NCBI RefSeq assembly: GCF_002237645.1
Contig: NZ_MJUZ01000001.1
Coordinates: 1-64,000, forward strand
Direction: 5' to 3'
DNA length: 64,000 nt
Origin: Desulfovibrio sp. MES5
Lineage (GTDB): Bacteria > Desulfobacterota > Desulfovibrionia > Desulfovibrionales > Desulfovibrionaceae
The notes under the pieces were generated by a model. That model was given only the letters and a program-made list of their open reading frames with translations. It did not search any database and was not told the DNA's origin. Below, piece after piece: positions 1 through 64,000 of the stretch. Position 1 is the first letter of the stretch; every line of letters starts with the position of its first letter. Both the position numbers and the translations under genes were made by a program.

Positions 1-414
1 CTTCGCAAAGAAGAAAACGACGGGAAAAATTGATACACTGGCACTAACAACCTGAACCGAAGATGACAAAAAATTTGAATTGAATAGCAGCTACGCGCCA
101 TGCATGATCTATAGCGAACGCAGTTAAGAAAATTGGACCGCCAGGCGGGTTGAACGCGGGCATTGAGAGCCTCATGGCAGAGCAGACGCTACTACTCTTC
201 CACAAACTCAAAGATCGGGTGTGCGCCCAGGCAACGCATCAATTAAAGCGCTCATTACGACTTAGTAGATATTATCACAATTTTTGCGACAATCATTCCT
301 TAACCTCTGGTGTGAAGTCAGCAACGTTGATAAATGATAAAAAAGGAGGGCAATCGATTCGCCTTTGCTTGAGCCTAGCAAGTTCACGAAGTTTACCCTC
401 GTATCACTGAAAAG

Positions 415-435
415 TGGGGAGAGAATGGGGAGAGA
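415..435 (+). repeat. tandem 10-bp direct repeat (TGGGGAGAGA x2)
   Basis: Two identical TGGGGAGAGA copies are separated by one A, giving an 11-bp period close to one helical turn. They lie just beyond the terminator of the tRNA-Arg gene. Short direct repeats in this position resemble arm-type sites of tyrosine integrases. That reading is inference. Confidence 0.5.
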
Positions 436-452
436 TATTGACAAAACAAAAA

Positions 453-482
453 AGCCCTTACGGTTAATAACCGTAAGGGCTT
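453..482 (-). terminator. Rho-independent terminator of tRNA-Arg
   Basis: The arms around AGCCCTTACGGTTA pair perfectly across a very short loop. On the minus strand the hairpin is followed by a T-rich run (TTTTTTGTTTTG). It starts about 9 bases past the tRNA CCA end. Confidence 0.85.
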
Positions 483-490
483 GATTTTTA

Positions 491-567
491 TGGTGCGCCC
501 GAAGAGATTCGAACTCCTGACCTACAGGTTCGTAGCCTGTTGCTCTATCCAGCTGAGCTACGAGCGC
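491..567 (-). tRNA. tRNA-Arg(ACG)
   Basis: The minus strand gives a complete cloverleaf. The acceptor stem GCGCTCG pairs with CGGGCGC. The D arm carries AGCTCAG..GAGCAA, and the anticodon loop CTACGAA is closed by ACAGG/CCTGT, giving anticodon ACG. The T arm contains GTTCGAATC. The CCA end is encoded at 491-493. After A-to-I editing at position 34 it would read CGU, CGC and CGA arginine codons. It appears to be a single-gene unit with its own promoter and terminator. Confidence 0.97.
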
Positions 568-579
568 GCAACGAAGGGG

Positions 580-608
580 AATCTATATTAAGTCGCAGTG
601 GCCGTCAA
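580..608 (-). promoter_or_regulatory. putative sigma-70 promoter for tRNA-Arg
   Basis: On the minus strand TTGACG (603-608) is followed 13 to 17 bases later by an AT-rich TAATATAGATT segment that offers several -10 choices. A short GC-rich leader then precedes the mature tRNA 5' end. The exact -10 hexamer is not resolved. Confidence 0.5.
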
Positions 609-751
609 GCGTTTTTTCAAAATATTTTTTGAAAATCTACGAACTTAGTTGAAATTTTCAAAAAGCGTGCACGCAATTGCGGGCACCGTTGGCACTTGCG
701 CGCCGTCAAAACACAATAAACTGTTGGCAGAAAAATCTGCCCTCAAAGGCA

Positions 752-1018
752 CTAGGCTTCGATGCCGTTAACGGCGCGAGCCAGGCGCGAAATCTTGCGC
801 GCGGCCTTCTTCCAGTGCATGGCGCCCTTGCTGGCAGCCTTGGAAAGCACGGAAGTGGCGGCCACCAGAGCTTCATTGGCCTGAGCCTTGTCGGTGGCCG
901 TGATGGCGGAGCGCACCTGTTTGATGGCGTTCTTCACGCGGGTACGGGCGGCGCGGTTACGACCGGCCCTCTGCAAGCTCTGCCTGTGACGCTTGATGGC
1001 TGACTTATGGTTGGCCAC
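752..1018 (-). CDS. rpsT: 30S ribosomal protein S20
   Basis: This 88-residue basic protein matches bacterial S20, which binds 16S rRNA in the body of the small subunit. The N-terminus [12 protein letters not shown] and the Lys/Arg/Ala-rich two-helix pattern are diagnostic. The start is GTG at 1018: GGAGG (1024-1028) lies 5 bases upstream, and a longer in-frame ATG reading would add 28 residues absent from the family. It is transcribed away from glyS and appears monocistronic. Confidence 0.97.
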
Positions 1019-1168
1019 GGTATCCTCCACTATGTTGGGCTTGCGCTGGCAAGCCATGAGTCTGAATTCTGATGCGCTATCGCGAAGACGGGTTGTTAGC
1101 ACAGCCCCGTATGGCTGTCAAGCTCTGTGCCGGATTTCCGGCGGCTTTCTTTCTTTTTGTCAACCATT

Positions 1169-1226
1169 CCGGTTGTTCTGATCCGGTTGTTCCGATCCCG
1201 CCAATGAGCGGGCCGGAACAACCGGA
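1169..1226. repeat. direct repeat nested in a 13-bp hairpin between glyS and rpsT
   Basis: CCGGTTGTTC followed by TGAT or CGAT occurs twice in tandem (1169-1196). The second copy pairs with CGGAACAACCGGA at 1214-1226, giving a 13-bp stem with a further GC-rich inner stem. It lies just past the glyS stop codon. It could end or stabilise the glyQS transcript, but no T-run follows directly. Confidence 0.5.
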
Positions 1227-1248
1227 AACGGAACATACCCAAACAGTG

Positions 1249-3333
1249 CTATATTTGCAAGGCCGCAAAATCGGCCAGGCGTGCAAAGCGCCCCCCAAGG
1301 GCCTGCAACATGGCCAGACGGTTGCGCCGCAGGGTCGGGTCATCGCACATGACCATAACGCCGTCAAAAAACGCGTCCACAGCCGGGCGCACTTCGCTGA
1401 GGCAGGCCAGAGCCGCCGCGTGATCCTGCGCAGTCCACATCTGGTCAAGCCTTGGCAGCAGTTGATCCAGAGTGGAGGCCAGGGCCTTTTCCGCATCTTC
1501 CTGCAAGAGTTCCGCAGCCCACTGAGCCGGGATTTCCTCCGCCTGACCCTGTTTGCGCAGGATGTTGGCCACGCGCTTGAAGGTCTGGGCAGCCTCGGCA
1601 AAGCCAGCCTCGCGGCTGAAGGCCGCCAGAGCGCTCAGGCGCGCGCCGCATTCCGTCACCTGTGCGGAACCCGCGCCAAGCACGGCGTCAACCAGCAGGG
1701 TGTCCTGCCCCTGACTCATGAAATAGTTGCGCAGCCGGGCGGCGAAAAATTCCATCAGTTTGTCGAGCGCTTCGGCCGGGGGCAATTTCCACTGCCTGTC
1801 GCCATACAATTCCTGCGCTTTGGCGAAAACCTGGCGCATGTCGAGCGGCAGGCCGAAATCCAGCACAATGCGTATGATGCCCAACGCGCAACGGCGAAGG
1901 CCATTGGGGTCCGCCGCGCCGGTGGGTATCATGCCAAGGCCGAAGCAGCCAGCGAGGGTGTCGGCCTTGTCGGCCAGAGACAAAAGCGCTCCACCCATGC
2001 TGCCCGGCAGGGGAGAATCCGGCCCGGCGGGGAGGTACTGTTCGGCAACGGCCTGGGCCACGGTGGCGTTTTCGCCTTTGCGTCCGGCGTAGATGCCGCC
2101 CATGATGCCCTGAAGCGTATCAAATTCGCCCACAAGCCCGCTGACGAGGTCAGCCTTGGAGAGCCGCCCGGCGCGCGCGGCGTCAGAAGCAAGGTCAGGA
2201 GCGCACCTTTCAGCCAGCCATTGGCACAGCGCTTCAAGACGGCGTGTCTTGTCGCCCATGCTGCCAAGGCCGCCGATGAAGATGACCGTATCAAGCTTTT
2301 GCAGCCAGTGGTCAAAGGTTTCGCGCAGGTCGGCACGCCAGAAGAAACGGGCGTCGTCGAGGCGGGCGCGCAGCACTCGTTCCCACCCGCGTTTGACAAT
2401 ATCCATATCTTCTGGGGTGATGTTGAGAACCGTCAGAAAATGCGGCAGCAACTGGCCCTGGGCGTCTTCAATGCCAAAGCTCTTCTGGTGACTTTCCATA
2501 CTGGTCAGCAGCACCTCGCGCGGAACCTCAAGGTAGGCCGGATCAAAATCCGCCAGCAGGGGCACGGGATGCTCGGCAAGCCCCTGCACCTCGTCAAGGA
2601 GGCTGTCTTTCCACAGGACCTTGCCCTTGGCGGCCACGGCCTGCGCATTGCCGCCCTCGATAATGATTTTGCGGCGTTGCGCGGGATCAAGGGTGATGGC
2701 GCACGGCCCGGCAAGGGTTTTCAGAAAATCGTCGGCATGGGCCACGGCAAAGGGGCCGGGGCCGTGGATGCGGTGGCCGCAGGTTTCGCGCCCGGAGGTC
2801 ACGGGGCCAGCCTCAAAGGGAATGACCTCGTCGTCCAGCAGGGCCAGTATCCAGCGCAGGGGGCGGGCGTAGGCAAAGGAGTAATTGCCCCAGCGCATGC
2901 GCTTGGCAAAGGGCAGGGCCGTAATGACGGCCGGGCATATGGCCGCCAGCAGGCCGCTGGCGTGAGCGCCGCCGGTGTGCTTGCGCACGGCGACATAGAC
3001 GCCTTTTTCGGTTTCCTGCTGAAAAACGTCGTCCAGGGTGCAGCCGTTGGTGCGCACAAAGCCTTCAAGGGCCTTGGTGGCCTTGCCGTCGGCGTCATAG
3101 GCCACGCGAACGGGCGGGCCAGCCACGATGTCTTCGCGTTCAACCTGCACGGGATTGAGATTTTCAATCATGACCACGGCGCGGCGCGGCGTGCTCATGA
3201 CGCGCAGATCGCCATATTCCAGACCGGCGTCATCAAGGGCTGCGGCAAATCGTGCGGAGAGTTCCGCTTCTTCGGGGGCCAGAAAACGGGAGGGCAGTTC
3301 TTCGCTGCCAATTTCAAGCACAAAGGTGGCCAC
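1249..3333 (-). CDS. glyS: glycyl-tRNA synthetase, beta subunit
   Basis: This is the beta chain of the heterotetrameric glycyl-tRNA synthetase, which charges tRNA-Gly in the cytoplasm. The predicted 694 residues match the usual length of about 690. The N-terminal FVLEIGSEELPSRF is a family signature, and the C-terminal part has the helical anticodon-binding character. The GTG start at 3333 is preceded by GAGGT in the short gap after glyQ. An upstream ATG at 3348 would overlap glyQ and fits less well. It forms a two-gene operon with glyQ. Confidence 0.97.
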   Translation of the reverse strand: MATFVLEIGSEELPSRFLAPEEAELSARFAAALDDAGLEYGDLRVMSTPRRAVVMIENLNPVQVEREDIVAGPPVRVAYDADGKATKALEGFVRTNGCTLDDVFQQETEKGVYVAVRKHTGGAHASGLLAAICPAVITALPFAKRMRWGNYSFAYARPLRWILALLDDEVIPFEAGPVTSGRETCGHRIHGPGPFAVAHADDFLKTLAGPCAITLDPAQRRKIIIEGGNAQAVAAKGKVLWKDSLLDEVQGLAEHPVPLLADFDPAYLEVPREVLLTSMESHQKSFGIEDAQGQLLPHFLTVLNITPEDMDIVKRGWERVLRARLDDARFFWRADLRETFDHWLQKLDTVIFIGGLGSMGDKTRRLEALCQWLAERCAPDLASDAARAGRLSKADLVSGLVGEFDTLQGIMGGIYAGRKGENATVAQAVAEQYLPAGPDSPLPGSMGGALLSLADKADTLAGCFGLGMIPTGAADPNGLRRCALGIIRIVLDFGLPLDMRQVFAKAQELYGDRQWKLPPAEALDKLMEFFAARLRNYFMSQGQDTLLVDAVLGAGSAQVTECGARLSALAAFSREAGFAEAAQTFKRVANILRKQGQAEEIPAQWAAELLQEDAEKALASTLDQLLPRLDQMWTAQDHAAALACLSEVRPAVDAFFDGVMVMCDDPTLRRNRLAMLQALGGRFARLADFAALQI

Positions 3334-3337
3334 GGCT

Positions 3338-4216
3338 TTACCTCGCATCCTTTTTGAGCATGGGATAGCCCAGTTCTTCGCGCTGAGCCGCGTACAGGCG
3401 GGCCACGCCCGCCGCCAGGGCGCGCACCCGGCCAATGTAGCCGGTGCGTTCAGTGATGGATATGGCCCCGCGCGCATCCAGCAGGTTGAAGGTATGCGAA
3501 CACTTCAGGCAGTAATCGTAGGCGGGCCAGGGCAGGCCCAGCTCCAGCATGGCCTTGCACTGGCCTTCAAAATCACTGAAATGGCGCAGCAGCATTTGCG
3601 CGTCACTGGCTTCAAAATTGTGGCGCGACTGTTCCACTTCGTTCTGGTGGTAGATGTGGCCGTAGGTCACATTCTTGTTCCAGGCCAGATCATAAACGGA
3701 TTCCACACCCTGAAGGTACATGGTCAGGCGTTCAAGACCGTAGGTCAGTTCAACGCTCACGGGCGAAAGGTCAATGCCGCCCACCTGCTGGAAGTAGGTG
3801 AACTGGCTTACTTCCATGCCGTTGAGCCATACTTCCCAGCCGAGCCCCCAGGCGCCGAGAGTGGGGGATTCCCAGTCGTCTTCCACAAAGCGGATGTCGT
3901 GCTGGGCGGGATTGATGCCAAGGGCATTGAGGCTTTGCAGATAGAGGTCCTGCACGTTGTCCGGCGAGGGCTTCATGATGACCTGAAACTGGAAATAGCG
4001 CTGCAGACGGTTGGGATTTTCGCCATAGCGCCCGTCCGTGGGACGCCGTGAAGGCTCCACATAGGCCACGCTCCAGGGTTCGGGACCGATAACCCGCAAA
4101 AAGGTATGGGGGTTAAAGGTGCCTGCCCCGCATTCCACACCGGAGGGCTGCTCAATGACGCAGCCCTGCCTGGCCCAGTAATCTTGTAGGGTGAGTATCA
4201 CGTCCTGAAAATACAT
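3338..4216 (-). CDS. glyQ: glycyl-tRNA synthetase, alpha subunit
   Basis: The 292-residue class II catalytic subunit activates glycine and pairs with GlyS. The N-terminus [19 protein letters not shown] and internal [17 protein letters not shown] are hallmarks of the alpha chain. The ATG at 4216 has AAAGGA upstream. Longer frames extend the N-terminus with residues foreign to the family. The glyS start follows 4 bases after this stop, so the two subunits are translationally linked. Confidence 0.97.
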
Positions 4217-4456
4217 GTGCTGTCCTTTAGGAAACGCTGATTGAAACGGATTACGGCTCGTTGCCATGATAGGCGCAAGTGTGCGCGCCCCCGAAACCTT
4301 AAAAGTCTGCCACAGTGCGCAGAGCAGCGGAATTGAAGGCAGAAAGCCGCCAGTCAATGTTTCCCTGTTATGCAGTGCCCCCATGGTCTGGCAAAAAAAT
4401 TTGCTTGAACCAGACCCATAAAACCGCAAAACCACAAGCCAGGCGAACCGTCCTTG

Positions 4457-5209
4457 TCATACGCGGCGAAAAAAGCCCCCTTCCCACGCCAGCCCCAGGT
4501 GGTATTGCACAAAACCGTCAATAACCCGCGAGCAGGCCCGCCGGTCCGCAGGAGGCAGTTCCTCCGGGTGCCAGGCGGATGGCAATTCTTGCTGCACATG
4601 GCGCAAAAGGTCAAGCCCGTAGGCGCTCAGTTCCACGCCATAGCGCACTGGCCCGGCCTCGGCACGGCAGGAAGGGCAGCGCACGTGTCCTTCGTCCACC
4701 ACAAACTGTCCGGGCCCGTTAAGCTCGCAGCCGCACTGCCCGCACACGTCAAGGCTTGGCGCAAAGCCAAGAGCGCCCGCCAGACGCAGGCGGAAGAAAA
4801 GGGGAAATAGCGCGGGCAGCGACGCGGCCTCCTCAAGAGTGCGCCGCATGTCTTCCACCAGCACAAAGGCCTCGTCCGCCCCTTCGTCTCCCACCCCAAG
4901 AGCCTCCACAAAGCGCAGGCAATTAGCGGCAAGGCCCATACGCCGCCAGTCACGCCGCAGCGCCTGGGGGCCGTTCAGCAGCACGGCTTCTTCCAGATTG
5001 AGAAAGCCGCCGCGCGGCGAGGTTTTCACCCGGCAGTGCAGACTGTTGAGCACGTCAAGGCAGCCGCAAAAGCGACGCCTGCTTCTGCTTCCGCCAAAGG
5101 CGAACAGCGTCAGCAGGCCGTGCTTGCGACAAAGGGTTTTCAGCCAGAGGTCCGACTCACGAAAGTGCCCCATCCGCAGCACAAGCGCGTGATCGGCCCA
5201 TTCGGTCAT
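4457..5209 (-). CDS. recO: DNA repair protein RecO
   Basis: RecO loads RecA on single-stranded DNA together with RecR in the RecFOR pathway. The 250-residue protein has the N-terminal OB-fold part (DHALVLRMGHFRESDLWLKTL) and a zinc-binding motif with Cys156, Cys159, Cys178 and Cys181 (CGQC..CPSC). Zn-binding cysteines occur in many but not all RecO proteins. The start overlaps the upstream rodZ-like stop by 4 bases, so the two are likely cotranscribed. Confidence 0.93.
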   Translation of the reverse strand: MTEWADHALVLRMGHFRESDLWLKTLCRKHGLLTLFAFGGSRSRRRFCGCLDVLNSLHCRVKTSPRGGFLNLEEAVLLNGPQALRRDWRRMGLAANCLRFVEALGVGDEGADEAFVLVEDMRRTLEEAASLPALFPLFFRLRLAGALGFAPSLDVCGQCGCELNGPGQFVVDEGHVRCPSCRAEAGPVRYGVELSAYGLDLLRHVQQELPSAWHPEELPPADRRACSRVIDGFVQYHLGLAWEGGFFRRV

Positions 5210-6174
5210 GGGAGCGCCGGGGGGAAGGTCAGCGTGCGCACCTGACCGCTTGAGCCCACGGGGGGAAGCTCCTCGCCGTCATAGCGCAGGCGCACTCCGC
5301 CCGCGTTGCCGAGCTTCAGCTCCAGGCTCTTGGTGAACGTAAGGGCAAAGGTGTCGCCCTTGCGCAGAGAAAACTGCCGCGTATCGGTATGGTCGGCATT
5401 GGAGTGCACCCAGCATTCTTCCGTGGCCGTAATGATGACCTTGTGGGGGCCAGACACAGGCGTCTGCGCCGATGCGGCTGGTGCGGCTGGTGCGGCGGCT
5501 GCGCCAGGGGCAGACGTTGCAGCGGGGCCAGACGTTGCGGCGGGAGCAGATGTTGCGGCGGGGGCCGCCGGTGCGGAGGCCTGCGCGCCAGCAGCAGACG
5601 CTGCGGAGCGGCCAGCCTGCGGCCCGCTGTCTGCGGCGGCTGCGGCGGGTTGTCCGGCAGTGCCGCTCTGGCGTGCTTCACGCCCTGGCGCAAGATTGCG
5701 CGCCTCAACTCCCGCAGGCGGCGTTTCCGCGCTGTCCGGGCTTTGCATGGGGGCGGGCTGCGCCTGGCGGCGCGTCTGGCTGGTCAAAATATCCAGCGCG
5801 CCGTGCTGCCAGACCAGATAAGCGCCAATACCCAGCAGCAGCACGACAAAGACGGACAGAAAAGGTTTGAAATTGCGCCGTGGAGCCAGAATGACGTCCG
5901 GCAGGGGCGTCTGCTGTATGGAAGCCTCTTCGTTTTCAGCCTCCAGAGCGGACAGGGCCGCGCTGACTTCTTCGGCTGAAAGCCCCACATATGCGGAGTA
6001 GGAACGAATGAAACCCTTGGTATACGCCAGATGGGGCAAAGAAGCGGAGTCCCCTGCCTCGAGCGCGCGCAAAAGGCGTGCGCCTATCTTCAGGTGGTTG
6101 GCCGCATCTTCAATGCTGAGGCCCCTTTTTTCGCGCTCCGCGCGAAGGACCGCGCCCAGTTCCTCTAAGGTCAT
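5206..6174 (-). CDS. rodZ: RodZ-like helix-turn-helix membrane protein
   Basis: RodZ-type proteins link the MreB cytoskeleton to cell shape control. Residues 1-70 form an Xre-like HTH (LRAEREKRGLSIEDAANHLKI). One membrane segment lies near 104-124 (FLSVFVVLLLGIGAYLVW). A roughly 110-residue Ala/Pro/Ser-rich periplasmic linker and a C-terminal DUF4115-type beta domain (about 248-322) follow. GAGG precedes the ATG at 6174. The linker contains near-repeats of PAATSAP, so the DNA at about 5470-5600 is internally repetitive and may vary in copy number. It overlaps recO by 4 bases. Confidence 0.88.
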   Translation of the reverse strand: MTLEELGAVLRAEREKRGLSIEDAANHLKIGARLLRALEAGDSASLPHLAYTKGFIRSYSAYVGLSAEEVSAALSALEAENEEASIQQTPLPDVILAPRRNFKPFLSVFVVLLLGIGAYLVWQHGALDILTSQTRRQAQPAPMQSPDSAETPPAGVEARNLAPGREARQSGTAGQPAAAAADSGPQAGRSAASAAGAQASAPAAPAATSAPAATSGPAATSAPGAAAAPAAPAASAQTPVSGPHKVIITATEECWVHSNADHTDTRQFSLRKGDTFALTFTKSLELKLGNAGGVRLRYDGEELPPVGSSGQVRTLTFPPALP

Positions 6175-6311
6175 GCAAAGCCTCGGTAAAGGTCTTTGCC
6201 GCCCCGTGGGCGGCTGTTGCCGGTGGTCTGTCCCCGGCCAGAGGCCGAAGACGCTAGGCCGCCGGAAGGGCGCGGCGCGGCCGGGGCCGCGCGCACGCCT
6301 GAACGGTTATG

Positions 6312-7250
6312 CTACAATCGGATATCGATTACCGCTTTTTTGCGCAATTGTCCCGTATAATCGTCAAAGCGCTCCATGGCCTTGGGCTGACGCAGTATGG
6401 CGTCGATCTGCGGCTTGGCCTCTTCAAGCGTGAGTATTTTCATTTCGCTGCTGCCGCCAGGGCGGAAAAGATGCACTTGCGCCTTGTGTCCCTGAAGGTC
6501 AAAGATTTCCGTCACATCGCCGGGTTTCATCTTGGTGAGCCGTGACTCCCATTCGGGGTTCAGACGGTCCCATTCCACCGGCCCCATGTCGCCGCCCTTT
6601 TCTTTGTTGGGCGCGATGGAATACTTCAACGCGGCTTCCTCAAAAGTCAGCGCCCCTGAGCGGATCTGGGCGGCAATGGAGGCGGCGTTGACCTTGGGCG
6701 AATAGACCAGAACCCCCATGTGCAGACCGCTGCGGTCATACATGGTGGATTTGTGGGCGTCGTAGTATGCCTGAATTTCTTCTGGCGTGACCACAACCTT
6801 GCGGCCCACTTCCATTCCCATGATCTTCTGCCGCAACAGCGTTTTTTCGATGTTGGCGCGCAATTCGGCCACGCTGCTCTTCTGGCGCGTAAGCTGTTCT
6901 TCGAACTGCTGCTTGGTCATGTTGCGGCCCTGCATCACCTTGGCAATCTCATTGTCGATTTCCGAAGGGGAAACGCTTACTTTCAGCCTTTTGGCTTCCT
7001 GGGCGATGAGAATATCCATAATCATCAAATCCAGAACCTTGCGGAAAACCGTGTCCACCTGCTTGGCGTTGGCCGGATTTTCGGGGTTAAGCCCGGACCG
7101 GAGAAGATCAGGCAACGCGTTTTTTTGCAGATCAAACATGGTAATGACTTGTCCGTTGACAACAGCAGCCACCTTATTGAGCTGGGCGGCCTGCACGCTG
7201 CATGCGGTCGTAAGTACGATCGCCAGCAGCAAAACAAGTATTTTCCTCAC
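6312..7250 (-). CDS. SurA-type periplasmic peptidyl-prolyl isomerase/chaperone
   Basis: The 312-residue exported protein has a hydrophobic signal sequence (residues 1-22, likely cleaved after VQA). A SurA N-terminal chaperone region (VAAVVNGQVITMFDLQ, about 27-160) and a parvulin/PpiC domain (about 175-270, with FEEAALKYSIAPNKEKGGDMG) follow. SurA-like proteins help outer-membrane proteins fold. It starts with GTG at 7250 behind a GGGAGA element. A second chaperone-like gene lies immediately upstream, so the two probably work on the same clients. E. coli SurA has two parvulin domains, this protein one. Confidence 0.88.
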   Translation of the reverse strand: MRKILVLLLAIVLTTACSVQAAQLNKVAAVVNGQVITMFDLQKNALPDLLRSGLNPENPANAKQVDTVFRKVLDLMIMDILIAQEAKRLKVSVSPSEIDNEIAKVMQGRNMTKQQFEEQLTRQKSSVAELRANIEKTLLRQKIMGMEVGRKVVVTPEEIQAYYDAHKSTMYDRSGLHMGVLVYSPKVNAASIAAQIRSGALTFEEAALKYSIAPNKEKGGDMGPVEWDRLNPEWESRLTKMKPGDVTEIFDLQGHKAQVHLFRPGGSSEMKILTLEEAKPQIDAILRQPKAMERFDDYTGQLRKKAVIDIRL

Positions 7251-7342
7251 AGAGATTCTCCCTCGTGCAAAGCGCGGTGCGCCTGTTTATCTTCTGATTT
7301 TTAGCCCAAAACAGCACGACATGCAATGACCGCCTGGCGGGC

Positions 7343-8605
7343 TTAAAGCCCCTGCCGGTCAGGCCTGCCGGACGCCCCCGTTTTTTCCTGTGGCCCGTAC
7401 GTTCCGCCACCGCCCTCAGGGGCATTCAATCCATCGTCGCCGTCCGCCGGAGCGGAACCGACATCGCCTGAACCGTTGACGCCGCCGCGCATGGTCGGGC
7501 CAGAAGCGTCGCCGGTGCCGTCATCACGCATGGATGGTCTGGCGGAGGGCGGCGTAAGCAGGTCGGCCATGAGATCGGGATTGACGCGAACCTGCGCCCT
7601 GCCCAGCGCCGTGGTCAGCCAGTTTTCAAAAGCGGCGTCCTTGCGCTGCTGCTGCAATATGTTTTCAATGAGCGGGTAGGCCTCGGCCATGCCCATTGTA
7701 TGGGCGGCGTTGCGTTCCGTCAGGGCAAGGCCGTACCAGCGCCCGTCTTCCTGAACGAGGGCGGCGCACTGCCCGGGCGCGAGTTTATCAGCTTTTTTCT
7801 GCCAGTTGGGCGGCAACTGGGCCGCGCTGACTTCCTGGCACTGCACCATGAGATTTTCGGACGGTTCTTTCTCTGCCGGACGGCCAGAGGTCAGGGCGCT
7901 GCAAAATGCGTCAACAAGTTGGGATTCTACGGCGGAAATCAGGCAAACGTCCAGGATTTCGGGCAAAGCGAACTCTGCTTCGTGTTCCTTGTAGTAAGAG
8001 CGCACATCGCTCAGAGAAATGCGGATGCCGGGCAGAAGGATGCGCTTTTCAAAGCTCTGCATGGCCAGATGGTCGCGCATGAGCACGCGCCATTCATTTT
8101 CGTCCAGTGATTCGTCGGCCAGAAAACGCGCCAGCCCTTCCTCGCCGCCGTAGTCCGCCCTGATGGCCGCCACTGCGGCTTCAAGGGCGGCGTCCGTGAC
8201 GGGAATATGCAGATCACGCAAATCCTGGCGTACCAGGGCGTAAATGATCAGCGTGCCCAGAGCGTCGCCGTACTGACGTTTCATGTTTTCGAGAGAAGGG
8301 CGCTGTAGGGTGCCCAAGGCTGCGGAGCGGCTGTCCAGCAGGGCCTGCACCGTGCGCAGGTAAATGGGCTCTCCATTGACAGTGGCCACCACGCCCTCGG
8401 GCAGGCGGGCCTCAAGGCAGGCGCAAAGCAGAAGGCAGCAGGCCAGCAGCGCCAGACGCGCCGCCCAAAATACGCCCTTTGGTCCCGGCGCCGAAGCAGG
8501 GGCCGCCCTGTACCCCGGGCGCCGCGAGTCTGCGGGGGCGCAGCCGGAAACCGGGAACGGCAGCATGTCATGCTGGCCGGACGTGGCTGAAAAAATCAGG
8601 GGCAT
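7343..8605 (-). CDS. SurA-like lipoprotein with parvulin-type region
   Basis: The 420-residue protein has an atypical N-terminus, then a hydrophobic stretch ending in a lipobox-like LLLCAC, then EGVVATVNGEPIYLRTVQALLDSR, which matches the SurA/PpiC N-terminal region. The middle part has the spacing of a degenerate isomerase domain. The tail is Gly/Asp-rich and low complexity. Of two ATGs (8611, 8605) the second has GAGG at proper spacing. It lies between mfd and the SurA-type gene, on the same strand. If the ATG at 8566 were used the signal peptide would be more conventional. Confidence 0.75.
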   Translation of the reverse strand: MPLIFSATSGQHDMLPFPVSGCAPADSRRPGYRAAPASAPGPKGVFWAARLALLACCLLLCACLEARLPEGVVATVNGEPIYLRTVQALLDSRSAALGTLQRPSLENMKRQYGDALGTLIIYALVRQDLRDLHIPVTDAALEAAVAAIRADYGGEEGLARFLADESLDENEWRVLMRDHLAMQSFEKRILLPGIRISLSDVRSYYKEHEAEFALPEILDVCLISAVESQLVDAFCSALTSGRPAEKEPSENLMVQCQEVSAAQLPPNWQKKADKLAPGQCAALVQEDGRWYGLALTERNAAHTMGMAEAYPLIENILQQQRKDAAFENWLTTALGRAQVRVNPDLMADLLTPPSARPSMRDDGTGDASGPTMRGGVNGSGDVGSAPADGDDGLNAPEGGGGTYGPQEKTGASGRPDRQGL

Positions 8606-8670
8606 GGGCATCCTCTTTTGACGTCGGCTGGAGCGAAACGCAGCCGGAGCGGCCTGGCCTTCTGGCCAGG

Positions 8671-11600
8671 TCAGGCTGAAACCTGTCCCGCAACTGGTAT
8701 GCGTATGTCTTCCAGCGCCTGACGCAATCTGTCAAGCCCCTGCGCAAAGGGGACGTCTTTTTCCAGCGTCAGCGCAAGGCCTGCCGGGGGCAGCACGCGC
8801 GCGCCCGGCAGGGACGCGGCAAGAGCCACAATGCGTTCTGGCTGCACGGCCGTCTGCCCGTCAGGCCAGGTCAGGCGCACGGATTCGCGGCGCACCTCGG
8901 CCTTCTGCACCTGAAGTTCCGTAAGAAACTGCTTGAAGTCCAGCACGGCCAGAAAGTTTGCCAGTTCTTCGGGGAAGGGCCCAAAGCGGTCGCGGATGGA
9001 CAGGGCCGTTTCTTCACGCGCGGCCCCGCCTGAAGCCGAAGTGAGGGCCTTGTAGCAGCGCAGGCGCTCGCGTCCGTCATCAATGTAGGACGCGGGTATG
9101 TGCGCCGGAAGGCCCAGCGTCAGTTCCGTTTCGGCAACGATGCTTTCGGGCATGCCCTTGAGGCGGCCCACGGCTTCTTCAAGCATTTCAAGGTACAGGT
9201 CAAGGCCCACGCGGCACATGTGCCCCGACTGGACTTCACCCAGTATATTGCCCGCGCCGCGCAGGCGCAGGTCTTCCATGGCCACCTGAAAGCCCGCGCC
9301 CAGGTAGTCCATATCCATAATGATGCGCAGGCGCTCCTCGGCCACGGCAGTCAGGCGTTCGGCATCGGGCACCACAAAAAAGGCGTATGCCTGCCTGTCG
9401 CTGCGGCCCACGCGGCCACGCAGCTGGTACAGCTGCCCAAGGCCGAACATCTGGGCCTGATCCACCACCAGGGTGTTGGCGCGGGGAAAGTCCAGGCCGG
9501 ATTCCACTATGGACGTGCATACCAGCACGTCCAGTTCGCCATGCCAGAATTTGTGCATGGTGTCTTCAAGCTCGGTTTCAGACATCTGGCCGTGGGCCAT
9601 GCCCACGCGGGCCGCAGGAACAAGCCCGCGCACGTATTCCGCCACGCGCTCCAGCCCCTGCACACGGTTGTAGACCCAGAAGATCTGTCCTTCACGCTCC
9701 ATTTCACGTTCCATCACCTTGCGCAGCACGTTGTCGTCCCTGCGCAGCACGGCGCTGGCCACGGGCTTGCGATCCTGCGGCGCGGTTTCGATGATGGAAA
9801 GTTCGCGGATGCCCGACATGGAAAGCTGCAGGGTGCGCGGAATGGGCGTGGCCGTGAGCGTCAGCACGTCCACGTTCTTTTTGAGGGCCTTGAGCTTTTC
9901 TTTATGGCGAACCCCGAACCGCTGTTCTTCGTCAAGGATGAGCAGGGTCAGATTGGGCAGCTTCACGTCGGTGGACAAAATGCGGTGGGTGCCGATGAGA
10001 ATGTCTATCTGCCCGGCGGCAGCGGCCTTGAGCACCTCTTTTTGCTTGGGGCGCGTCACAAAACGGCTGAGCAGGCCCACATTGACGGGAAAACCCGCCA
10101 GGCGCGCCCTGAAGGTCTGGTAATGCTGCTCGGCCAGCACGGTGGTGGGGCAGAGCATGGCCACCTGTCGCCCCTCGGAAGCGGCGCGGAAGGCGGCCCG
10201 CAGGGCCACCTCTGTTTTGCCGAAGCCCACGTCGCCGCACACAAGGCGATCCATTGGGCTCGACTTGTCCATATCGTCCAGCACGTCCTGAATGGCCTTG
10301 GCCTGATCCGGGGTTTCCTCAAAGCCGAATGTGGCCTCGAACTCGTGATACAGCTCGCCGGGCGGGTCATAGCGGAAGCCCTTGGTGACCTTGCGGTAGG
10401 CGTACATCTCCACCAGATCGGCGGCGATTTTTTCAATGGCCTTGCGGGCTTTTTCCTTGCCGGTCACCCAGGCAGCGCCGCCCAGGCGGTCAAGGGCGGG
10501 CTCCACGCCTTCGGTACCCTTGAAGCGCTGGATAAGCCCCAGCCTGTCCGCAGGCACATAGAGCTTGTCCTTGCCGGAATACTCCACCAGCAGAAAATCG
10601 TTGGCCGCCGCGTTGAGGTCCAGGTGGTGCAGGCCCGCAAAGCGCCCGATGCCGTAATCGCGGTGTACAAGAAGATCGCCGGGCTTGAGGTCGTCAAAAG
10701 TATCCAGCCCCTTGAACACGCGGGAAGATACGCGGGGCGTTTTTTCGGCCTTGGGGTACAGGATGTCCTCGCCAAGCACCAGGATGTCGTCCCAGACAAG
10801 GTCCGCGCCCGACCTGAAGGGCGAAACAAGCACAAAAAGTCCCTTCTGATCCGGCGCGTAGCGCATGGCGGGTATAATGCCGTCCTGCTCGGCCAGTTTC
10901 AGGAATTTTGCCCGGCTTCTGCCTGATGAAAAACTGAGAACCACCTGACGGCGGCTGTTGCGCCACTCCTTGAGGGCCGAGGAAAGGTGCTGCCAAGGGC
11001 GATCCTGCGCGCCCGGCAGAGGGAAGAGGTCGGTAAAGGAGTGCAGGGGGCGTTCGGCCAGATCAAGGCCGCGCTCTTCAACGCCCATGACCAGCGGTTC
11101 GGCGTAGATACGCTGAAAGCCGTTCCAGGGTGCGGGCTGCGAGCTTTTGCGCAGTGTGAGCGTGGCGGGTTGCGGCAGGGGAGAGTCCGGGGCTTCCAGC
11201 CTTTCCTTGAGGCTCAGGCGGCCATCGCGCAAGGCGTCGGCGCTGTCGGCCTCGCCGGGCAGCAGCCACAGGCTGTCTTTGGGCAGCCAGTCTTCTATGA
11301 AGCTCGTGGTTTCAAGCACGCTGCCGGGCAAAAGCCCAATGCCGCCGCTGTCCAGCGATTTTTTGAAGGAATAGCACTCGTTTTCGCCAATGCGGCCTTC
11401 GGCGAACATGCGGTCGCAACGCTCGCGCGCCGCTGTCAGGGCTTTGGCGTCCAGGGCCAGCGGGCTGGCCGGAAGGAGCGTCAGTTCGTCGCAGCCTTGC
11501 AAAGAGCGCTGGCTTTCAGCGTCAAAAACACGCATCTCATCCAGGGTGTCGCCAAAAAATTCCAGACGCACGGGCTTGGCGTAACCTGCGGGAAAAATAT

Positions 11601-12126
11601 CGAGAATATCGCCCCGGCGCGCCATTTCTCCGGGCCGCGTGACCATGGTCACGCGCTCGTAGCCCCATTCCACGGCCTGATCGAGCAGTAGCTCGGGCGC
11701 ATAGTCGCTGCCCTTGCGCAGATCAAGATTGCGTGAAGAGAAGAAATTCAGGGGCACATGGCGCAGCAAAAGGCTTTCAACACTGCAAACCAGACAGCGC
11801 GGCTGTCCGAGGCCAAGACCATACAGGGCGGCCAGGCGCGCTGCCCACGAGGCTCTGTCCTGCCGCTGGTTCAAGGCGGGCAAGGCCAGGCAGGGGCTGC
11901 GCCACAAGGGTTCGGACAGGGGCTTTTCGCCAAGGGAAAGTTCCGGCGTAAAGAGCGTCAGCAATGCGCGGGCAAGCGTATACTCTTCACGTTCGCGCGC
12001 CACCAGAACCACTGTGCGCCCACGGGTCATGGCCTCAACGGCGAGACGGCAGCGCGTGGCCATGCCGCTGCGCTCGATGTATATCTGATTTTCCTGACTT
12101 GCCAGTACTGCGTTAAAACTGTCCAT
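8671..12126 (-). CDS. mfd: transcription-repair coupling factor Mfd
   Basis: Mfd removes stalled RNA polymerase and recruits UvrA. The 1151 residues match the family length. The N-terminal UvrB-homology region is followed by an RNA polymerase interaction domain (DLKPGDLLVHRDYGIGRFAG, about 480-500). The RecG-like helicase has Walker A GDVGFGKTE near residue 630 and DEEQRFG near 730. The C-terminal TRCF domain is present. The ribosome binding site before the ATG at 12126 is weak. The two SurA-like genes follow on the same strand. Confidence 0.97.
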   Translation of the reverse strand: MDSFNAVLASQENQIYIERSGMATRCRLAVEAMTRGRTVVLVAREREEYTLARALLTLFTPELSLGEKPLSEPLWRSPCLALPALNQRQDRASWAARLAALYGLGLGQPRCLVCSVESLLLRHVPLNFFSSRNLDLRKGSDYAPELLLDQAVEWGYERVTMVTRPGEMARRGDILDIFPAGYAKPVRLEFFGDTLDEMRVFDAESQRSLQGCDELTLLPASPLALDAKALTAARERCDRMFAEGRIGENECYSFKKSLDSGGIGLLPGSVLETTSFIEDWLPKDSLWLLPGEADSADALRDGRLSLKERLEAPDSPLPQPATLTLRKSSQPAPWNGFQRIYAEPLVMGVEERGLDLAERPLHSFTDLFPLPGAQDRPWQHLSSALKEWRNSRRQVVLSFSSGRSRAKFLKLAEQDGIIPAMRYAPDQKGLFVLVSPFRSGADLVWDDILVLGEDILYPKAEKTPRVSSRVFKGLDTFDDLKPGDLLVHRDYGIGRFAGLHHLDLNAAANDFLLVEYSGKDKLYVPADRLGLIQRFKGTEGVEPALDRLGGAAWVTGKEKARKAIEKIAADLVEMYAYRKVTKGFRYDPPGELYHEFEATFGFEETPDQAKAIQDVLDDMDKSSPMDRLVCGDVGFGKTEVALRAAFRAASEGRQVAMLCPTTVLAEQHYQTFRARLAGFPVNVGLLSRFVTRPKQKEVLKAAAAGQIDILIGTHRILSTDVKLPNLTLLILDEEQRFGVRHKEKLKALKKNVDVLTLTATPIPRTLQLSMSGIRELSIIETAPQDRKPVASAVLRRDDNVLRKVMEREMEREGQIFWVYNRVQGLERVAEYVRGLVPAARVGMAHGQMSETELEDTMHKFWHGELDVLVCTSIVESGLDFPRANTLVVDQAQMFGLGQLYQLRGRVGRSDRQAYAFFVVPDAERLTAVAEERLRIIMDMDYLGAGFQVAMEDLRLRGAGNILGEVQSGHMCRVGLDLYLEMLEEAVGRLKGMPESIVAETELTLGLPAHIPASYIDDGRERLRCYKALTSASGGAAREETALSIRDRFGPFPEELANFLAVLDFKQFLTELQVQKAEVRRESVRLTWPDGQTAVQPERIVALAASLPGARVLPPAGLALTLEKDVPFAQGLDRLRQALEDIRIPVAGQVSA

Positions 12127-12250
12127 TCACCCGTTCCAATGACCTGGCCGTTCTTCTTGCGCGGCCATGACGCGCGCGAACGATCCGCACAAAGTTTTAT
12201 ATGACGTGTGGTTATGAATCCCGAAAAAGAGTTTCGCCACAAAGTGACAA

Positions 12251-12274
12251 GGGGGCGGCCCTAAAGCCGCCCCC
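12251..12274 (-). terminator. GC-rich hairpin after the HesB-like gene
   Basis: GGGGGCGGC pairs with GCCGCCCCC across a 6-base loop, 24 bases past the stop of the Cys-form HesB-like gene. The following bases on the minus strand are only moderately T-rich, so termination strength is uncertain. Confidence 0.55.
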
Positions 12275-12297
12275 GGTCAACCGCATCTGTTTGCTTT

Positions 12298-12618
12298 TTA
12301 ATTGGTGCCGCAACCGCCGGAGCAGCCGGAGCAACCACCCGCGCTCTGAGGCAGGGGTACGCTGGGTTCCACCATAAAGCCCATATGGGTGAGGTCGATT
12401 TTTACGCCTTCAACCTGGGCCAGCAGATCTTTGTTGATGCAGAAGGTGAAGCCGCCCTGTTCCTCGCTCTGGTCCTCATCTGTGGCGGCGTCGAGGGCCA
12501 GCGCAAGGCGCGGGCCGCTGCAACCGCCGGGGGCAAGGTATATGCGGATATCGCTTTTGTCCTTGCCTTCAAAGTAGGCTGCCAGTTCTTTTTGAGCGCT
12601 TTCGGTAAGTTCGAGCAT
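12298..12618 (-). CDS. HesB/IscA-like iron-sulfur protein, cysteine form
   Basis: The 106-residue protein belongs to the HesB/IscA (A-type Fe-S carrier) superfamily. It has Cys33 in PGGCSGPRLALALD and Cys60 in FTFCINKD. The Cys-rich tail GGCSGCSGGCGTN (Cys96, 99, 103) replaces the usual CGCGxSF end. GGAGG precedes the ATG. It lies directly downstream of a paralogue in which the residue equivalent to Cys33 is encoded by UGA. A role in Fe-S cluster or metal handling is inferred from the family only. Confidence 0.9.
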   Translation of the reverse strand: MLELTESAQKELAAYFEGKDKSDIRIYLAPGGCSGPRLALALDAATDEDQSEEQGGFTFCINKDLLAQVEGVKIDLTHMGFMVEPSVPLPQSAGGCSGCSGGCGTN

Positions 12619-12709
12619 GGTTCCTCCATGATTTTTTCGGGTATATTATATATTCCGAAAAACAGGCTGAGATGCTTCATCGGCTGACGGGGAACCAGGC
12701 CCGTTTTGG

Positions 12710-13024
12710 TTAGTGGCTTCCGCAGCTTGAGCAGCTGCTGCAACCATCGCCTTCTGAAGCAAAGGGCACGTCGGGGGTGAGCGTGAAACCCATGTAGGTT
12801 AAATCCACAGAAACTCCCTTCACTTCATCGAGCAAAGACTTGCTCATGCAGAAGGTGTACCCAGCCTGTTCTTCGGTTACATCCTGGTCATTAGGCTCGT
12901 CCAGAGCCAGAGCGAGGCGCGGGCCGCCTCAACCAGCCGAGAGGTAAATCCGAATCGGATCCTTCTTCTTGTCCGCAAAGAAGGTATCAAGCTCCTTGCG
13001 GGCGTTGTCGGTCAATTGAATCAT
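12710..13024 (-). CDS. HesB-like selenoprotein (in-frame UGA = Sec32)
   Basis: A continuous 104-residue HesB/IscA-like protein is read if the TGA at 12931-12929 is translated. Ordinary ORF calling misses it. Before the UGA: MIQLTDNARKELDTFF, then IRIYLSAG. After it: GGPRLALALDEPNDQD, YTFC (Cys59) and the tail CSSCSSCGSH. The downstream paralogue has Cys33 exactly where the UGA falls. GGAGG lies about 6 bases upstream of the ATG. A SECIS-like hairpin sits at the right distance after the UGA. HesB-like selenoproteins are a known prokaryotic family, so Sec is far more likely than a pseudogene. Selenium-transport genes lie 1 kb away. Confidence 0.9.
12894..12908 (-). promoter_or_regulatory. bacterial SECIS-like hairpin
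   Basis: On the minus strand GGCTC-TGGAC-GAGCC forms a 5-bp stem and 5-base loop. The loop begins 26 bases after the UGA and has G at its second position. Bacterial SECIS elements typically have an apical loop about 16-37 bases after UGA with G in the first two loop positions, so this fits. It would bind SelB for selenocysteine insertion. Confidence 0.75.
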
Positions 13025-13152
13025 GATGTCCTCCATATTTCTGGTGCCCATAGTAACTAAGGCCATGCTTCTGCCTTGTCAATTGTCGGGGGACTTTTCT
13101 TCAATCACAAAAAGCTGTAGGGTTTTAGCAGGCAGATGCCACGGGAGGAAAC

Positions 13153-13692
13153 ATGAATACAACCCTGCTGCTTGAGCAGCACGAAATGGCGCGTATGCTG
13201 GAACGCCTGGCGTCCCAGATTATGGAGCGCCACGCCAAGTGCGACCATGTCATGCTGGTCGGCATTGAAAGGCGCGGCGCTGATATCGCCCGACGCCTGG
13301 CCGTCCTGCTTGAAGAACGCCTTGGGCATCCCGTGCTGCTGGGCACGCTGGACATAAATCTCTACCGTGACGACTGGACAAGCCTTGAAGGCAAACCCCA
13401 CATCGGGCAGTCACGCATACCGGCCAGTGTTGACGGGCGCGTCATCATTCTTGTGGATGACGTGTTGTACACGGGGCGCACCATACGGGCCGCCCTGGAA
13501 GCTCTGCTGGACTACGGACGCCCCAGAGCTGTGGAACTGCTGGCTCTCATTGACAGGGGGCACCGCGAACTGCCCATTCACGCGGATTATGTGGGCCGCA
13601 CGGTCAACACCAGCCGCCAGGAGCGCGTCGATGTGCTGCTGGCCGAACGGGACGGGCAGGACGCCGTGCACCTGACGGCAAGCCCCACATAA
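13153..13692 (+). CDS. pyrR: PyrR bifunctional pyrimidine operon regulator / uracil phosphoribosyltransferase
   Basis: PyrR proteins bind pyr mRNA in Gram-positives and convert uracil plus PRPP to UMP. The 179-residue protein has the PRPP-binding loop VIILVDDVLYTGRTIRAAL (about 97-115), an early catalytic region LVGIERRGADIARRL and the C-terminal GRTVNTSRQERVDV. GGAGG precedes the ATG. It diverges from the HesB-like selenoprotein gene. No pyr biosynthesis gene is adjacent, and in deltaproteobacteria an RNA-binding role is unproven. Confidence 0.92.
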   Translation: MNTTLLLEQHEMARMLERLASQIMERHAKCDHVMLVGIERRGADIARRLAVLLEERLGHPVLLGTLDINLYRDDWTSLEGKPHIGQSRIPASVDGRVIILVDDVLYTGRTIRAALEALLDYGRPRAVELLALIDRGHRELPIHADYVGRTVNTSRQERVDVLLAERDGQDAVHLTASPT

Positions 13693-14009
13693 TATGTGAT
13701 GGCGGCAGGCGGCCTGGCAGAAATGCCGCCCGCCTGCATGAATCATCTGGCCGCGTGCGGCCCTCACCCCTCCCCACGGATACAGTCCGTGCGGCGCAAA
13801 TTACGGAGCGCACATGCCCAAGCGCAAGACCTGACGCAACCCCGGCAGCTTCACGGTGTGGAGTGTAAGCGGGCGGCGGCGCGTTTTGCAGTACGGGAGC
13901 ATGACGCGACAAACCTGAGCAAGAGGTAATCCTCCGTCCGCGTTCTGTCGGTCTTTATGGCCGTCAACGCAACGGGCGCAAGCCCATAAAATGGAGCAGG
14001 AGGATACCG
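13693..14009 (+). other. intergenic region ahead of the selenium transporter gene
   Basis: I find no gene here. A GC-rich imperfect hairpin (GCAGGCGG..CCGCCTGC, about 13707-13738) follows pyrR and may attenuate readthrough. The last 100 bases should hold the promoter and leader of the yedE-type gene, whose ribosome binding site is GGAGG at about 14001. No known riboswitch is recognised. Confidence 0.4.
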
Positions 14010-15104
14010 ATGAAACAGTATTTCAACATCCTTTCCACCACTACTGGCATAGTTGTGGTGGGCCTTGTTTTCGGCATTTTGGCCGTATTGCTGCAACAGG
14101 CTGGCAATCCGGGCAATATGGGCATCTGCGTGGTTTGTTTTAACCGCGATATCGCCGGGGCTGTCGGTCTGCACAGGGCTGAAATTGTGCAATATCTGCG
14201 GCCAGAAATTATGGGCATGGTACTGGGAGCCTTTGCGGCGGCCATGCTCTTTGGCGAATACAAGCCCCGCGGCGGTTCCGCCCCCATCACCCGGTTTTTT
14301 CTCGGAGCCATCGCCGGTATCGGCGCGCTGGTTTTTCTGGGTTGCCCCTGGCGCGTCATCCTGCGCCTTGCCGGCGGCGACGCCCATGCGATCTTCGGAC
14401 TTGTGGGTCTTATCACGGGCGTCGGCATAGGCACCATTTTTTTTCGCATGGGCTTTTCACTGGGCCGCAGTCAGAATCAGGGCAAGATATCGGGCCTGCT
14501 GCTTCCCGCGCTCATGCTCGGCCTTGTGGCCTTGTACCTCGCTGACCCCCAGGTCATAGGCGAACTCAAGAGCGGCGTGCTCTTTTACTCCATCAAGGGG
14601 CCGGGCTCACAGCACGCGCCCTTTATCTTCTCCCTGTGCGCGGGGCTGGCCGTGGGCTTTCTGGCCCAGCGCAGCCGTTTCTGCACCATGGGCGCGCTGC
14701 GCGACGTCATCCTTTTCAATCAGTGGTATCTGGCCCTGGGCTTTATAGCCATGTTCGCGGCGGCTCTGGTCATGAATCTCAGCCTGGGCTCCTTCCATTG
14801 GGGATTTGAAAACCAGCCCGTTGCCCAGCCCGATGACCTCTGGAACTTTATGGGCATGGTTACGGCGGGGCTTGCCTTTGCGCTCGCTGGCGGCTGCCCT
14901 GGCCGCCAGCTGTTCATGGCTGGAGAAGGCGACAATGACGCCGCCGTCTTTGCGGTGGGGCTTATCGTCGGCACGGCCATGGCCCACAACTTCGGCATGG
15001 CCTCCAGCACTGCTGGCATCGGCCCCCACGGCATGGCCGCCACCCTGGCCGGGCTTGGGATTTGTCTGTTCGTCGGATTTTTCAACTGCAAGCGAGGCGC
15101 GTAA
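14010..15104 (+). CDS. yedE: YedE-type putative selenium transporter
   Basis: The 364-residue polytopic inner-membrane protein has about ten hydrophobic segments and the internal duplication of the YeeE/YedE family. The cysteine motifs FLGCPWRVILRLAGGD and GGCPGRQLFMAGEGD appear in the two halves, and QRSRFCTMGALRD lies between them. YedE proteins co-occur with selenium genes and are proposed to import a selenium species. GGAGG lies before the ATG. Its stop overlaps the next start (TAATG). The partner TusA-like and DUF3343 genes and the nearby UGA-containing gene support a selenium rather than thiosulfate role. Confidence 0.88.
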   Translation: MKQYFNILSTTTGIVVVGLVFGILAVLLQQAGNPGNMGICVVCFNRDIAGAVGLHRAEIVQYLRPEIMGMVLGAFAAAMLFGEYKPRGGSAPITRFFLGAIAGIGALVFLGCPWRVILRLAGGDAHAIFGLVGLITGVGIGTIFFRMGFSLGRSQNQGKISGLLLPALMLGLVALYLADPQVIGELKSGVLFYSIKGPGSQHAPFIFSLCAGLAVGFLAQRSRFCTMGALRDVILFNQWYLALGFIAMFAAALVMNLSLGSFHWGFENQPVAQPDDLWNFMGMVTAGLAFALAGGCPGRQLFMAGEGDNDAAVFAVGLIVGTAMAHNFGMASSTAGIGPHGMAATLAGLGICLFVGFFNCKRGA

Positions 15105-15322
15105 TGTCTGAACTTATTGATACCCGTGGCCTTTCCTGCCCGCAGCCGGTGCTGCTTTTTCTCAATGCCCTCAAGGGCGGTGCTGCGAGCTCCTTCAGCG
15201 TGCTGGTGGACAATGACGCCAGCCTTGAAAACGTCAGCCGCGCGGCCCGCAACCGGGGCTTCAGCGTCACGAATTCTGACGAAGGGCAGGGAGTCACCCG
15301 GCTGGAAATAGAAAAGTCCTGA
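15104..15322 (+). CDS. TusA/YedF-like sulfurtransferase domain protein
   Basis: The 72-residue protein matches the TusA fold. MSELIDTRGLSCPQPVLLF carries the persulfide-forming Cys12 in the Cys-Pro-x-Pro motif. In selenium clusters the equivalent YedF is often longer, with a C-terminal DsrE-like part; here only the TusA domain is present. The ATG overlaps the YedE stop by one base, so production is coupled to the transporter. The likely role is to carry S or Se as persulfide or selenopersulfide delivered by YedE. Family membership is clear; the selenium substrate is inferred. Confidence 0.88.
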   Translation: MSELIDTRGLSCPQPVLLFLNALKGGAASSFSVLVDNDASLENVSRAARNRGFSVTNSDEGQGVTRLEIEKS

Positions 15323-15394
15323 CATAACAATCCGCAGTTCTGCATGCGATAAACAGCCGGGCGGGCTTTGCCGCCCGCCCGGCAGGATACAGTA

Positions 15395-16039
15395 ATGGAC
15401 AACATGCCGAATACGAACAACAAGCCTTCCGGCGGGCTGCTCGGCAAGATGGGAAGCCTCCTGCGCGGATGGCGCGACAAAAACGCGCCGCCCGTTCCGG
15501 AAAGAAACACCGGCCCGGCAGGCGCTGGCAAGGCGCTCAGTGACAGGGGGCTGCTGGTCTTTTCCCATACGGGAGAGGTCATCAAGGCAGAGGGCCTGCT
15601 CCGTCAGGCGGGGCTTGCCGTTGAGGTCAAGGGGCCGCCGCCGCAATTGCGCACTGGCTGCGATATGGTGGTGGTTTTTGAGCTGGTCAGCCAGGCCGCC
15701 GTGCTGGAAGTTCTCAATAAGGCAGGCATCCGCCCGGAAAACGTCGTCACCGCCCACGATGTGCTGCTTGAGCCCGTGTCCCTGTTTCAGGTCAAGCGTC
15801 TGGACCACTGGCTCATGGTGCGGGCCGCCAACATGAAGATCACCCTGGACACGCGCGACGGGCGCATTGTAAATATTTCCGGCGGCGGCTGCCCGGATGT
15901 GCCGTGGCTAGCGCATTGCCTGTGCGGCATGCGGCTGGACGAAGCGCCGGAGCCCCGGAGCCTCGGGCAGACGCTGTGCTGCTACAGCCTGCAAAAGGCC
16001 TATGAAGAACTGCGGAGGCAATATCCGTGTGGTATATAA
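15395..16039 (+). CDS. DUF3343 protein with extra cysteine-rich C-terminal region
   Basis: The predicted 214-residue protein starts at ATG 15395 behind AGGA. Residues 1-45 are a low-complexity lead. Residues about 46-115 (LLVFSHTGEVIKAEGLLRQAG..RTGCDMVVVFEL) match DUF3343, a putative Se/S carrier domain found beside YedE/YedF. The C-terminal half (about 135-214) is unlike the short family members and has conserved-looking cysteines in GGGCPDVP, HCLCGM and LCCYSL. It overlaps the next gene by 13 bases. A role downstream of the TusA-like carrier is inferred from context. Confidence 0.75.
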   Translation: MDNMPNTNNKPSGGLLGKMGSLLRGWRDKNAPPVPERNTGPAGAGKALSDRGLLVFSHTGEVIKAEGLLRQAGLAVEVKGPPPQLRTGCDMVVVFELVSQAAVLEVLNKAGIRPENVVTAHDVLLEPVSLFQVKRLDHWLMVRAANMKITLDTRDGRIVNISGGGCPDVPWLAHCLCGMRLDEAPEPRSLGQTLCCYSLQKAYEELRRQYPCGI

Positions 16040-16914
16040 CGGGAACATTGCCGGATAAAGATATGGGGTTTTGCGAGGCGGCAACGCAGGCTCCGGCGTC
16101 GGTGCGTGACGGCATGCTGCATCTGCCGGACGGAAGTTTAGTCCCCGTGCAGCGCGGCACAGCGGCCCTGGCGGCCACGGCTCTTCTGGCCTGTGAGGCT
16201 CTCGGCTTTGAGCCGCCACGCCTTCTGCTGGCCGGAGACACCGGTTCCGGAGCGGGCAGCCGCACCCTTTACGCCTGGCTCACGGAGCATGCGGCAGCGC
16301 TGGCCCCCACAGGAATGACATTCCACTATCTTTTTCCGGATGTGGACTGGCACAACCGCGTGCTCATGGCCATACAGGCCTTGCCGACGCCACCCCTGCT
16401 GGTGGCCGACGCGGGCTTCATGTACGTGGCCAAGATGAGCGGCTACGCCGACGCCTACGATCTTTTTACGCCAGACCTGGGCGAACTGGCCTTTCTGGCT
16501 GACGAAAAAGCGCCGCACCCTTTTTACACCAGAGGATTTTTGCTGGCCGAGGAAGAGGATATCCCGGGGCTGCTGGCCCGCGCCCAGGCGCACGGCAACT
16601 GCCCGGCCAACCTCATCATCAAGGGCCGCGCCGACCATATCGTCTGCGAGGGACGCCTTGCCGCCACCATTGATGAACCCTCGGAACCCGCCATGGAGTG
16701 CATCGGCGGTACGGGCGACCTCGTGACGGGCCTTGTGACGGCCTTGCTGGCAGGGGGGATTCCCCTGTGCAGGGCCAGCCGCGCCGCAGCGTGTCTGGCG
16801 CGGCTTCTGGCGCGTTACTGTTCTCCTGACCCGGGCATGCAGGTGGCCCAATTGCTGGCCAGGCTGCCCAGGTTTTTACAGGAGCATGCCGAGGTTGTTC
16901 TTGCGATGGACTGA
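16027..16914 (+). CDS. ribokinase-fold protein, NAD(P)H-hydrate dehydratase-like, in selenium cluster
   Basis: The 295-residue protein starts at GTG 16027 (GGAGG 8 bases upstream), overlapping the DUF3343 gene. Near the C-terminus ECIGGTGDLVTGLVTALL matches the anion-hole/catalytic-Asp motif of the ribokinase superfamily, most like YjeF C-terminal (ADP-dependent NAD(P)H-hydrate dehydratase) proteins. LLLAGDTGSGAGSRTLY and LLVADAGFMYVAKM fit the nucleotide-binding core. It lacks the YjeF epimerase half. Its position at the end of the yedE run suggests a specialised job, but the substrate is unknown. Confidence 0.65.
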   Translation: MWYITGTLPDKDMGFCEAATQAPASVRDGMLHLPDGSLVPVQRGTAALAATALLACEALGFEPPRLLLAGDTGSGAGSRTLYAWLTEHAAALAPTGMTFHYLFPDVDWHNRVLMAIQALPTPPLLVADAGFMYVAKMSGYADAYDLFTPDLGELAFLADEKAPHPFYTRGFLLAEEEDIPGLLARAQAHGNCPANLIIKGRADHIVCEGRLAATIDEPSEPAMECIGGTGDLVTGLVTALLAGGIPLCRASRAAACLARLLARYCSPDPGMQVAQLLARLPRFLQEHAEVVLAMD

Positions 16915-16960
16915 GCCTGTCCCCACCTTGTCAGAACTGGCAACACCATAAAAAGATAAA

Positions 16961-16990
16961 GGCCGCCACGGTGAATGCCCGTGTGCGGCC
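16961..16990. terminator. bidirectional terminator between convergent genes
   Basis: GGCCGC-C-ACGG pairs with CCGT-GT-GCGGCC with small bulges. On the minus strand the hairpin is followed by a T-rich stretch (CCTTTATCTTTTTATGG). It serves the metallophosphoesterase gene, which ends at 17018, and probably the plus-strand selenium cluster. Confidence 0.65.
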
Positions 16991-17017
16991 ATAAGCGCCA
17001 TTTACCCTGAAGTTGCG

Positions 17018-17710
17018 CTAATCTTCTTCTTCCAGCACCTTGAGTTCTGCGGACAACTGACCGGAATTATAACGCAAAAGAACATAGCCCCCCTGCGCCA
17101 GAGCGCCGGGGTTGACCACAATGGTGCGGCCCACGCGGTCTACGGCCCGTGCCTCGTGAATGTGCCCGCACAGGCAGATGTCCGGCTGGGCTTCTTCAAG
17201 AAATTCGCGTACCGCAGTGGAGCCCACATGCACGCCGCCGGGTATGACGTCGCACGCCGTATCCTTGGGCGGATTGTGCGACACAAGAACGCTGTGCGGA
17301 TAGGCGCGGGCCTTCTGCCAGCAGGCTTCAAGCCATGCGGCGAAAGCGGATTCAGGAAATTCGCTGGGAGTGCCAAAGGGCGTGAAGGTGGAGGCGCCAA
17401 CCCCAAAGATGGCCGTATCCGGCGTGAGTTCGCGCGTTACGGTGTGCAGGTTCCAGCCTTTTTCGCTGAGCCACTGGTCCACTTCAGGGCGGTCCATGTT
17501 GCCTATCTGTGCGAGAATCATAGGATTATAGCTACGCAACACGTCCATGACCTGTTCCGCCTGCTTGACGCCGCCTGTCACTGTGAGGTCGCCGGTGACG
17601 ATGATGCCGTCAGCCTGGCTCAGTTCAGGAATCTTGGCAAAACGCCCGGTTTCATCATGTATATCGCCCACGGCGATCCAGAGGTAATCCTGGGTGGTAG
17701 AGCTTGGCAT
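17018..17710 (-). CDS. metallophosphoesterase
   Basis: The 230-residue protein has the calcineurin-like metal motifs in order: VGDIHDE, GDLTVTGG, GNMDRPE, LVSHNPP and GHIHEARA, near residues 13, 39, 67, 140 and 182. These bind two metals for phosphoester hydrolysis. The ATG at 17710 (MPSSTTQDYLW) has AAGGAA upstream; a longer reading adds 15 unlikely residues. It diverges from the folate cyclo-ligase gene. The natural substrate is unknown. Confidence 0.88.
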   Translation of the reverse strand: MPSSTTQDYLWIAVGDIHDETGRFAKIPELSQADGIIVTGDLTVTGGVKQAEQVMDVLRSYNPMILAQIGNMDRPEVDQWLSEKGWNLHTVTRELTPDTAIFGVGASTFTPFGTPSEFPESAFAAWLEACWQKARAYPHSVLVSHNPPKDTACDVIPGGVHVGSTAVREFLEEAQPDICLCGHIHEARAVDRVGRTIVVNPGALAQGGYVLLRYNSGQLSAELKVLEEED

Positions 17711-17782
17711 GGTGGCGTTTCCTTTGTTATATTGACGCTGCAATAATGCTGCCATACTTCAGTACATAAGGAAAGGCCCGGC

Positions 17783-18457
17783 ATGAGTGAAAATCCCCCT
17801 GTGCAGGCCGTACGGCCACAGTCGCCGGACGCGGTGGCGGCCCGCAAACAGGCTCTGCGCGAGCGCATGACCAGGCTTCGCCGCGAGCAGCCCCCGCACC
17901 TTGCCAGCGAAAGGGCAGTGGCGGCGCAGGAGAACCTGCTCCGGGCGGACTGCTGGCGTCAGGCGGAGTCAGTGGCGCTTTACGTGGGCATCAAGGACGA
18001 GATTGGCACCAGCCTGTTGCTGGACGCGGCATGGCGTGAGGGGCGCACCCTCTGGCTGCCGCGTGTTCGGCGTGGACAGCCCGGTTTTATGGACTTTGTG
18101 GCTTGCGCCAGCCGCGAGCAGCTGCGGCCTGGGCCTTTTGGCCTTCTTGAGCCGGATGCGGCCCTGCCGGGCTTTGGCCCGGAAGACGTGTCTGCTGGCG
18201 CGGGCATGGCCAGTTCCCCGTCGGGCGGCGTTGCGTTTGCCCCCTCGTTGATGGTGCTGCCCGGTCTGGCTTTTGATCTTGAAGGCGGCCGCCTCGGTTA
18301 CGGCGGGGGCTATTACGACAGGTTTTTACAGGCCGGGCTCAAGTGCCCGCGCGTGGGTTTCTGTTTTGATTTTCAGCTTGTCCCTCCCTTGCCCCTGGCC
18401 CCCTGGGATCAGCGGGTTCACCATTTATGCACCGAAGAGCGTCTGTTGTGCCTATAA
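17783..18457 (+). CDS. ygfA: 5-formyltetrahydrofolate cyclo-ligase
   Basis: The enzyme converts 5-formyl-THF to 5,10-methenyl-THF using ATP, recycling an inactive folate. The 224-residue protein has the N-terminal RKQALRERM helix, ALYVGIKDEIGT for folate binding and the diagnostic LAFDLEGGRLGYGGGYYDRFL (about 163-183). An insertion of about 15 residues (VSAGAGMASSPSGG) precedes this motif. In other proteobacteria this gene often follows 6S RNA, but the 72-base gap here is too short for it. The YfiH-type gene overlaps its end by 31 bases. Confidence 0.93.
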   Translation: MSENPPVQAVRPQSPDAVAARKQALRERMTRLRREQPPHLASERAVAAQENLLRADCWRQAESVALYVGIKDEIGTSLLLDAAWREGRTLWLPRVRRGQPGFMDFVACASREQLRPGPFGLLEPDAALPGFGPEDVSAGAGMASSPSGGVAFAPSLMVLPGLAFDLEGGRLGYGGGYYDRFLQAGLKCPRVGFCFDFQLVPPLPLAPWDQRVHHLCTEERLLCL

Positions 18458-19206
18458 GCTATATCCCATTTGCGTTCCCCGGCCTGGATTCCGTGCGTTG
18501 CGCCTTTCAGACCCGCCCCGGCGGCGTGTGCCGTGGAGAGTATGGCGGCGGCAATATTTCCTTCAGTGTGGGGGATGACGCGGCCCTGGTTACGGCCAAC
18601 CGCGAGAGCCTGCTGGCGGGTCTGCAACCTCGGGGCTTGCGCCGCTGGGCGGAATTGCAGCAGGTGCACGGCGATGTCATGGCCTTTGAGCCGACCCCTG
18701 TGGCCTGCGACGCGGTGGCGGTGGAAGAGGGGGACGGCATGGCCACGGCCGAACCCGGCCTGGGCCTGCTCATCAAGACGGCGGACTGCCAGCCCATTTT
18801 GCTGGCGCACAAAAGCGGCAAGTACGTGGCGGCCATGCATGCTGGCTGGCGCGGCAATCGCTGCGACTTTCCTCTGACAGGCGTTGTGCGCTTTTGCGAG
18901 CGCTATGACCTCAAGCCGCAGGACGTCTTTGCCGTCCGAGGGCCGAGTCTTGGCCCCGGCAAGGCAGAATTCATCAATTTCGACAAGGAATGGGGGCCGC
19001 AGTTCGTGCCCTGGTTTGACGAAGAAAACCGCACCATGGATCTTTGGGGATTGACCCGCCACCAACTTGTGCAGGCCGGTATTCCGGGACGCAATATTTT
19101 TGGTCTGGATATCTGCACCGCCACCAACAACGACCAGTTTTTCTCTTACCGTTGCGCCAGAGCTTCGGGCCGTCAGGCCAGCATCATCTGGATCCAGAAA
19201 AACTGA
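18427..19206 (+). CDS. pgeF: YfiH/DUF152 family protein (polyphenol oxidase / purine nucleoside phosphorylase)
   Basis: The 259-residue protein has the family's metal-site motifs: QVHGD, TADCQPILL, HAGWRGN and RGPSLGP, with FFSYRCAR near the end. Members have been assigned copper-dependent oxidase, purine nucleoside phosphorylase and peptidoglycan-editing roles. The ATG at 18427 overlaps the previous gene; a GTG at 18448 is a possible alternative start with similarly weak ribosome binding site. Translation is probably coupled to the cyclo-ligase gene. Confidence 0.88.
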   Translation: MHRRASVVPISYIPFAFPGLDSVRCAFQTRPGGVCRGEYGGGNISFSVGDDAALVTANRESLLAGLQPRGLRRWAELQQVHGDVMAFEPTPVACDAVAVEEGDGMATAEPGLGLLIKTADCQPILLAHKSGKYVAAMHAGWRGNRCDFPLTGVVRFCERYDLKPQDVFAVRGPSLGPGKAEFINFDKEWGPQFVPWFDEENRTMDLWGLTRHQLVQAGIPGRNIFGLDICTATNNDQFFSYRCARASGRQASIIWIQKN

Positions 19207-19329
19207 AGAGCGCTCTGCATCGGCGTGGACTGGCGGGATGTTTGAGCGCCAGGCGGCTTCGCCAGCCCGGCTGAATGCCGCCAGCGGCGCGGCTCGTCTG
19301 CCCTGTGGTTCTGGCGGGCTCTCTCGGCA

Positions 19330-19358
19330 TTGACAGGCCTGCCGCCCCCGCCTACAGT
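19330..19358 (+). promoter_or_regulatory. sigma-70 promoter of the cobalamin riboswitch transcript
   Basis: TTGACA (19330-19335) is followed after exactly 17 bases by TACAGT (19353-19358). The predicted start, about 7 bases later, falls at the first base of the riboswitch P1 stem. The agreement of spacing and position makes this convincing. Confidence 0.8.
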
Positions 19359-19364
19359 AGGCGC

Positions 19365-19519
19365 GGCAATGGTAGCCGGGGTGCCCGGCTTGAAAAGGGA
19401 ATCCCGTTAGATGCGGGAGCGGACCCGCCGCCGTAAGGCTCGCCAACCTCGCACCACACAGCGCCACTGGAAACGGGAAGGCCGGTGAGAGGGAGCCAAG
19501 CCGGAAGACCTGCCTTGCC
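19365..19519 (+). ncRNA. cobalamin (adenosylcobalamin) riboswitch aptamer
   Basis: Characteristic conserved blocks occur in order: GCCGGGGTGCCCGGC, GAAAAGGGAATCCCGTTAGA, GGAGCGGACCCGCCGCCGTAAGG, CCACTGG, GGGAAGGCC and the B12 box AAGCCGGAAGACCTGCC (19498-19514). GGCAA (19365-19369) pairs with TTGCC (19515-19519) as P1. It leads into a BtuC-type permease, the matching ATPase and binding protein, and cobI. Family behaviour predicts repression when cobalamin is bound. Confidence 0.96.
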
Positions 19520-19538
19520 CCATGCCCCGCCCTTGGCT

Positions 19539-19648
19539 AGAGCAGTTAACGAATGAAGTGAGTTAACTACTCTGCAAGGATTTTTCTGAAAATCCTTGCA
19601 ACGAAATGCGAGCAGGCAGGTTTTTTGCCTGCCATACGTGAGCATTTC
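19539..19648 (+). repeat. three consecutive hairpins between aptamer and terminator
   Basis: Hairpin 1 (19539-19573): AGAG-C-AGTTAAC pairs with GTTAACT-A-CTCT. Hairpin 2 (19574-19599): GCAAGGATTTT pairs perfectly with AAAATCCTTGC. Hairpin 3 (19603-19648): GAAATGC pairs with GCATTTC around an inner GCAGGC/GCCTGC stem. None ends in a T-run, so these are not ordinary terminators. The block looks like a palindromic element placed inside the riboswitch leader. Confidence 0.7.
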
Positions 19649-19726
19649 ATGTGGTAAATAGGGTGCATGGCAGCGGCATGAGCCGCCACGGCAACGGGAT
19701 TTTGTCGGCAGGATTGAGGAAATACG

Positions 19727-19779
19727 GGCCTCTTCCTTCATGAAGCAATAGCTGTTTCATGCGGGAAGAGGCCTTTTTT
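19727..19779 (+). terminator. riboswitch-associated intrinsic terminator
   Basis: GGCCTCTTCC (19727-19736) pairs with GGAAGAGGCC (19764-19773), with an inner CATGAA/TTCATG extension, followed by six Ts. It lies directly ahead of the permease gene. The 3' arm contains AGAGG, which could also serve as the ribosome binding site for the ATG at 19780. Confidence 0.88.
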
Positions 19780-20913
19780 ATGCCCACGCGCTTTGCGCGG
19801 GGCCTTCAAAGGGCGGGCATGACCGCGACATCACATTCCTCCTCTCCCTCCGGGTTGTCATCCGTGCGCCTGTGGCCTGCGTTCACGGCTTTGGCGGCGC
19901 TGTGGCTTGTTTCCCTGCCGCTGGCCTGCCTGCCCGGGCCGGTTCCGCTGGCGGCCGGTCAGGTTTTTCACGCGCTGGCGGCGCAGCTCGGGCTGGCCGC
20001 GCCGCCGCAGGATACCTCGCTCATGCTGGTGGTGGGGCAGATACGCCTTGCCCGCGTGTGCCTTGCGACCCTGTGCGGCGGCGCTTTGGCCGTGGCGGGC
20101 GTGGCCCTGCAAGGGGTATTGCGCAACCCCCTGGCCGATCCCTTTACTCTGGGGATTTCGGCGGGCGCGGCGTGTGGGGCAAGCATTGCCATTGCCCTTG
20201 GCGGCGTTGCGGGCAAAGCTCTGAGCGGGCTTTTGGCGGCAGCGCATATTTCCCTGCCGGGACCGGCGGCCCTGGTGGCCCCGGCGGCCCTGGCGGGAGC
20301 GCTGCTGGCCCTGGCCGGAGCCTTGTGGCTCGGCAGGGGAGACGGCGGCTTCAGGCGCGAGAGCGTCATACTTGCCGGCATTGCAGTGGCGGCCTTTCTG
20401 GGGGCGCTGGTGGCATTGATCAAGGCGCTCAATGAGGAATCCGTAACCAGCATTGTTTTCTGGATTATGGGATCATTTCAGGGGCGCGGCTGGGACAGCC
20501 TGCCCCTGTTGCTGGCTACCTTCGTGCCTGGCCTGCTGGCTGTGGCTTTGGGCTGGCGCGCGCTGGACGTACTGACCCTGGGCGACGAGCAGGCCGCCCA
20601 GCTCGGGCTGAATGTGGGGCGAGCGCGGCTTTGGCTGCTGGCCGGTGCAAGCTGTATGACGGCGGGTTGCGTGGCGGTGGCCGGGGTGATCGGCTTTGTG
20701 GGACTGGTGGTGCCGCATGTGCTGCGCCTTGTGCTGGGCTGCGGTCACGGCCCCTTGCTGGCCGGAGCGTTTTTTGGCGGCGGCGTGCTGCTGGTCTGGG
20801 CCGATGTGCTGGCCCGCAGCGTGCTGGACGGCGGGCAGGAATTGCCCGTGGGCGTGGTTACAGCGCTGCTTGGCGGACCATTTTTTGCCCTGCTGGTGCG
20901 GAGGCGGCCATGA
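19780..20913 (+). CDS. btuC: BtuC/FecCD-type ABC permease, corrinoid uptake
   Basis: The 377-residue inner-membrane protein has about ten hydrophobic segments and FecCD/BtuC motifs: RLARVCLATLCGGALAVAGV, LQGVLRNPLADPFTLGISAGAACG and the late GFVGLVVPHVLRLVLG. The start is ambiguous. ATG 19780 directly follows the terminator T-run and has AGAGG 8 bases upstream; ATG 19819 has AAAGGG. An earlier ATG (19759) lies inside the terminator hairpin and is unlikely. The upstream riboswitch and downstream cobI indicate corrinoid rather than siderophore transport. It overlaps the ATPase gene (ATGA). Confidence 0.88.
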   Translation: MPTRFARGLQRAGMTATSHSSSPSGLSSVRLWPAFTALAALWLVSLPLACLPGPVPLAAGQVFHALAAQLGLAAPPQDTSLMLVVGQIRLARVCLATLCGGALAVAGVALQGVLRNPLADPFTLGISAGAACGASIAIALGGVAGKALSGLLAAAHISLPGPAALVAPAALAGALLALAGALWLGRGDGGFRRESVILAGIAVAAFLGALVALIKALNEESVTSIVFWIMGSFQGRGWDSLPLLLATFVPGLLAVALGWRALDVLTLGDEQAAQLGLNVGRARLWLLAGASCMTAGCVAVAGVIGFVGLVVPHVLRLVLGCGHGPLLAGAFFGGGVLLVWADVLARSVLDGGQELPVGVVTALLGGPFFALLVRRRP

Positions 20914-22040
20914 CGCAGAGAGCGCCCGTGCCCGATACCACGCGCGCAGGCCCTGTGCCTGAGCAGGCCGCAGGCCAGTTCGCGCAGTCCGCAGTCGGTT
21001 GTATGGCGGAATCCCCAGGGTCGCCTGTGGAACCGCTTGCCAGAGTTTCCGCCGCACGGTCCACCGCACCACCCGCTGTGAGGCCCCCCGCCAGCGGCCT
21101 GTCTGCCACGACGCCCCCGCCCATGCTTGAGGTGCGCAACCTGCATTCCGGCTACAGGGGGCGGCCAGTATTGCAGGACGTGAGTTTTGCGGCGCGTGGC
21201 GGTGAATGTCTGGCCTTGCTTGGCCCCAACGGCAGCGGCAAGACCACGCTGTTGCGCAGCCTTTCCGGCGTGCTGCACGCGCAGGAGGGGGAGATTTTTC
21301 TTCAGGGCAGGTCGCTCGTGGGCATGAAGCCGCGCCAGCGCGCGCGGCTGGCGGCTGTGGTGCCGCAGGGCGGCGAATACCCGCGAGAGCTTACTGCGCG
21401 GCAGATGGCCTTGCTTGGGCGGTATCCGCACCTTTCGTGGCTGGGCTGTTATGGCGGCAGGGATTATGCGGCGGTGGACGAAGCCCTGGAAGCCTGCGGC
21501 GCTGCAGCGCTGGCTCCGCGTCGTCTTGCGGAACTGTCGGGCGGCGAACTGCAACGGGTGCTGCTGGCCCGCGCTCTGGCGCAGGAAAGCCCGCTCCTGC
21601 TGCTGGACGAACTGGCCGCAGGGCTGGATATGGCCCGCATGGCCGGACTTTTTGATCTGCTGGAACGCCGCCGGGCCGCCGGAGCCTGCGTGCTCATGGC
21701 TGTGCACGACTGTAATCTGGCGGCCATCTATGCCACGAGGCTGTTGGGCCTCAAGGCCGGAAGGCTTGTTTTTGACGGCCCGGTGGATGCGGTTTTTACC
21801 GAGGAGAAGCTCAGTGCCCTTTATGATATCCCTATCGGCGTTTTGCCGCATCCGCTCTGGGGCCTGCCTCAGGCCCTGCTGGCGCAAGCGCACGGTCCCC
21901 GCAGCCATGCCGACCTTGCCGCATGTTCTGGTGACGCAGGCTCTGGCGACGCGCGCTCTGCCAAGGCTGGCATTGACTCTGGTTGTGGCGCTGGCTTTGG
22001 CGCTGCCGCCAGTTTTGCCAACCGCGACGCTGGCCGCTGA
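20910..22040 (+). CDS. btuD: BtuD-type ABC ATPase, corrinoid uptake
   Basis: The 376-residue protein has a 70-residue Ala/Pro-rich lead, then the ATPase from MLEVRNLHSGYRG (about 72). Walker A is GPNGSGKTT (about 105), the signature is LSGGELQR, Walker B is LLLLDELAAGLD and the H-loop is AVHDCNL. GGAGG precedes the ATG, which overlaps the permease stop. An ATG at 21124 directly before the domain is an alternative start. The last 50 residues are low complexity and overlap the binding-protein gene for 134 bases. Confidence 0.88.
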   Translation: MTQRAPVPDTTRAGPVPEQAAGQFAQSAVGCMAESPGSPVEPLARVSAARSTAPPAVRPPASGLSATTPPPMLEVRNLHSGYRGRPVLQDVSFAARGGECLALLGPNGSGKTTLLRSLSGVLHAQEGEIFLQGRSLVGMKPRQRARLAAVVPQGGEYPRELTARQMALLGRYPHLSWLGCYGGRDYAAVDEALEACGAAALAPRRLAELSGGELQRVLLARALAQESPLLLLDELAAGLDMARMAGLFDLLERRRAAGACVLMAVHDCNLAAIYATRLLGLKAGRLVFDGPVDAVFTEEKLSALYDIPIGVLPHPLWGLPQALLAQAHGPRSHADLAACSGDAGSGDARSAKAGIDSGCGAGFGAAASFANRDAGR

Positions 22041-23088
22041 ATCAGCGCAGCAATTCGCTGCCGCCGATCCCGCCAATCCCGCCACCCCGACCGCTGCAGC
22101 CGCGCCCGCCGTGTCTGGCGTGTCCCCCGTATCTGGCGTGCCTGCCGCATCCACTGCGTCCACTATGGACGGCAAGGGCATGGCCGCAGCCGCCAGCGCG
22201 CCGGGATTGGCAGCGCCAGCGGCAGGGCCAGCGTCGGCCCCTGCATCGGCGTCTGCATCCGCCTTTGTCCCGGTCAGCGTCCGTGACGACACAGGGCATG
22301 AGGTGCGGCTGGACGCTCCGGCAAAGCGCATCATAGCCCTGTACGGAGCCTTCAACGAACTTTTGCTGGCGCTGGGCGCTGGCGACAGTCTTGCTGCCCG
22401 CACCGTGGCTGACGCAAACATTCCCGCTCTGGCGCATCTGCCCGCCATCGGCACCCATATGCGCCCCAATGCCGAACTTATCGTGCAGCAGTCGCCCGAT
22501 CTGGTCATCCAGCTTGCCGGGCGCAATGAAGCGCTGTTGCAGACCGAGGCCCTGCGTGCCCTCGGCCTGAATGTGCTTGTTTTTGAAATGAATTCCTTTG
22601 AACAGCTGTTTGGCGTGCTGCAAAAGCTCGGACAGCTCACCGGGCGCGAGGCTGAGGCCGCCCGGCTGACAGACGTGTGGCAGGCGCGGCTCGGTGCCCT
22701 TGAGGCCCGCTACAAGGATCAGAAGCCGGTACGGGTTTTTTATGAGGTGCGGTACCCCAATCTGCTGGCGGCGGGGCGGGGCGGCATTGTGGACAACATC
22801 ATATCCCGTGCTGGCGGGCGGAATGTGGTCACGGACGAAAAAAAGCTGGTGCGCTTCAATGAAGAGGCCCTGCTGGCCGCTGACCCGGATGTGTATATCA
22901 TTCAGAGCGGCCCTATGAACCCCGACCCCCAGCCATTGGACCAGCGCCTGCATTACAAGGACCTGCGCGCTGTGCGCGAGGGCAGGGTGCTGACGGTGGA
23001 TGAAGACCTTTTTGCCCGTCCCGGGCCACGCTCTGTGGACGCCGCCGAAGAACTTGGGCGGTTTTTGCACCCCGAAGCGGCGCGCTGA
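21907..23088 (+). CDS. btuF: BtuF-type periplasmic corrinoid-binding protein
   Basis: The 393-residue exported protein has a signal sequence (ALPRLALTLVVALALALPPVLP, about 17-38), then about 80 residues of Ala/Pro/Ser-rich linker. The TroA/FepB-type domain starts near 120 (FVPVSVRDDTGHEVRLDAPAKRIIALYGAFNE) and contains LGAGDSLAARTVAD and QSPDLVIQLAGRNEALL. It overlaps the ATPase gene by 134 bases, and the signal sequence lies in the overlap, so the overlap must be real unless one frame carries an error. The ribosome binding site at 21907 is weak. Confidence 0.85.
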   Translation: MPTLPHVLVTQALATRALPRLALTLVVALALALPPVLPTATLAAESAQQFAAADPANPATPTAAAAPAVSGVSPVSGVPAASTASTMDGKGMAAAASAPGLAAPAAGPASAPASASASAFVPVSVRDDTGHEVRLDAPAKRIIALYGAFNELLLALGAGDSLAARTVADANIPALAHLPAIGTHMRPNAELIVQQSPDLVIQLAGRNEALLQTEALRALGLNVLVFEMNSFEQLFGVLQKLGQLTGREAEAARLTDVWQARLGALEARYKDQKPVRVFYEVRYPNLLAAGRGGIVDNIISRAGGRNVVTDEKKLVRFNEEALLAADPDVYIIQSGPMNPDPQPLDQRLHYKDLRAVREGRVLTVDEDLFARPGPRSVDAAEELGRFLHPEAAR

Positions 23089-23154
23089 TTTTCTGATATT
23101 TTCCTTGATTTTCCCTTAACCTGATATTCTGACCACAGGACAAGAGAGCTGAGC

Positions 23155-23868
23155 ATGACAGGAGTTTTGTACGGCGTGGGCGTTGGGCCCGGCGCTTCAG
23201 ACCTGCTGACGCTGCGGGCGGTGAACGCCCTCGGCAAGGTGGACGTGATTCTGGCGGCGGCTTCGCCCAAAAATGACTATTCCGCCGCGCTGGAAACCGC
23301 CCGGCCACACTTGCGGTCTGACGCGCGCATGCTGCGTCTGGAATTTCCAATGACGCGGGACCGTGCCGTACTGCGCGAGGCGTGGCGCGTGGCCGCCGAA
23401 AAAACGCAGCAAGTGCTGGAAGGCGGCGAAAATGCGGCCTTTCTGACCATTGGCGACCCGCTTGTCTACAGCACCTTTGGCTATCTCATTCAGACGCTCA
23501 GGGAACGCGCGCCGCACCTGCCCATTGAGATCATCCCCGGCATTACCTCCATTCAGGCTGCAGCCGCGCGCGCGGGCGTCATTTTGTGCGAAAACAGCGA
23601 AACCCTGCGCATCATTCCCGGCATCAACAGCGGCGACGAGCTTGAAAAAGCCCTCGAAGGGGCTGATACCGCCGTTATCCTCAAAGCGTACCGCAACCTC
23701 CCGGCCATTGCGAACGCTCTGCGCGCCACAGGGCGGCTGGACTCCTGTATTCTGGCCAGCCACGTTGAGCAGCCCGCCGAAAAGCTGCGCCGGGGGCTGG
23801 GCCCGGAAGAAGGCACCCCGCCTTATATGTCGCTGATCATCAGCAGAAAACCCGTGAGCAACGACTAG
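23155..23868 (+). CDS. cobI: precorrin-2 / cobalt-precorrin-2 C20-methyltransferase
   Basis: The SAM-dependent enzyme methylates C20 of the corrin precursor. The 237-residue protein has the family's N-terminal YGVGVGPGASDLLTLRAVNAL, the SAM-site FLTIGDPLVYSTFGYL and IPGITSIQAAAARAG. In an anaerobe the cobalt-precorrin (CbiL) substrate is more likely. It follows btuF by 66 bases and probably belongs to the riboswitch-controlled transcript, tying import and synthesis together. Confidence 0.93.
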   Translation: MTGVLYGVGVGPGASDLLTLRAVNALGKVDVILAAASPKNDYSAALETARPHLRSDARMLRLEFPMTRDRAVLREAWRVAAEKTQQVLEGGENAAFLTIGDPLVYSTFGYLIQTLRERAPHLPIEIIPGITSIQAAAARAGVILCENSETLRIIPGINSGDELEKALEGADTAVILKAYRNLPAIANALRATGRLDSCILASHVEQPAEKLRRGLGPEEGTPPYMSLIISRKPVSND

Positions 23869-23879
23869 AACAAGTTCAC

Positions 23880-23998
23880 TTTGAAATGTTTTGCGGGTGG
23901 GAAGTGTTTTGTGGGGGGGGGAAGAAGGAATGCTTTGTGGGGGAGGGACCCTTTTGAAAAAGGGCCCCTCCCCCACGCCCCCACCCCCTAAAACTTTT
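23880..23998 (+). repeat. palindromic 3' element, GC-rich family, copy 1
   Basis: A TTTGAAATG start, a G-rich run and the hairpin GTGGGGGAGGGACCCTTTT/AAAAAGGGCCCCTCCCCCAC are followed by GCCCCCACCCCCTAAAAC. Copies with the same order occur at 55395-55470 and 63575-63655, on the minus strand. This copy is sense to cobI and starts about 12 bases after its stop. Confidence 0.8.
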
Positions 23999-24133
23999 AT
24001 GGTGCTTTGTTATATTAGAAAGAATATTCTCATATAAAATGGGATGTTAAAGGCGGTGTCCCTCTGGCGTCACAGCGCTTCAAAGGGTATCTGCGTCAGG
24101 CAATTTCAAGGCGAAGTTGTTTTGTATAAAAAG

Positions 24134-24174
24134 AAAGCCAGCAATTCCCACATGATCGGGAACTGCTGGCTTTT
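24134..24174. terminator. bidirectional intrinsic terminator
   Basis: AAAGCCAGCA-A-TTCCC pairs with GGGAA-C-TGCTGGCTTT. T-runs flank both sides: TTTTG on plus and CTTTCTTTTTATAC on minus. It lies 110 bases past the hypE stop and can also stop plus-strand transcription from cobI. Confidence 0.85.
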
Positions 24175-24284
24175 GTAGTTGCGTCTGTGGCTGGTTTGCG
24201 CACGCGGCATTATGCGTATCGTCTGCAAGCCGCATTCACGCTCGGCATACGTAGTGCGCATAAATGCGCAGTGGACCCTCGCAA

Positions 24285-25289
24285 TCAGCAGATGCGCGGC
24301 AATTGCGCCCCTTCAAGCATGCCCAGCAGGCGGCGGCCGCCGATGCGGGTTTGCAGGCTCACCTGCGCCTTGCCCTCCGTGACCGTGCCCACGCGCGCGG
24401 CTTCCTTGCCGTAGGGCGAGCGGCGCATGGCCTCCAGGGCGGCTTCAGCCCTGTCTTCGGGCACGATGCAGATGCATTTGCCCTCATTGGCCAGATACAA
24501 GGGGTCCAGCCCCAGGAACGAACAGCCGTTCCGCACGGCCTCGTGCACAGGAATGGCCGTTTCATCCAGAAGAATGCCCACCTGCGACTGCTCGGCAATC
24601 TCATTCAGCGTGGTGGCAAGGCCCCCGCGTGTGGGATCGCGCAGCACATGTACTTCACCGGCAGCTTCGAGAATATCCGCGATCATATGGTTGAGAGGCG
24701 CGGAGTCCGAAGCCACGTCCGTGAGAAATGACAGTCCTTCGCGGCTGCCCATAACAGTAAGCCCGTGATCGCCCATGGCTCCGCTCACCAGCACCGCGTC
24801 ACCGGCGCGCGCGCTGTGCCCGGACGGGGCGGGATTGGCGAAAACTTCGCCTATGCCGGTAGTATTGATAAATATTTTGTCACAGGCTCCCTTGGGGACA
24901 ACCTTGGTGTCGCCAGTGACGATGAGCACCCCGGCTTCGCGGGCCGCTGCCGCCATGTCGGCGGTGACGCGCTCAAGCGTTTCCAGCGCAAGGCCTTCTT
25001 CAAGGATGAAGGCGCAACTGAGGTAGCGGGGGCGCGCGCCCAGCATGGCCACATCATTGACGGTTCCGTGCACGGCGAGGCTGCCGATGCTGCCGCCGGG
25101 GAAAATCAGGGGCGTCACGGTGTAGGAATCCGTGCTCATGGCCAGAGGGCCGCGAATGTCGGTCAGCAGGGCCGCGTCGTCCATGCGCTCCAGCAGGGGG
25201 TTGGCAAAGTGGCGAAAAAAGCACTGGGACACAAGACGCTGCGAGGCTCGGCCACCGCTGCCCGCATCGAGAAGAAGACAGTCTTCCAT
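24285..25289 (-). CDS. hypE: hydrogenase expression/formation protein HypE
   Basis: HypE dehydrates the carbamoyl group on its C-terminal cysteine to a thiocyanate that becomes the Fe-bound cyanide of [NiFe]-hydrogenase. The 334-residue protein has LLDAGSGGRASQRLV, TDSYTVTPLIFPGGSIG, VTGDTKVVPKG and the required C-terminal PRIC. The ATG at 25289 overlaps the hypD stop (TAATG) behind GGAGAGA. A longer reading would run back into hypD. hypC, usually before hypD, is not here. Confidence 0.97.
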   Translation of the reverse strand: MEDCLLLDAGSGGRASQRLVSQCFFRHFANPLLERMDDAALLTDIRGPLAMSTDSYTVTPLIFPGGSIGSLAVHGTVNDVAMLGARPRYLSCAFILEEGLALETLERVTADMAAAAREAGVLIVTGDTKVVPKGACDKIFINTTGIGEVFANPAPSGHSARAGDAVLVSGAMGDHGLTVMGSREGLSFLTDVASDSAPLNHMIADILEAAGEVHVLRDPTRGGLATTLNEIAEQSQVGILLDETAIPVHEAVRNGCSFLGLDPLYLANEGKCICIVPEDRAEAALEAMRRSPYGKEAARVGTVTEGKAQVSLQTRIGGRRLLGMLEGAQLPRIC

Positions 25290-26380
25290 TATCTCTCCGA
25301 ATATTTGAAGTAGGCGGCGCAGCTGCCCTCGGTCGACACCATGCACGGCCCCACAGGCGTGGCGGGGGTACACTTTTTACCGAACAGGGGACAGTCCGGA
25401 GGCGCCATGCGGCCCTTGAGCACGTCCCCGCAGCGACAGCCGGGCAGGGGGGGCACATCGGGCAGTTTGAGATCAAGGCGAACCATGGCGTCCATATCCT
25501 GGTATTCCGGCCTCAGGGTAAGGCCGCTCATCGGAATGCTGCCAATGCCGCGCCAGAGGGCGTCCGCAGGGGTGAAAAACTGATCCAGCAGCGCGCGGGC
25601 GCGGGGATTGCCCGCATCGCCCACAGCCCGGGGATAGGCATTGACCACAGCCGGGGCATTGTCGCGTATCTGCTCGGCCATCATGCACAGGGCAAGAAGG
25701 ATGTCGGCGGGCTGAAAGCCGCCCACCACGCCGGGCACGCGGTATTTTTCGGCAAGAAAGGCGTAAGGTTCCAGCCCAAGGATGGTGGAGACGTGCCCCG
25801 GCAGCAAAAAGGCTTCCACAGCGCACTGGCTGTCGTCCAGCAGGGCGCGCAGCGCGGGAGGAACCAGTTTGTGCAGGGAAAGCACGCAGAAATTTTCAAG
25901 CTTGCGCTGGCGGGCCGTCAGCAGGGTGGCGGCCACGGTGGGCGCCGTGGTTTCAAAGCCTATGCCCAGAAAAACCACGGTGTCGCCGGGGTTTTGCTCC
26001 GCGAGGGTCAGGGCGTCCAGGGGAGAATAGACGATCTCCACGCGCGCGCCCTGGGCCTGCGCGTGTTTGAGGCTGCGCCCGCCGGGGCCGGGAACGCGCA
26101 AAAGATCCCCAAAAGTGGCTATAATGACCCTGTCGCGCTCCGCCAGATCAAGAAAGGCGGCCACTTCAGCGTCATGCGTGACGCAGACGGGACAGCCCGG
26201 CCCGGAAAGATGGGCCACCGTATCAGGGAGCAGAGAGCGCAGGCCGCTCTGAAAAATGGCTACTGTATGGGTGCCGCACACTTCCATAAAGCGCATGGAG
26301 CGTCCGTCCAACGCCCGGTTGAGGCGGTCCAGCAGGCCGCGGCAGAGCTGGGGATCCTGAAAGGCTTGTTCCAGTTGCAT
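25289..26380 (-). CDS. hypD: hydrogenase maturation factor HypD
   Basis: HypD is the Fe-S scaffold on which the Fe(CN)2CO group is assembled with HypC. The 363-residue protein has MEVCGTHTVAIFQSGLRSLLP, LSGPGCPVCVT and FLGIGFETTAPTVAATLL. C-terminal cluster cysteines lie in PGCRCGDVLKG, DCPLFGKKCTPATPVGPCMVS. GGGAGC lies before the ATG. It overlaps hypE by one base. With the protease fragment at 63.7 kb it shows a [NiFe]-hydrogenase-producing cell. Confidence 0.97.
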   Translation of the reverse strand: MQLEQAFQDPQLCRGLLDRLNRALDGRSMRFMEVCGTHTVAIFQSGLRSLLPDTVAHLSGPGCPVCVTHDAEVAAFLDLAERDRVIIATFGDLLRVPGPGGRSLKHAQAQGARVEIVYSPLDALTLAEQNPGDTVVFLGIGFETTAPTVAATLLTARQRKLENFCVLSLHKLVPPALRALLDDSQCAVEAFLLPGHVSTILGLEPYAFLAEKYRVPGVVGGFQPADILLALCMMAEQIRDNAPAVVNAYPRAVGDAGNPRARALLDQFFTPADALWRGIGSIPMSGLTLRPEYQDMDAMVRLDLKLPDVPPLPGCRCGDVLKGRMAPPDCPLFGKKCTPATPVGPCMVSTEGSCAAYFKYSER

Positions 26381-26452
26381 GATGCTCCCTTTGTGGCTGT
26401 GTACGTTAGGGTCTGTGCATTCAGCTCGATCAGATAAACGGTGAAATAATCA

Positions 26453-26576
26453 ACAGTTCAAATTGTCATTCTGCGAAAAATGCGGGCTTCGGCAGAATCC
26501 ATGCCACGTTGCGGCGCGTCGCCCCTCGTGCAGCGTTAGAGCATTTACCCTTTTTCTAAGGGTAAATGCTCTAAAC
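26453..26576 (-). repeat. palindromic 3' element, AGAGCAT family, copy 1
   Basis: On the minus strand: AGAGCATTTACCCTT, a short loop, AAGGGTAAATGCTCT, then AACGCTGCACGAG, a GC-rich block and a second hairpin (ATTCTGC..GCAGAAT). Related copies lie at about 37280-37395, 45310-45436, 46511-46562 and 51113-51245. Here it starts within a stop codon of a short minus-strand frame, 184 bases past argC. Confidence 0.8.
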
Positions 26577-26755
26577 GAACCGCATGACATTGAAATTCGT
26601 GCTTTCCGGCAGGGAGAAGCTGTGACCCAAAGAGGTGCCGTTATTTCTGTCAGCCGCATAAGGCATTATGCGGAGTGGACAGATCGCGAAATCCGTTTGG
26701 CGTTCAATCTGTCCCCCAGCCGGAGCGCAAAAAAAACTCTGTACCTGTCCCCGCC

Positions 26756-27811
26756 TCAGGGCAGGGGAGCCAGCATGTCGAGACCGGTACCCACGGGCAG
26801 GCCGCACATGAGGTTGGCGTTGGCCAGGGCCTGCCCTGAAGCGCCACGGCACAGATTGTCGATGGCCGATAAAATGGTGAGCCTGCCCGTACGCGGATCT
26901 ACCACAAGACCAAGGTCGCAGAACATGCTGCCGCGCACAAAACGGGTTTCGGGCAGTGAGCCCTTGGGCAGCACGCGTATCCAGGGGCTGTGCGCCCAGG
27001 TGCTCGTGAAGGCGTCGCGCACCTGATCCAGCGTGGTGGCAGGGTCTTTCAGCCGGGTATAGATGGTGGACAAAATGCCCCGGTTGAGCGGCAGGATGTG
27101 GGTATTGAACGAGAGGCGCACGTCATGCCCGGCCAGTAGGGAAACTTCCTGCTCAATTTCCGGGGTATGCCTGTGGGTGGGCAGGCCATAGGCGCGGAAG
27201 TTGTCCGACACCTCGCAAAAAAGCGTGCCAACGGCGGCCTTGCGGCCCGCGCCTGTAGCGCCGGATTTGGCGTCCACCACAATGTCGTCAGTGTGCACAA
27301 GGCCGTGCTTGATTGCCGCGTACAGGCCCAGAATCACCGATGTGGGGTAGCAACCGGGGTTGGCTATCAGGCTGGCGCGGGATACCTCGGCCGCGTAAAG
27401 TTCAGGCAGGCCGTATACGGCCTTGTGCAGGATGTCCTTGTGGGTGTGTTCCTGCCTGTACCAGGCGGTATAGATTTCGGGGTCGCGCAGGCGAAAGTCG
27501 GCCGAAAGGTCCACAACCTTGGTTCCGGCCTTGAGTAGAGGCGCGGCCATGCCCATGGCGGTGCCCGCAGGCACGGCAAGAAAGACCACGTCGCATTCTT
27601 TGGCGGCCTGTTCGGCGTCAAAAACGCTTATGACAACGTCCGAACCGGGCATGTGCTCCAGAAAAGGATAGTATTCGCCAAGGCGTTTGCCTGACTCGGC
27701 CCGCGAGCAGGCCATGCTGAGACGCATGGACGGATGGCTCGCCAAAAGCCGTGCCAGTTCCATGCCCGCATATCCCGTAATGCCCACCAGACCCGCTTTG
27801 AATGTCTTCAT
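26756..27811 (-). CDS. argC: N-acetyl-gamma-glutamyl-phosphate reductase
   Basis: ArgC performs the NADPH-dependent third step of arginine synthesis. The 351-residue protein has the Rossmann start KAGLVGITGYAGMELARLL, the catalytic NPGCYPTS (Cys near 153) and the HRHTPEIEQE segment. The family's late SPWIRVLP and VDPRTGRLTILSAIDNL are intact. AAGGA lies before the ATG. No other arg gene is adjacent. Confidence 0.97.
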   Translation of the reverse strand: MKTFKAGLVGITGYAGMELARLLASHPSMRLSMACSRAESGKRLGEYYPFLEHMPGSDVVISVFDAEQAAKECDVVFLAVPAGTAMGMAAPLLKAGTKVVDLSADFRLRDPEIYTAWYRQEHTHKDILHKAVYGLPELYAAEVSRASLIANPGCYPTSVILGLYAAIKHGLVHTDDIVVDAKSGATGAGRKAAVGTLFCEVSDNFRAYGLPTHRHTPEIEQEVSLLAGHDVRLSFNTHILPLNRGILSTIYTRLKDPATTLDQVRDAFTSTWAHSPWIRVLPKGSLPETRFVRGSMFCDLGLVVDPRTGRLTILSAIDNLCRGASGQALANANLMCGLPVGTGLDMLAPLP

Positions 27812-27940
27812 GCCCTAGTCCTTATAACACGCCGCAAAGGCATCTGAAAAAAGTGCATAGAACGCCCGCCGGCTTGGGCAGGCGCGCCCCGTGGCCATGT
27901 CACCGCTGCGGCAAGCGCCGTAAGGGCGCTCACGCGGGTG

Positions 27941-28264
27941 TTACGCGGGCTTCCGCTCTTTGCCGGACAGGCATTCGCAGTTGGGCCCGCACTTGATGAC
28001 AAACTTCAAGCGCAGTTCGTAGAGTATGCCCTCAAGCAGCTTTCGCTCCTGGTCGTCAAGGCAGTTCTGCGTTTTGGCGTGCAGCATCTCAAGCACGTCA
28101 ATGCTGTGCTTGGCCAGCGGCAGGTTGGCCTCCGTGGCTCCGGTGTCAGGGCTGGGAACTTCGCCCAGATGCACCAGCGCGGATGAGGCCAGCGAAAGTA
28201 TAAAGGTAGAAAACGTCACTTCAGGCATAGGCCCGGATGAGCATCCACAGGATTTCTGGCTCAT
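27941..28264 (-). CDS. DUF1844 family protein
   Basis: The 107-residue protein starts at ATG 28264 behind GAGGT. Residues about 13-90 (MPEVTFSTFILSLASSALVHLGEV..LAKHSIDVLEMLHAKTQNCLDDQERKLLEGIL) match DUF1844, a short helical family of unknown function. The N-terminus SQKSCGCSSG and the C-terminus CGPNCECLSGKERKPA add cysteines that could bind metal. It lies 129 bases upstream of argC on the same strand. Confidence 0.85.
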   Translation of the reverse strand: MSQKSCGCSSGPMPEVTFSTFILSLASSALVHLGEVPSPDTGATEANLPLAKHSIDVLEMLHAKTQNCLDDQERKLLEGILYELRLKFVIKCGPNCECLSGKERKPA

Positions 28265-28524
28265 GGTGACCTCGTGGCGCACTGCGCCCGGCTTGGCAGG
28301 CGCGGCAAGTCGCGCCATGGTAATCGGTTGAGGGCAAGTTTCTGGCAGTTTCACTGTGAAACGGCTCTGGCGCCGCGCATGCTCGCCGTGATGGCAATGG
28401 CGCTGGTTGCCCGCGCTGATAAGCGCCTCACGACGTGCCGCGTTTTTATGAATGCGCAAACATCTGAGAATGCGCATTCTCAAGGGTAATCTGCTCCAGG
28501 GAAGCACTGATTAAAGAGCCACCT

Positions 28525-28649
28525 GGAAACGCGCAGTTATTTCGTTTGGCGGCGTTGCTTCACTTTTTTTGAAACAGTCGAGGACGGAAGAGTCCACTCC
28601 TGTTTCAAAAAAGATCGCGCCTTGCCAAACGAAATAAATCAGCGTTTCC
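28525..28649 (-). repeat. 125-base interrupted inverted repeat directly after an aminotransferase stop codon
   Basis: Three blocks pair across the element: GGAAACGC with GCGTTTCC, TTATTTCGTTTGGC with GCCAAACGAAATAA, and TTTTTTGAAACAG with CTGTTTCAAAAAA, separated by unpaired loops. GGAC/GTCC closes the centre. It abuts the stop codon of the aminotransferase gene. The end motif GAAACGCTGATT recurs near 4231-4242, before glyQ. Confidence 0.85.
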
Positions 28650-29837
28650 CTAGCTGTTGTACACCAGCGGCAAGGGTTCGCCCGGCTCTCCCGCCAGAGC
28701 GGCCCGGTATGCGGCCAGCCCCTGCTCCAGATAGTCGCGCGATCCGCAGTATCCGCCCACGGCGCACAGGCAGTCGTTAAGGGCATAAATGCCCGCGACC
28801 ACATCGGCCCAGTCCACCCATCCCATATGCCCGACACGGGCCATGCGCCCCTTGAAGTGGTCCTGCCCGCCAGCCATGGACACTCCGTGCTTTTCCTGCG
28901 CCATGCGCAGAACCTCGACGCCATCGACGCCTTCAGGCAGCAGCACGCTGGTGATGCCCCAGGCAAAATGTTCCTTGGCAAAAAGTTCCAGACCCATGGC
29001 CGTAAGGCTGGCGCGGGTCAGCATAGTAAGCGCCCACTGCTTGGCATACAGGGCCTTGAGGCCGTTTTCCAGCAGCATGTCCAGGCTTTCCTTGAGGCCA
29101 AGGACAAGCCCCACGGGCGAGGTAAAGAGAGTCTGCCCCTTGTGGACGTATTCCCGTTCTTTTATCAGATTGAAGTAGAAACAGCCCGGAGTCTGCTTTT
29201 CAGCGCAGGCCCAGGCCCGCTCGGACAGGGCAAGCAGGGCCAGGCCGGGCGGCAGCATGAGGCCTTTTTGCGAACCCGTAAGCAGGCAGTCCACTCCCCA
29301 TGCATCCATGGGGCAGGGCGAGAGGCCCACTGCAGAGATGCCGTCCACCAGCAGCAGTGCCTGGCTTTTGCGCGTAATGCGGGCCACTTCTTCCACCGGG
29401 TGCAGAACGCCCGTGGACGTTTCTGAAAGCTGTATAAGCACGCCTGCAATGGACGGGTCGGCTTTCAGGGCGGCCTCCACGGCCTCAGGCGTGACAGCCT
29501 CGCCCCAGGGCACAATAATGGACTGTACCTCAAGGCCGTGCGAAACGGCGATTTCGCGCCAGCGCTGGCCGAATTTGCCGCCTTCGATAACCAGAACCTT
29601 CTGGCCGGGGGCAAAAAGGCTGTACACAGCGGCCGTCATGGCTCCCGTGCCGGAACAGGACAGGGGCAGCACCGTGCTGGTTGTGCCAAAAAGCGTTTTG
29701 AGGCTTACCTGTAGCTGCGCCATGATTTCTTTGAATTCGCCCTTGCGGTGGTGGATCATATCCCTGGCCAGAACAAGGCGCACGCGCTCCGGCAGAGGCG
29801 TGGGACCGGGGGTGAGCAGGCGAAACTTGTTGAGCAT
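28650..29837 (-). CDS. class V aminotransferase (alanine/serine-glyoxylate type)
   Basis: The 395-residue PLP enzyme starts LNKFRLLTPGPTPLPERV, typical of the serine-pyruvate/alanine-glyoxylate group. SCSGTGAMTAAV contributes to phosphate binding, LLVDGISAVG holds the cofactor-binding Asp, and TGSQKGLMLPPGL carries the Schiff-base lysine. AGGA lies before the ATG. In Desulfovibrio this enzyme type could supply glycine or serine; the amino donor cannot be told from sequence. It stands alone, followed by a large inverted repeat. Confidence 0.87.
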   Translation of the reverse strand: MLNKFRLLTPGPTPLPERVRLVLARDMIHHRKGEFKEIMAQLQVSLKTLFGTTSTVLPLSCSGTGAMTAAVYSLFAPGQKVLVIEGGKFGQRWREIAVSHGLEVQSIIVPWGEAVTPEAVEAALKADPSIAGVLIQLSETSTGVLHPVEEVARITRKSQALLLVDGISAVGLSPCPMDAWGVDCLLTGSQKGLMLPPGLALLALSERAWACAEKQTPGCFYFNLIKEREYVHKGQTLFTSPVGLVLGLKESLDMLLENGLKALYAKQWALTMLTRASLTAMGLELFAKEHFAWGITSVLLPEGVDGVEVLRMAQEKHGVSMAGGQDHFKGRMARVGHMGWVDWADVVAGIYALNDCLCAVGGYCGSRDYLEQGLAAYRAALAGEPGEPLPLVYNS

Positions 29838-30149
29838 GTGGCTGTTCCTCGTGGTTTATGCGCCGGATGATGCGTGTTCCTGTTGCGCCGTAGGTGTACG
29901 GTTGCCGTTCCGTCCGTCGGAGAGCGACATCATGAAGTATTGCAGGCCAGCAGTTTGCGCCCGCGAGCCTCCGGCGTCAAGCCTTTGCGACGCGGGCGGC
30001 AAGGTTGCCCCTGTTGCTCTTCATCGGGCTTGCCAGGTTGTGGCCCGATTTGCCAGCCACCGCCCTAGCCATCGCCCAGCCGGGGCGTTGCCGGATCATT
30101 GTCAGGGCGCTGCCATGCTGCAGCCAGCAGGCTTTGCTGCGCAACATCC
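29838..30149. other. intergenic region, nothing recognised
   Basis: No gene, RNA or strong hairpin is seen. The region separates two minus-strand genes and should hold the promoter of the aminotransferase gene and the 3' end of none, since the envelope protein gene is transcribed away from it in the same direction. Confidence 0.3.
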
Positions 30150-31691
30150 CTATTGTTGCTGCTGCGCGTTCATGACCTGTACGGCCTCAAATGTCAGGCG
30201 CAGCACCTCCATCTGCTCCACAAGGGCGCGATCGCCAGGTGTGGCTGCTATGGTAAGCAGCATGCCGGGATTGTCCAGCATGGCAATGAGGTCAAGCACA
30301 AGCACCGTGCGCCCGGGAGTGGTCTTGATGTCAAGGCTGCCGGGTCTGGCGGCGAAGGCTTGCAGATTTTGGCGTATGACAGCGTTCTGCGGGGTGTCCC
30401 TGATGCCGGGCAAGGCGGCGAGGGCTCCGATGGTGGCCGCCGCCTGCGGCACGTTCGGAAAAAGGTTCAGCCCCATCCATGCGACAGCGCCGTCATCCTT
30501 GTAGCTCAGCGTAAAATCACTGAAGCTCTGGGTGAAAATTTCTTCGGCCATGCGGGAACCGGGTTTATCATTCGTGTTCAGCGAGCATGCGATCTGCCCC
30601 AGCCCCGGAGCGCGCACTTCGGCTGTCTTATGACTGACGGCTCCAGTGGTGCGGGATTCAAAGACCATATCCACGTTCAGGGGGGGCAGGGTCATGTCCA
30701 GCACCGAGTGAAGGAGCCTGGAAGACGCGGTTAGGCCGGTGATGCTGCTTTTGGTGTGCGTGGGCGTGTTTGAAAACCACTCGAACTGGCTTTCCTTGAC
30801 CTGCACGGTGCTTGTATCCACGGCAAAGGTCATGTCGGTGGCCTGAAATTTGCGCAGCAGAGGCGGATCATAGTTAAGGATGGTTTCCATGAGCGGTATA
30901 AGCTGCTCCTGGGTTTCCTTTGCCTCAGGATTTTCACTAAGGGCCATAAGCTGGCGCATCATGTCTTCTTCAGGCAGGGCTATGCCTTCCTGAACCATAC
31001 GGCCGATGGCCATGGTCTGCGCGCCGCCTATGCGGACCTCCATATCATCGATGGCAAGGCTTGCTATGGAGCGGCCCTTCCAGCCGGACATGCGCATTTC
31101 CTTGAAGCTTACCTTGACGGAGCCGTTGGCGTCGATGATGTCCGCGCTGACAAAATGGGCGCTGGTATTGTCCGCCCCCATGTCGTAGGTGGCGGTGATC
31201 ATGTCGATAGGCTCGTGCCCTTCAAGGGCCTGGCCAATGACAAAGGGCGTAGCGCGGATAACGTCCATTTCTTCACGCTGCACCAGAACCCTGCTGTTGG
31301 GGGTCGTCATGGCGATATTGCGCACCACGACATTTTCGGCAATGTCCATAGGCTCATTGCCTTTGAGGATCATGATCCGCAAGGGCGTGAGGGCCAGCAG
31401 CATGCGCAGGGGCAGTCGAAAAGAGATTTCAGAGGCGAGCCATGTTTCCGGCCCATTGGCCTGCTCGCCACGCAACGCCAGGCCCCGGATGAAAATTTCG
31501 CGCGTAAAGGGTGAAAATTCCACTTGATCAGCCGAAGCTGCATAGGGCTTGCCCTGAGGACTGCGGGACAGGTTGCTGAGCCCATTGAGAACTTGCTCCT
31601 GTATGGAGGAGCGCAGCCCGAATCCTAGAGCCGTCAGGCCGCCAGCGACCAGAATGGCCAGTATGATCAATGTTTTCAGCAGCTTTTTCAT
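30150..31691 (-). CDS. large membrane-anchored envelope protein of unknown function
   Basis: The 513-residue protein has one N-terminal membrane segment (LLKTLIILAILVAGGLTALGF, about 4-24) followed by a long soluble region, so most of it should face the periplasm. The remainder alternates short beta-like stretches and helices, loosely like AsmA/DUF748-type proteins, but I recognise no domain. AAGGA precedes the ATG. It lies between the aminotransferase and nadB on the same strand. The C-terminus is Gln-rich (MNAQQQQ). Confidence 0.8.
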   Translation of the reverse strand: MKKLLKTLIILAILVAGGLTALGFGLRSSIQEQVLNGLSNLSRSPQGKPYAASADQVEFSPFTREIFIRGLALRGEQANGPETWLASEISFRLPLRMLLALTPLRIMILKGNEPMDIAENVVVRNIAMTTPNSRVLVQREEMDVIRATPFVIGQALEGHEPIDMITATYDMGADNTSAHFVSADIIDANGSVKVSFKEMRMSGWKGRSIASLAIDDMEVRIGGAQTMAIGRMVQEGIALPEEDMMRQLMALSENPEAKETQEQLIPLMETILNYDPPLLRKFQATDMTFAVDTSTVQVKESQFEWFSNTPTHTKSSITGLTASSRLLHSVLDMTLPPLNVDMVFESRTTGAVSHKTAEVRAPGLGQIACSLNTNDKPGSRMAEEIFTQSFSDFTLSYKDDGAVAWMGLNLFPNVPQAAATIGALAALPGIRDTPQNAVIRQNLQAFAARPGSLDIKTTPGRTVLVLDLIAMLDNPGMLLTIAATPGDRALVEQMEVLRLTFEAVQVMNAQQQQ

Positions 31692-31768
31692 GAGGGGGTT
31701 TTTCCTTTATGTGGTGGCTGGCGGGCGGTTCAGCCGCGCCAGCCTTGACGCGCGTTACGGGTTTTTGG

Positions 31769-33412
31769 TCAGTCCACCCGTTGATGGCAGCCCAGACTTG
31801 CGCGGTTGCGCATGGCTGCCTGAGTGATGACGTAGGCCGTCTGTGAACCATGAAAAAGGTCCACCAGACGGCGGGATATGCGTGTATGCTTGTAAAAGTC
31901 GTGTATATGGCGCACAAGGTCGCGCATGTCTTCAAAGGCCCGGCGCAGGCGGGCCTCGGTACGCGATATGCCCACATAGTTCCACATGGTATTGCGGATG
32001 TTGGTCCAGTCCTGCGCCACCAGGGCCGGGTCATCGCGCCGCTCGTCGCCTTCATGCAGCCAGTCGGGGATGGAGGCGGCGAGATTTTTTGAAAGGCCGC
32101 GTTCGCTGTTCAGGCGGTGGGAGAGGTCCTTGCCGCAACTGACGCCCCACACAAGGGCTTCAAGCAGGGATGTGCTGGCAAGGCGGTTGGCCCCGTGCAG
32201 GCCCGTGCAGGCGCATTCGCCGATGGCGTAAAGACCGCGCATGGACGTGCGCCCGCGTATATCCGTGAGTACGCCGCCGCAGAAATAGTGGGCAGCCGGG
32301 ACCACGGGGATGGGCTCACGGCGTATGTCGATGCCTGCCTCAAGGCACTTCTGGAACACGGTGGGAAAGCGCGTGGGCAGGTCCTGCTGCACGCCGCTTA
32401 CGTCCAGAAAGAGGCAGGGCGCGCCGTTGTGCAGCATTTCGTCCATCATGGCCTGCGAGACCACGTCACGGGGGGCGAGATCCGCGCGCGGATCGTAGTC
32501 CTTCATGAAGGGCTGCCCCTTGTGATTGAGCAGACGCGCGCCCTCGCCGCGCATGGCTTCGGTGATGAGGGAGCGGCGGTTGCTGCGTTCTTCATACAGG
32601 GCGGTGGGGTGAAACTGCATGAATTCCAGATTGGCCAGCGATACGCCAGCGCGAAAGGCCATGGACACGCCCGTGCCAACGCAGCCGGGCGCGTTGGTTG
32701 AATGCAGAAAAATCTGCCCCACGCCGCCTGTGGCAAGCACTGTCCAGTCGGCCAGGATGGTTTCGGGTTCGCCGCTTTCCTCGTTGAGCACATAGGCCCC
32801 CAGGCAGCGGTTGTCGACCTCGTAGCGCAGTTGCGAATTTTTGGCGTGGTGGTGGCTTGTGAGAAGGTCGATGGCGGCGCGGCGGTGCAGCCGCGTAATG
32901 CGTGGGTGCTGCATAACCTGCGCGGTCAGGCCGTCCATCATGGCGCGGCCGGAATAGTCGCGGCAGTGCAGAATGCGGTGGGCGGAGTGCCCGCCTTCAC
33001 GCGTGAGATTGAAGCTGCCGTCCTCATTGCGGTCAAAGGGAACCTTGGAACGGTCGATGAGCACGCTTTCAACGCATGCGGGGCCCTGACTGCAAAGAAA
33101 GCGCACGGCCTTTTCATAGTTGTAATTATGGCCCGCGACCATAATGTCTTTTTCCAGGGCCAGGGCATCGCCCTGAGGCCCGGCATTCTGCTTGTCCGGG
33201 CTGCGGGCAGTGTCGGCAGCCGCGTTAGCGGGGGGATCGGCGCGGTAGATGATGCCCCCTTGCGCCAGTTCGGAGTTGCCGTCGGCCAGTTGGGCTCCGG
33301 CATTGATAAGAAGCACTTCATAACCGGCGTCGGCCAGGGTAAGGGCGGCGGTGCATCCGGCAATGCCCGAACCGATTATCAATACGGGCACATGACGGCG
33401 ACTGGGATTCAC
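31769..33412 (-). CDS. nadB: L-aspartate oxidase
   Basis: NadB oxidises aspartate to iminoaspartate, the first step of de novo NAD synthesis. The 547-residue flavoprotein has the FAD site VLIIGSGIAGCTAALTLAD, NSELAQGGI, the active-site HSAHRILH region and GLYAIGECACTGLHGANRLAS. The start is GTG 33412: GAGGT, part of it in the nadA stop context, lies 7 bases upstream. The longer open frame begins with a TTG inside nadA. Anaerobes can use fumarate as acceptor. It is the last gene of nadC-nadA-nadB. Confidence 0.95.
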   Translation of the reverse strand: MNPSRRHVPVLIIGSGIAGCTAALTLADAGYEVLLINAGAQLADGNSELAQGGIIYRADPPANAAADTARSPDKQNAGPQGDALALEKDIMVAGHNYNYEKAVRFLCSQGPACVESVLIDRSKVPFDRNEDGSFNLTREGGHSAHRILHCRDYSGRAMMDGLTAQVMQHPRITRLHRRAAIDLLTSHHHAKNSQLRYEVDNRCLGAYVLNEESGEPETILADWTVLATGGVGQIFLHSTNAPGCVGTGVSMAFRAGVSLANLEFMQFHPTALYEERSNRRSLITEAMRGEGARLLNHKGQPFMKDYDPRADLAPRDVVSQAMMDEMLHNGAPCLFLDVSGVQQDLPTRFPTVFQKCLEAGIDIRREPIPVVPAAHYFCGGVLTDIRGRTSMRGLYAIGECACTGLHGANRLASTSLLEALVWGVSCGKDLSHRLNSERGLSKNLAASIPDWLHEGDERRDDPALVAQDWTNIRNTMWNYVGISRTEARLRRAFEDMRDLVRHIHDFYKHTRISRRLVDLFHGSQTAYVITQAAMRNRASLGCHQRVD

Positions 33413-33422
33413 TGGGCAAACC

Positions 33423-34475
33423 TCACAGGCCGCATGCTTCAAGCATGCGGGTTAATGAAAGACGGGCGGGGGGGCAAAGTTGCGCCTCAATCTCCAGAGG
33501 AGTGGCTTTTTGTGAAACAATTTCAGTCAGTATAGTCCAAAGCTTCTTTTCCGTCACCTTGGCCATATTGCCGCAAATGGCGTGCCCCAGAGGGATAATG
33601 CGGCACTGGCCGTTAAAACGGTCGGCCAGGCGGTGAACAAGGTTGTTCTCAGTGCCCACGATAAGGGTGGAGCCTGGCGCTTCCGCAGCCACACGGGCTG
33701 CGTCCTTGATGAGAAAGGATGTGGAACCTGCGCCGTCGCAGACCGCGATGACGTCTTCGCGGCATTCGGGATGCGCAATGACGCGGCAGCCGGGGTGCGC
33801 GGCGCGCATTTCGCGCACATCATCAGGGTCAAAGCGGGCATGGATGGCGCAGCAGCCGGGCCAGAGCAGCAGTTTTCTGTCCAGCGCCTGGCTTTCCGGG
33901 TCTACCAGCCCTTTGGAGCCTATGCGCAGCACATGCCGGTCGTGCGGCGGTATGCCAAGGGCCGTGGCCGTGTTGTTGCCCAGGTGCCTGTCGGGCAAAA
34001 AGAGCACGCCGTCTCCCTGTTTCATGGCCCATTGCATCATGACGCCCGCGTTGGCCGAAGTGCACACCGCGCCGCCGTACTCGCCCACAACGGCCTTGAG
34101 GGCCAGATCTGTGTTGACGTAGGCCAGGGGAATGATCTTGCGCCCGGCCGCGTAGAGCTGCTCCAGAACCTTGCGGGCCAGGGGGGCGGGCGTCATTTGC
34201 GACATGAGGCAGTCCGCGTCCAGGCTTGGCAGATAGACGGACTGCCCCGGCTTGGCCAGAAGCGCGGCGGATTCGCCCATAAAATAAACACCGCAAAAAA
34301 CAATAAAGTCCGCGTCAATCTGGGGCACGCGCCGGGCCAGCTCCAGTGAGTCTCCCGTAATGTCGCAGTGCTGCACCACGGAGTCATTCTGGTAGTGGTG
34401 CCCCATGATGCAGAGTTTGTCGCCCAATTGTCGCTTGATAGCCTGAATTTCGGCACTGATATTTTGCATGGTCAT
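33423..34475 (-). CDS. nadA: quinolinate synthase
   Basis: NadA condenses iminoaspartate with DHAP to quinolinate using a [4Fe-4S] cluster. The 350-residue protein has LCIMGHHYQNDSVVQHCD, FCGVYFMGESAALL, TSANAGVMMQWAM, LFLPDRHLGNNTA and AHPECREDVI, with three cysteines placed for the cluster. Two ATGs (34475, 34469) are possible. It sits 10 bases before nadB and 35 after nadC. Confidence 0.96.
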   Translation of the reverse strand: MTMQNISAEIQAIKRQLGDKLCIMGHHYQNDSVVQHCDITGDSLELARRVPQIDADFIVFCGVYFMGESAALLAKPGQSVYLPSLDADCLMSQMTPAPLARKVLEQLYAAGRKIIPLAYVNTDLALKAVVGEYGGAVCTSANAGVMMQWAMKQGDGVLFLPDRHLGNNTATALGIPPHDRHVLRIGSKGLVDPESQALDRKLLLWPGCCAIHARFDPDDVREMRAAHPGCRVIAHPECREDVIAVCDGAGSTSFLIKDAARVAAEAPGSTLIVGTENNLVHRLADRFNGQCRIIPLGHAICGNMAKVTEKKLWTILTEIVSQKATPLEIEAQLCPPARLSLTRMLEACGL

Positions 34476-34510
34476 TTTCCTGCGCTGAAAAGATGCGGCC
34501 CTGGGCGGCC

Positions 34511-35398
34511 TCAGGCCGGCAGCAGCGTCATGCTGAAGTCTGCCGCCACTGCGGAGTGGGTCAGCCGCCCCACGGAGATGAAGTCTGGCCTGCGGGGGAC
34601 TGTAAGAGCGAGCTTGCGGATATTCTCCAGACGGACGCCGCCGCTCACCTCGGTTTCAATGTCCGCCGGCACCAGGGCCAGGGCCTCGCTCAGAAGCGGG
34701 CCTTCCATATTGTCCATCATAATGCGTTCAGCGCGCGCCGCTATGGCTTCGCGCACATGTTCAAGGGTGCGGCACTCAACCTCGATGGGCGGGCAGGGTG
34801 TGTAGCGGGCGCGCAGGGTAGCCACTGCCGCCGTGATGGAACCTGCGGCGTCAACGTGGTTGTCCTTGAGCATGAGCATCTCCGCAAGGTTTTTGCGGTG
34901 ATTGCACGCGCCGCCCGCCTGAACGGCGTATTTTTCAGGCCAGCGCATGCCGGGAGTGGTCTTGCGGGTGTCGAGCAGGCGCACGCCCGTGCCCTCAAGC
35001 TCGCGCACGTAGCGGGCCGTAAGGTTGGCTATGCCCGAAAGATGGGTTATAAAGTTGAGGATGACGCGCTCGGCTTTGAGCATGGCCACGGCGGGGGCCG
35101 TGATGCGGGCCACCTCCGTCATGGCGGGCACAGAGGCTGCCTCGACGGCCAGCGCCTGCCATTTGAAGGGTGAGCCCAGACTGCGGAACACCGGGCCGAT
35201 GACGGGAAGACCCACCACCAGGGTGTCCTGTTTGGCGCGTATTGCTGCGTTCAGGTACGCGTCGGGAGCAAAAAGGCCCATGGCGGTCAGTTCGGGGCCG
35301 TCTTCTTCCAGGGCGAGGTCTATACATTGTTGGAGAAGCCGCTGTCCTTCCGGTGAAAAAAAAGCGGCCCAGGGCGTGTACATTGCGCTTGTCCCCAT
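34511..35398 (-). CDS. nadC: nicotinate-nucleotide pyrophosphorylase (carboxylating)
   Basis: NadC converts quinolinate and PRPP to nicotinate mononucleotide. The 295-residue protein has ILNFITHLSGIANLTARYV, LLDTRKTTPGMRWPEKYAV, GGACNHRKNLAEMLMLKDNHV and the C-terminal EVSGGVRLENI, all diagnostic. The ATG at 35398 is the longest reading; an ATG at 35383 with GGGGA upstream is an alternative. It heads the nad operon. Confidence 0.95.
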   Translation of the reverse strand: MGTSAMYTPWAAFFSPEGQRLLQQCIDLALEEDGPELTAMGLFAPDAYLNAAIRAKQDTLVVGLPVIGPVFRSLGSPFKWQALAVEAASVPAMTEVARITAPAVAMLKAERVILNFITHLSGIANLTARYVRELEGTGVRLLDTRKTTPGMRWPEKYAVQAGGACNHRKNLAEMLMLKDNHVDAAGSITAAVATLRARYTPCPPIEVECRTLEHVREAIAARAERIMMDNMEGPLLSEALALVPADIETEVSGGVRLENIRKLALTVPRRPDFISVGRLTHSAVAADFSMTLLPA

Positions 35399-35642
35399 TT
35401 CTTACGCATGCTAAGTGAGAGGGCGCCCGATGTGGCCAGACGCCACGCGCGGCGTGTTGGCCCTCACACGGCGGACTGCGCCGATGTGCGGGTGTTTTGA
35501 AGTAGATAGAATGCCCAGTGCGTCGCGTCAAGCCGCGTGATCCTCGAGAGCATTTTCACATATGCGCCATTCACTCTGTGAGGCGCGTTTTCCGGCATCA
35601 TTGCTCCTTTGGGACGTATTTTTTTTGGATGAAAGGCGCGCC

Positions 35643-37277
35643 ATGGCAGACTACAAAGATAAACAGCACATCAGGGCCCAAGAGGGCATGGGGCAGGATG
35701 ACGCCCGTGGAGTTCAGGCTGCGGCTTTACAGCCGGACCAGCAGCCGGACGCGCCCGCAACCTCAGTGCCCGCAGATCCCGTGTCTGAAAGGCCCGCGCC
35801 CATAAATTCCGCGTCCGGCGGCAGTGACCGCGCAGCAGCCGTGAATACGGATGCCGACCGCGTTGAAGCCCGTGCTGAATCCCGCTCTGAAGGCTGTGCC
35901 GACGCCGGGGCCAGTCCCGTTGCGACGGCTCCTGAGCATGACTCAATGCAGGACTGGTCTGCCGAGGACTCCTCTTTCAGTGATGACGCATACGACTCCG
36001 ACTATTCGGATCAGGAGTTTATGCACCCGGCCGATATGGCCGATCATCTGGAAAATCTGAGCCTTGAAAAGCAGGTAAGCACGCTTTCCAGCATGCCCAA
36101 GGAAGAGGCCGCCGAAGCTCTGGCCGAACTTGACGGCAATGTGGCCGTTGACGTGCTGGAAAATCTGGATACGGACGTCGCCGCCCAGATTATTGCCGAA
36201 ATGTCCCCGGACGACGCCGCCGACGTGCTGGATGAGCTGGATGAGGACCACCGCGACGCCCTGCTGGAAAAACTGACCCGCGAAGACTCCGACGAACTGC
36301 GCAGTCTGCTCAATTTTGACCCGGATTCCGCGGGCGGGGCCATGAATACCGAGCTCATCCTGCTGGAATGCAACCAGACCGTGGATGAGGCCATAGCCCA
36401 TATCCGTTCGGAAATGGCTGAAAAAGAAAGCCCCTATTACGGCTATGTGGTGGATTCGCACGACGTGCTTGTGGGCGTGCTCTCCCTGCGTGACCTTATG
36501 CTGGCCCGCCCCGGAACCATCGTGGGCGACGCGGCGGCAGGGCAGAGCGTTATCAGCGTCACGTATGATACGGACAGGCGCGAAGTGGCCAGCCTGCTTT
36601 CGCACTACAACTTCATGGCCATGCCCGTTGTGGATAATGACGGACACATCATGGGCGTCATCACCTATGATGATATCATGGACATCATGCATGAAGAGGC
36701 CAGCGCCGACATGCTGGGCATGGTGGGCGCTGACCCTGAAGAAAGCGTGGACACTCCCTGGAAGGAGAGCGTGCGAAAGCGCCTGCCCTGGCTGTTCGTG
36801 AACATGTTCAACTCGGCCCTCTCGGCTTCGGTTGTGTACATGTTTGAAGGCAGCATTGCTGAAATGGCTGTGCTGGCCGTGCTCATGCCTATGGTGGCCA
36901 ATCAGGCGGGCAATACGGGGCAGCAGGCCCTGGCCGTCATGATCCGCCAGTTGGCTACGGATCGCTTTGACCAGAAAAAGGCCTGGATGGCCGTTGTGCG
37001 CGAAGGCAAAATCGGCATTGTGACCGGTCTTGTGATGGCTTTTACAGCCTTTGTGGGCGCGTGGATGTTTACGGGCGTGGCTGCCATCGGTGCTGTCATG
37101 GGCGGCGCGCTCATGTGCGACATGCTCCTCGGCGCTGTTTCCGGCGGCTCGATACCGCTTATTTTTCGCGCTCTTGGGCGTGATCCGGCGCACGCGTCCA
37201 GTATTTTTCTTACCACAATTACGGACGGAGCGGGCTTTTTCATTTTTCTCGGTCTGGCGTCGCTTTTTCTCTTATAG
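35643..37277 (+). CDS. mgtE: MgtE-type magnesium transporter
   Basis: MgtE is a Mg2+-gated Mg2+ channel. The 544-residue protein has an unusual N-terminal lead of about 120 polar residues. The MgtE N-domain follows (HPADMADHLENLSLEKQ, then DVLENLDTDVAAQIIAEMSPDDAADVLDEL), then two CBS domains (about 250-370). Five membrane helices include the pore motif AVLMPMVANQAGNTGQQALAV. The ATG at 35643 has AAAGG upstream. It diverges from the nad operon, and a palindromic 3' element directly follows the stop. Confidence 0.95.
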   Translation: MADYKDKQHIRAQEGMGQDDARGVQAAALQPDQQPDAPATSVPADPVSERPAPINSASGGSDRAAAVNTDADRVEARAESRSEGCADAGASPVATAPEHDSMQDWSAEDSSFSDDAYDSDYSDQEFMHPADMADHLENLSLEKQVSTLSSMPKEEAAEALAELDGNVAVDVLENLDTDVAAQIIAEMSPDDAADVLDELDEDHRDALLEKLTREDSDELRSLLNFDPDSAGGAMNTELILLECNQTVDEAIAHIRSEMAEKESPYYGYVVDSHDVLVGVLSLRDLMLARPGTIVGDAAAGQSVISVTYDTDRREVASLLSHYNFMAMPVVDNDGHIMGVITYDDIMDIMHEEASADMLGMVGADPEESVDTPWKESVRKRLPWLFVNMFNSALSASVVYMFEGSIAEMAVLAVLMPMVANQAGNTGQQALAVMIRQLATDRFDQKKAWMAVVREGKIGIVTGLVMAFTAFVGAWMFTGVAAIGAVMGGALMCDMLLGAVSGGSIPLIFRALGRDPAHASSIFLTTITDGAGFFIFLGLASLFLL

Positions 37278-37279
37278 CG

Positions 37280-37395
37280 CATGTACTTTAGAAAAAAATC
37301 ACAGGCTCTAACGCTGCACGCGAGTGCGGCGCGCCGCGACGTGGCGTGGATGTTGCCGCAAATCGCATTTTTCGGAAGAATGACACCTTGAAATG
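37280..37395 (+). repeat. palindromic 3' element, AGAGCAT family, copy 2
   Basis: It starts two bases after the mgtE stop: GCGCATGTACTTT, loop, a degenerate return arm ending GCTCT, then AACGCTGCACGCGAG, GGCGCGCCGCGACGTGGCGTGGAT and the second stem region (TTGCCGC..CGGAAGAATGACA). Orientation is sense to mgtE, and the tail closely matches copy 1. Confidence 0.8.
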
Positions 37396-37511
37396 TGAAG
37401 TATTTCAAAGGTAATCTGGTCTAGCTCTGCATACCCTGAACCTCCCGTTGCAGGCCGCCGAACCCCAAGGGGCAGGCTGGCACGAACAGCCGGGAGTGCC
37501 CGGACAGGCAT

Positions 37512-38198
37512 ATGACACAGACGCAAGGCGAAATCTGCCGCATCCTGCTGGTGGATGATCACAAACTGCTGATGGAAGGCGTGCGCAGCCTGCTGGCGCC
37601 CTACGCCCATTTGCGGGTTGTGGGCATGGCGCTCACCGGTGGAGAGGCCGTCGCCCTGGCAGCCTCCATGTCGCCGCACCTGATGGTGCTGGATCTCGGA
37701 ATGCCCGGCATGAACGGCGTTGAAACCGGGCGCGCCGTGCTGGAGGTACGCCCCGGCACGCGCATTCTTATTTACACAGGGCATGAAGACCAGCGCTGGC
37801 TGCCGGAACTTATCGACATCGGCATCATGGGCCACGTGCGCAAGTCTGAACCGCCGGGCGTGCTGCTGCGCGCCATTGAAAGCGTGCGCCAGGGCAACAT
37901 TTTTTTGAGTTTTTCCGACCCTGGGGGGCGGCTGGCGGCCCTGCTTCGAGCGCGCCGACAGGCCGCCGACGAAACGGGGGGCGAAGGGAGCGGCGATCTG
38001 AGCGCTCTTTCACCCCGCGAGAAAGAAATATTCCGTCTTCTGGCAGACGGCTGGAGCGTCAAGGCCATTGCCGGTGATCTGCACATCAGCCCAAAAACTG
38101 TTGAAACCCACAAGTACAACCTTCTCACCAAACTTCAGGCCGGGTCTGTGGGGGATCTTGTCAAGATCGCCATACGTCACGGCCTGCTCAAGGTCTGA
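37512..38198 (+). CDS. NarL/LuxR-type response regulator
   Basis: The 228-residue protein has an N-terminal receiver (ILLVDDHKLLMEGV; phospho-acceptor Asp61 in LMVLDLGMPGMNG; Lys in HVRKSEPPGV). The C-terminal LuxR HTH follows (LSPREKEIFRLLADGWSVKAIAGDLHISPKTVETHKYNLLTKL, about 160-205). It is the only two-component regulator in the 37-45 kb region with a DNA-binding domain, so it is a candidate output for the kinases downstream. The ribosome binding site is weak. Confidence 0.9.
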   Translation: MTQTQGEICRILLVDDHKLLMEGVRSLLAPYAHLRVVGMALTGGEAVALAASMSPHLMVLDLGMPGMNGVETGRAVLEVRPGTRILIYTGHEDQRWLPELIDIGIMGHVRKSEPPGVLLRAIESVRQGNIFLSFSDPGGRLAALLRARRQAADETGGEGSGDLSALSPREKEIFRLLADGWSVKAIAGDLHISPKTVETHKYNLLTKLQAGSVGDLVKIAIRHGLLKV

Positions 38199-38771
38199 CC
38201 TTCTCCATCGCCGCCGCTGAACCGGGCAGGCATGTGCCGATCCGCCACATAACCAGCCTGCCGATGCGCCGGACCGTCATGAGCCAGTTAGGCCATGAAC
38301 CGTACCGTCGGCGCGCCGGACCGCTGCAGGCGTGTCGCTGAATCGTGCGGCTGAACCATGCCGCTGAATCGGGCGTCTGAACTGGGCGGCAGAACTGGGG
38401 GCAGATGCGCCAGCCAGTCCGGGTTGTGCCGCAAAGCTTGCCGCCGCAGTGTTCAGCCTACCTCTCAATTGGGGCAAAATGTGCACCTCAGTGCGGCAGC
38501 CCGCCCAATGATTTTGCAGTGAGCAGGGCAGTGTTTTTTCGTGGCACGACCTGGCGGCATCGGGGGGATCCCCATCCTTCTAGCCTCTCGCACAGGGCGT
38601 CTGGGGTAACTGCGTCCATACCGGCACCGGGCGGCTTTTTGGCCTGGGGAAAATCCTTAGAACTTTCTTTCACAAATCAGGAATCTCCCGATGGTGCGCG
38701 CCCGTCCCTCATCCTAGTCTTGCCCTAACCGAAAAAACAAATGCGTCGGTCAAGGGCGCAAGGGGGAGACA
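38199..38771 (+). other. 573-base intergenic region upstream of the TauE-type gene
   Basis: No gene is supported. It contains five degenerate 13-bp tandem units and probably the promoter of the exporter/kinase cluster. A TGGCACG at about 38540 lacks the -12 GC at the spacing a sigma-54 promoter needs. Confidence 0.4.
38337..38401 (+). repeat. five degenerate 13-bp tandem repeats
   Basis: Consecutive 13-base units start GCTGAATCGTGCG, GCTGAACCATGCC, GCTGAATCGGGCG, TCTGAACTGGGCG and GCAGAACTGGGGG. Looser relatives (TGAACCGGGC, TGAACCGTAC) occur in the 120 bases before. They may be regulatory or a slippage product. Confidence 0.7.
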
Positions 38772-39932
38772 ATGGCCTGTGTTTTTCGTGAATGCTTCAA
38801 AAGAGGCGCAAGGGACTATGCGGCAAAGCTCGTGCTGTTGCCCGTCATGCTTTTTCTGTTTTTAGCCGCGCCCATGGCGGCTCTGGCCCAGAACGGGGAT
38901 CAGACCCGGCCCGACGCGCAGAGGTCGGCTCCCACTTCCGGTTCCGTTGGCGCCGTGACTGCCGCTCCCGCTGCAACCGCCACTTTTGTGGATGGATCCG
39001 CCCTTTTGGCGGCGTCGTCCACGGTGCAGGATTCCGGCCAGGCTCTGGAGCAGACTTCTGCGCAACCGGTTGACATGACCCCCATCGATAATCATCCTTG
39101 GTGGTTCTGGCCCCTTGCCCTGCTGGGGTTCTGCTTTATTCTCGGCATCATCGCCGTCATGGCTGGCGTTGGCGGCGGCGTGCTCTTTGTGCCGCTGGTC
39201 AGCGGCTTCTTTCCCTTTCATCTCGACTTCGTGCGCGGAGCGGGCCTGCTGGTTGCCCTGGCGGGCGCACTGGCCGCCGGTCCCGGTCTGCTGCGCCGCA
39301 ATTTCGCCAACCTGCGCCTTGCCCTGCCCGTAGCGCTGATCGCTTCAGCCTGCGCCATCGTGGGGGCAATGCTGGGTCTGGCTCTGCCCACAAATGTCAT
39401 CCAGACATGCCTTGGCGCTACCATTCTGGCCATTGCCGTGCTGCTGCTGCTTTCCAAAAACTCCGTGCGGCCCGTGGTGAACAAGCAGGATGCCATTGGT
39501 ATGGCCCTGGGCATGGATGGCGTTTTTCTTGAGCCCAGCACCGGCGAAGTGGTGGAATGGAAAACCCACCGCACGCTGGCGGGCCTTCTGCTCTTTATTG
39601 TCATCGGCATCATGGCGGGCATGTTCGGCCTTGGGGCCGGGTGGGCCAACGTGCCAGTGCTTAACCTGCTTATGGGCGCGCCGCTCAAGGTAAGCGTGGG
39701 CACATCCAAGTTCCTTCTTTCCATTACAGACACCTCTGCCGCCTGGGTTTATCTCAACCAGGGCTGCGTCATTCCCCTTATGGCGATTCCCTCCATTGTG
39801 GGCCTCATGCTCGGTTCTGTGGTCGGTGTGCGCCTGCTTGCCGTGGCCAAGCCAAAGTTCATCCGCTACATGGTGATTTTTGTGCTTCTTTTCTCCGGCG
39901 TCAAAGCCCTCATGAAGGGCTTGGGCTGGTAG
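38772..39932 (+). CDS. TauE/SafE family anion exporter
   Basis: The 386-residue protein has a cleavable-looking N-terminal segment (LPVMLFLFLAAPMAALAQ), a 70-residue Ser/Ala-rich region, then 8-9 membrane helices. The duplicated TauE/SafE motif is present: VMAGVGGGVLFVPLVSGFF and GMFGLGAGWANVPVLNLLMGAPLKVSVGTSK. Family members export sulfite, sulfoacetate or related anions. A roughly 40-residue loop separates the two halves. GGGGGAG precedes the ATG. The small membrane protein gene follows after 35 bases, then the phosphorelay genes, suggesting control by or sensing with this exporter. Confidence 0.9.
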   Translation: MACVFRECFKRGARDYAAKLVLLPVMLFLFLAAPMAALAQNGDQTRPDAQRSAPTSGSVGAVTAAPAATATFVDGSALLAASSTVQDSGQALEQTSAQPVDMTPIDNHPWWFWPLALLGFCFILGIIAVMAGVGGGVLFVPLVSGFFPFHLDFVRGAGLLVALAGALAAGPGLLRRNFANLRLALPVALIASACAIVGAMLGLALPTNVIQTCLGATILAIAVLLLLSKNSVRPVVNKQDAIGMALGMDGVFLEPSTGEVVEWKTHRTLAGLLLFIVIGIMAGMFGLGAGWANVPVLNLLMGAPLKVSVGTSKFLLSITDTSAAWVYLNQGCVIPLMAIPSIVGLMLGSVVGVRLLAVAKPKFIRYMVIFVLLFSGVKALMKGLGW

Positions 39933-39967
39933 TTTCACGCCCGGACTGGACTTTTTGGGAGGATAGT

Positions 39968-40399
39968 ATGAATACTGTGGATGTTAAAAACAACATCAAG
40001 GCTTCACCGGCGCAGCTGCGTTACGCCGATACGCTGTTTTACGGTTCGCTTATAGGCTTTGTGACGATGCTGGTCACGTACGCCCTCTATGTGTTCGGCG
40101 TGCTTGAACCGCAGATTCCTCTTGATGAAATGCCGCGCCTTTGGACGCACAGCGCCGCCGCCTATCGTGAGGCGGGGAACATTCCCCAGGGGTGGGGCTG
40201 GCTTGCGCTCGTGGGCAAAGGGGATATATGCAATTTCCTGGGCATTGCCTTTCTCGCGGCCTTGACGATTTTCTGCTTTGTGCAGCTTGCCTGGAGCCTG
40301 GCCCGGCAGAAGCAGTGGCTCATGATGTGCATCGCCATTGCTGAAGTGCTGGTTTTGAGCCTTGCTGCGTCCGGCGTGCTTGTGGCCGGAGCGCACTAG
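39968..40399 (+). CDS. small membrane protein partner of the TauE-type exporter (DUF1634-like)
   Basis: The 143-residue protein has three hydrophobic segments (LFYGSLIGFVTMLVTYALYVFGV; NFLGIAFLAALTIFCFVQLAW; MMCIAIAEVLVLSLAASGVLVAG). It resembles DUF1634-type proteins, which often follow TauE/SafE genes. A central soluble loop (LEPQIPLDEMPRLWTHSAAAYRE) should be periplasmic. GGGAGGATAGT precedes the ATG. A role as exporter subunit is inferred from pairing. Confidence 0.7.
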   Translation: MNTVDVKNNIKASPAQLRYADTLFYGSLIGFVTMLVTYALYVFGVLEPQIPLDEMPRLWTHSAAAYREAGNIPQGWGWLALVGKGDICNFLGIAFLAALTIFCFVQLAWSLARQKQWLMMCIAIAEVLVLSLAASGVLVAGAH

Positions 40400-40480
40400 C
40401 CTGCCCGCCAAGGTCTGCGCGGCAAAAACGCACGGCTCCAAGCCCCAGTGCGCCTTGCGGCGCAGACCTCGGAGGAAACC

Positions 40481-42244
40481 ATGTTCGCTGTCATAAAAAA
40501 CACGTTCGCACACCTGCTGGAAGTGCCCGATGCCGTGTCGCCGGCACGGTATCGTTCGCTCCGGCGGCTTATGACCATGCTGATGGTGGCGGTGTCTGTA
40601 ACGCCGTTGCTGCTGCTCTCGGGCATAAGCCATGTGCAGTATACCAGAACCCTCGAGCGTGAGGTGGAAGGCCCCATCTACGCGCTGGCCCGCAAGTCGC
40701 AGGCCGCTCTGGAACTGTATCTTGGCGAGCGTGAGTCCACCGTAAGCTTCATCGCCCATGCCTATACCTTCAAGGATCTGGCGGATGAGCGCACCCTTAA
40801 CCGGATTTTTCTGTCCCTCAGAAGCGAGTTTCAGGGCTTTGTGGATATGGGGCTGGTCAATTCCGAAGGCATGCAGATTTCCTACGTGGGGCCGTACAAG
40901 CTCAAGGGCGTGGACTATTCGGGCAAGCCCTGGCTGCGCGAAACGGAAATCAAAAGCCGCTACATGAGCAATGTTTTTCTGGGCTACCGCGGCTATCCGC
41001 ATATGGTCATAGCCGTTCACAGGATGGAAGAAAGCGGCGTCTCATGGACACTGCGTGTGGCTGTGGACACGCTGCGCCTGCAACAGGTGCTTTCTGCCGT
41101 GGGGCCGGAGCAGGATACCGACGTTTTTTTGCTGGACAGAGAAGGAGTGTTGCAAACAGATTCCCACCTCTACGGCAAAGCCCTGGAATCCTGCCCCCTG
41201 AACGCGCCCCCGGCCACGGCCGAAACCGTGGTGCGCACTATTACCGAACCGTCCGGGCGCAAGCTCATGGTTGCCTCATGCGGGCTGGCGGGCACGGATT
41301 TCACGCTGCTGGCAGTCAAGCCTATGGCTGACGCCTTTCGCCCGTGGACAGCCCTGCGCACCGAACTGCTGATTGTTCTGTGCGGCGGCGTGGCGCTTAT
41401 TGTCCTTGTGTCGCATCTGCTCATGAAGCAGCTCGTCAACAGGCTTCAGGCCAGCGATGAGCGCCGGGTGGCCGTTTTTGCCCAGATGGAGCACAACCAG
41501 AAGCTTTCGTCCATAGGGCGGCTGGCTGCGGGAGTGGCCCATGAGGTTAACAACCCCCTGGCCGTCATTTATGAAAAGGCCGGGCTGGCGCGTGACCTGA
41601 TCAGCCTGGGTCAGGTAGGCGGCGAGGGCAAAGACAAGGAAAGGCTCAATACCCTGCTTGAAGGCATTGAAAGCACGGTGGAGAGGGCGCGCGGCATTAC
41701 TCACAGGCTGCTGGGCTTTGCCCGGCGCATGGAGGCCAATCGTCAGAGCCTGCATATTGACGAAGTTATCGCTGAAACCCTGTCTTTTCTTGAGCGTGAG
41801 GCCAAGAACAGGGGCGTCAGCCTGCAAATGGAACTGGATGACAATCTGCCCGAAATTGTTTCTGACCGTGGCCAGTTGCAGCAGATTTTTCTGAATATCG
41901 TGGGCAACGCGCTGGATGCCGTGACGGGCAGCCCGCTTCCCGGCGACACGAAGAACGGGCAGGAGCGCTTTGTGAAGGTGCGGTGCGTTCCCTCAGGCGG
42001 ACAGGCGCTTGAGGTCACCGTGTGCGATAATGGCAAGGGTATGCCTCCAGAGGTGTTGCGGCACATTTTCGAGCCGTTCTATTCCACCAAAAAAGACAAG
42101 GGCACCGGGCTCGGCATGTTTATCACCTACGGTATCGTACGTCGTCTTGGCGGCGAAATCCGTGTGGAAAGTGAAGAGGGTCGCGGCAGCACCGTGCGCG
42201 TGATCCTGCCTTTGACCCCGCCCGACGGCTCTGTGGAGGTATAG
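40481..42244 (+). CDS. membrane sensor histidine kinase with Cache-type sensor
   Basis: The 587-residue protein starts at ATG 40481 behind GGAGG. Membrane helices near 29-51 and 290-313 bracket a periplasmic Cache-like domain (DMGLVNSEGMQISYVGPYKLKGVDYSGKPW). The kinase part has the H-box GRLAAGVAHEVNNPLAVI (His near 352), N-box IFLNIVGNALDAV, G1 CDNGKGMPPEV, F-box IFEPFYSTK and G2 GTGLGM. It is NtrB-like in its VAHEVNNPL motif. The receiver gene follows after 2 bases. Confidence 0.93.
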   Translation: MFAVIKNTFAHLLEVPDAVSPARYRSLRRLMTMLMVAVSVTPLLLLSGISHVQYTRTLEREVEGPIYALARKSQAALELYLGERESTVSFIAHAYTFKDLADERTLNRIFLSLRSEFQGFVDMGLVNSEGMQISYVGPYKLKGVDYSGKPWLRETEIKSRYMSNVFLGYRGYPHMVIAVHRMEESGVSWTLRVAVDTLRLQQVLSAVGPEQDTDVFLLDREGVLQTDSHLYGKALESCPLNAPPATAETVVRTITEPSGRKLMVASCGLAGTDFTLLAVKPMADAFRPWTALRTELLIVLCGGVALIVLVSHLLMKQLVNRLQASDERRVAVFAQMEHNQKLSSIGRLAAGVAHEVNNPLAVIYEKAGLARDLISLGQVGGEGKDKERLNTLLEGIESTVERARGITHRLLGFARRMEANRQSLHIDEVIAETLSFLEREAKNRGVSLQMELDDNLPEIVSDRGQLQQIFLNIVGNALDAVTGSPLPGDTKNGQERFVKVRCVPSGGQALEVTVCDNGKGMPPEVLRHIFEPFYSTKKDKGTGLGMFITYGIVRRLGGEIRVESEEGRGSTVRVILPLTPPDGSVEV

Positions 42245-42246
42245 AG

Positions 42247-42645
42247 ATGGCCCTGCGTATACTTCTGGCTGATGATGAAAAGGATTTTGTTGAAACCCTG
42301 GCGGAACGGCTTGAACTGCGCGGGCACAGCGTGCGCGTGGTTTTTGACGGCCTTGCGGCCCTCAGCGCCGTTGCTGAAGAAACGCCCGATGTGGTGGTTC
42401 TTGATCTGCTCATGCCGGGCCTGTCTGGCGATGAGGTTTTGCACCGCCTCAAGGCCGCACAGCCTGATCTGCCGGTCATTCTGCTTACAGGGCACGAGGT
42501 CGTGGACGACACTGGGTTGTCGCCCGCGAGCCAGGCCTATGCCTGCCTGACCAAGCCACTGAGTTTCAATGTTTTTCTTGAAACTTTGGAGGCCGCAGTC
42601 CGTGAGTGCCGCGAGGCCGCGTCTCGCGAAGGAGGCCGCTCATGA
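42247..42645 (+). CDS. single-domain response regulator
   Basis: The 132-residue receiver has acidic-pocket Asp9/Asp10, phospho-acceptor Asp53 (VVVLDLLMPGLSGDE), a Thr in LLTGHE and Lys in CLTKPLSF. There is no output domain. GGAGGTATAGAG precedes the ATG. Its stop overlaps the start of the truncated kinase-like gene (ATGA). It could pass phosphate on or feed back on the flanking kinases. Confidence 0.92.
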   Translation: MALRILLADDEKDFVETLAERLELRGHSVRVVFDGLAALSAVAEETPDVVVLDLLMPGLSGDEVLHRLKAAQPDLPVILLTGHEVVDDTGLSPASQAYACLTKPLSFNVFLETLEAAVRECREAASREGGRS

Positions 42646-43328
42646 ATACCAGTCAATGTACGGCCCGCCTGCTGGCGTCAGCAGTGCACGACATGCGCAA
42701 CGTGCTTGCGGTGATTCGTGAATCTGCCGGGCTTGCGCAGGATCTGGCGGCCATGGCTGACGCTCCCGCCGCCAGGAACGTGGGCGGCGGCGCTTTGGCG
42801 GGCAAACAGCGGCTTGAGGCCGCCCTGGCCGAAGCGCAACGCTCTGTGGGGCAGGGAGCCGCCCTGGCAGAGGCTATGGACTATCTGGCCCAGTCTGGCG
42901 GCGCTGAAAGCGGCGAACATAGCGGCCCGTGCGATCTGGCCCGCGTGAACCGCAGCTTTTGCCTGCTGGCAGCCCGTCAGGCCCGCGCGGCGCAAATTGG
43001 GCTTGTAAGCGGCGAAAGCGCCGAGCCCGTATGGGCGGCTGTGCCTCCAATGGACGTGCTGCGCGCCCTGCTTGAAATTTTCGACCTCTGCGCCTCGGTG
43101 GGCGGTCAGGTGCAACTGCGCTTCACCGCCGGACGTCGCCAGAAGGAAGAAGGTATTGTGGTGGAAGTGCTGGAAGGAGCCAACCGGGAATTGGCTCTGG
43201 CTGCCATGACGGGCAGTCCCATGCTCAGCGGCATGCGCCCAGGCTGGCGGGCCGCGCTCATGCCTTGGCGAGAGCAGGGGCCGCGCTTCTTTCTTTCACT
43301 TTCCGCCTGCGACTCAGATGCAGCATAA
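42642..43328 (+). CDS. truncated histidine kinase-like protein (H-box without ATPase domain)
   Basis: The 228-residue protein begins with SAVHDMRNVLAVIRESAGLAQDL, which matches a kinase H-box with His16 in the phosphorylatable place. The following helices resemble a dimerisation domain. The C-terminal part (LLEIFDLCASVGGQVQLRF..GIVVEVLEGANRELAL) echoes a Bergerat fold, but no N-box Asn, G1 DxGxG or G2 GxGxG is visible. It could be a phosphotransfer protein or a scaffold. The ATG overlaps the preceding receiver stop. Confidence 0.75.
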   Translation: MNTSQCTARLLASAVHDMRNVLAVIRESAGLAQDLAAMADAPAARNVGGGALAGKQRLEAALAEAQRSVGQGAALAEAMDYLAQSGGAESGEHSGPCDLARVNRSFCLLAARQARAAQIGLVSGESAEPVWAAVPPMDVLRALLEIFDLCASVGGQVQLRFTAGRRQKEEGIVVEVLEGANRELALAAMTGSPMLSGMRPGWRAALMPWREQGPRFFLSLSACDSDAA

Positions 43329-43367
43329 CCGGCTCCGGCTGATGTCCGGGCCTTCAAGGAGAGTTCC

Positions 43368-43841
43368 ATGACCAAGGAAGACATCAAGATTCTGCTGGTG
43401 GACGATGAAAAGCAGTTCGTGGACACGCTGGCCGAACGCCTTGCCATGCGCGGTTTCGTGGCAAGAGTGGCTTATGATGGTCCTGAAGCCCTGCAAGCTG
43501 TGGAACAACCCACGGACGTCATAGTGCTTGACCTGCGCATGCCCGGCATGGACGGTTTTGAAGTGCTGCGCAATGTGAAAAAGAGCAATCCGCAGGTGCA
43601 GGTGATCATCCTGACCGGACATGGCGGCGATGCCGAAGAGCAGACCGCCTACCGTATGGGCGCGTATAATTTCCTGCGCAAGCCTATGGATATTGACGAA
43701 CTGCTCAGCAGCATCCGCATGGCTTACCGCGACAAGCTGGAAAATGCCATGGTGGCGGTATCTCTGGCAGAAGGCGGCGACTTTGATTCCGCCCGCGACG
43801 TCATGAATGAAAAGGACATTATGCAGGATCACGAAAAATAG
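43368..43841 (+). CDS. single-domain response regulator with C-terminal tail
   Basis: The 157-residue protein has a full receiver (ILLVDDEKQFVDTLAERL; Asp55 in VIVLDLRMPGMDGFE; LTGHGG; Lys in FLRKPMDID) and an extra 35-residue tail (MVAVSLAEGGDFDSARDVM) without DNA-binding features. AAGGAG lies before the ATG. It sits between two kinase-related genes. Confidence 0.92.
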   Translation: MTKEDIKILLVDDEKQFVDTLAERLAMRGFVARVAYDGPEALQAVEQPTDVIVLDLRMPGMDGFEVLRNVKKSNPQVQVIILTGHGGDAEEQTAYRMGAYNFLRKPMDIDELLSSIRMAYRDKLENAMVAVSLAEGGDFDSARDVMNEKDIMQDHEK

Positions 43842-43884
43842 ACAGGTGGCGGCGGTCAGATCAGACCGCCGTGCGGGAGCGGCC

Positions 43885-45171
43885 ATGCGCGTGCTGATTG
43901 TTGATGACGAGCCGGCGTTTGCCGGGCCTCTGGCCCAGCGTCTGAGCCTGCGCGGCATGGAAACGCGCACGGCCCATGATGCCGGTGATGCCCTGAATGT
44001 CTTGCACGACTGGCCTGCGGAACTGGTGTTTCTTGATGTGGGCCTGCCCGGCATGGACGGTGTGGCGCTGCTCAAGATCATGCGTGAAAAGCATCCCCAG
44101 ACGGATGTGGTGATGCTCTCCGGCGCTGCGGATATGGGCAAGGCCGTGCAGGCCATGCGCCGGGGGGCTTTCAACTGGCTTTCCAAGCCTGTGGACCTTG
44201 AACAGGTGCTGGAAGAGTGCCGCAAGGCGCAGGAACGCGCAGCCGTCCGGCAGGAAGCAGCCCGGCTGGCGGAAGCCGCGCGCTGGCGCAGCCTGGGCCG
44301 CGTGGCGGAAGGTGTGGCCCACGAGGTGAACAACCCGTTGAATATCGTGGTGCAGGCCGCCGGGCTCATACGCGACTGCCTGGAAGAGCCCGAGGCGCAG
44401 GCCCTGCCGGATATTGACGAGCTGCGCGAGGCCGTCAACACCATCCGTACGCAAAGCCTGCGCGTGCGCGAGATAACCCGCAAGCTGCTCATGGTCGGGC
44501 ATGGGCTGGACGCGCGCACGGGCCCGTTGGACGTCGCGGCGATCATTGACGAAGTTATAGAGCTGCTGCGCCACAGGTTTGATGCGACCGGCTTGCAGTG
44601 TCTGGTTGATCTTTCAGGCGCTTGCCTGCCTGAGGGGCAACGCATGGCAGACGATCTGGCCGTTGAGGACTGTTTGCGACCCTGGGGGTCCGCACCGGAG
44701 TTGCGGCAAATATTTTTGCATCTGTTTGAAAACGCTCTGGATGCCATGCCCCACGGCGGCGTTGTGCGCGTAACGGCCAAGGTAAGGCGTGACGGCCAGG
44801 GCAGGAGCTGGTATGATTTGCTGGTGGCTGACACCGGCCCTGGCATAGCGCCGGACATAATGCCCCATATTTTTGAACCATTCTTCAGTTCGCGTGCCCT
44901 TCAAAGCGGATGCGGCAGTCATGACCAATACCATGACAGCCACAGCGGCAGCGCCATGCGCCCCGGTTCTGCAGCACAATCCCATATGGGCCGCTATGCG
45001 GGTCTCGGTCTTGCCGTAGCCCGTTCACTGGCGCACGCGCGCGGCGGTGAGCTCTCCGCCGTAAACAGCCAGGAAGGCGGGGCAGTCTTCTGCCTCAGTC
45101 TCCCCTTGGCGCAAATGCCCTCAGCCACCGGTCAGGCTGTGGGCGACCGCTCTCCGGGCGGCGGCCTTTGA
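43885..45171 (+). CDS. receiver-histidine kinase hybrid (soluble)
   Basis: The 428-residue cytoplasmic protein starts at ATG 43885 with GGGAG upstream. Residues 1-118 are a receiver (Asp51 in LVFLDVGLPGMDG; Lys in WLSKPVDLE). The kinase follows with GRVAEGVAHEVNNPLNIV (His near 146), N-box LFENALDAMP, G1 VADTGPGIAPDIM and G2 YAGLGLAVARSL. There is a low-complexity insert (CGSHDQYHDSHSGSAMRPG) in the ATP lid. No membrane segment is present, so the input is probably phosphate from the upstream kinases. Confidence 0.92.
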   Translation: MRVLIVDDEPAFAGPLAQRLSLRGMETRTAHDAGDALNVLHDWPAELVFLDVGLPGMDGVALLKIMREKHPQTDVVMLSGAADMGKAVQAMRRGAFNWLSKPVDLEQVLEECRKAQERAAVRQEAARLAEAARWRSLGRVAEGVAHEVNNPLNIVVQAAGLIRDCLEEPEAQALPDIDELREAVNTIRTQSLRVREITRKLLMVGHGLDARTGPLDVAAIIDEVIELLRHRFDATGLQCLVDLSGACLPEGQRMADDLAVEDCLRPWGSAPELRQIFLHLFENALDAMPHGGVVRVTAKVRRDGQGRSWYDLLVADTGPGIAPDIMPHIFEPFFSSRALQSGCGSHDQYHDSHSGSAMRPGSAAQSHMGRYAGLGLAVARSLAHARGGELSAVNSQEGGAVFCLSLPLAQMPSATGQAVGDRSPGGGL

Positions 45172-45213
45172 CGGCCGCCCCCGGGTGGCGTTGACGCGCA
45201 AGATGCGTCAATG

Positions 45214-45243
45214 AAAAATCCCGGCACGAACCGGGATTTTTTA
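45214..45243 (+). terminator. intrinsic terminator after the phosphorelay cluster
   Basis: AAAAATCCCGG pairs with CCGGGATTTTT across a short loop, followed by TTATTTG. A smaller TTGACGC/GCGTCAA hairpin (45191-45211) sits just before it. It is 40 bases past the hybrid kinase stop. Confidence 0.88.
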
Positions 45244-45309
45244 TTTGCAGCTTTATCTGCAATGCTGCCGCCTGTCCGGCCATGCCATCAGATCAAACTA
45301 CCTCTGAAA

Positions 45310-45436
45310 TGCTTTATAGTTAAATTCGTCATTCTGCCGAATCCTGTGGTTTTTGGCTGAAGTTGCGCCATGTTGCGGGGCGCTGATCCTCGAGCAACTT
45401 TCAAGCATGTACCCTTTTTCAACGTTGCATGCTTTA
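45310..45436 (-). repeat. palindromic 3' element, AGAGCAT family, copy 3 (diverged)
   Basis: On the minus strand AAAGCATGCAACG..GGGTACATGCTT, then CTCGAGGATCAGCGCCCCGCAACATGGCGCAAC and a late TTCGGCAGAATGACGAATTTAA match the order of copies 1 and 5, with more changes. It begins at the stop of the Cys-rich frame at 45434. Confidence 0.6.
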
Positions 45437-45718
45437 AGGGGTCTGGCAGATTTTTGCGGGCGGTACGGCTGATGTTTGCCGTGCGCCCGTACTGCGGACA
45501 CTGCCGCAGCAGCGTTTACTGCAACAGCCGTTGCTGCAACAGCCTTGGCCGCACGCCTTGGACGCAGCCGCCTTGTCATTGCAAAAGCCGATCAGCTTTT
45601 CCCAATGAACCGCCGCATCCTGCCAACAGTTCAGGTGTGAGCTCCTGCTCGCGTACGCAGTCGCGCGTCCTGCCTTTGGCGTCAGGCGGCAAAACGTGGA
45701 TGGGCGTGTTGGATGCAC
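45434..45718 (-). CDS. possible small cysteine-rich protein
   Basis: From GTG 45718 a 94-residue frame runs to a TAA at 45434. Its second half looks coding: NCWQDAAVHWEKLIGFCNDK, then CGQGCCSNGCCSKRCCGS with seven cysteines. The first half looks less coding, and a neighbouring frame reads better there, so a frameshift or different start is possible. No ribosome binding site stands out. A family repeat begins exactly at its stop, as it does after four other minus or plus frames. Function unknown. Confidence 0.3.
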   Translation of the reverse strand: MHPTRPSTFCRLTPKAGRATAYASRSSHLNCWQDAAVHWEKLIGFCNDKAAASKACGQGCCSNGCCSKRCCGSVRSTGARQTSAVPPAKICQTP

Positions 45719-45729
45719 CCGGCAAGGGG

Positions 45730-46326
45730 CTACTCGGCGTTCTCGCCGAGGTTGTTCAGCCATTGCGCCATGCGGGCGGTCTGTTCCAGATACCACATCG
45801 AAGCAATAAGCGGAGAAAGCGTGCCGCCGTCAGGGTCATACATGGCGGAGGAGCCGTTTTTGCGCAGGCTTTCCCAGGCGACTACAGCTTCATGCAGTGA
45901 CTTGGCGCGTTCTTCTCCCAAAACAGGGGCCAGGGCGACCTGCTTGAGGGCGATGACCTTCTCCAGTCGCTCCAATTCCGCAGCAATGCAATCCTGCATG
46001 TCAGTGGTCACGCCAGCTGCGCGGTCCATGCAGGCCTGGTAGGCGGGGCTGAACAGACTGTCAGCCTGTGCTGGAGAAAAGTCGTCCTGATCTGCATCCG
46101 GGGCGGTGCTCTGGCTGCCTGTCGGCGGATTCACGGAGGCAGGCGTATTGCCGACTGCGTTTGTCTGGGCGTTTTTTGCCGAAGGAGCGCCAGAGCCGTT
46201 CGTATGGACGGTCGGGGCTTCAGCGTGGCGCTCTGCGCTGAATGCGGGTGGGGCAGTGAACAGTAGAGCCAGCATGGCCAACGCAGGCAAAATTACGCGA
46301 AAAGATTTCAGACAGCTTCGCAACAT
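45730..46326 (-). CDS. secreted LprI/DUF1311-like protein
   Basis: The 198-residue protein starts at ATG 46326 behind AAGGAG, with signal peptide SFRVILPALAMLALLFTAPPAFSA. A 60-residue Ser/Thr/Pro/Asn-rich linker precedes YQACMDRAAGVTTDMQDCIAAELERLEKVI, which has the Cys-x(12)-Cys helix pattern of the lysozyme-inhibitor LprI N-terminal (DUF1311) family. Periplasmic location is clear; lysozyme inhibition is only a family suggestion. Confidence 0.75.
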   Translation of the reverse strand: MLRSCLKSFRVILPALAMLALLFTAPPAFSAERHAEAPTVHTNGSGAPSAKNAQTNAVGNTPASVNPPTGSQSTAPDADQDDFSPAQADSLFSPAYQACMDRAAGVTTDMQDCIAAELERLEKVIALKQVALAPVLGEERAKSLHEAVVAWESLRKNGSSAMYDPDGGTLSPLIASMWYLEQTARMAQWLNNLGENAE

Positions 46327-46510
46327 CCTGGACTCCTTGATGAATAAAACAACCAGCAGCTTCAGTGTACGCGCAGGGCCAGAGGGGCGCAAGGGCGGAG
46401 GCGCAGACGCAGCGCCACAAAGCTTCCGTGCGCAAGGTCTGTCTGACCGCCTGGGCAATTTCACGCTCAGCCGCTCTGACGGCTGCGCGAGTCGGTGCAG
46501 GCCGCGGCAC

Positions 46511-46562
46511 TTTTGTGCAGCGTCAGATCATTTATCCTCGTTCAAAGGGCAAATGTTCTAAC
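46511..46562 (-). repeat. palindromic 3' element, AGAGCAT family, copy 4 (partial)
   Basis: On the minus strand TAGAACATTTGCCCTTTGAACGAGGATAAATGATCTGACGCTGCAC retains the first hairpin and the start of the tail. The first bases are part of the repressor gene's stop codon at 46558-46560. Confidence 0.6.
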
Positions 46563-47247
46563 GGTATTCGCGCCCGGACCAGAGAACCCGGCCAATAACC
46601 CTGAACTGGTCGGCCATGTCGCCGCGCAAGTCCAAACTGACAGGGGGATATGCCGGATTGACGCTGTGCAGTATGATCTTGCCAGGAACCTTGTCAATAC
46701 GTTTGATATAGATAGCGTCCTCAAAGCCCACTGCGTACAGGCGGCCGGGGCTGATTTCCGTCTGCCCCTTGTCCAGCAGCACCAGATCGTTGTCAAAGAT
46801 TTCAGGCACCATGCTGTCGCCGGATACGCGCATCAGCACCATACGCCTGGGGTTGCCCTTGCGGCGCAAAAAATCGCCTCTGAAGGCATAGCTGTCATCA
46901 CTGCGTTCGCTGACCTCAAGGCTGCCCGTACCGGCGGAAAGCCGCGCTTCAGCCAGAGGAATATGGATAAGGTCTGCTTCACTGTCTGGCGAAGCTGCGG
47001 GAAGCTCACCCTCCGCCGCTTCGGGAAGGCGCATGGGGCCGCTGCCAAAGAAGAGCCAGTGCGCGTTTACGTTGGTTTCTGCCGCGCATTCCTGTATCCA
47101 GGCTGGCGGCACTTCGCCGCGCTTGCGCGCGCCGCTGACGGACTGGGGGGTGATGCCCAGAGCGCGCGCCAGTTCAGCGTCGCTCGTGGCGTTCAGAGCC
47201 AGCATGAGCCTTTGCAGGGTCGCTTCGAAGCCGGTTTTTTCGGTCAT
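46558..47247 (-). CDS. CI/LexA-like repressor with S24 peptidase domain
   Basis: The 229-residue protein has an N-terminal phage-CI type HTH (residues 8-65; SDAELARALGITPQSVSGARKRGEVP). A cleavage-type Ala105-Gly106 (RLSAGTGS) and an S24 domain with Ser145 (VSGDSMVPE) and Lys182 (IYIKRID) follow. These are the nucleophile and general base of RecA-stimulated self-cleavage. The ATG at 47247 has GAGGT upstream. No prophage genes accompany it. Palindromes built on ATCAA/TTGAT lie 160-235 bases upstream and are candidate operators. Confidence 0.9.
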   Translation of the reverse strand: MTEKTGFEATLQRLMLALNATSDAELARALGITPQSVSGARKRGEVPPAWIQECAAETNVNAHWLFFGSGPMRLPEAAEGELPAASPDSEADLIHIPLAEARLSAGTGSLEVSERSDDSYAFRGDFLRRKGNPRRMVLMRVSGDSMVPEIFDNDLVLLDKGQTEISPGRLYAVGFEDAIYIKRIDKVPGKIILHSVNPAYPPVSLDLRGDMADQFRVIGRVLWSGREYR

Positions 47248-47408
47248 GGCATACCTCGCGGGCCGCGTCAGCCGTGCCTTCAAGCTGGGCATGCCGCGCG
47301 GCGGGCCTTGATCAGCCCGTACACTACGGGCTGTGGGGTTTTGTGAGGGCTGGCAATGTTTCTGACGGGCGGCATGCCCACCAAAAGCGTATATGCCAGG
47401 GTCAGGCT

Positions 47409-47485
47409 ATCAATCTTGATGCAGGCAGGCAAGGATTTTATCAACTTTAAGTTGATAAATGTTTTCTATGGGTAATCAAAAAATG
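47409..47485. promoter_or_regulatory. cluster of ATCAA/TTGAT palindromes, putative repressor operators
   Basis: The best site (47437-47459) is TTTATCAACTT-T-AAGTTGATAAA, a perfect 11-bp inverted repeat about one central base. ATCAA-TC-TTGAT lies at 47409-47420, and AATCAAAAAATGATTGAT lies just beyond at about 47473-47490. All share ATCAA/TTGAT half-sites and lie between the FUSC-type gene and the repressor gene, where autoregulation would act. Confidence 0.6.
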
Positions 47486-47522
47486 ATTGATGAAATATGT
47501 AATTGTTTTTCACTGCGTTGCG

Positions 47523-48533
47523 TCAGCTTTGTTTATTCGCGGTCTGTTGTTTTGCGCGAGCCAGCAGTCTGAGGGTCAGGTTGGCCACAAGAACGCCGCC
47601 GCAGGCCAGGATAGTGTCGATCAGCCGCCAGCCGAGCAGGGATATGTCGCCCCCCGTAGTCAGCATGGCCATGTCCACAAGCAGGAGCACGCTGAAGGTA
47701 ATGATAAAGCTGAACTGCATGTAGTGTCCGGCCTGGGCGTAAGGGATGAAAAGGGCGACCAGGGCGATGCAGCCGGCAAGGGGCAGGGGGGCCTGTATGT
47801 TGAATACTACCGGAGCCGCCGCAGCAACGCCAAGCACCGTGCCCAGGGCCCGGTCGCGTATGCGCCGCAGTTCGGTCGCGCCGTCACTGTGCATGACAAA
47901 GAGCACGGTCAGCCCCACCCATGCAGGATGACTGAAATTCAGATTGCGCGCAGCCAGCGTGCAGAGCAGCACCGTAAGGGGCACCGCCACGCCGTAAAGG
48001 TGGTCATTGACGGCCCCGCTCATGAAATCCCTGAATTCTTCAAAGGGGCTTGCTCCGTGCCCCTGCCCGCTGCCAAACGGTATGCCCAGCACGCTGAGCG
48101 TCGCGCCCAGGGCAAGCCCCGACATGAAGACGCCCGCCGAAGACAGAGAGTTGGTCAGGCCAAAATGGGTCAGCAGGGCGGCGGCGGCCATATTTTTGAC
48201 CACAAGGCTGAGGTAGGCCTGATCGGGGCGCGGCAGGGCGGCAATCCAGCTGAATATAACCAGAGGGATAAGAGCAAGGTTGTTATTGCCCTGTGTAAAA
48301 ACGCCCACAGCGGCTGCCAGGCACACAAGCAGCCCACCCGCGCCGATGCACAGCACGCGCGGCAAGGGCGTGTACCGTGGTGCAATAAACAGGGCAAACA
48401 GTGCTCCCAGCGCGCCCAGCAGGGCGATGTCCGGTTTGTTCCATGCCTGGCTGACGCCTATGGGTATGCACATGGCCAGCAGGTAAAGAACGCCTCGAAC
48501 CATGAAATCACGTGTTTGCGGGGAAATGGGCAT
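47523..48533 (-). CDS. FUSC-type (aromatic acid exporter-like) membrane protein
   Basis: The 336-residue polytopic protein has two blocks of hydrophobic helices separated by a roughly 30-residue cytoplasmic stretch (GIPFGSGQGHGASPFEEFRD). The second block contains HPAWVGLTVLFVMHSDGATELRRIRDRALGTVLGV, the conserved region of FUSC/YccS/AaeB-type proteins, which export aromatic acids. It lacks the large soluble domains of E. coli YccS, so it is a short form. GGAG lies before the ATG. It diverges from the chemoreceptor gene. Confidence 0.8.
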   Translation of the reverse strand: MPISPQTRDFMVRGVLYLLAMCIPIGVSQAWNKPDIALLGALGALFALFIAPRYTPLPRVLCIGAGGLLVCLAAAVGVFTQGNNNLALIPLVIFSWIAALPRPDQAYLSLVVKNMAAAALLTHFGLTNSLSSAGVFMSGLALGATLSVLGIPFGSGQGHGASPFEEFRDFMSGAVNDHLYGVAVPLTVLLCTLAARNLNFSHPAWVGLTVLFVMHSDGATELRRIRDRALGTVLGVAAAAPVVFNIQAPLPLAGCIALVALFIPYAQAGHYMQFSFIITFSVLLLVDMAMLTTGGDISLLGWRLIDTILACGGVLVANLTLRLLARAKQQTANKQS

Positions 48534-48997
48534 GCAAGCTCCAAAGGATCAGCGAAACCAGTTGTATTGTGTTTTGCCACCTAGTTACTACATGGTATAT
48601 AGGCAGGCATACTAAGGTCAAATGTGCCGTGCGCGCCTCGGATAATCCTGCCTCGTTCAATTATATCAGGGCGGTTGCCTTTAGTCGCTGGCAAGAGGTA
48701 CGCTGTCGGCACATGTCAGCTTCGTGGCCGCCCGTGTGCGGAAGTCTTACGGTACTGTCTTGTCTTTTTGGCAAGCTGCTGACAAGCTGAGAGTATGATA
48801 CCCGTATCATACTGAGGATGGGCCGGAGCAGGCCGTTTTTTTGCAGAAAAGCTCAGGGCGTTTTCTGGCGCTCTTAAGAAACGGGCCAGACTGGCGATTA
48901 ATTGTATATGCTGACAGATCCCTGAAACATGATGGGGCAACCAGATCCCGAATGCCATTTGAAAGTGTCTGAAGGGTGAGAACAGGCAGAGGAGGTT
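48534..48997. other. divergent intergenic region between the FUSC-type and chemoreceptor genes
   Basis: No gene is supported. It holds the promoters of both flanking genes and one perfect palindrome at 48792-48813. A TGGCAAG-N6-GCT near 48694 has the GG/GC spacing of sigma-54 sites but poor flanks. Confidence 0.4.
48792..48813. promoter_or_regulatory. perfect palindrome AGTATGATAC-CC-GTATCATACT
   Basis: Two 10-base arms are exact reverse complements around CC. The symmetry and 22-bp size fit a dimeric repressor site. It lies 191 bases before the chemoreceptor start and 259 bases before the FUSC-type start. No second copy is seen in the window, and the cognate regulator is unknown. Confidence 0.6.
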
Positions 48998-49003
48998 ATG
49001 TAC

Positions 49004-51094
49004 ATGACTATCAAAGTAAGGGTTATTCTGGGATTGCTGCTGACAATCGCTATCATGGCGGGCAGCACCATACCCTATGTAACCAGCAAAATGAATGATA
49101 ACGCGGAACAGGCATATCTGGACGCCTCAGGGGAACAGCTGCAGATTATGGGCAGCTATATCGAGGAATTCATTGGCGAAGCCGAGCGCAACCTTGCTGT
49201 TCTGGCGGCCAATGAGATGCTGATCAATGCCGAAGGGCTTTTTCCCAGCTACGTGAACAAAACGAGCGAGACCCTCTATAAGCGCTCCGACCTTGGCCCG
49301 GAGGCCGCCAGGGCCATCCGGCCCATAGTGCGTCTGGCTGAGGTGAACCCCTCCTACGCGGAAATTTACGTGGGATATCCTGACGGCAGTTACGGAACCT
49401 CGATGAAGGAGGGGCCGGTCCCCGGGGGATACAATTCTTCCAAGCGACCCTGGTATGTAGGCCGTATGAACTCGGACAAGGACGTGGGCCTCGCCGACAG
49501 CTATCTGTCCATTACAGGCGAGCTGGTGCTGGCCGTGACGCACAGCATGCGTGGCCCCAATGGCGAAATCAAGGGCATACTTGGAGCCGATGTCTCACTC
49601 AAGGGCCTTTCTGACAAGTTTGCCACGCTGAATTTCGGCAGTACCGGTTATTTTATGCTCATTGAAAATACCGGGCGCATCCTTTGCGATCCCAGAGACA
49701 AGGAGCTTACCGGCAAGATTATAGGCAAGGAAGTCAAGGATCCGGGCCTTGAACAGATGTTCAAGGCCAAGGATGGCCTTGTGCTCACCCGTATAAAGGA
49801 TGTGCCGGTTCGCGCCAACGTGTTTACCACCCGCTTTGGCTGGAAGATTGCCGTCATTCAGGATGAGAGCGAAATTTTCGCCAGCGCCAATGAGGCCATC
49901 CGTTCCGTGTCCGTCATCTATGGAATCGTGACGGTCATCATGCTGGTTGTGGCCTGGGGCATCGTGCGGTCCATTAACCGTCCTCTGCGCCTGATTGTTA
50001 TAGAGGCGGACAAGATTGCCCAGGGCGACCTTAACGTGCACCTTGAACCGCGTGATTTTTACGGTGAACTGGCCGAATTGCGGCATTCGCTGCTGAATAT
50101 GGTCACCAATCTGCAAAATATGATTGAAACCGCGCAGCAAAAGAGCAAAGAGGCTGAAGAACAGGCTCTGGTGGCCAAGGCCGCCACAGAACAGGCCGAA
50201 GCAGCGCGGCAGCAGGCTGAGAGCGCCAGGCGCGACGGCATGCTTGCAGCCGCCAGTCAGCTGGAAGAGGTGGTGTCCATCATCTCCTCCGCGTCCAATG
50301 AGCTTTCGGCCCGCATAGATCAGTCAAGCCATATATCAACGGAATCCGCCACTCGCCTCGGCGAGGCCGCCACGGCCATGAACCAGATGAACGCCACCGT
50401 GCGCGAAGTGGCGGGCAACGCTTCTTCCGCATCGACCATGTCGGACGAAACGCGGGGCAATGCCGAAAACGGCGCGCAGATTGTGCTGCAGGCTCTGAAG
50501 AGCATTGATCAGGTTCACAGCGTCTCAATGGAGCTCAAGGACGACATGTCCCAGCTGAATGAGCACGCCCAGGCCATCAACCGCATCATGGGCGTCATTT
50601 CGGATATCGCTGACCAGACCAACCTGCTGGCGCTCAATGCCGCCATTGAGGCCGCACGCGCCGGCGACGCGGGACGGGGCTTTGCCGTGGTTGCCGACGA
50701 AGTGCGCAAGCTGGCTGAAAAGACCATGGCGTCCACCCAGGATGTGGGCAATGCCATCAAGGCGATTCAGGAAAGTACTGCCAAGAGTGTCGGCGGTATG
50801 GACAAGGCGCTTGCAGAAGTTGAAACCGCCACCGGCTTTGCCCGCCAGTCTGGTGAAGCTTTGCGCCAGATTGTGCAAAATGTGGAAACCACGGCGGATC
50901 AGGTGCGGGCCATTGCCACGGCCAGTGAAGAGCAGTCTGCCGCCAGCGAAGAGATCAACGAATCCATCCTGCAGGTCAATGACATGTCCGGGCAGACAGC
51001 CCAGGCCATGAGCGAAGCAAACCATGCGGTGAACGAACTTGCGCAGCAGGCGCGTCGCCTGAGCGCGCTTATCGAGAATATGAAAAAGGCCTGA
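49004..51094 (+). CDS. methyl-accepting chemotaxis protein with dCache sensor
   Basis: The 696-residue receptor has TM1 (about 6-24), a periplasmic dCache domain (about 30-280; [25 protein letters not shown], then [15 protein letters not shown]), TM2 (about 300-322) and HAMP. A Gln/Ala coiled coil is followed by the signalling tip [42 protein letters not shown]. Two ATGs occur; 49004 has GGAGG at better spacing than 48998. dCache domains commonly bind amino or organic acids. It has no C-terminal CheR-docking pentapeptide. Confidence 0.95.
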
Positions 51095-51112
51095 TGGCGC
51101 TCGCATAAATAG

Positions 51113-51245
51113 AGCATGTAACTTTGAAAAAAGTTACATGCTCTGACTCTGTACGAGAGTGCAGCGGGCCACAATGCAGCGTGGATTCAGCCGAAGATCG
51201 CATTTCTCGGCTGAATGACAGATTGGAATGCGCCGCATTTCAAAG
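51113..51245 (+). repeat. palindromic 3' element, AGAGCAT family, copy 5
   Basis: AGAGCATGTAACTTT and AAAGTTACATGCTCT form a perfect hairpin. CTGTACGAGAGTGCAGCGGGCCACAATGCAGCGTGGAT and a second perfect stem TTCAGCCGA/TCGGCTGAA follow, then TGACAGATTGGAATG. It starts 18 bases after the chemoreceptor stop and is sense to it. Confidence 0.85.
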
Positions 51246-51256
51246 TGACTCCGGTC

Positions 51257-51293
51257 AAAAGGCGGATACCCGTTCGACGGGTATCCGCCTTTG
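51257..51293. terminator. strong bidirectional terminator
   Basis: AAAGGCGGATACCCGT pairs perfectly with ACGGGTATCCGCCTTT across a TCG loop, with A-run before and T-run after. It closes the chemoreceptor transcript and can also stop the proX-side transcript running the other way. Confidence 0.88.
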
Positions 51294-51625
51294 TGCAAGG
51301 CTTGCGACGACTCGTGGCGTGAAAGGTCCGTCTGGCGGGCCTCATGTGCGGGGCAGAATCCAGGGCAAAAATACCCTGAAAACGTCTGGCGTTCATGATA
51401 TGCCCCCTGGTCGGCACTGTTCCGGCCCGGGGGCATTTTTGTTTTGGCTGCATGGCGCCCTGCTTATGGCAGGGCCGGGAACTTTCCACCGCTCCCCAGC
51501 CCATGCCAGCCCATGCCAGCCAGGGCAGGCCAGGGCCAGGCAGGGCGGCCAGCGCAGGTCATGCAGGCCTGTGCCCGTCAGTACACTGGTCAGCGCTTAC
51601 TGGTGCGCCGCATGAGCGGGTGAAC

Positions 51626-52489
51626 TTATTTTTGCAGCCACGCGTCAACCTGTTCAGGATGGTCTTTCATGAACTGGCGGGCGTTTTTCAGCGGATCCGC
51701 CCCTTGTTCCTGATTTTTGGCCATGAGCTGCTGCAACTGGTCCGCCCCGGTGAAGGAGAATTTGGACAGGAAGGCGTGCGCGTCTGGATGATCCTTTTTC
51801 AAGCCTTTGCGCCCAACATTGTAAATGGCTTCCTCAGTGCCAAGGCTGCCCTTGGGGTCGTCCAGATAGTGCAGGGGCCAGCGTCCGAACATCCAGTGGG
51901 GCGACCAGCCTGTGACGACAATCCATTGCTTCTTGCGAATGGCCTCCGCCAGGATGGAGGTCATGATGGCATCGCTCCCGTCGACCAGTTCCATATTATC
52001 TATGCCGTAATCCTTCATAAGCTTTTCCGTCAGAAGCATGATGGCTGATCCGGGGTCAATGCCGATTATCCGTTTCTGAAATTTATCAGCGTTGGCTTTC
52101 AGTTCCTCAACAGACTTCAGGGGCACATAGTCGGGCACGGCAAGACCCAACCGCGCGCCACCAGTAAGCTTGCCCAGAATTTCCAGCTTGTCCTTGTATT
52201 TTTCGTACATATCCTTGTGGGTATTGGGCAGCCATGCGGTAACCGTGGCGTCGGCGTCGCCCGTGGCCAGGCTGGTCCAGAGGATGGGAAGCGTGACGGG
52301 CAGCAACTCAACCTTATAGCCCAACCTGTCTTCAAGCACCGCCTTGGCCAGATGGCTTGAAGCTTTGGCGCAGGCCCATTCCACGTAGACGATCTTGAGG
52401 GTTTTGTCCTCTTTCGTATCCTTGGCTGTGGCGTTGACGGCCAGCAGCATGACGGCGGCCAGGGCAATGCCCAGTATGCGAAGTTTCAT
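51626..52489 (-). CDS. proX: glycine betaine/proline ABC transporter, substrate-binding protein
   Basis: The 287-residue protein has a signal peptide (LRILGIALAAVMLLAVNATA) and an OpuAC-type domain: LKIVYVEWACAKASSHLAKAVLEDRLGYKVE, DADATVTAWLPNTHKDMYEKY and the Trp-rich VVTGWSPHWMFGRW, whose aromatics fit a quaternary-ammonium cage. The ATG at 52489 follows AAGGAGTACCC. It is the last gene of proV-proW-proX, after a 267-base gap. Betaine or related osmolytes are the likely substrate. Confidence 0.92.
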   Translation of the reverse strand: MKLRILGIALAAVMLLAVNATAKDTKEDKTLKIVYVEWACAKASSHLAKAVLEDRLGYKVELLPVTLPILWTSLATGDADATVTAWLPNTHKDMYEKYKDKLEILGKLTGGARLGLAVPDYVPLKSVEELKANADKFQKRIIGIDPGSAIMLLTEKLMKDYGIDNMELVDGSDAIMTSILAEAIRKKQWIVVTGWSPHWMFGRWPLHYLDDPKGSLGTEEAIYNVGRKGLKKDHPDAHAFLSKFSFTGADQLQQLMAKNQEQGADPLKNARQFMKDHPEQVDAWLQK

Positions 52490-52527
52490 GGGTACTCCTT
52501 TTTTAAAAGGTTGTTCGGGAACGTTTA

Positions 52528-52569
52528 CACTTTGCGAACGTCCATTTGCGAACGTCCATTCACAAAGTG
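52528..52569 (-). repeat. two perfect 14-bp tandem repeats within an inverted repeat, proW-proX gap
   Basis: TTTGCGAACGTCCA occurs twice in tandem (52531-52544, 52545-52558). The pair is bracketed by CACTTTG (52528-52534) and CAAAGTG (52563-52569). In the transcript this can form a hairpin about 20 bases before the proX ribosome binding site, so it may tune proX relative to proVW. Confidence 0.6.
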
Positions 52570-52756
52570 CTAAATACGCCCGCCGCATCGCTTGGCAGCG
52601 CAATGAACGCGCTTTGAAAGTAAAATGTTCTTGCTGGCTGAGGCAGGCGTAGGGGTACAATGTCCGCCACTGCGCGTGCAGGTGATTGCTGGGCGCAAGC
52701 GTGGACGCGGGTCTTCAACTCTTTGAGAATGTTACTTCTCAAAGGGTTGAAGCACG

Positions 52757-53599
52757 TTAATGGGTCTTGCCGGAGCTTTTTTGCGCCAAGGCACGGAACA
52801 TACGGTCAAGGGTGATGGCCACAATGACGATGCCAAGGCCCGCCTCGAAGCCCATGCCGATGTTGAGCCGCTGAATGGCCTTCCATACCTCGCCGCCAAG
52901 GCCGCGCGCGCCGATCATGGCCGCAATGACAGCCATGGACAGGGCCAGCATTATGGTCTGGTTTACGCCAGCCACAATGGTGGGCATGGCCAGCGGCAGC
53001 TCAAGTTTATAGAGGCGCTGCGCGCGCGTGGCCCCAAAAGCTTCGGCGCACTCCACCAGATCGCGCGGAACCTGCTGGATGCCCAGGCAGGTAAGGCGGA
53101 TTGCCGGCGGCACGGAAAAAATAACCGTGGCGACCACAGCGCTGACCTTGCCTATGCCAAAGAAGGGTATGGCCGGGATAAGGTAGACGAAGGCGGGCAT
53201 GGTCTGCATGACGTCCAGCACCGGCATGATGATTTTGCGCGCCGTGGGGTGCATGGCCGCCAGAATGCCGCAAGGCACGCCAACCAGTACGGAAAGCAGC
53301 GTGGCCGAGAGCACGAGGGCCAGGGTGCTGATCGTGGGCGTCCATAACCCCAGATTCCACAAGAGAAAGAATCCCAGAACCACAAATACGGGCAGCCCGG
53401 GACGGCGCGTCACACGCCAGGCCAGAGCGGCCAGCAGCAGGATAAAGAGCCACGGCGGCGGCAGAAGAAGCGCCTCTTCAAAGCGATCCAGCAGGTTGAG
53501 CATGATGGCTGAACCGGCGCGGGTAATGCCGGAAAAATGTTCGACGAGAACATCTATGCCACTGTCAACATAGCTTGCCAGGGGCAATCTAGGCAGCAT
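52757..53599 (-). CDS. proW: glycine betaine/proline ABC transporter, permease
   Basis: The 280-residue inner-membrane protein has about 6 helices and the binding-protein-dependent permease motif VECAEAFGATRAQRLYKLELPLAMPTIVAGVNQ. The ProW/OpuAB-specific MPAFVYLIPAIPFFGIGKVSAV and MAVIAAMIGARGLGGEVWKAIQRLNIGMG are present. The ATG at 53599 has GGGAGG upstream and overlaps the ATPase gene by 11 bases. Confidence 0.93.
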   Translation of the reverse strand: MLPRLPLASYVDSGIDVLVEHFSGITRAGSAIMLNLLDRFEEALLLPPPWLFILLLAALAWRVTRRPGLPVFVVLGFFLLWNLGLWTPTISTLALVLSATLLSVLVGVPCGILAAMHPTARKIIMPVLDVMQTMPAFVYLIPAIPFFGIGKVSAVVATVIFSVPPAIRLTCLGIQQVPRDLVECAEAFGATRAQRLYKLELPLAMPTIVAGVNQTIMLALSMAVIAAMIGARGLGGEVWKAIQRLNIGMGFEAGLGIVIVAITLDRMFRALAQKSSGKTH

Positions 53600-54794
53600 G
53601 GGCGCCTCCCCGGTTGTGTTCCACCAGAGCGCCGAGCAGCAGCCCACGTACAATGACGCCCTGCAAGCGCTGGCGTTCGTCCACCACTGCCAGGGGGTAG
53701 GGCAGGTCGGCCATCAGTGGCACAAGTTCAGTTACGGGGGTGTCTGGTCTGACGGTTATGATGTCCGAACTGGTTATTTCCGTCAGGTCCGAACGCCCCT
53801 CACTGACCATGCGCTTCGCGTCGGCGGCGTTGATAATGCCCACAAAGCGGCGGTGCCTGTCCAACACGAAAAGCGAGGCGATGGAGTGCACGCGCATCTT
53901 GCGCAAGGCGGCGCGCGGGCCGTCCAGCCCCAGCACGGCGGCATCCTCGGAACGTTTCATGACGCTGGCCGCAGTGAGCACCTGCGAGGCGTCCGCCGAG
54001 GCGACAAAACGGGCCACATGTTCGTTGGCCGGGGCGTGCAGTATTTCTTCCGGCGTGCCGGTCTGCACTATGGCTCCGTCCTGCAGCAGGATGATGCGGT
54101 CGCCGAGTTTGAAGGCCTCGTTGAGATCATGCGTGATGAAGACAATGGTTTTGTGTATGTCTTCCTGAAGCGCCAGCAGTTCATCCTGCATTTCTTGTCT
54201 GATAAGGGGGTCGAGAGCGCTGAAGGCTTCATCCATGAGGAGAACTTCCGGTTCCAGGGCAAGAGCCCGGGCAAGGCCCACACGCTGTTTCATGCCGCCG
54301 GAGAGCTGGCCGGGATAGGCGTTTTGCCATTGTGCCAGCCCCACGCGCTCAAGTACTTCCTTACTTTTTTTCATGCGGGTGAATTCCGGCACGCCCATGA
54401 CCTCAAGGCCGAAGGCAGTGTTTTGCAACACCGTTCTGTGGGGGAAAAGCGCGAAATTCTGAAAAACCATGCCAAAGCAGCGCTGACGCACGTGCCGCAG
54501 TTTTTTGCTGCTCATGCTGGTGATGTCTTCGCCGTCCACAAGAATGCGTCCGGCGGTGGGCATGATAAGACCGTTGAGGCAACGCAGCAGCGTGGATTTT
54601 CCGCTGCCGGAAAGCCCCATAATAACCAGTAACTGGCTGTCTGTGATGTCGATGGATATGTCGAACAGGGCAACAGTGGTGCGGGTCTGGCGCAGGATGT
54701 CAGCGCGCGAAACGCCTTTGGCCGCCAGCCGTAAAGCCTGTTTCGGGTGTGGGCCGAAGACTTTTGAAACATTTTGGATAGAGATTTTTGCCAT
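53589..54794 (-). CDS. proV: glycine betaine/proline ABC transporter, ATPase with CBS domains
   Basis: The 401-residue protein has an N-terminal accessory stretch, then Walker A GLSGSGKST (about 65), Q-loop MVFQNFALFPHRTV, signature LSGGMKQR, Walker B VLLMDEAFSALDP and H-loop FITHDLNEA. Tandem CBS domains (about 280-395) can sense ionic strength in relatives. GGAGGGTAT precedes the ATG. It is the first gene of the operon. Confidence 0.95.
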   Translation of the reverse strand: MAKISIQNVSKVFGPHPKQALRLAAKGVSRADILRQTRTTVALFDISIDITDSQLLVIMGLSGSGKSTLLRCLNGLIMPTAGRILVDGEDITSMSSKKLRHVRQRCFGMVFQNFALFPHRTVLQNTAFGLEVMGVPEFTRMKKSKEVLERVGLAQWQNAYPGQLSGGMKQRVGLARALALEPEVLLMDEAFSALDPLIRQEMQDELLALQEDIHKTIVFITHDLNEAFKLGDRIILLQDGAIVQTGTPEEILHAPANEHVARFVASADASQVLTAASVMKRSEDAAVLGLDGPRAALRKMRVHSIASLFVLDRHRRFVGIINAADAKRMVSEGRSDLTEITSSDIITVRPDTPVTELVPLMADLPYPLAVVDERQRLQGVIVRGLLLGALVEHNRGGAHAA

Positions 54795-55534
54795 ATACCC
54801 TCCTTCTGCCGTGGCTCGATATGCCGCGGGTGTAGCCCGTAAGCGGGCGAGTATATGGAAGGACGATCAGGTTGTGACCGTCAAAACGAACTTGCTGGAG
54901 TCATCAGCGTTGAGGGCACCAGCAGATGAACGCCTCCTCGGTATGTACCGAACTTCCATAAAGTGTGTAAATAATTGCTGTTAAAACAAACAGCGCCATC
55001 ATACGAAGTTTGTTTGGCGTCTTTTTTTCCTCCATGTCGGACAGAGGCTGGCCGGGGTCGGGTGAAATGCCCCCTGGCCGGAATTGCAGAGTATGTGTGG
55101 TAAGGACAGGCATAATGCAGTGCAAGCTGTTTGGAGAAATATTGTGATTTGTCAAACACACATTACGATAAAAATATGTTTTACAACCGGTATTTCTGGA
55201 TACTCCACATGTATCAAACTGGTATGAAAAAAATTAACAGAAAATTACGAGATATTATTATTTTCATAATCTTGAGATGAGAAAAATAATAATATTCCGT
55301 ATGAACTTTTCATGATGATAAAGTAAAAAAGCATGCAAATCAAGGGCTGCTTTTGTTTTGCTGTTTTGTCAGCTTATTTGTTCGCTTGTTTGTTCGGCAA
55401 AGATTCTAGGGGTGAGGGCGTGTGGCGGGGGCTCCTTTTGCAAAAGGGGTCCCGCTACAGAGCATTTCAAAGCGGCACTGTTCCGGCGTGGCAAGCTGCC
55501 GTGTGAATTCTGGTGAAGGCGCGCCGCAGCAGGG
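54795..55534. other. 740-base intergenic region before proV, with AT-rich core
   Basis: An AT-rich block (about 55140-55370) interrupts otherwise GC-rich DNA and probably holds the proVWX promoter, read to the left. A short minus-strand frame near 54904-55033 (MEEKKTPNKLRMMALFVLTA.., 43 residues) has one membrane-like segment but no clear ribosome binding site. A GC-rich palindromic element lies at 55395-55470. Confidence 0.4.
55395..55470 (-). repeat. palindromic 3' element, GC-rich family, copy 3 (diverged)
   Basis: On the minus strand CTTTGAAATGCTCTGTAGC is followed by GGGACCCCTTTTGCAAAAGGAGCCCC and CCACACGCCCTCACCCC. It is sense to moeA, about 65 bases past its stop. The hairpin is shorter and mismatched relative to the other two copies. 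Confidence 0.65.
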
Positions 55535-56800
55535 CTATGCCAGAATGACGTCCACTGCCATGCCGCGCCGCAGCGGCGGACATCCTGCGGGAATATCCAC
55601 AAAGCAGTTGTAGTCGTCGCGCAGGGCGGGCTGGCCTATGCCCCCGTTTTCAGGGCGCATGAAAACCTCGGTGCCTTCAAGCCTCGCCATTATGAGGCGG
55701 CGCGCATCCTTGCGGCAGGAACCGAAGTCATTGAGCATGACGCCGCGCAGGCGCTTCAGGCCGAACTGCGCGCGGCCGGACATTTTGCGTATGACGGGCC
55801 CCGCCAGCAGGCCAAAGGCCGCAGCGGCCGCCACGGGATTGCCGGAAAGGCCGAGCAGCACACTGTCGCCTATGGCCGCGCCAAGGGTCATGGCTCCGGG
55901 CTTCATGTGCAGGCCGCGAAATAGCAGGCGTCCGCCGCGGCGGGCTGCCAGATCCTCCGCCAGGCGTGAGATCAGGTCACGTGGGCCAAAGGACACGCCG
56001 CCAGTGGTGATAATCAGGCGGCTGTGCTCAAGCATGGCCTCCACATGCTGTCGCAGGCTGTCGTAGCAGTCGGCGCTGGTTTCCATTCGCAGAATGCGCG
56101 CCCCCATATTTTGCAGGCGTACGCCCAGCAGCGTGCCGCTGATGTTGTATATGCCGCCTTCAGAAAGCGGGCGGCCTGGCGGGCACAGTTCGTCGCCGGT
56201 TGTAAGCATGCTTGCCGTCGGCTTGTCAAAGACGTGCACATGGGTGTGGCCTTGCCCGGCCAGCAGGCCGAGTGTGCCGCTGTGCAGCACGTCCCCGCGC
56301 CGCGTCAGGGGCTGGCCCACAGCCACGTCATGTCCGCAGGGGCGGCAATTGCGGCCCGGCGTCAGGCGGTGGCGCACAGTGACGCGGCTTCCGTCAGTTG
56401 TTGTGTCTTCCTGCCACATGACGCAGTCCGCCCCCGGCGGCATCATGGCTCCTGTGGTTATGCGCGCGGCCTGTCCGCGCGGCAGGGGCGCGCCCGACCC
56501 TCCGCCCGCATACAGGTACTGGCTCACAGGCAGGGTGACGGGGGAATCCGGGCGCGCGTGGGCGATGTCGTCGCTGTGCAGGGCGTAGCCGTCCACCTGG
56601 GCGCGGTCAAAAGGCGGCTGCGGCAGACTGGCGAATATGTCGGCGGCGTTTACCCGTCCGTCGGCCTCAAGCAGGGGCAGGCGAAGGGTCTGCTCTGTGG
56701 GGCGGACGCAGGCCAGCAGCGCCGCCAGGGCTTTTTCCAGCGGCAGGATGGTCTGCTGTCCAGAACTATGGGGGCAAGGGGGAGAAGGAAAAAAAGACAT
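55535..56800 (-). CDS. moeA: molybdopterin molybdenumtransferase MoeA
   Basis: MoeA inserts Mo (or W) into adenylated molybdopterin. The 421-residue protein has the family motifs AQVDGYALHSDDIA, ARITTGAMMPPGADCVMWQED, TGDELCPPGRPLSEGGIYNISG, ITTGGVSFGPRDLI and GLSGNPVAAAAAFGLL. It starts 1 base after the fdhD stop, so the two form an operon for molybdo-enzyme maturation. The N-terminal 15 residues are Ser/Pro-rich. Confidence 0.95.
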   Translation of the reverse strand: MSFFPSPPCPHSSGQQTILPLEKALAALLACVRPTEQTLRLPLLEADGRVNAADIFASLPQPPFDRAQVDGYALHSDDIAHARPDSPVTLPVSQYLYAGGGSGAPLPRGQAARITTGAMMPPGADCVMWQEDTTTDGSRVTVRHRLTPGRNCRPCGHDVAVGQPLTRRGDVLHSGTLGLLAGQGHTHVHVFDKPTASMLTTGDELCPPGRPLSEGGIYNISGTLLGVRLQNMGARILRMETSADCYDSLRQHVEAMLEHSRLIITTGGVSFGPRDLISRLAEDLAARRGGRLLFRGLHMKPGAMTLGAAIGDSVLLGLSGNPVAAAAAFGLLAGPVIRKMSGRAQFGLKRLRGVMLNDFGSCRKDARRLIMARLEGTEVFMRPENGGIGQPALRDDYNCFVDIPAGCPPLRRGMAVDVILA

Positions 56801-56801
56801 G

Positions 56802-57680
56802 TCAGACTACCCTGTACGGACAGGTATAGATATTGATATTGTCTTTACGTACGAAGCCCAGAAGGCTTATCCGCATGGCTTCGGCCAGCTCCACCGAGGC
56901 CAGCGAAGGCGCGCCCGGGGCCATAAGCAGACGCACTCCGCTGACAGCTGCCTTTTCCAGCATGTCCACTGCCAGACGCCCGCTGAAGATCATGAGCTTT
57001 CCCTGAGGGGGCACGCCCTGGAGCTGCATGGCCCCTATGAGCTTGTCCAACGCGTTGTGCCGGGCGATATCTTCATAAAACAGCAAAATGCCTTCAGGCG
57101 TCGCCAGGGCGCAGCTGTGGGCGGCCCCTGTTTGCCGAAACAGTGCGCAGCGTTCTTCAAAGGCCGCCTGAAGACTGTGCACCTGAGTGGCGTCAAGCCG
57201 CACGTCTGCCTGTTTTATTTCAGCCTCTGGCGCAGGCGGCGGGGCAAGGCTGACGCGGATGCTTCCGGCGGCGCGGAGCTTGAGAGCGGGCGGGGCATCG
57301 GCGCGGTCGCCTGCAGGCATATGTGGAGGCTCGGCAACTGATGCCGTGGAGGCGCACGCCAGAGAATCCTGCCCATGGGCGTTTTCGGCAGCAAGGCGCG
57401 GGCTCTGGGGCGAGGCGGCGTCGTGTCCTGCAGGATGCCGGATGGTCAGGGATGTTATCTGGCGCGCATCACGCAGCAACCCCAGGGTGAAAAGCCGTCC
57501 GACGGCCAGTTCCTCAAGGTTGGTGGGCATGCAGTGCATACGGGCCACGGTCTGGCCGTCACAGATGAGGTCATAGGCTTCTTCACGCAGAAGCACGTCC
57601 TCCACCTCATGCCTGCCCGTATGGTTGATACGGGTAATGACGCGCAAAACACAGGCTGGTGAAGGCGGGAAAACGGGCAT
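56802..57680 (-). CDS. fdhD: FdhD-like formate dehydrogenase accessory sulfurtransferase, divergent
   Basis: FdhD transfers sulfur from IscS to the Mo cofactor of formate dehydrogenase. The predicted 292-residue protein keeps NLEELAVGRLFTLGLL, FRQTGAAHSCALA, DIARHNALDKLIGAM, IFSGRLAVDMLEKAAVSGV and the family C-terminus. It lacks the CxxC motif of E. coli FdhD; an Ala/Pro-rich insert (about 95-150) occupies that area. The ATG at 57680 has no strong ribosome binding site; the frame stays open to a GTG at 57776. It is coupled to moeA. Confidence 0.82.
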   Translation of the reverse strand: MPVFPPSPACVLRVITRINHTGRHEVEDVLLREEAYDLICDGQTVARMHCMPTNLEELAVGRLFTLGLLRDARQITSLTIRHPAGHDAASPQSPRLAAENAHGQDSLACASTASVAEPPHMPAGDRADAPPALKLRAAGSIRVSLAPPPAPEAEIKQADVRLDATQVHSLQAAFEERCALFRQTGAAHSCALATPEGILLFYEDIARHNALDKLIGAMQLQGVPPQGKLMIFSGRLAVDMLEKAAVSGVRLLMAPGAPSLASVELAEAMRISLLGFVRKDNINIYTCPYRVV

Positions 57681-58013
57681 GATGGCTGTGGTCTCCGGTA
57701 AAGATTGCAGGCGGCAGAAGGGCCTTTGTGATGGAAATGTCCTGGCCAGATTGTAATCAGCGCCTTGGTGCGGCACTTGCCAACTTTAGCCAAAATGCGT
57801 TGAAAAACAAGCGCAATGGGCCGGTTTTGACCAGTTGCGCGGTTTGCATATTTTTTGTGAGGCTGCCACAATATAGGTCATGATTTGCCGGGAATGAAGA
57901 TAGCCTGAAAAAGGAAGCTTTTCATTACCCGTTTGCTCACATATACATAAATGAGTGGCACACTGGATATATGCATGCCACATCATGAAATTCTTGAAAA
58001 AGGAGACATTATC
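57681..58013. other. divergent intergenic region, fdhD / secreted protein
   Basis: No gene or strong hairpin is recognised. The right half is AT-richer and should carry the promoters of both divergent genes. Confidence 0.3.
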
Positions 58014-58475
58014 ATGAAAAAACTGCTGCTCTGCCTTTTTCTTTTGCTTCTGGCCGCTCCTGTTGGCGCGGACGGAGGCGAACTGGTCTGGAAAGAGTTT
58101 GAAGCCAAATGGATGAAAGCCTTCACCCCCGGTTCCGTTACGGTTCAGGATCAGGGGCAGGTAAAAATATGCACGTTGGAAGAAGGGGTTACGGCCACAT
58201 TTTTTCTGAACACGGACGACATGGTCGAGCGGGCCGTTGTGGTCAATACGGCCGCGTCTTCTGCCCGTTATTTTGAGGGCATAGCGCAGACCATCAAGGT
58301 TCTTGCCGGGCAGTATCCCCAGGCGGAGGCCGTCAGTGCTGCCTTTGCCACGGTGCAGCCCGCCACCCTCTGGCGTGCGGTGGGAAACTTCTGTTTTGAG
58401 CGCACGCAGGACTCGGATACTGGCTGGTTTTTTTACGCCAGCCGTAGTGAACAGTGCCCTACGGAAGTCAGGTAG
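58014..58475 (+). CDS. secreted protein of unknown function
   Basis: The 153-residue protein has a clear signal peptide (MKKLLLCLFLLLLAAPVGADG) and AAGGAG before the ATG. The mature part (VWKEFEAKWMKAFTPGSVTVQDQGQVKICTLEEGVTATFFLN) has two or three cysteines that could form a disulfide. I recognise no family. It is followed after 30 bases by a GNAT-fold gene, perhaps cotranscribed. Confidence 0.8.
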   Translation: MKKLLLCLFLLLLAAPVGADGGELVWKEFEAKWMKAFTPGSVTVQDQGQVKICTLEEGVTATFFLNTDDMVERAVVVNTAASSARYFEGIAQTIKVLAGQYPQAEAVSAAFATVQPATLWRAVGNFCFERTQDSDTGWFFYASRSEQCPTEVR

Positions 58476-58505
58476 GGTCTAACGTCATTAAGGTATTTGC
58501 GGGAT

Positions 58506-59519
58506 ATGGGCCCTATGGAACAGCTTTCGTTTCATGAGCTTGAGGGGCACGCCGGGTGGCAGCGGGCTGCCCTGTACTCAGGACAGGCAGACCCCTTCTG
58601 CTGTACGCCCGCCTGGCAGCTTTCCTTTCATGAGGTTTTTGCCCCTGAGCGCCGCCTTCTTGTGCGGCATGAGAACAGGCTCGACGCAGACAGCGTGCTG
58701 GTGTTCGCCGAACAGGCGTTTTCAGCCGAATCCCTGTTGCTGACGCCCATAGACACGTTGTGGTTTTTTAGCTCGCCTTTGCTCGGGTCCCATGCCGTGG
58801 ACATGCTGGACAACCTGCTGGACGAGCTTGCAGGCAGTCACAAACCGTTCTTTCCGCGTATTGTCATCAGTGGTTTGCAGCCGGGCAGCGTTTTGCCGCG
58901 CCGCTTGCTGCGGACTTTCGGGCGCAGGTTTGATTTTTTTATGCATTCTGAAACCGTACAGTGCGCAGCGTCTCTTCAGGGCGGGCTGGACGGCTTTTTG
59001 TCTCGCAGATCCGCCAACCACAGGGCCAAAATGTCCAAGGGGCGGCGGCGCGCCCAGAACCGGGGCATTGGCTATGAGCGGCATGTGCCCGCCTCGGAGT
59101 CAGAAGCGCAGGCCGTTTTTGCGCGTATGCTGGCCGTAGAGAATAAAAGCTGGAAGGGCGAAGGGCAGTGCGGCATGGCCGAAGAACCCGCCCGCAGCTT
59201 TTATGACGCGATGTTGCGGCGGCTTGCCCCGACACGCGGTGCGCGCGTCATGTTTGCCGTGCACGAGGGCCGCGATGTGGGCTTCATTTTTGGCGGCATG
59301 GCGGGCGATGTATACCGGGGCCAGCAGTTCAGCTATGATTCTGACTGGAAGGAAGCGGGCATCGGCAACCTGCTGCAGGTCGAACAGGTGGCCTGGCTGT
59401 GCGAGCAAGGTGCGGCCCGTTACGACATGGGGCCGTTGACCGGCCCGCGCATGGGCTACAAGGCCCATTGGACAGAGGCGCGCCTGCCCATACAGACATG
59501 GCTGATGGTCAAAAAATAG
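58506..59519 (+). CDS. GNAT-fold acyltransferase (FemAB/BioF2-like)
   Basis: The 337-residue protein matches the GNAT/FemAB-like group (Acetyltransf_6-type): FLSRRSANHRAKMSKGRRRAQNRGIGYERHV, ENKSWKGEGQCGMAE, FAVHEGRDVGFIFGGMAGDVYRGQQFSYD and GIGNLLQVEQVAWLCEQGAARYDMGP. Relatives act in polysaccharide or cell-envelope modification. The start is uncertain: TTG 58497, ATG 58506 and ATG 58515 are possible. The substrate cannot be told. Confidence 0.78.
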   Translation: MGPMEQLSFHELEGHAGWQRAALYSGQADPFCCTPAWQLSFHEVFAPERRLLVRHENRLDADSVLVFAEQAFSAESLLLTPIDTLWFFSSPLLGSHAVDMLDNLLDELAGSHKPFFPRIVISGLQPGSVLPRRLLRTFGRRFDFFMHSETVQCAASLQGGLDGFLSRRSANHRAKMSKGRRRAQNRGIGYERHVPASESEAQAVFARMLAVENKSWKGEGQCGMAEEPARSFYDAMLRRLAPTRGARVMFAVHEGRDVGFIFGGMAGDVYRGQQFSYDSDWKEAGIGNLLQVEQVAWLCEQGAARYDMGPLTGPRMGYKAHWTEARLPIQTWLMVKK

Positions 59520-60093
59520 CCAGCCGCACCGTATTCAACCTTTTCATCCACAACGCCTGATACCTGCCTGACGTTCCTGCACCGCTTCTACGCCCACTCT
59601 TTCCTGTGCTTGCACATGCCCAACCCTGCCCGCGTTTGTCAGCGTCAGGTTCTGCGCTGCGCAGATTTTCGTGCGCCTGGCTTCCTCACGCCCGGAGCTT
59701 CCGCCTGAGCCAGTCCGGCAAACGTGTCCGTGCAAGAGTCCTGATGCGTTACGGATACGTGTGGGCAGCGCCCGCCCGGGTCATGCCAGGGCATGTTGTT
59801 CGACGTCCGTGTTGTGGGGCGCTTGGCAAGTATGCGTGCAAGGGCGGGAACGGCAAAAACGCGCCCGAGACGTGCCTGTGCGGCCTGTGTCGCAGGCTGG
59901 GTGCGGCTTACGGCGCGGCGCGCAGATTTCATGCGTTGGGAAGGCCCCGGCCAGTGCTGACGGGCTGCAAATCCTTGCTATACGGGCCTGCGAAAGGAAA
60001 AATGTAGAAAATTTATTGACATTTTCTAATGAATGTCCGAAATTTAAGGCTGCCCTCGAATAAAAACTGAGGGTAAGTACTAGGAGGACTGTC
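59520..60093 (+). other. intergenic region upstream of the beta-barrel gene
   Basis: Open frames here look non-coding, with scattered Cys/Arg and no ribosome binding sites. Near the right end TTGACA (60016-60021) is followed 19 to 20 bases later by AATTTA, a plausible promoter. CCTC..GAGG forms a small 5'-leader hairpin just before AGGAGG. Confidence 0.4.
60016..60046 (+). promoter_or_regulatory. possible promoter of the outer-membrane protein gene
   Basis: TTGACA at 60016-60021 sits in an AT-rich patch, 19 bases before AATTTA. The spacing is a little long, so only the -35 element is convincing. The gene starts 73 bases after the -35. Confidence 0.45.
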
Positions 60094-60771
60094 ATGAAAC
60101 GTTTTATAGTTGCTATGGCACTTGCCCTTTCGTTGGCATTGCCCGGCTTGGCCGCTGCCGAAGGCACCGGCATGTACCTGGCCCCCAAATTTCTTATGAG
60201 CATCCAGAGCACCGGACAGATGGAACGCAGCAGCGGTCTGGCCGGCAGTGGTGTGGACGACTACAACCAGTTTACCCTGGGTGGCGCTCTGGCCCTTGGG
60301 TACGATTTCTGGCCCCAGCAGATGCTGCCCCTCCGTGCTGAAATCGAATTTGCCCTGCGTGGCAACAGCGAAAAAAGCTGGAGTGATGGCGGTTCGAACC
60401 TGCGTGACATCAAAGGCGTGTGGAACAATTCCACCCTGTTTGCCAACGTGTTCTGGGATTTTCATAACGACAGCGCCTTCACCCCCTACGTGGGCGGTGG
60501 TCTTGGCATGGCGTTCAACTACACCGGATACACCTTCAAGGGCAACGACGGCAGCAAGTTTGAAGCTGATGATCGCTTCACCAACTTCGCCTGGAACGCG
60601 GGCGCCGGTGTTGCTTACAACATCAATGAAAACTTTACCGTTGACGCTTCTTACCGCTTCGTGAGCCTTGGCTACAATGAAGTGAGCTCCACCATCGGCG
60701 GCGTCAAGTATGAAGTTGGCAACCGCCCCTACAACAATGAATTCCTGCTTGGCCTGCGCTACGGCTTCTAA
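60094..60771 (+). CDS. outer-membrane beta-barrel protein
   Basis: The 225-residue protein has a signal peptide (KRFIVAMALALSLALPGLAAAEG) and alternating beta strands ending in an aromatic residue (FLLGLRYGF), the usual outer-membrane insertion signal. FTPYVGGGLGMAFNYTGYTF, FAWNAGAGVAYNINENFTVDASYRFVSLGY and the 8-strand pattern fit the opacity/OmpW-like barrel group. AGGAGG precedes the ATG. A strong terminator follows. It may be abundant, given its promoter and ribosome binding site. Confidence 0.88.
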   Translation: MKRFIVAMALALSLALPGLAAAEGTGMYLAPKFLMSIQSTGQMERSSGLAGSGVDDYNQFTLGGALALGYDFWPQQMLPLRAEIEFALRGNSEKSWSDGGSNLRDIKGVWNNSTLFANVFWDFHNDSAFTPYVGGGLGMAFNYTGYTFKGNDGSKFEADDRFTNFAWNAGAGVAYNINENFTVDASYRFVSLGYNEVSSTIGGVKYEVGNRPYNNEFLLGLRYGF

Positions 60772-60921
60772 GGCAAACCGGCGCTAACCAAGGCCGCAAG
60801 GCCTGGTAACCTGCCCCGTTTTGCAGCAGGCAGCGCTTTGTAAGGCTGAATGCCTGCATCTCTGCCGGAGGTGTAGACCGTTTTTTCAGTCGCGGCTTCT
60901 GGCCGCAATGCCACCGGTTTT

Positions 60922-60952
60922 GAAAGCCCCCCGGAATCTTCGGGGGGCTTTC
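60922..60952 (+). terminator. intrinsic terminator after the beta-barrel gene
   Basis: GAAAGCCCCCCG pairs with CGGGGGGCTTTC across AATCTT-type loop bases. The T-run is part of the stem (CTTTC), followed by ACTTTG. It lies 150 bases past the stop. Confidence 0.75.
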
Positions 60953-61846
60953 ACTTTGTACGCCCCGGGAGTACTTCGGGAACACACAAACATATCTAAA
61001 AACCTCAGGTTCGTTACGCCTCTCATCGCAACGCCCGCCAGCGCGGCTGACAGCATTGCCAGTCGTTGCACGCAGTTTTCCCTCTCCATTTCGCACGCCC
61101 CAGCGACCCAGGCAAAAGATGTGAACAGCGCAGGAACCTCGCCCACCGTGGTGAAGCGCCGTGGGCATTGCATGCCAATTCCGGACATCCGCCCGAAGTA
61201 GAGCGTATGCGGGAAAGCGCGGAGCTGCGCCGGTTCATTATCCACAGTTTGTGCGGCAAGAGCCCAGGCTGCCAGAGCGCCCTCATTACATGCATCTGCC
61301 TGTATGGGGCCTGTGTGTTTCACGCTCAGGACGCCCTGTGGAACGGACGCTTGCCTTTACCTACGCCAGTATGATTTCAAACTGAAGCTGTCTGGAATCG
61401 TTTGGGTGATGAACTAAAAAACGTCAAGAATTTCTATATAGTTTTTGTGTGTGGCGGGGTATAAAAAAGTAAAATTTCCTGTCTCAGAAGGAGTGAAAAA
61501 AAGTAAAAAAATGTTTTTTCCCCCTTGACAATCAGCCTGCCCTTATGGTTCGGAACTTTTGGTGAACATGCTAAAAAAATGGAGTATACGTAAGAAAACA
61601 AGAGTAAATTGAAAGTATAAATGTTAAAAACAATGACAGTTTTTGTTAATATAGGTTATCATATTTTTAAAACCCTTGTGGGCTAAGGCTTTTCAGCACG
61701 GCCCGAACTGACCGGTAATTATAAAAACATAAAGCATTTCTGCCGATTATCCGTCGTTGCTATTGGGGAAAGCAAATAAGCGTTCTGCCCCAAACTGCCA
61801 GTATTCATCAATTGCCCGCCAACCTCCTTTTACGCTACAAGGCCTC
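60953..61846 (+). other. 894-base region before dnaA with AT-rich block; possible replication-related region
   Basis: No gene is supported. A perfect DnaA box TTATCCACA lies at 61238-61246, and a weaker TTATCCGTC at 61746-61754. Between about 61380 and 61740 the DNA is strongly A+T-rich. This layout fits either an origin or an AT-rich dnaA promoter. Only one consensus box is found. Confidence 0.4.
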
Positions 61847-63283
61847 ATGCGAGAAAAATGGGCTGAAATTTCTGAAAATCTCAAAAAAATGCTTAAATCC
61901 GGGCTTTTCAAAGTCTGGATTGCTCCTTTGCATGCCAGCGTTGACGAAAAAGGGTTGCACCTTGTGGCCCCCAATTCCTATGTGGCCAGCAGGCTGGAAA
62001 GCATGATGCTAACGACCTTGAAAGAGGCCGCTGCTCCAGTATTGGGCCTTGAACCGGGACAGGTCAGCGTGCGCATCACGGCTGCCGGTCAAGAGGCTGA
62101 AGCGCCTGCCCAGGAGTCCAAGGCTTCTGCGGCCAAACCGCAGGCTGCGCTGGCGACGCCCGAGGTCCGGCATGAACCTTCTGCGGCGGCAACGCCTGTC
62201 TTGCAGCAGGCCTCACTTCCCCTTGTTGCTCCAGCCATATTTCGCAACACGCAGAACTGGCGCTATTCCTTCGCTGATTTTGTTGTAGGCCCCACCAATA
62301 ATATGGCCGTGGCCGCAGCGCAGGACGTCAGCCGCAGGCATGGCTGTGTTCGCACCCTGTTTGTAAATTCCGCATCCGGGCTTGGCAAAACACACCTTGC
62401 TCAGGCAGTGGGCCGCGCCATCAACGAAGAGGGCGGCAATGCTCGCGTGGGCTACCTCACCGCCGAGGAATTTGCCTCGCGCTTTGTCACCGCACTGCGC
62501 GCTCAGGACATTGAAGGCTTTAAAGCCCGTTTTCGCGAACTTGACGTGCTGCTTATGGAGGACGTGCACTTTTTCCAGGGTAAGGAAAAAATGCAGGACA
62601 TGGCCCTGGCCGTCGTCAAAAACCTTCAGGCCAAGGGCGGCCGCGCCATATTCACATCGTCCTTTTCGCCGCGCGAGTTGCAGCGTGTGGACAGCCAGCT
62701 TGTATCGCACTTCTGTTCGGGCATTTTGACAGACATGGGCCGTCCCACCAAGGACATGCGCTGCGACATCCTTGGGCAGAAGGCCAGAAGTTTTCAGGTG
62801 CTTTTGCCGGACTCGGTTTGTGAACTGCTTGCCAGCCGCCTCAATGGCGATGTGCGCCAGATGGAATCCTGTCTCAACAGCCTTATTTTCAAGGCGCGTC
62901 TGCTCAACTGCGGCCTGAATCTTGATCTGGCCATGGAAGTGCTGAGCCAGTACGCGGACGTCGCTTGCGGCCCGGATTTCTCCATCATAGTGCGCCTTGT
63001 TTGCGAGAGTTACGGTCTCAACGAGCGTCAGCTGGCCTCCAAGTCGCGCCGCAAGGAATGCGTAACTGGCCGCAATACAGCTTTTTATCTGGCCCGTAAG
63101 CATACGGAAATGACCCTGGAAGAGATTGGCGAAAAATTCAATCGTCGTCACTCCACTGTCATCAAGGGCATTACCTCACTGGAACGCGAGCTTTCCAAAC
63201 AGTCCACCGAGGGGCGGCGTATTGCCCGCGCGGTGTCGCTGATTGAGCGCAATGCCGGTCTTGCCAGCGCACGCGCCATGTAG
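61847..63283 (+). CDS. dnaA: DnaA-like replication initiator with altered arginine finger
   Basis: The 478-residue protein starts at ATG 61847 behind AAGG. Domain I (WAEISENLKKMLKSGLFKVWIAPL) and a linker of about 60 residues precede the AAA+ core: YSFADFVVGPTNNMAVAAA, Walker A SASGLGKTH (about 175), Walker B VLLMEDVHFF. Domain IV has TLEEIGEKFNRRHSTVIKGI. In box VII the usual RLxSRF reads QLVSHF, so the Arg finger is His288. The gene is not followed by dnaN. It may be a second DnaA rather than the main initiator. Confidence 0.9.
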   Translation: MREKWAEISENLKKMLKSGLFKVWIAPLHASVDEKGLHLVAPNSYVASRLESMMLTTLKEAAAPVLGLEPGQVSVRITAAGQEAEAPAQESKASAAKPQAALATPEVRHEPSAAATPVLQQASLPLVAPAIFRNTQNWRYSFADFVVGPTNNMAVAAAQDVSRRHGCVRTLFVNSASGLGKTHLAQAVGRAINEEGGNARVGYLTAEEFASRFVTALRAQDIEGFKARFRELDVLLMEDVHFFQGKEKMQDMALAVVKNLQAKGGRAIFTSSFSPRELQRVDSQLVSHFCSGILTDMGRPTKDMRCDILGQKARSFQVLLPDSVCELLASRLNGDVRQMESCLNSLIFKARLLNCGLNLDLAMEVLSQYADVACGPDFSIIVRLVCESYGLNERQLASKSRRKECVTGRNTAFYLARKHTEMTLEEIGEKFNRRHSTVIKGITSLERELSKQSTEGRRIARAVSLIERNAGLASARAM

Positions 63284-63317
63284 CCACGTATAACGTGGCC
63301 ACGCCTCTTAAAAATTG

Positions 63318-63350
63318 CGGCCCGTTCCAAAAGGAGCGGGCCGTTTTTTT
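63318..63350 (+). terminator. intrinsic terminator after dnaA
   Basis: CGGCCCGTTCC pairs with GGAGCGGGCCG (one G-T wobble) across AAAA, followed by seven Ts. It lies 34 bases past the dnaA stop. Confidence 0.9.
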
Positions 63351-63384
63351 ACGGGTTTAGCCAGTTGACGCGTTAAGGCGCGAA

Positions 63385-63419
63385 GCAAAAGACCACCTGC
63401 ATGACAGGTGGTCTTTTGC
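63385..63419. terminator. perfect 15-bp hairpin, second terminator
   Basis: GCAAAAGACCACCTG and CAGGTGGTCTTTTGC are exact complements around CATGA. The internal TTTT makes it work best as a backup terminator in either direction. Confidence 0.7.
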
Positions 63420-63574
63420 TTGTGAATGCAGCATGTCAGGAAACCGTGTCGCTGGTAATATATACGAACAACATATACTCGCAACGTGTGAGAATGCCGC
63501 TGCTGGGCTAAAAAGCCCGGGCAGGCTCTGCTGCGCCTTTTGACAGTGCGCTCCAAGCCGCACGAACAAGCAAT

Positions 63575-63655
63575 AAGGGTTTTAGGGGGTGGGGGCGTGG
63601 GGGAGGAGACCCTTTTGCAAAAGGGTCTCCTCCCCCACAAAGCATTTCAACAAGT
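63575..63655 (-). repeat. palindromic 3' element, GC-rich family, copy 2
   Basis: On the minus strand TTGAAATGCTTTGTGGGGGAGG is followed by AGACCCTTTTGCAAAAGGGTCT, CCTCCCCCACGCCCCCACCCCC and TAAAACCC. The hairpin is nearly perfect over about 22 bp. It is sense to the hydrogenase protease gene, 85 bases past its stop. Confidence 0.85.
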
Positions 63656-63737
63656 GCATCAACAAGCGTACCAGCATTGCGATAAGCGCGCCGCCGCCCC
63701 CACAAACCATTCCAAAGTAACATTGCTCAACTGCGCC

Positions 63738-64000
63738 CTACTGGAGCAAGGCATCCAGCGCGGAGGCCGACAGGCGGCGCGGGTCATTCCGTCGGACGGG
63801 CTCAACCCCCCAGCGCCGCAGAATTTCCAGCGCCATGTCTTCCCCTTTGTTCAGGCATTGGGCCACAGCGGGCGAAAGGGGCGCGCCCAGCGTCATGGCC
63901 GCAGGCTGCGCACCAATAAGGGCGCAGTGGTCGGGCATGTTGCCGCGCAGCGTGGCAAGACCGAGAACTTCAGAAAAACTGTTCTGATGCGGGCCGATCT
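63738..64000 (-). CDS. hydrogenase maturation protease, C-terminal part (runs off the window)
   Basis: The last 86 residues are present; the frame is open to the window edge. LGLATLRGNMPDHCALIGAQPAAMTLGAPLSPAVAQCL matches the C-terminal half of HyaD/HybD/HynC-type peptidases (M52), which clip the C-terminus of the [NiFe]-hydrogenase large subunit after nickel insertion. The metal-site residues upstream are outside the window. It fits the HypD and HypE genes elsewhere in the window. Confidence 0.85.
   Translation of the reverse strand, partial: IGPHQNSFSEVLGLATLRGNMPDHCALIGAQPAAMTLGAPLSPAVAQCLNKGEDMALEILRRWGVEPVRRNDPRRLSASALDALLQ

Follow-up and report, generated by a model that had tools for sequence, protein, structure and literature searches.

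A HesB-like gene with an in-frame UGA, probably encoding selenocysteine, in tandem with a cysteine paralogue in a Desulfovibrio

The window analyzed here, a 64,000-nucleotide stretch of a Desulfovibrio genome, raises the question of whether a reading frame with a stop codon in its first third is a broken gene or a complete one, and what that codon specifies. The frame runs from 13024 down to 12710 on the minus strand (12710..13024) and ends in TAA, and its sole break is a TGA at codon 32 (12929..12931, minus strand). With TGA read as selenocysteine (Sec, U) it translates into a protein of 104 residues (MIQLTDNARK...GUGGPRLALALDEP...CSSCSSCGSH), and directly downstream on the same strand the open reading frame list contains a paralogue of 106 residues (12298..12618). 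The two proteins are 56% identical over 89 residues that extend to both sides of the TGA, and pairwise and multiple alignments place Cys33 of the paralogue opposite it. The original prediction had described just such a HesB-like protein, continuous through TGA, similar to its neighbor before and after the stop, and with Sec in the place of Cys33, and it is borne out by the translation, the alignments, and a match to the NCBIfam model NF038090 above its cut-off. We conclude that 12710..13024 is almost certainly the gene of a HesB-like selenoprotein with the fold of IscA, an A-type Fe-S carrier; reading UGA as Sec is supported by the TGA/Cys alignment column, a conserved Sec insertion (SECIS) hairpin, and the presence of the Sec machinery in the genome. 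Judged from sequence, Sec insertion at codon 32 is as well supported as such data permit, and UGA may stop translation part of the time to give a peptide of 31 amino acids. What a naive reading would take for a broken gene is thus backed by comparative evidence as Sec-coding.

The Sec and Cys copies share a locus for 26 of the 33 Sec frames in the genus. Eighteen of the Sec frames have a Cys copy directly after them (56 to 261 nt from match to match) and none before, and in eight loci the Cys copy precedes the Sec copy. Between the two copies of the window, before the ribosome binding site of the Cys paralogue, is an AT-rich inverted repeat (TTTTTCGG...CCGAAAAA; 12633..12662, minus strand) of the form TTTTTCG...CGAAAAA, identified by folding, alignment, and motif scanning. 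The surrounding 113 nt fold more stably than 199 of 200 shuffles. On inspection by eye, the repeat can be recognized in this genome and in seven close relatives (G017, G058, G021, G023, G013, G042, and G052), and a shorter related repeat in three more (G025, G029, and G055). It is conceivable, and compatible with a Sec-coding gene, that the two copies form a selenium-responsive pair in which the Cys copy serves as a reserve that is induced through the repeat at low selenium; the shared loci, the distribution of the repeat, and its folding favor this, and Sec/Cys isoform switching is described for methanogenesis genes of Methanococcus maripaludis. We nonetheless consider it rather unlikely, as no repeat is seen by eye in G018, G026, G045, and others, the Cys copy comes first in the eight loci noted above, and the repeat is ruled out as a genome-wide regulator motif, occurring at three places in the genome versus 23 for the backward control. 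There is also a terminator-like site between the Cys copy and mfd (12250-12234, minus strand), one of six such sites in the region, compared with 1.8 in shuffles.

The selenoprotein gene lies about 1 kb from a row of genes of the selenium-uptake type (14010-16039, plus strand). The first of these, divergent from the Sec gene, codes for a putative selenium transporter of the YedE family (14010..15104; TIGR04112, 448.7 bits against a cut-off of 200). It is followed by a gene for a TusA/YedF-like sulfurtransferase domain (15065..15322; PF01206, 54.4 over 28.6), whose match to TIGR03527 covers the first 68 of 194 positions and, at 47.5, is under the cut-off of 110, and by one for a protein with a putative Se/S carrier domain (15398..16039; PF11823, 53.3 over 25), for which an NCBIfam scan gave no match. 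The pyrR gene (13153-13692, plus strand) is located between the Sec gene and yedE and is likewise divergent from the former. Among the loci from the genome search, yedE is present in 15 of 30 (L022-L036, all of the Sec type), and it is also in two of the six loci from the related-locus search. In the remaining 15 of the 30, nine of them of the Sec type, no yedE was found, the flanks being so short that this is weak evidence either way. A broader and quite speculative proposal is that the two HesB-like copies and the nearby YedE/TusA/Se-carrier cluster make up a selenium-status module, with the Sec copy used at high selenium, the Cys copy switched on through the repeat at low selenium, and Sec/Cys hetero-oligomers that may tie Fe-S or selenium handling to supply; we regard this as improbable.

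The reading of TGA as Sec draws on a comparison across relatives. We searched this genome and 100 relatives, of which 95 of the 101 have a match to the Sec protein, and took 110 loci covering 93 of the 95 matching genomes; with one duplicate locus left out, 109 remained. Calling homologous frames with every stop read as X gave 151 frames in these 109 loci, 80 without an internal stop and 71, from 70 genomes, with exactly one. That stop is TGA in all 71 and is at the same aligned place, and TAA and TAG each occur zero times as an internal stop among the 151 frames. Stops other than UGA in homologues, which the original prediction had named as telling against it, are accordingly absent at the Sec position from the 71 stop-bearing frames. 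The offset of the TGA is 31 in 49 rows, 32 in 17, and 34 in five, a spread accounted for by small upstream indels. The raw alignment column contains 69 TGA codons, 75 Cys codons, and six others in 150 rows. Two of the six are TGAs displaced by a one-residue deletion, so that the final count is 71 Sec, 75 Cys, and four others (two CCC, one AAG, and one gap). A contig scan with P0001 gave nine loci, six of Desulfovibrio sp. and three distant. We note that genome G099 (locus L091) has three consecutive HesB-like frames. One is partial and carries Lys where Sec would be, and the other two have TGA, the final one being divergent and lacking the Cys tail in its matched part.

The region 3' of the TGA evolves as coding sequence, as judged from its third-position bias: compared with four close relatives, 10 of 14, 13 of 21, 17 of 25, and 15 of 23 substitutions are at third codon positions. 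Constraint there is moderate, with 3, 7, 7, and 8 of 61 codons changed in the amino acid that they specify. These patterns bear on the possibility that the TGA marks a pseudogene or a sequencing error, that is, a Cys TGC or TGT mutated or misread in a decaying duplicate. The presence of the Cys paralogue next door could make the Sec copy dispensable, but the recurrence of this TGA in 71 frames from 70 genomes without a single TAA or TAG, the preponderance of third-position changes after it, and the invariance of three wobble bases within the SECIS hairpin (see below) reduce this possibility to a vanishingly small one.

The hairpin (12894..12908, minus strand) is formed by GGCUC (12908-12904), a UGGAC loop (12903-12899), and GAGCC (12898-12894), with 25 nt from the UGA to the loop, and is identified by folding, by pairs in register, by alignment, and by pair counts. 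The original prediction was right about the 5-bp stem and the UGGAC loop and misplaced them slightly: it is the loop that begins at base 26 after the UGA, and the stem begins at base 21. Published rules for bacterial SECIS elements specify a loop of 3 to 9 nt with G as its first or second base, a stem of 4 to 16 bp, a spacing of 16 to 37 nt, and a minimum free energy of at most -7.5 (PMC13188914). The expected match to these rules holds for the 5-bp stem, the 5-nt loop, the 25-nt spacing, and the energy, as the 25-nt hairpin stretch folds at -8.1 kcal/mol, with 5 of 200 shuffles folding equally well. For the longer stretches of 53 and 56 nt that follow the UGA, folding does not stand out from that of shuffles (z scores of 0.45 and -0.87), and an Rfam search at a lax threshold gave seven matches, all under their gathering scores.

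Conservation of the stem separates the Sec rows from the Cys rows. All five pairs are in register in 66 of the 71 Sec rows versus 5 of the 75 Cys rows, and at least four of the five pairs in 70 versus 17, respectively. Two Sec rows (G030 and G050) have GGCUC-UGGAU-GAGCC 3 nt earlier after a one-residue deletion, and three have an imperfect stem, G067 and G083 lacking only the outermost pair and the second, divergent copy of G099 lacking the second pair. Within the genus the outermost pair is G-C; U-A predominates in other families, and C-G occurs once. Both of its sides are changed relative to the commonest pair in 28 of 61 distinct rows, compared with 12.5 in shuffles, and the covariation score is 0.220 versus 0.074 in shuffles, with none of 500 shuffles as high for either measure; with the register slid by +1, the score is 0.133. 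Covariation is limited to this one pair of the five, three others being invariant, and its change tracks families and may therefore represent few events. On two other measures, the pairs changed on both sides and the additional pair types, the hairpin does no better than shuffles, 500 and 293 of 500, respectively, reaching the observed value. Codon usage in the hairpin is constrained as well: the wobble bases of Ala GCU, Leu CUG, and Glu GAG are invariant in the 71 Sec rows, while that of the loop Asp varies. By comparison, 23 of 75 Cys rows have GCU at the SECIS Ala, and in the adjoining mfd it accounts for 6 of 115 Ala codons.

The five Cys rows with all five stem pairs are G001, G009, G034, G044, and G047. 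No selB match was found in G001 (89% complete), G009 (98%), or G047 (99%), whose Cys copies are in loci L051, L038, and L123, respectively, fitting Cys copies derived from Sec after loss of the Sec trait; these are likely recent Sec-to-Cys conversions. In G034 and G044, selB is present, and the stem sequence of G044 differs. For Desulfitobacterium, HesB-like genes of the Cys type with remnants of SECIS-like structures have been reported earlier (PMC1794560). Together, the 71 Sec and 75 Cys rows make up a natural series for the study of SECIS evolution.

The genome codes for everything that the original prediction asked to be checked, selA, selB, selC, and selD, including the two whose absence it had named as contrary evidence, selB and selC. 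The selA match scores 583.5 bits; that of selB scores 312 bits, above the cut-off, in a 685-aa open reading frame; and tRNA-Sec scores 75.8 bits and is called by ARAGORN as tRNA-SeC with the anticodon TCA. The selD match (318 bits; L018, 1501-2448) has one internal TGA, and selD is thus probably a selenoprotein gene too. With tRNA-Sec, selA, selB, and selD all in the genome and Cys occupying the aligned place in 75 of the 79 non-TGA rows, readthrough of UGA as another amino acid, without selenium, has the in-frame TGA and nothing further in its favor and a negligible probability. Both this reading and that of a pseudogene or error are rejected on TGA conservation, the Cys column, and the Sec machinery. 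By the mechanism established for bacteria, the mRNA hairpin 3' of the UGA would bind SelB carrying Sec-tRNA(Sec), and the ribosome would then insert Sec at residue 32 instead of stopping.

The distribution of selB agrees with that of the Sec form. Of the 101 genomes searched, this one included, 80 have selB above its cut-off, versus 2 of 14 control genomes, and among the 93 genomes with fetched loci it is in 68 of the 70 with the Sec form versus 9 of the 23 without (Fisher P = 5e-9, uncorrected for kinship). The two Sec-form genomes without a selB match are G017 and G020. The former (locus L023; 99% complete), with a Sec protein 95% identical to that described here, retains the TGA gene, selA, and tRNA-Sec, and against a 4.1-kb stretch containing selB it has only partial matches, at 64 to 72% identity, to the neighbor gene of selB. 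Since this assembly is without the neighbor gene too, the absence of selB likely reflects a gap in the assembly or the recent loss of the entire stretch. In G020 (79% complete), selA is present, and neither selB nor tRNA-Sec was found above the cut-off.

Both copies qualify by score for NF038090 (IscA_HesB_Se; cut-off 85), the Sec protein with 91.1 and the Cys paralogue with 105.3 bits, and for Pfam PF01521 (cut-off 26.3), the Sec protein narrowly with 26.7 and the paralogue with 33.3. Both are under the cut-offs of TIGR01911, TIGR00049, and the models for IscA, SufA, and ErpA proper. For TIGR01911 (HesB_rel_seleno), the UxGP motif is present in the Sec protein as UGGP at residues 32 to 35, but by score (34.3 versus a cut-off of 66.35) the protein is outside this subfamily, and it falls well short of IscA proper (TIGR02011; 20.1 versus 150.6). 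A six-frame PF01521 search of the genome gave no matches and no candidates, its first pass probably being too strict for the HesB-like family. An AlphaFold2 model built from eight sequences has a mean pLDDT of 80.9 and a pTM of 0.66, with the tail (residues 92 to 104) under 50. A fold search with the model gave IscA as the best match (1x0g, E value 7.6e-07; 1s98, TM score of 0.69 over the query), with SufA also among the best. The predicted fold is that of Escherichia coli IscA (1r94 and 1s98), at 26% identity in the fold match, and residue 32 coincides in position with the first conserved Cys, which in 1r94 we take to be Cys35, a cluster ligand. The C-terminal tails differ, CSSCSSC here, a CxxCxxC motif formed by C95, C98, and C101, versus CGC in 1r94. 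Most likely, Sec32 acts with this Cys tail in binding an Fe-S cluster or iron, or in Sec/Cys redox chemistry.

The original prediction implied novelty for this gene, and here it does not stand: the family is published for Desulfovibrio and has its own NCBIfam model, NF038090. A 2006 survey lists 11 HesB-like selenoproteins, including those of D. vulgaris and D. desulfuricans (PMC1794560), and DVU_1382 of D. vulgaris is described in 2007 as a HesB family gene with TGA (PMC1914089). The Sec gene described here shares family name and genus with these, and with DVU_1382 the TGA as well, and they are likely its orthologues. It is thus a well-supported representative of a family that is already known, also for this genus. 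A 2026 review lists the HesB-like family, with motif UxGP, under TIGR01911, and reports that RefSeq and GenBank annotate selenoproteins in substantial numbers, with HesB-like as its example of a RefSeq selenocysteine query (PMC13188914), which makes it doubtful that standard annotation at NCBI would miss the gene, as had been suggested. The HesB-like selenoprotein of M. maripaludis is known from mutagenesis and 75Se labeling; a disruption mutant was unimpaired in nitrogen fixation, and the protein's function is there called not clear (PMC11097638).

The tandem Sec/Cys pair makes the function of a HesB-like selenoprotein testable in a genus with cultivable members. Upstream of the Sec gene (13025-13100, minus strand), a TTGACAAG block is conserved across an alignment of 12 genomes from the genus, and a TTAGTTA-like block in most of these 12. 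A sigma-70 promoter scan of 12000-13300 returned no site, and despite this empty scan the relatives align on a TTGACA-containing block 5' of the Sec gene.
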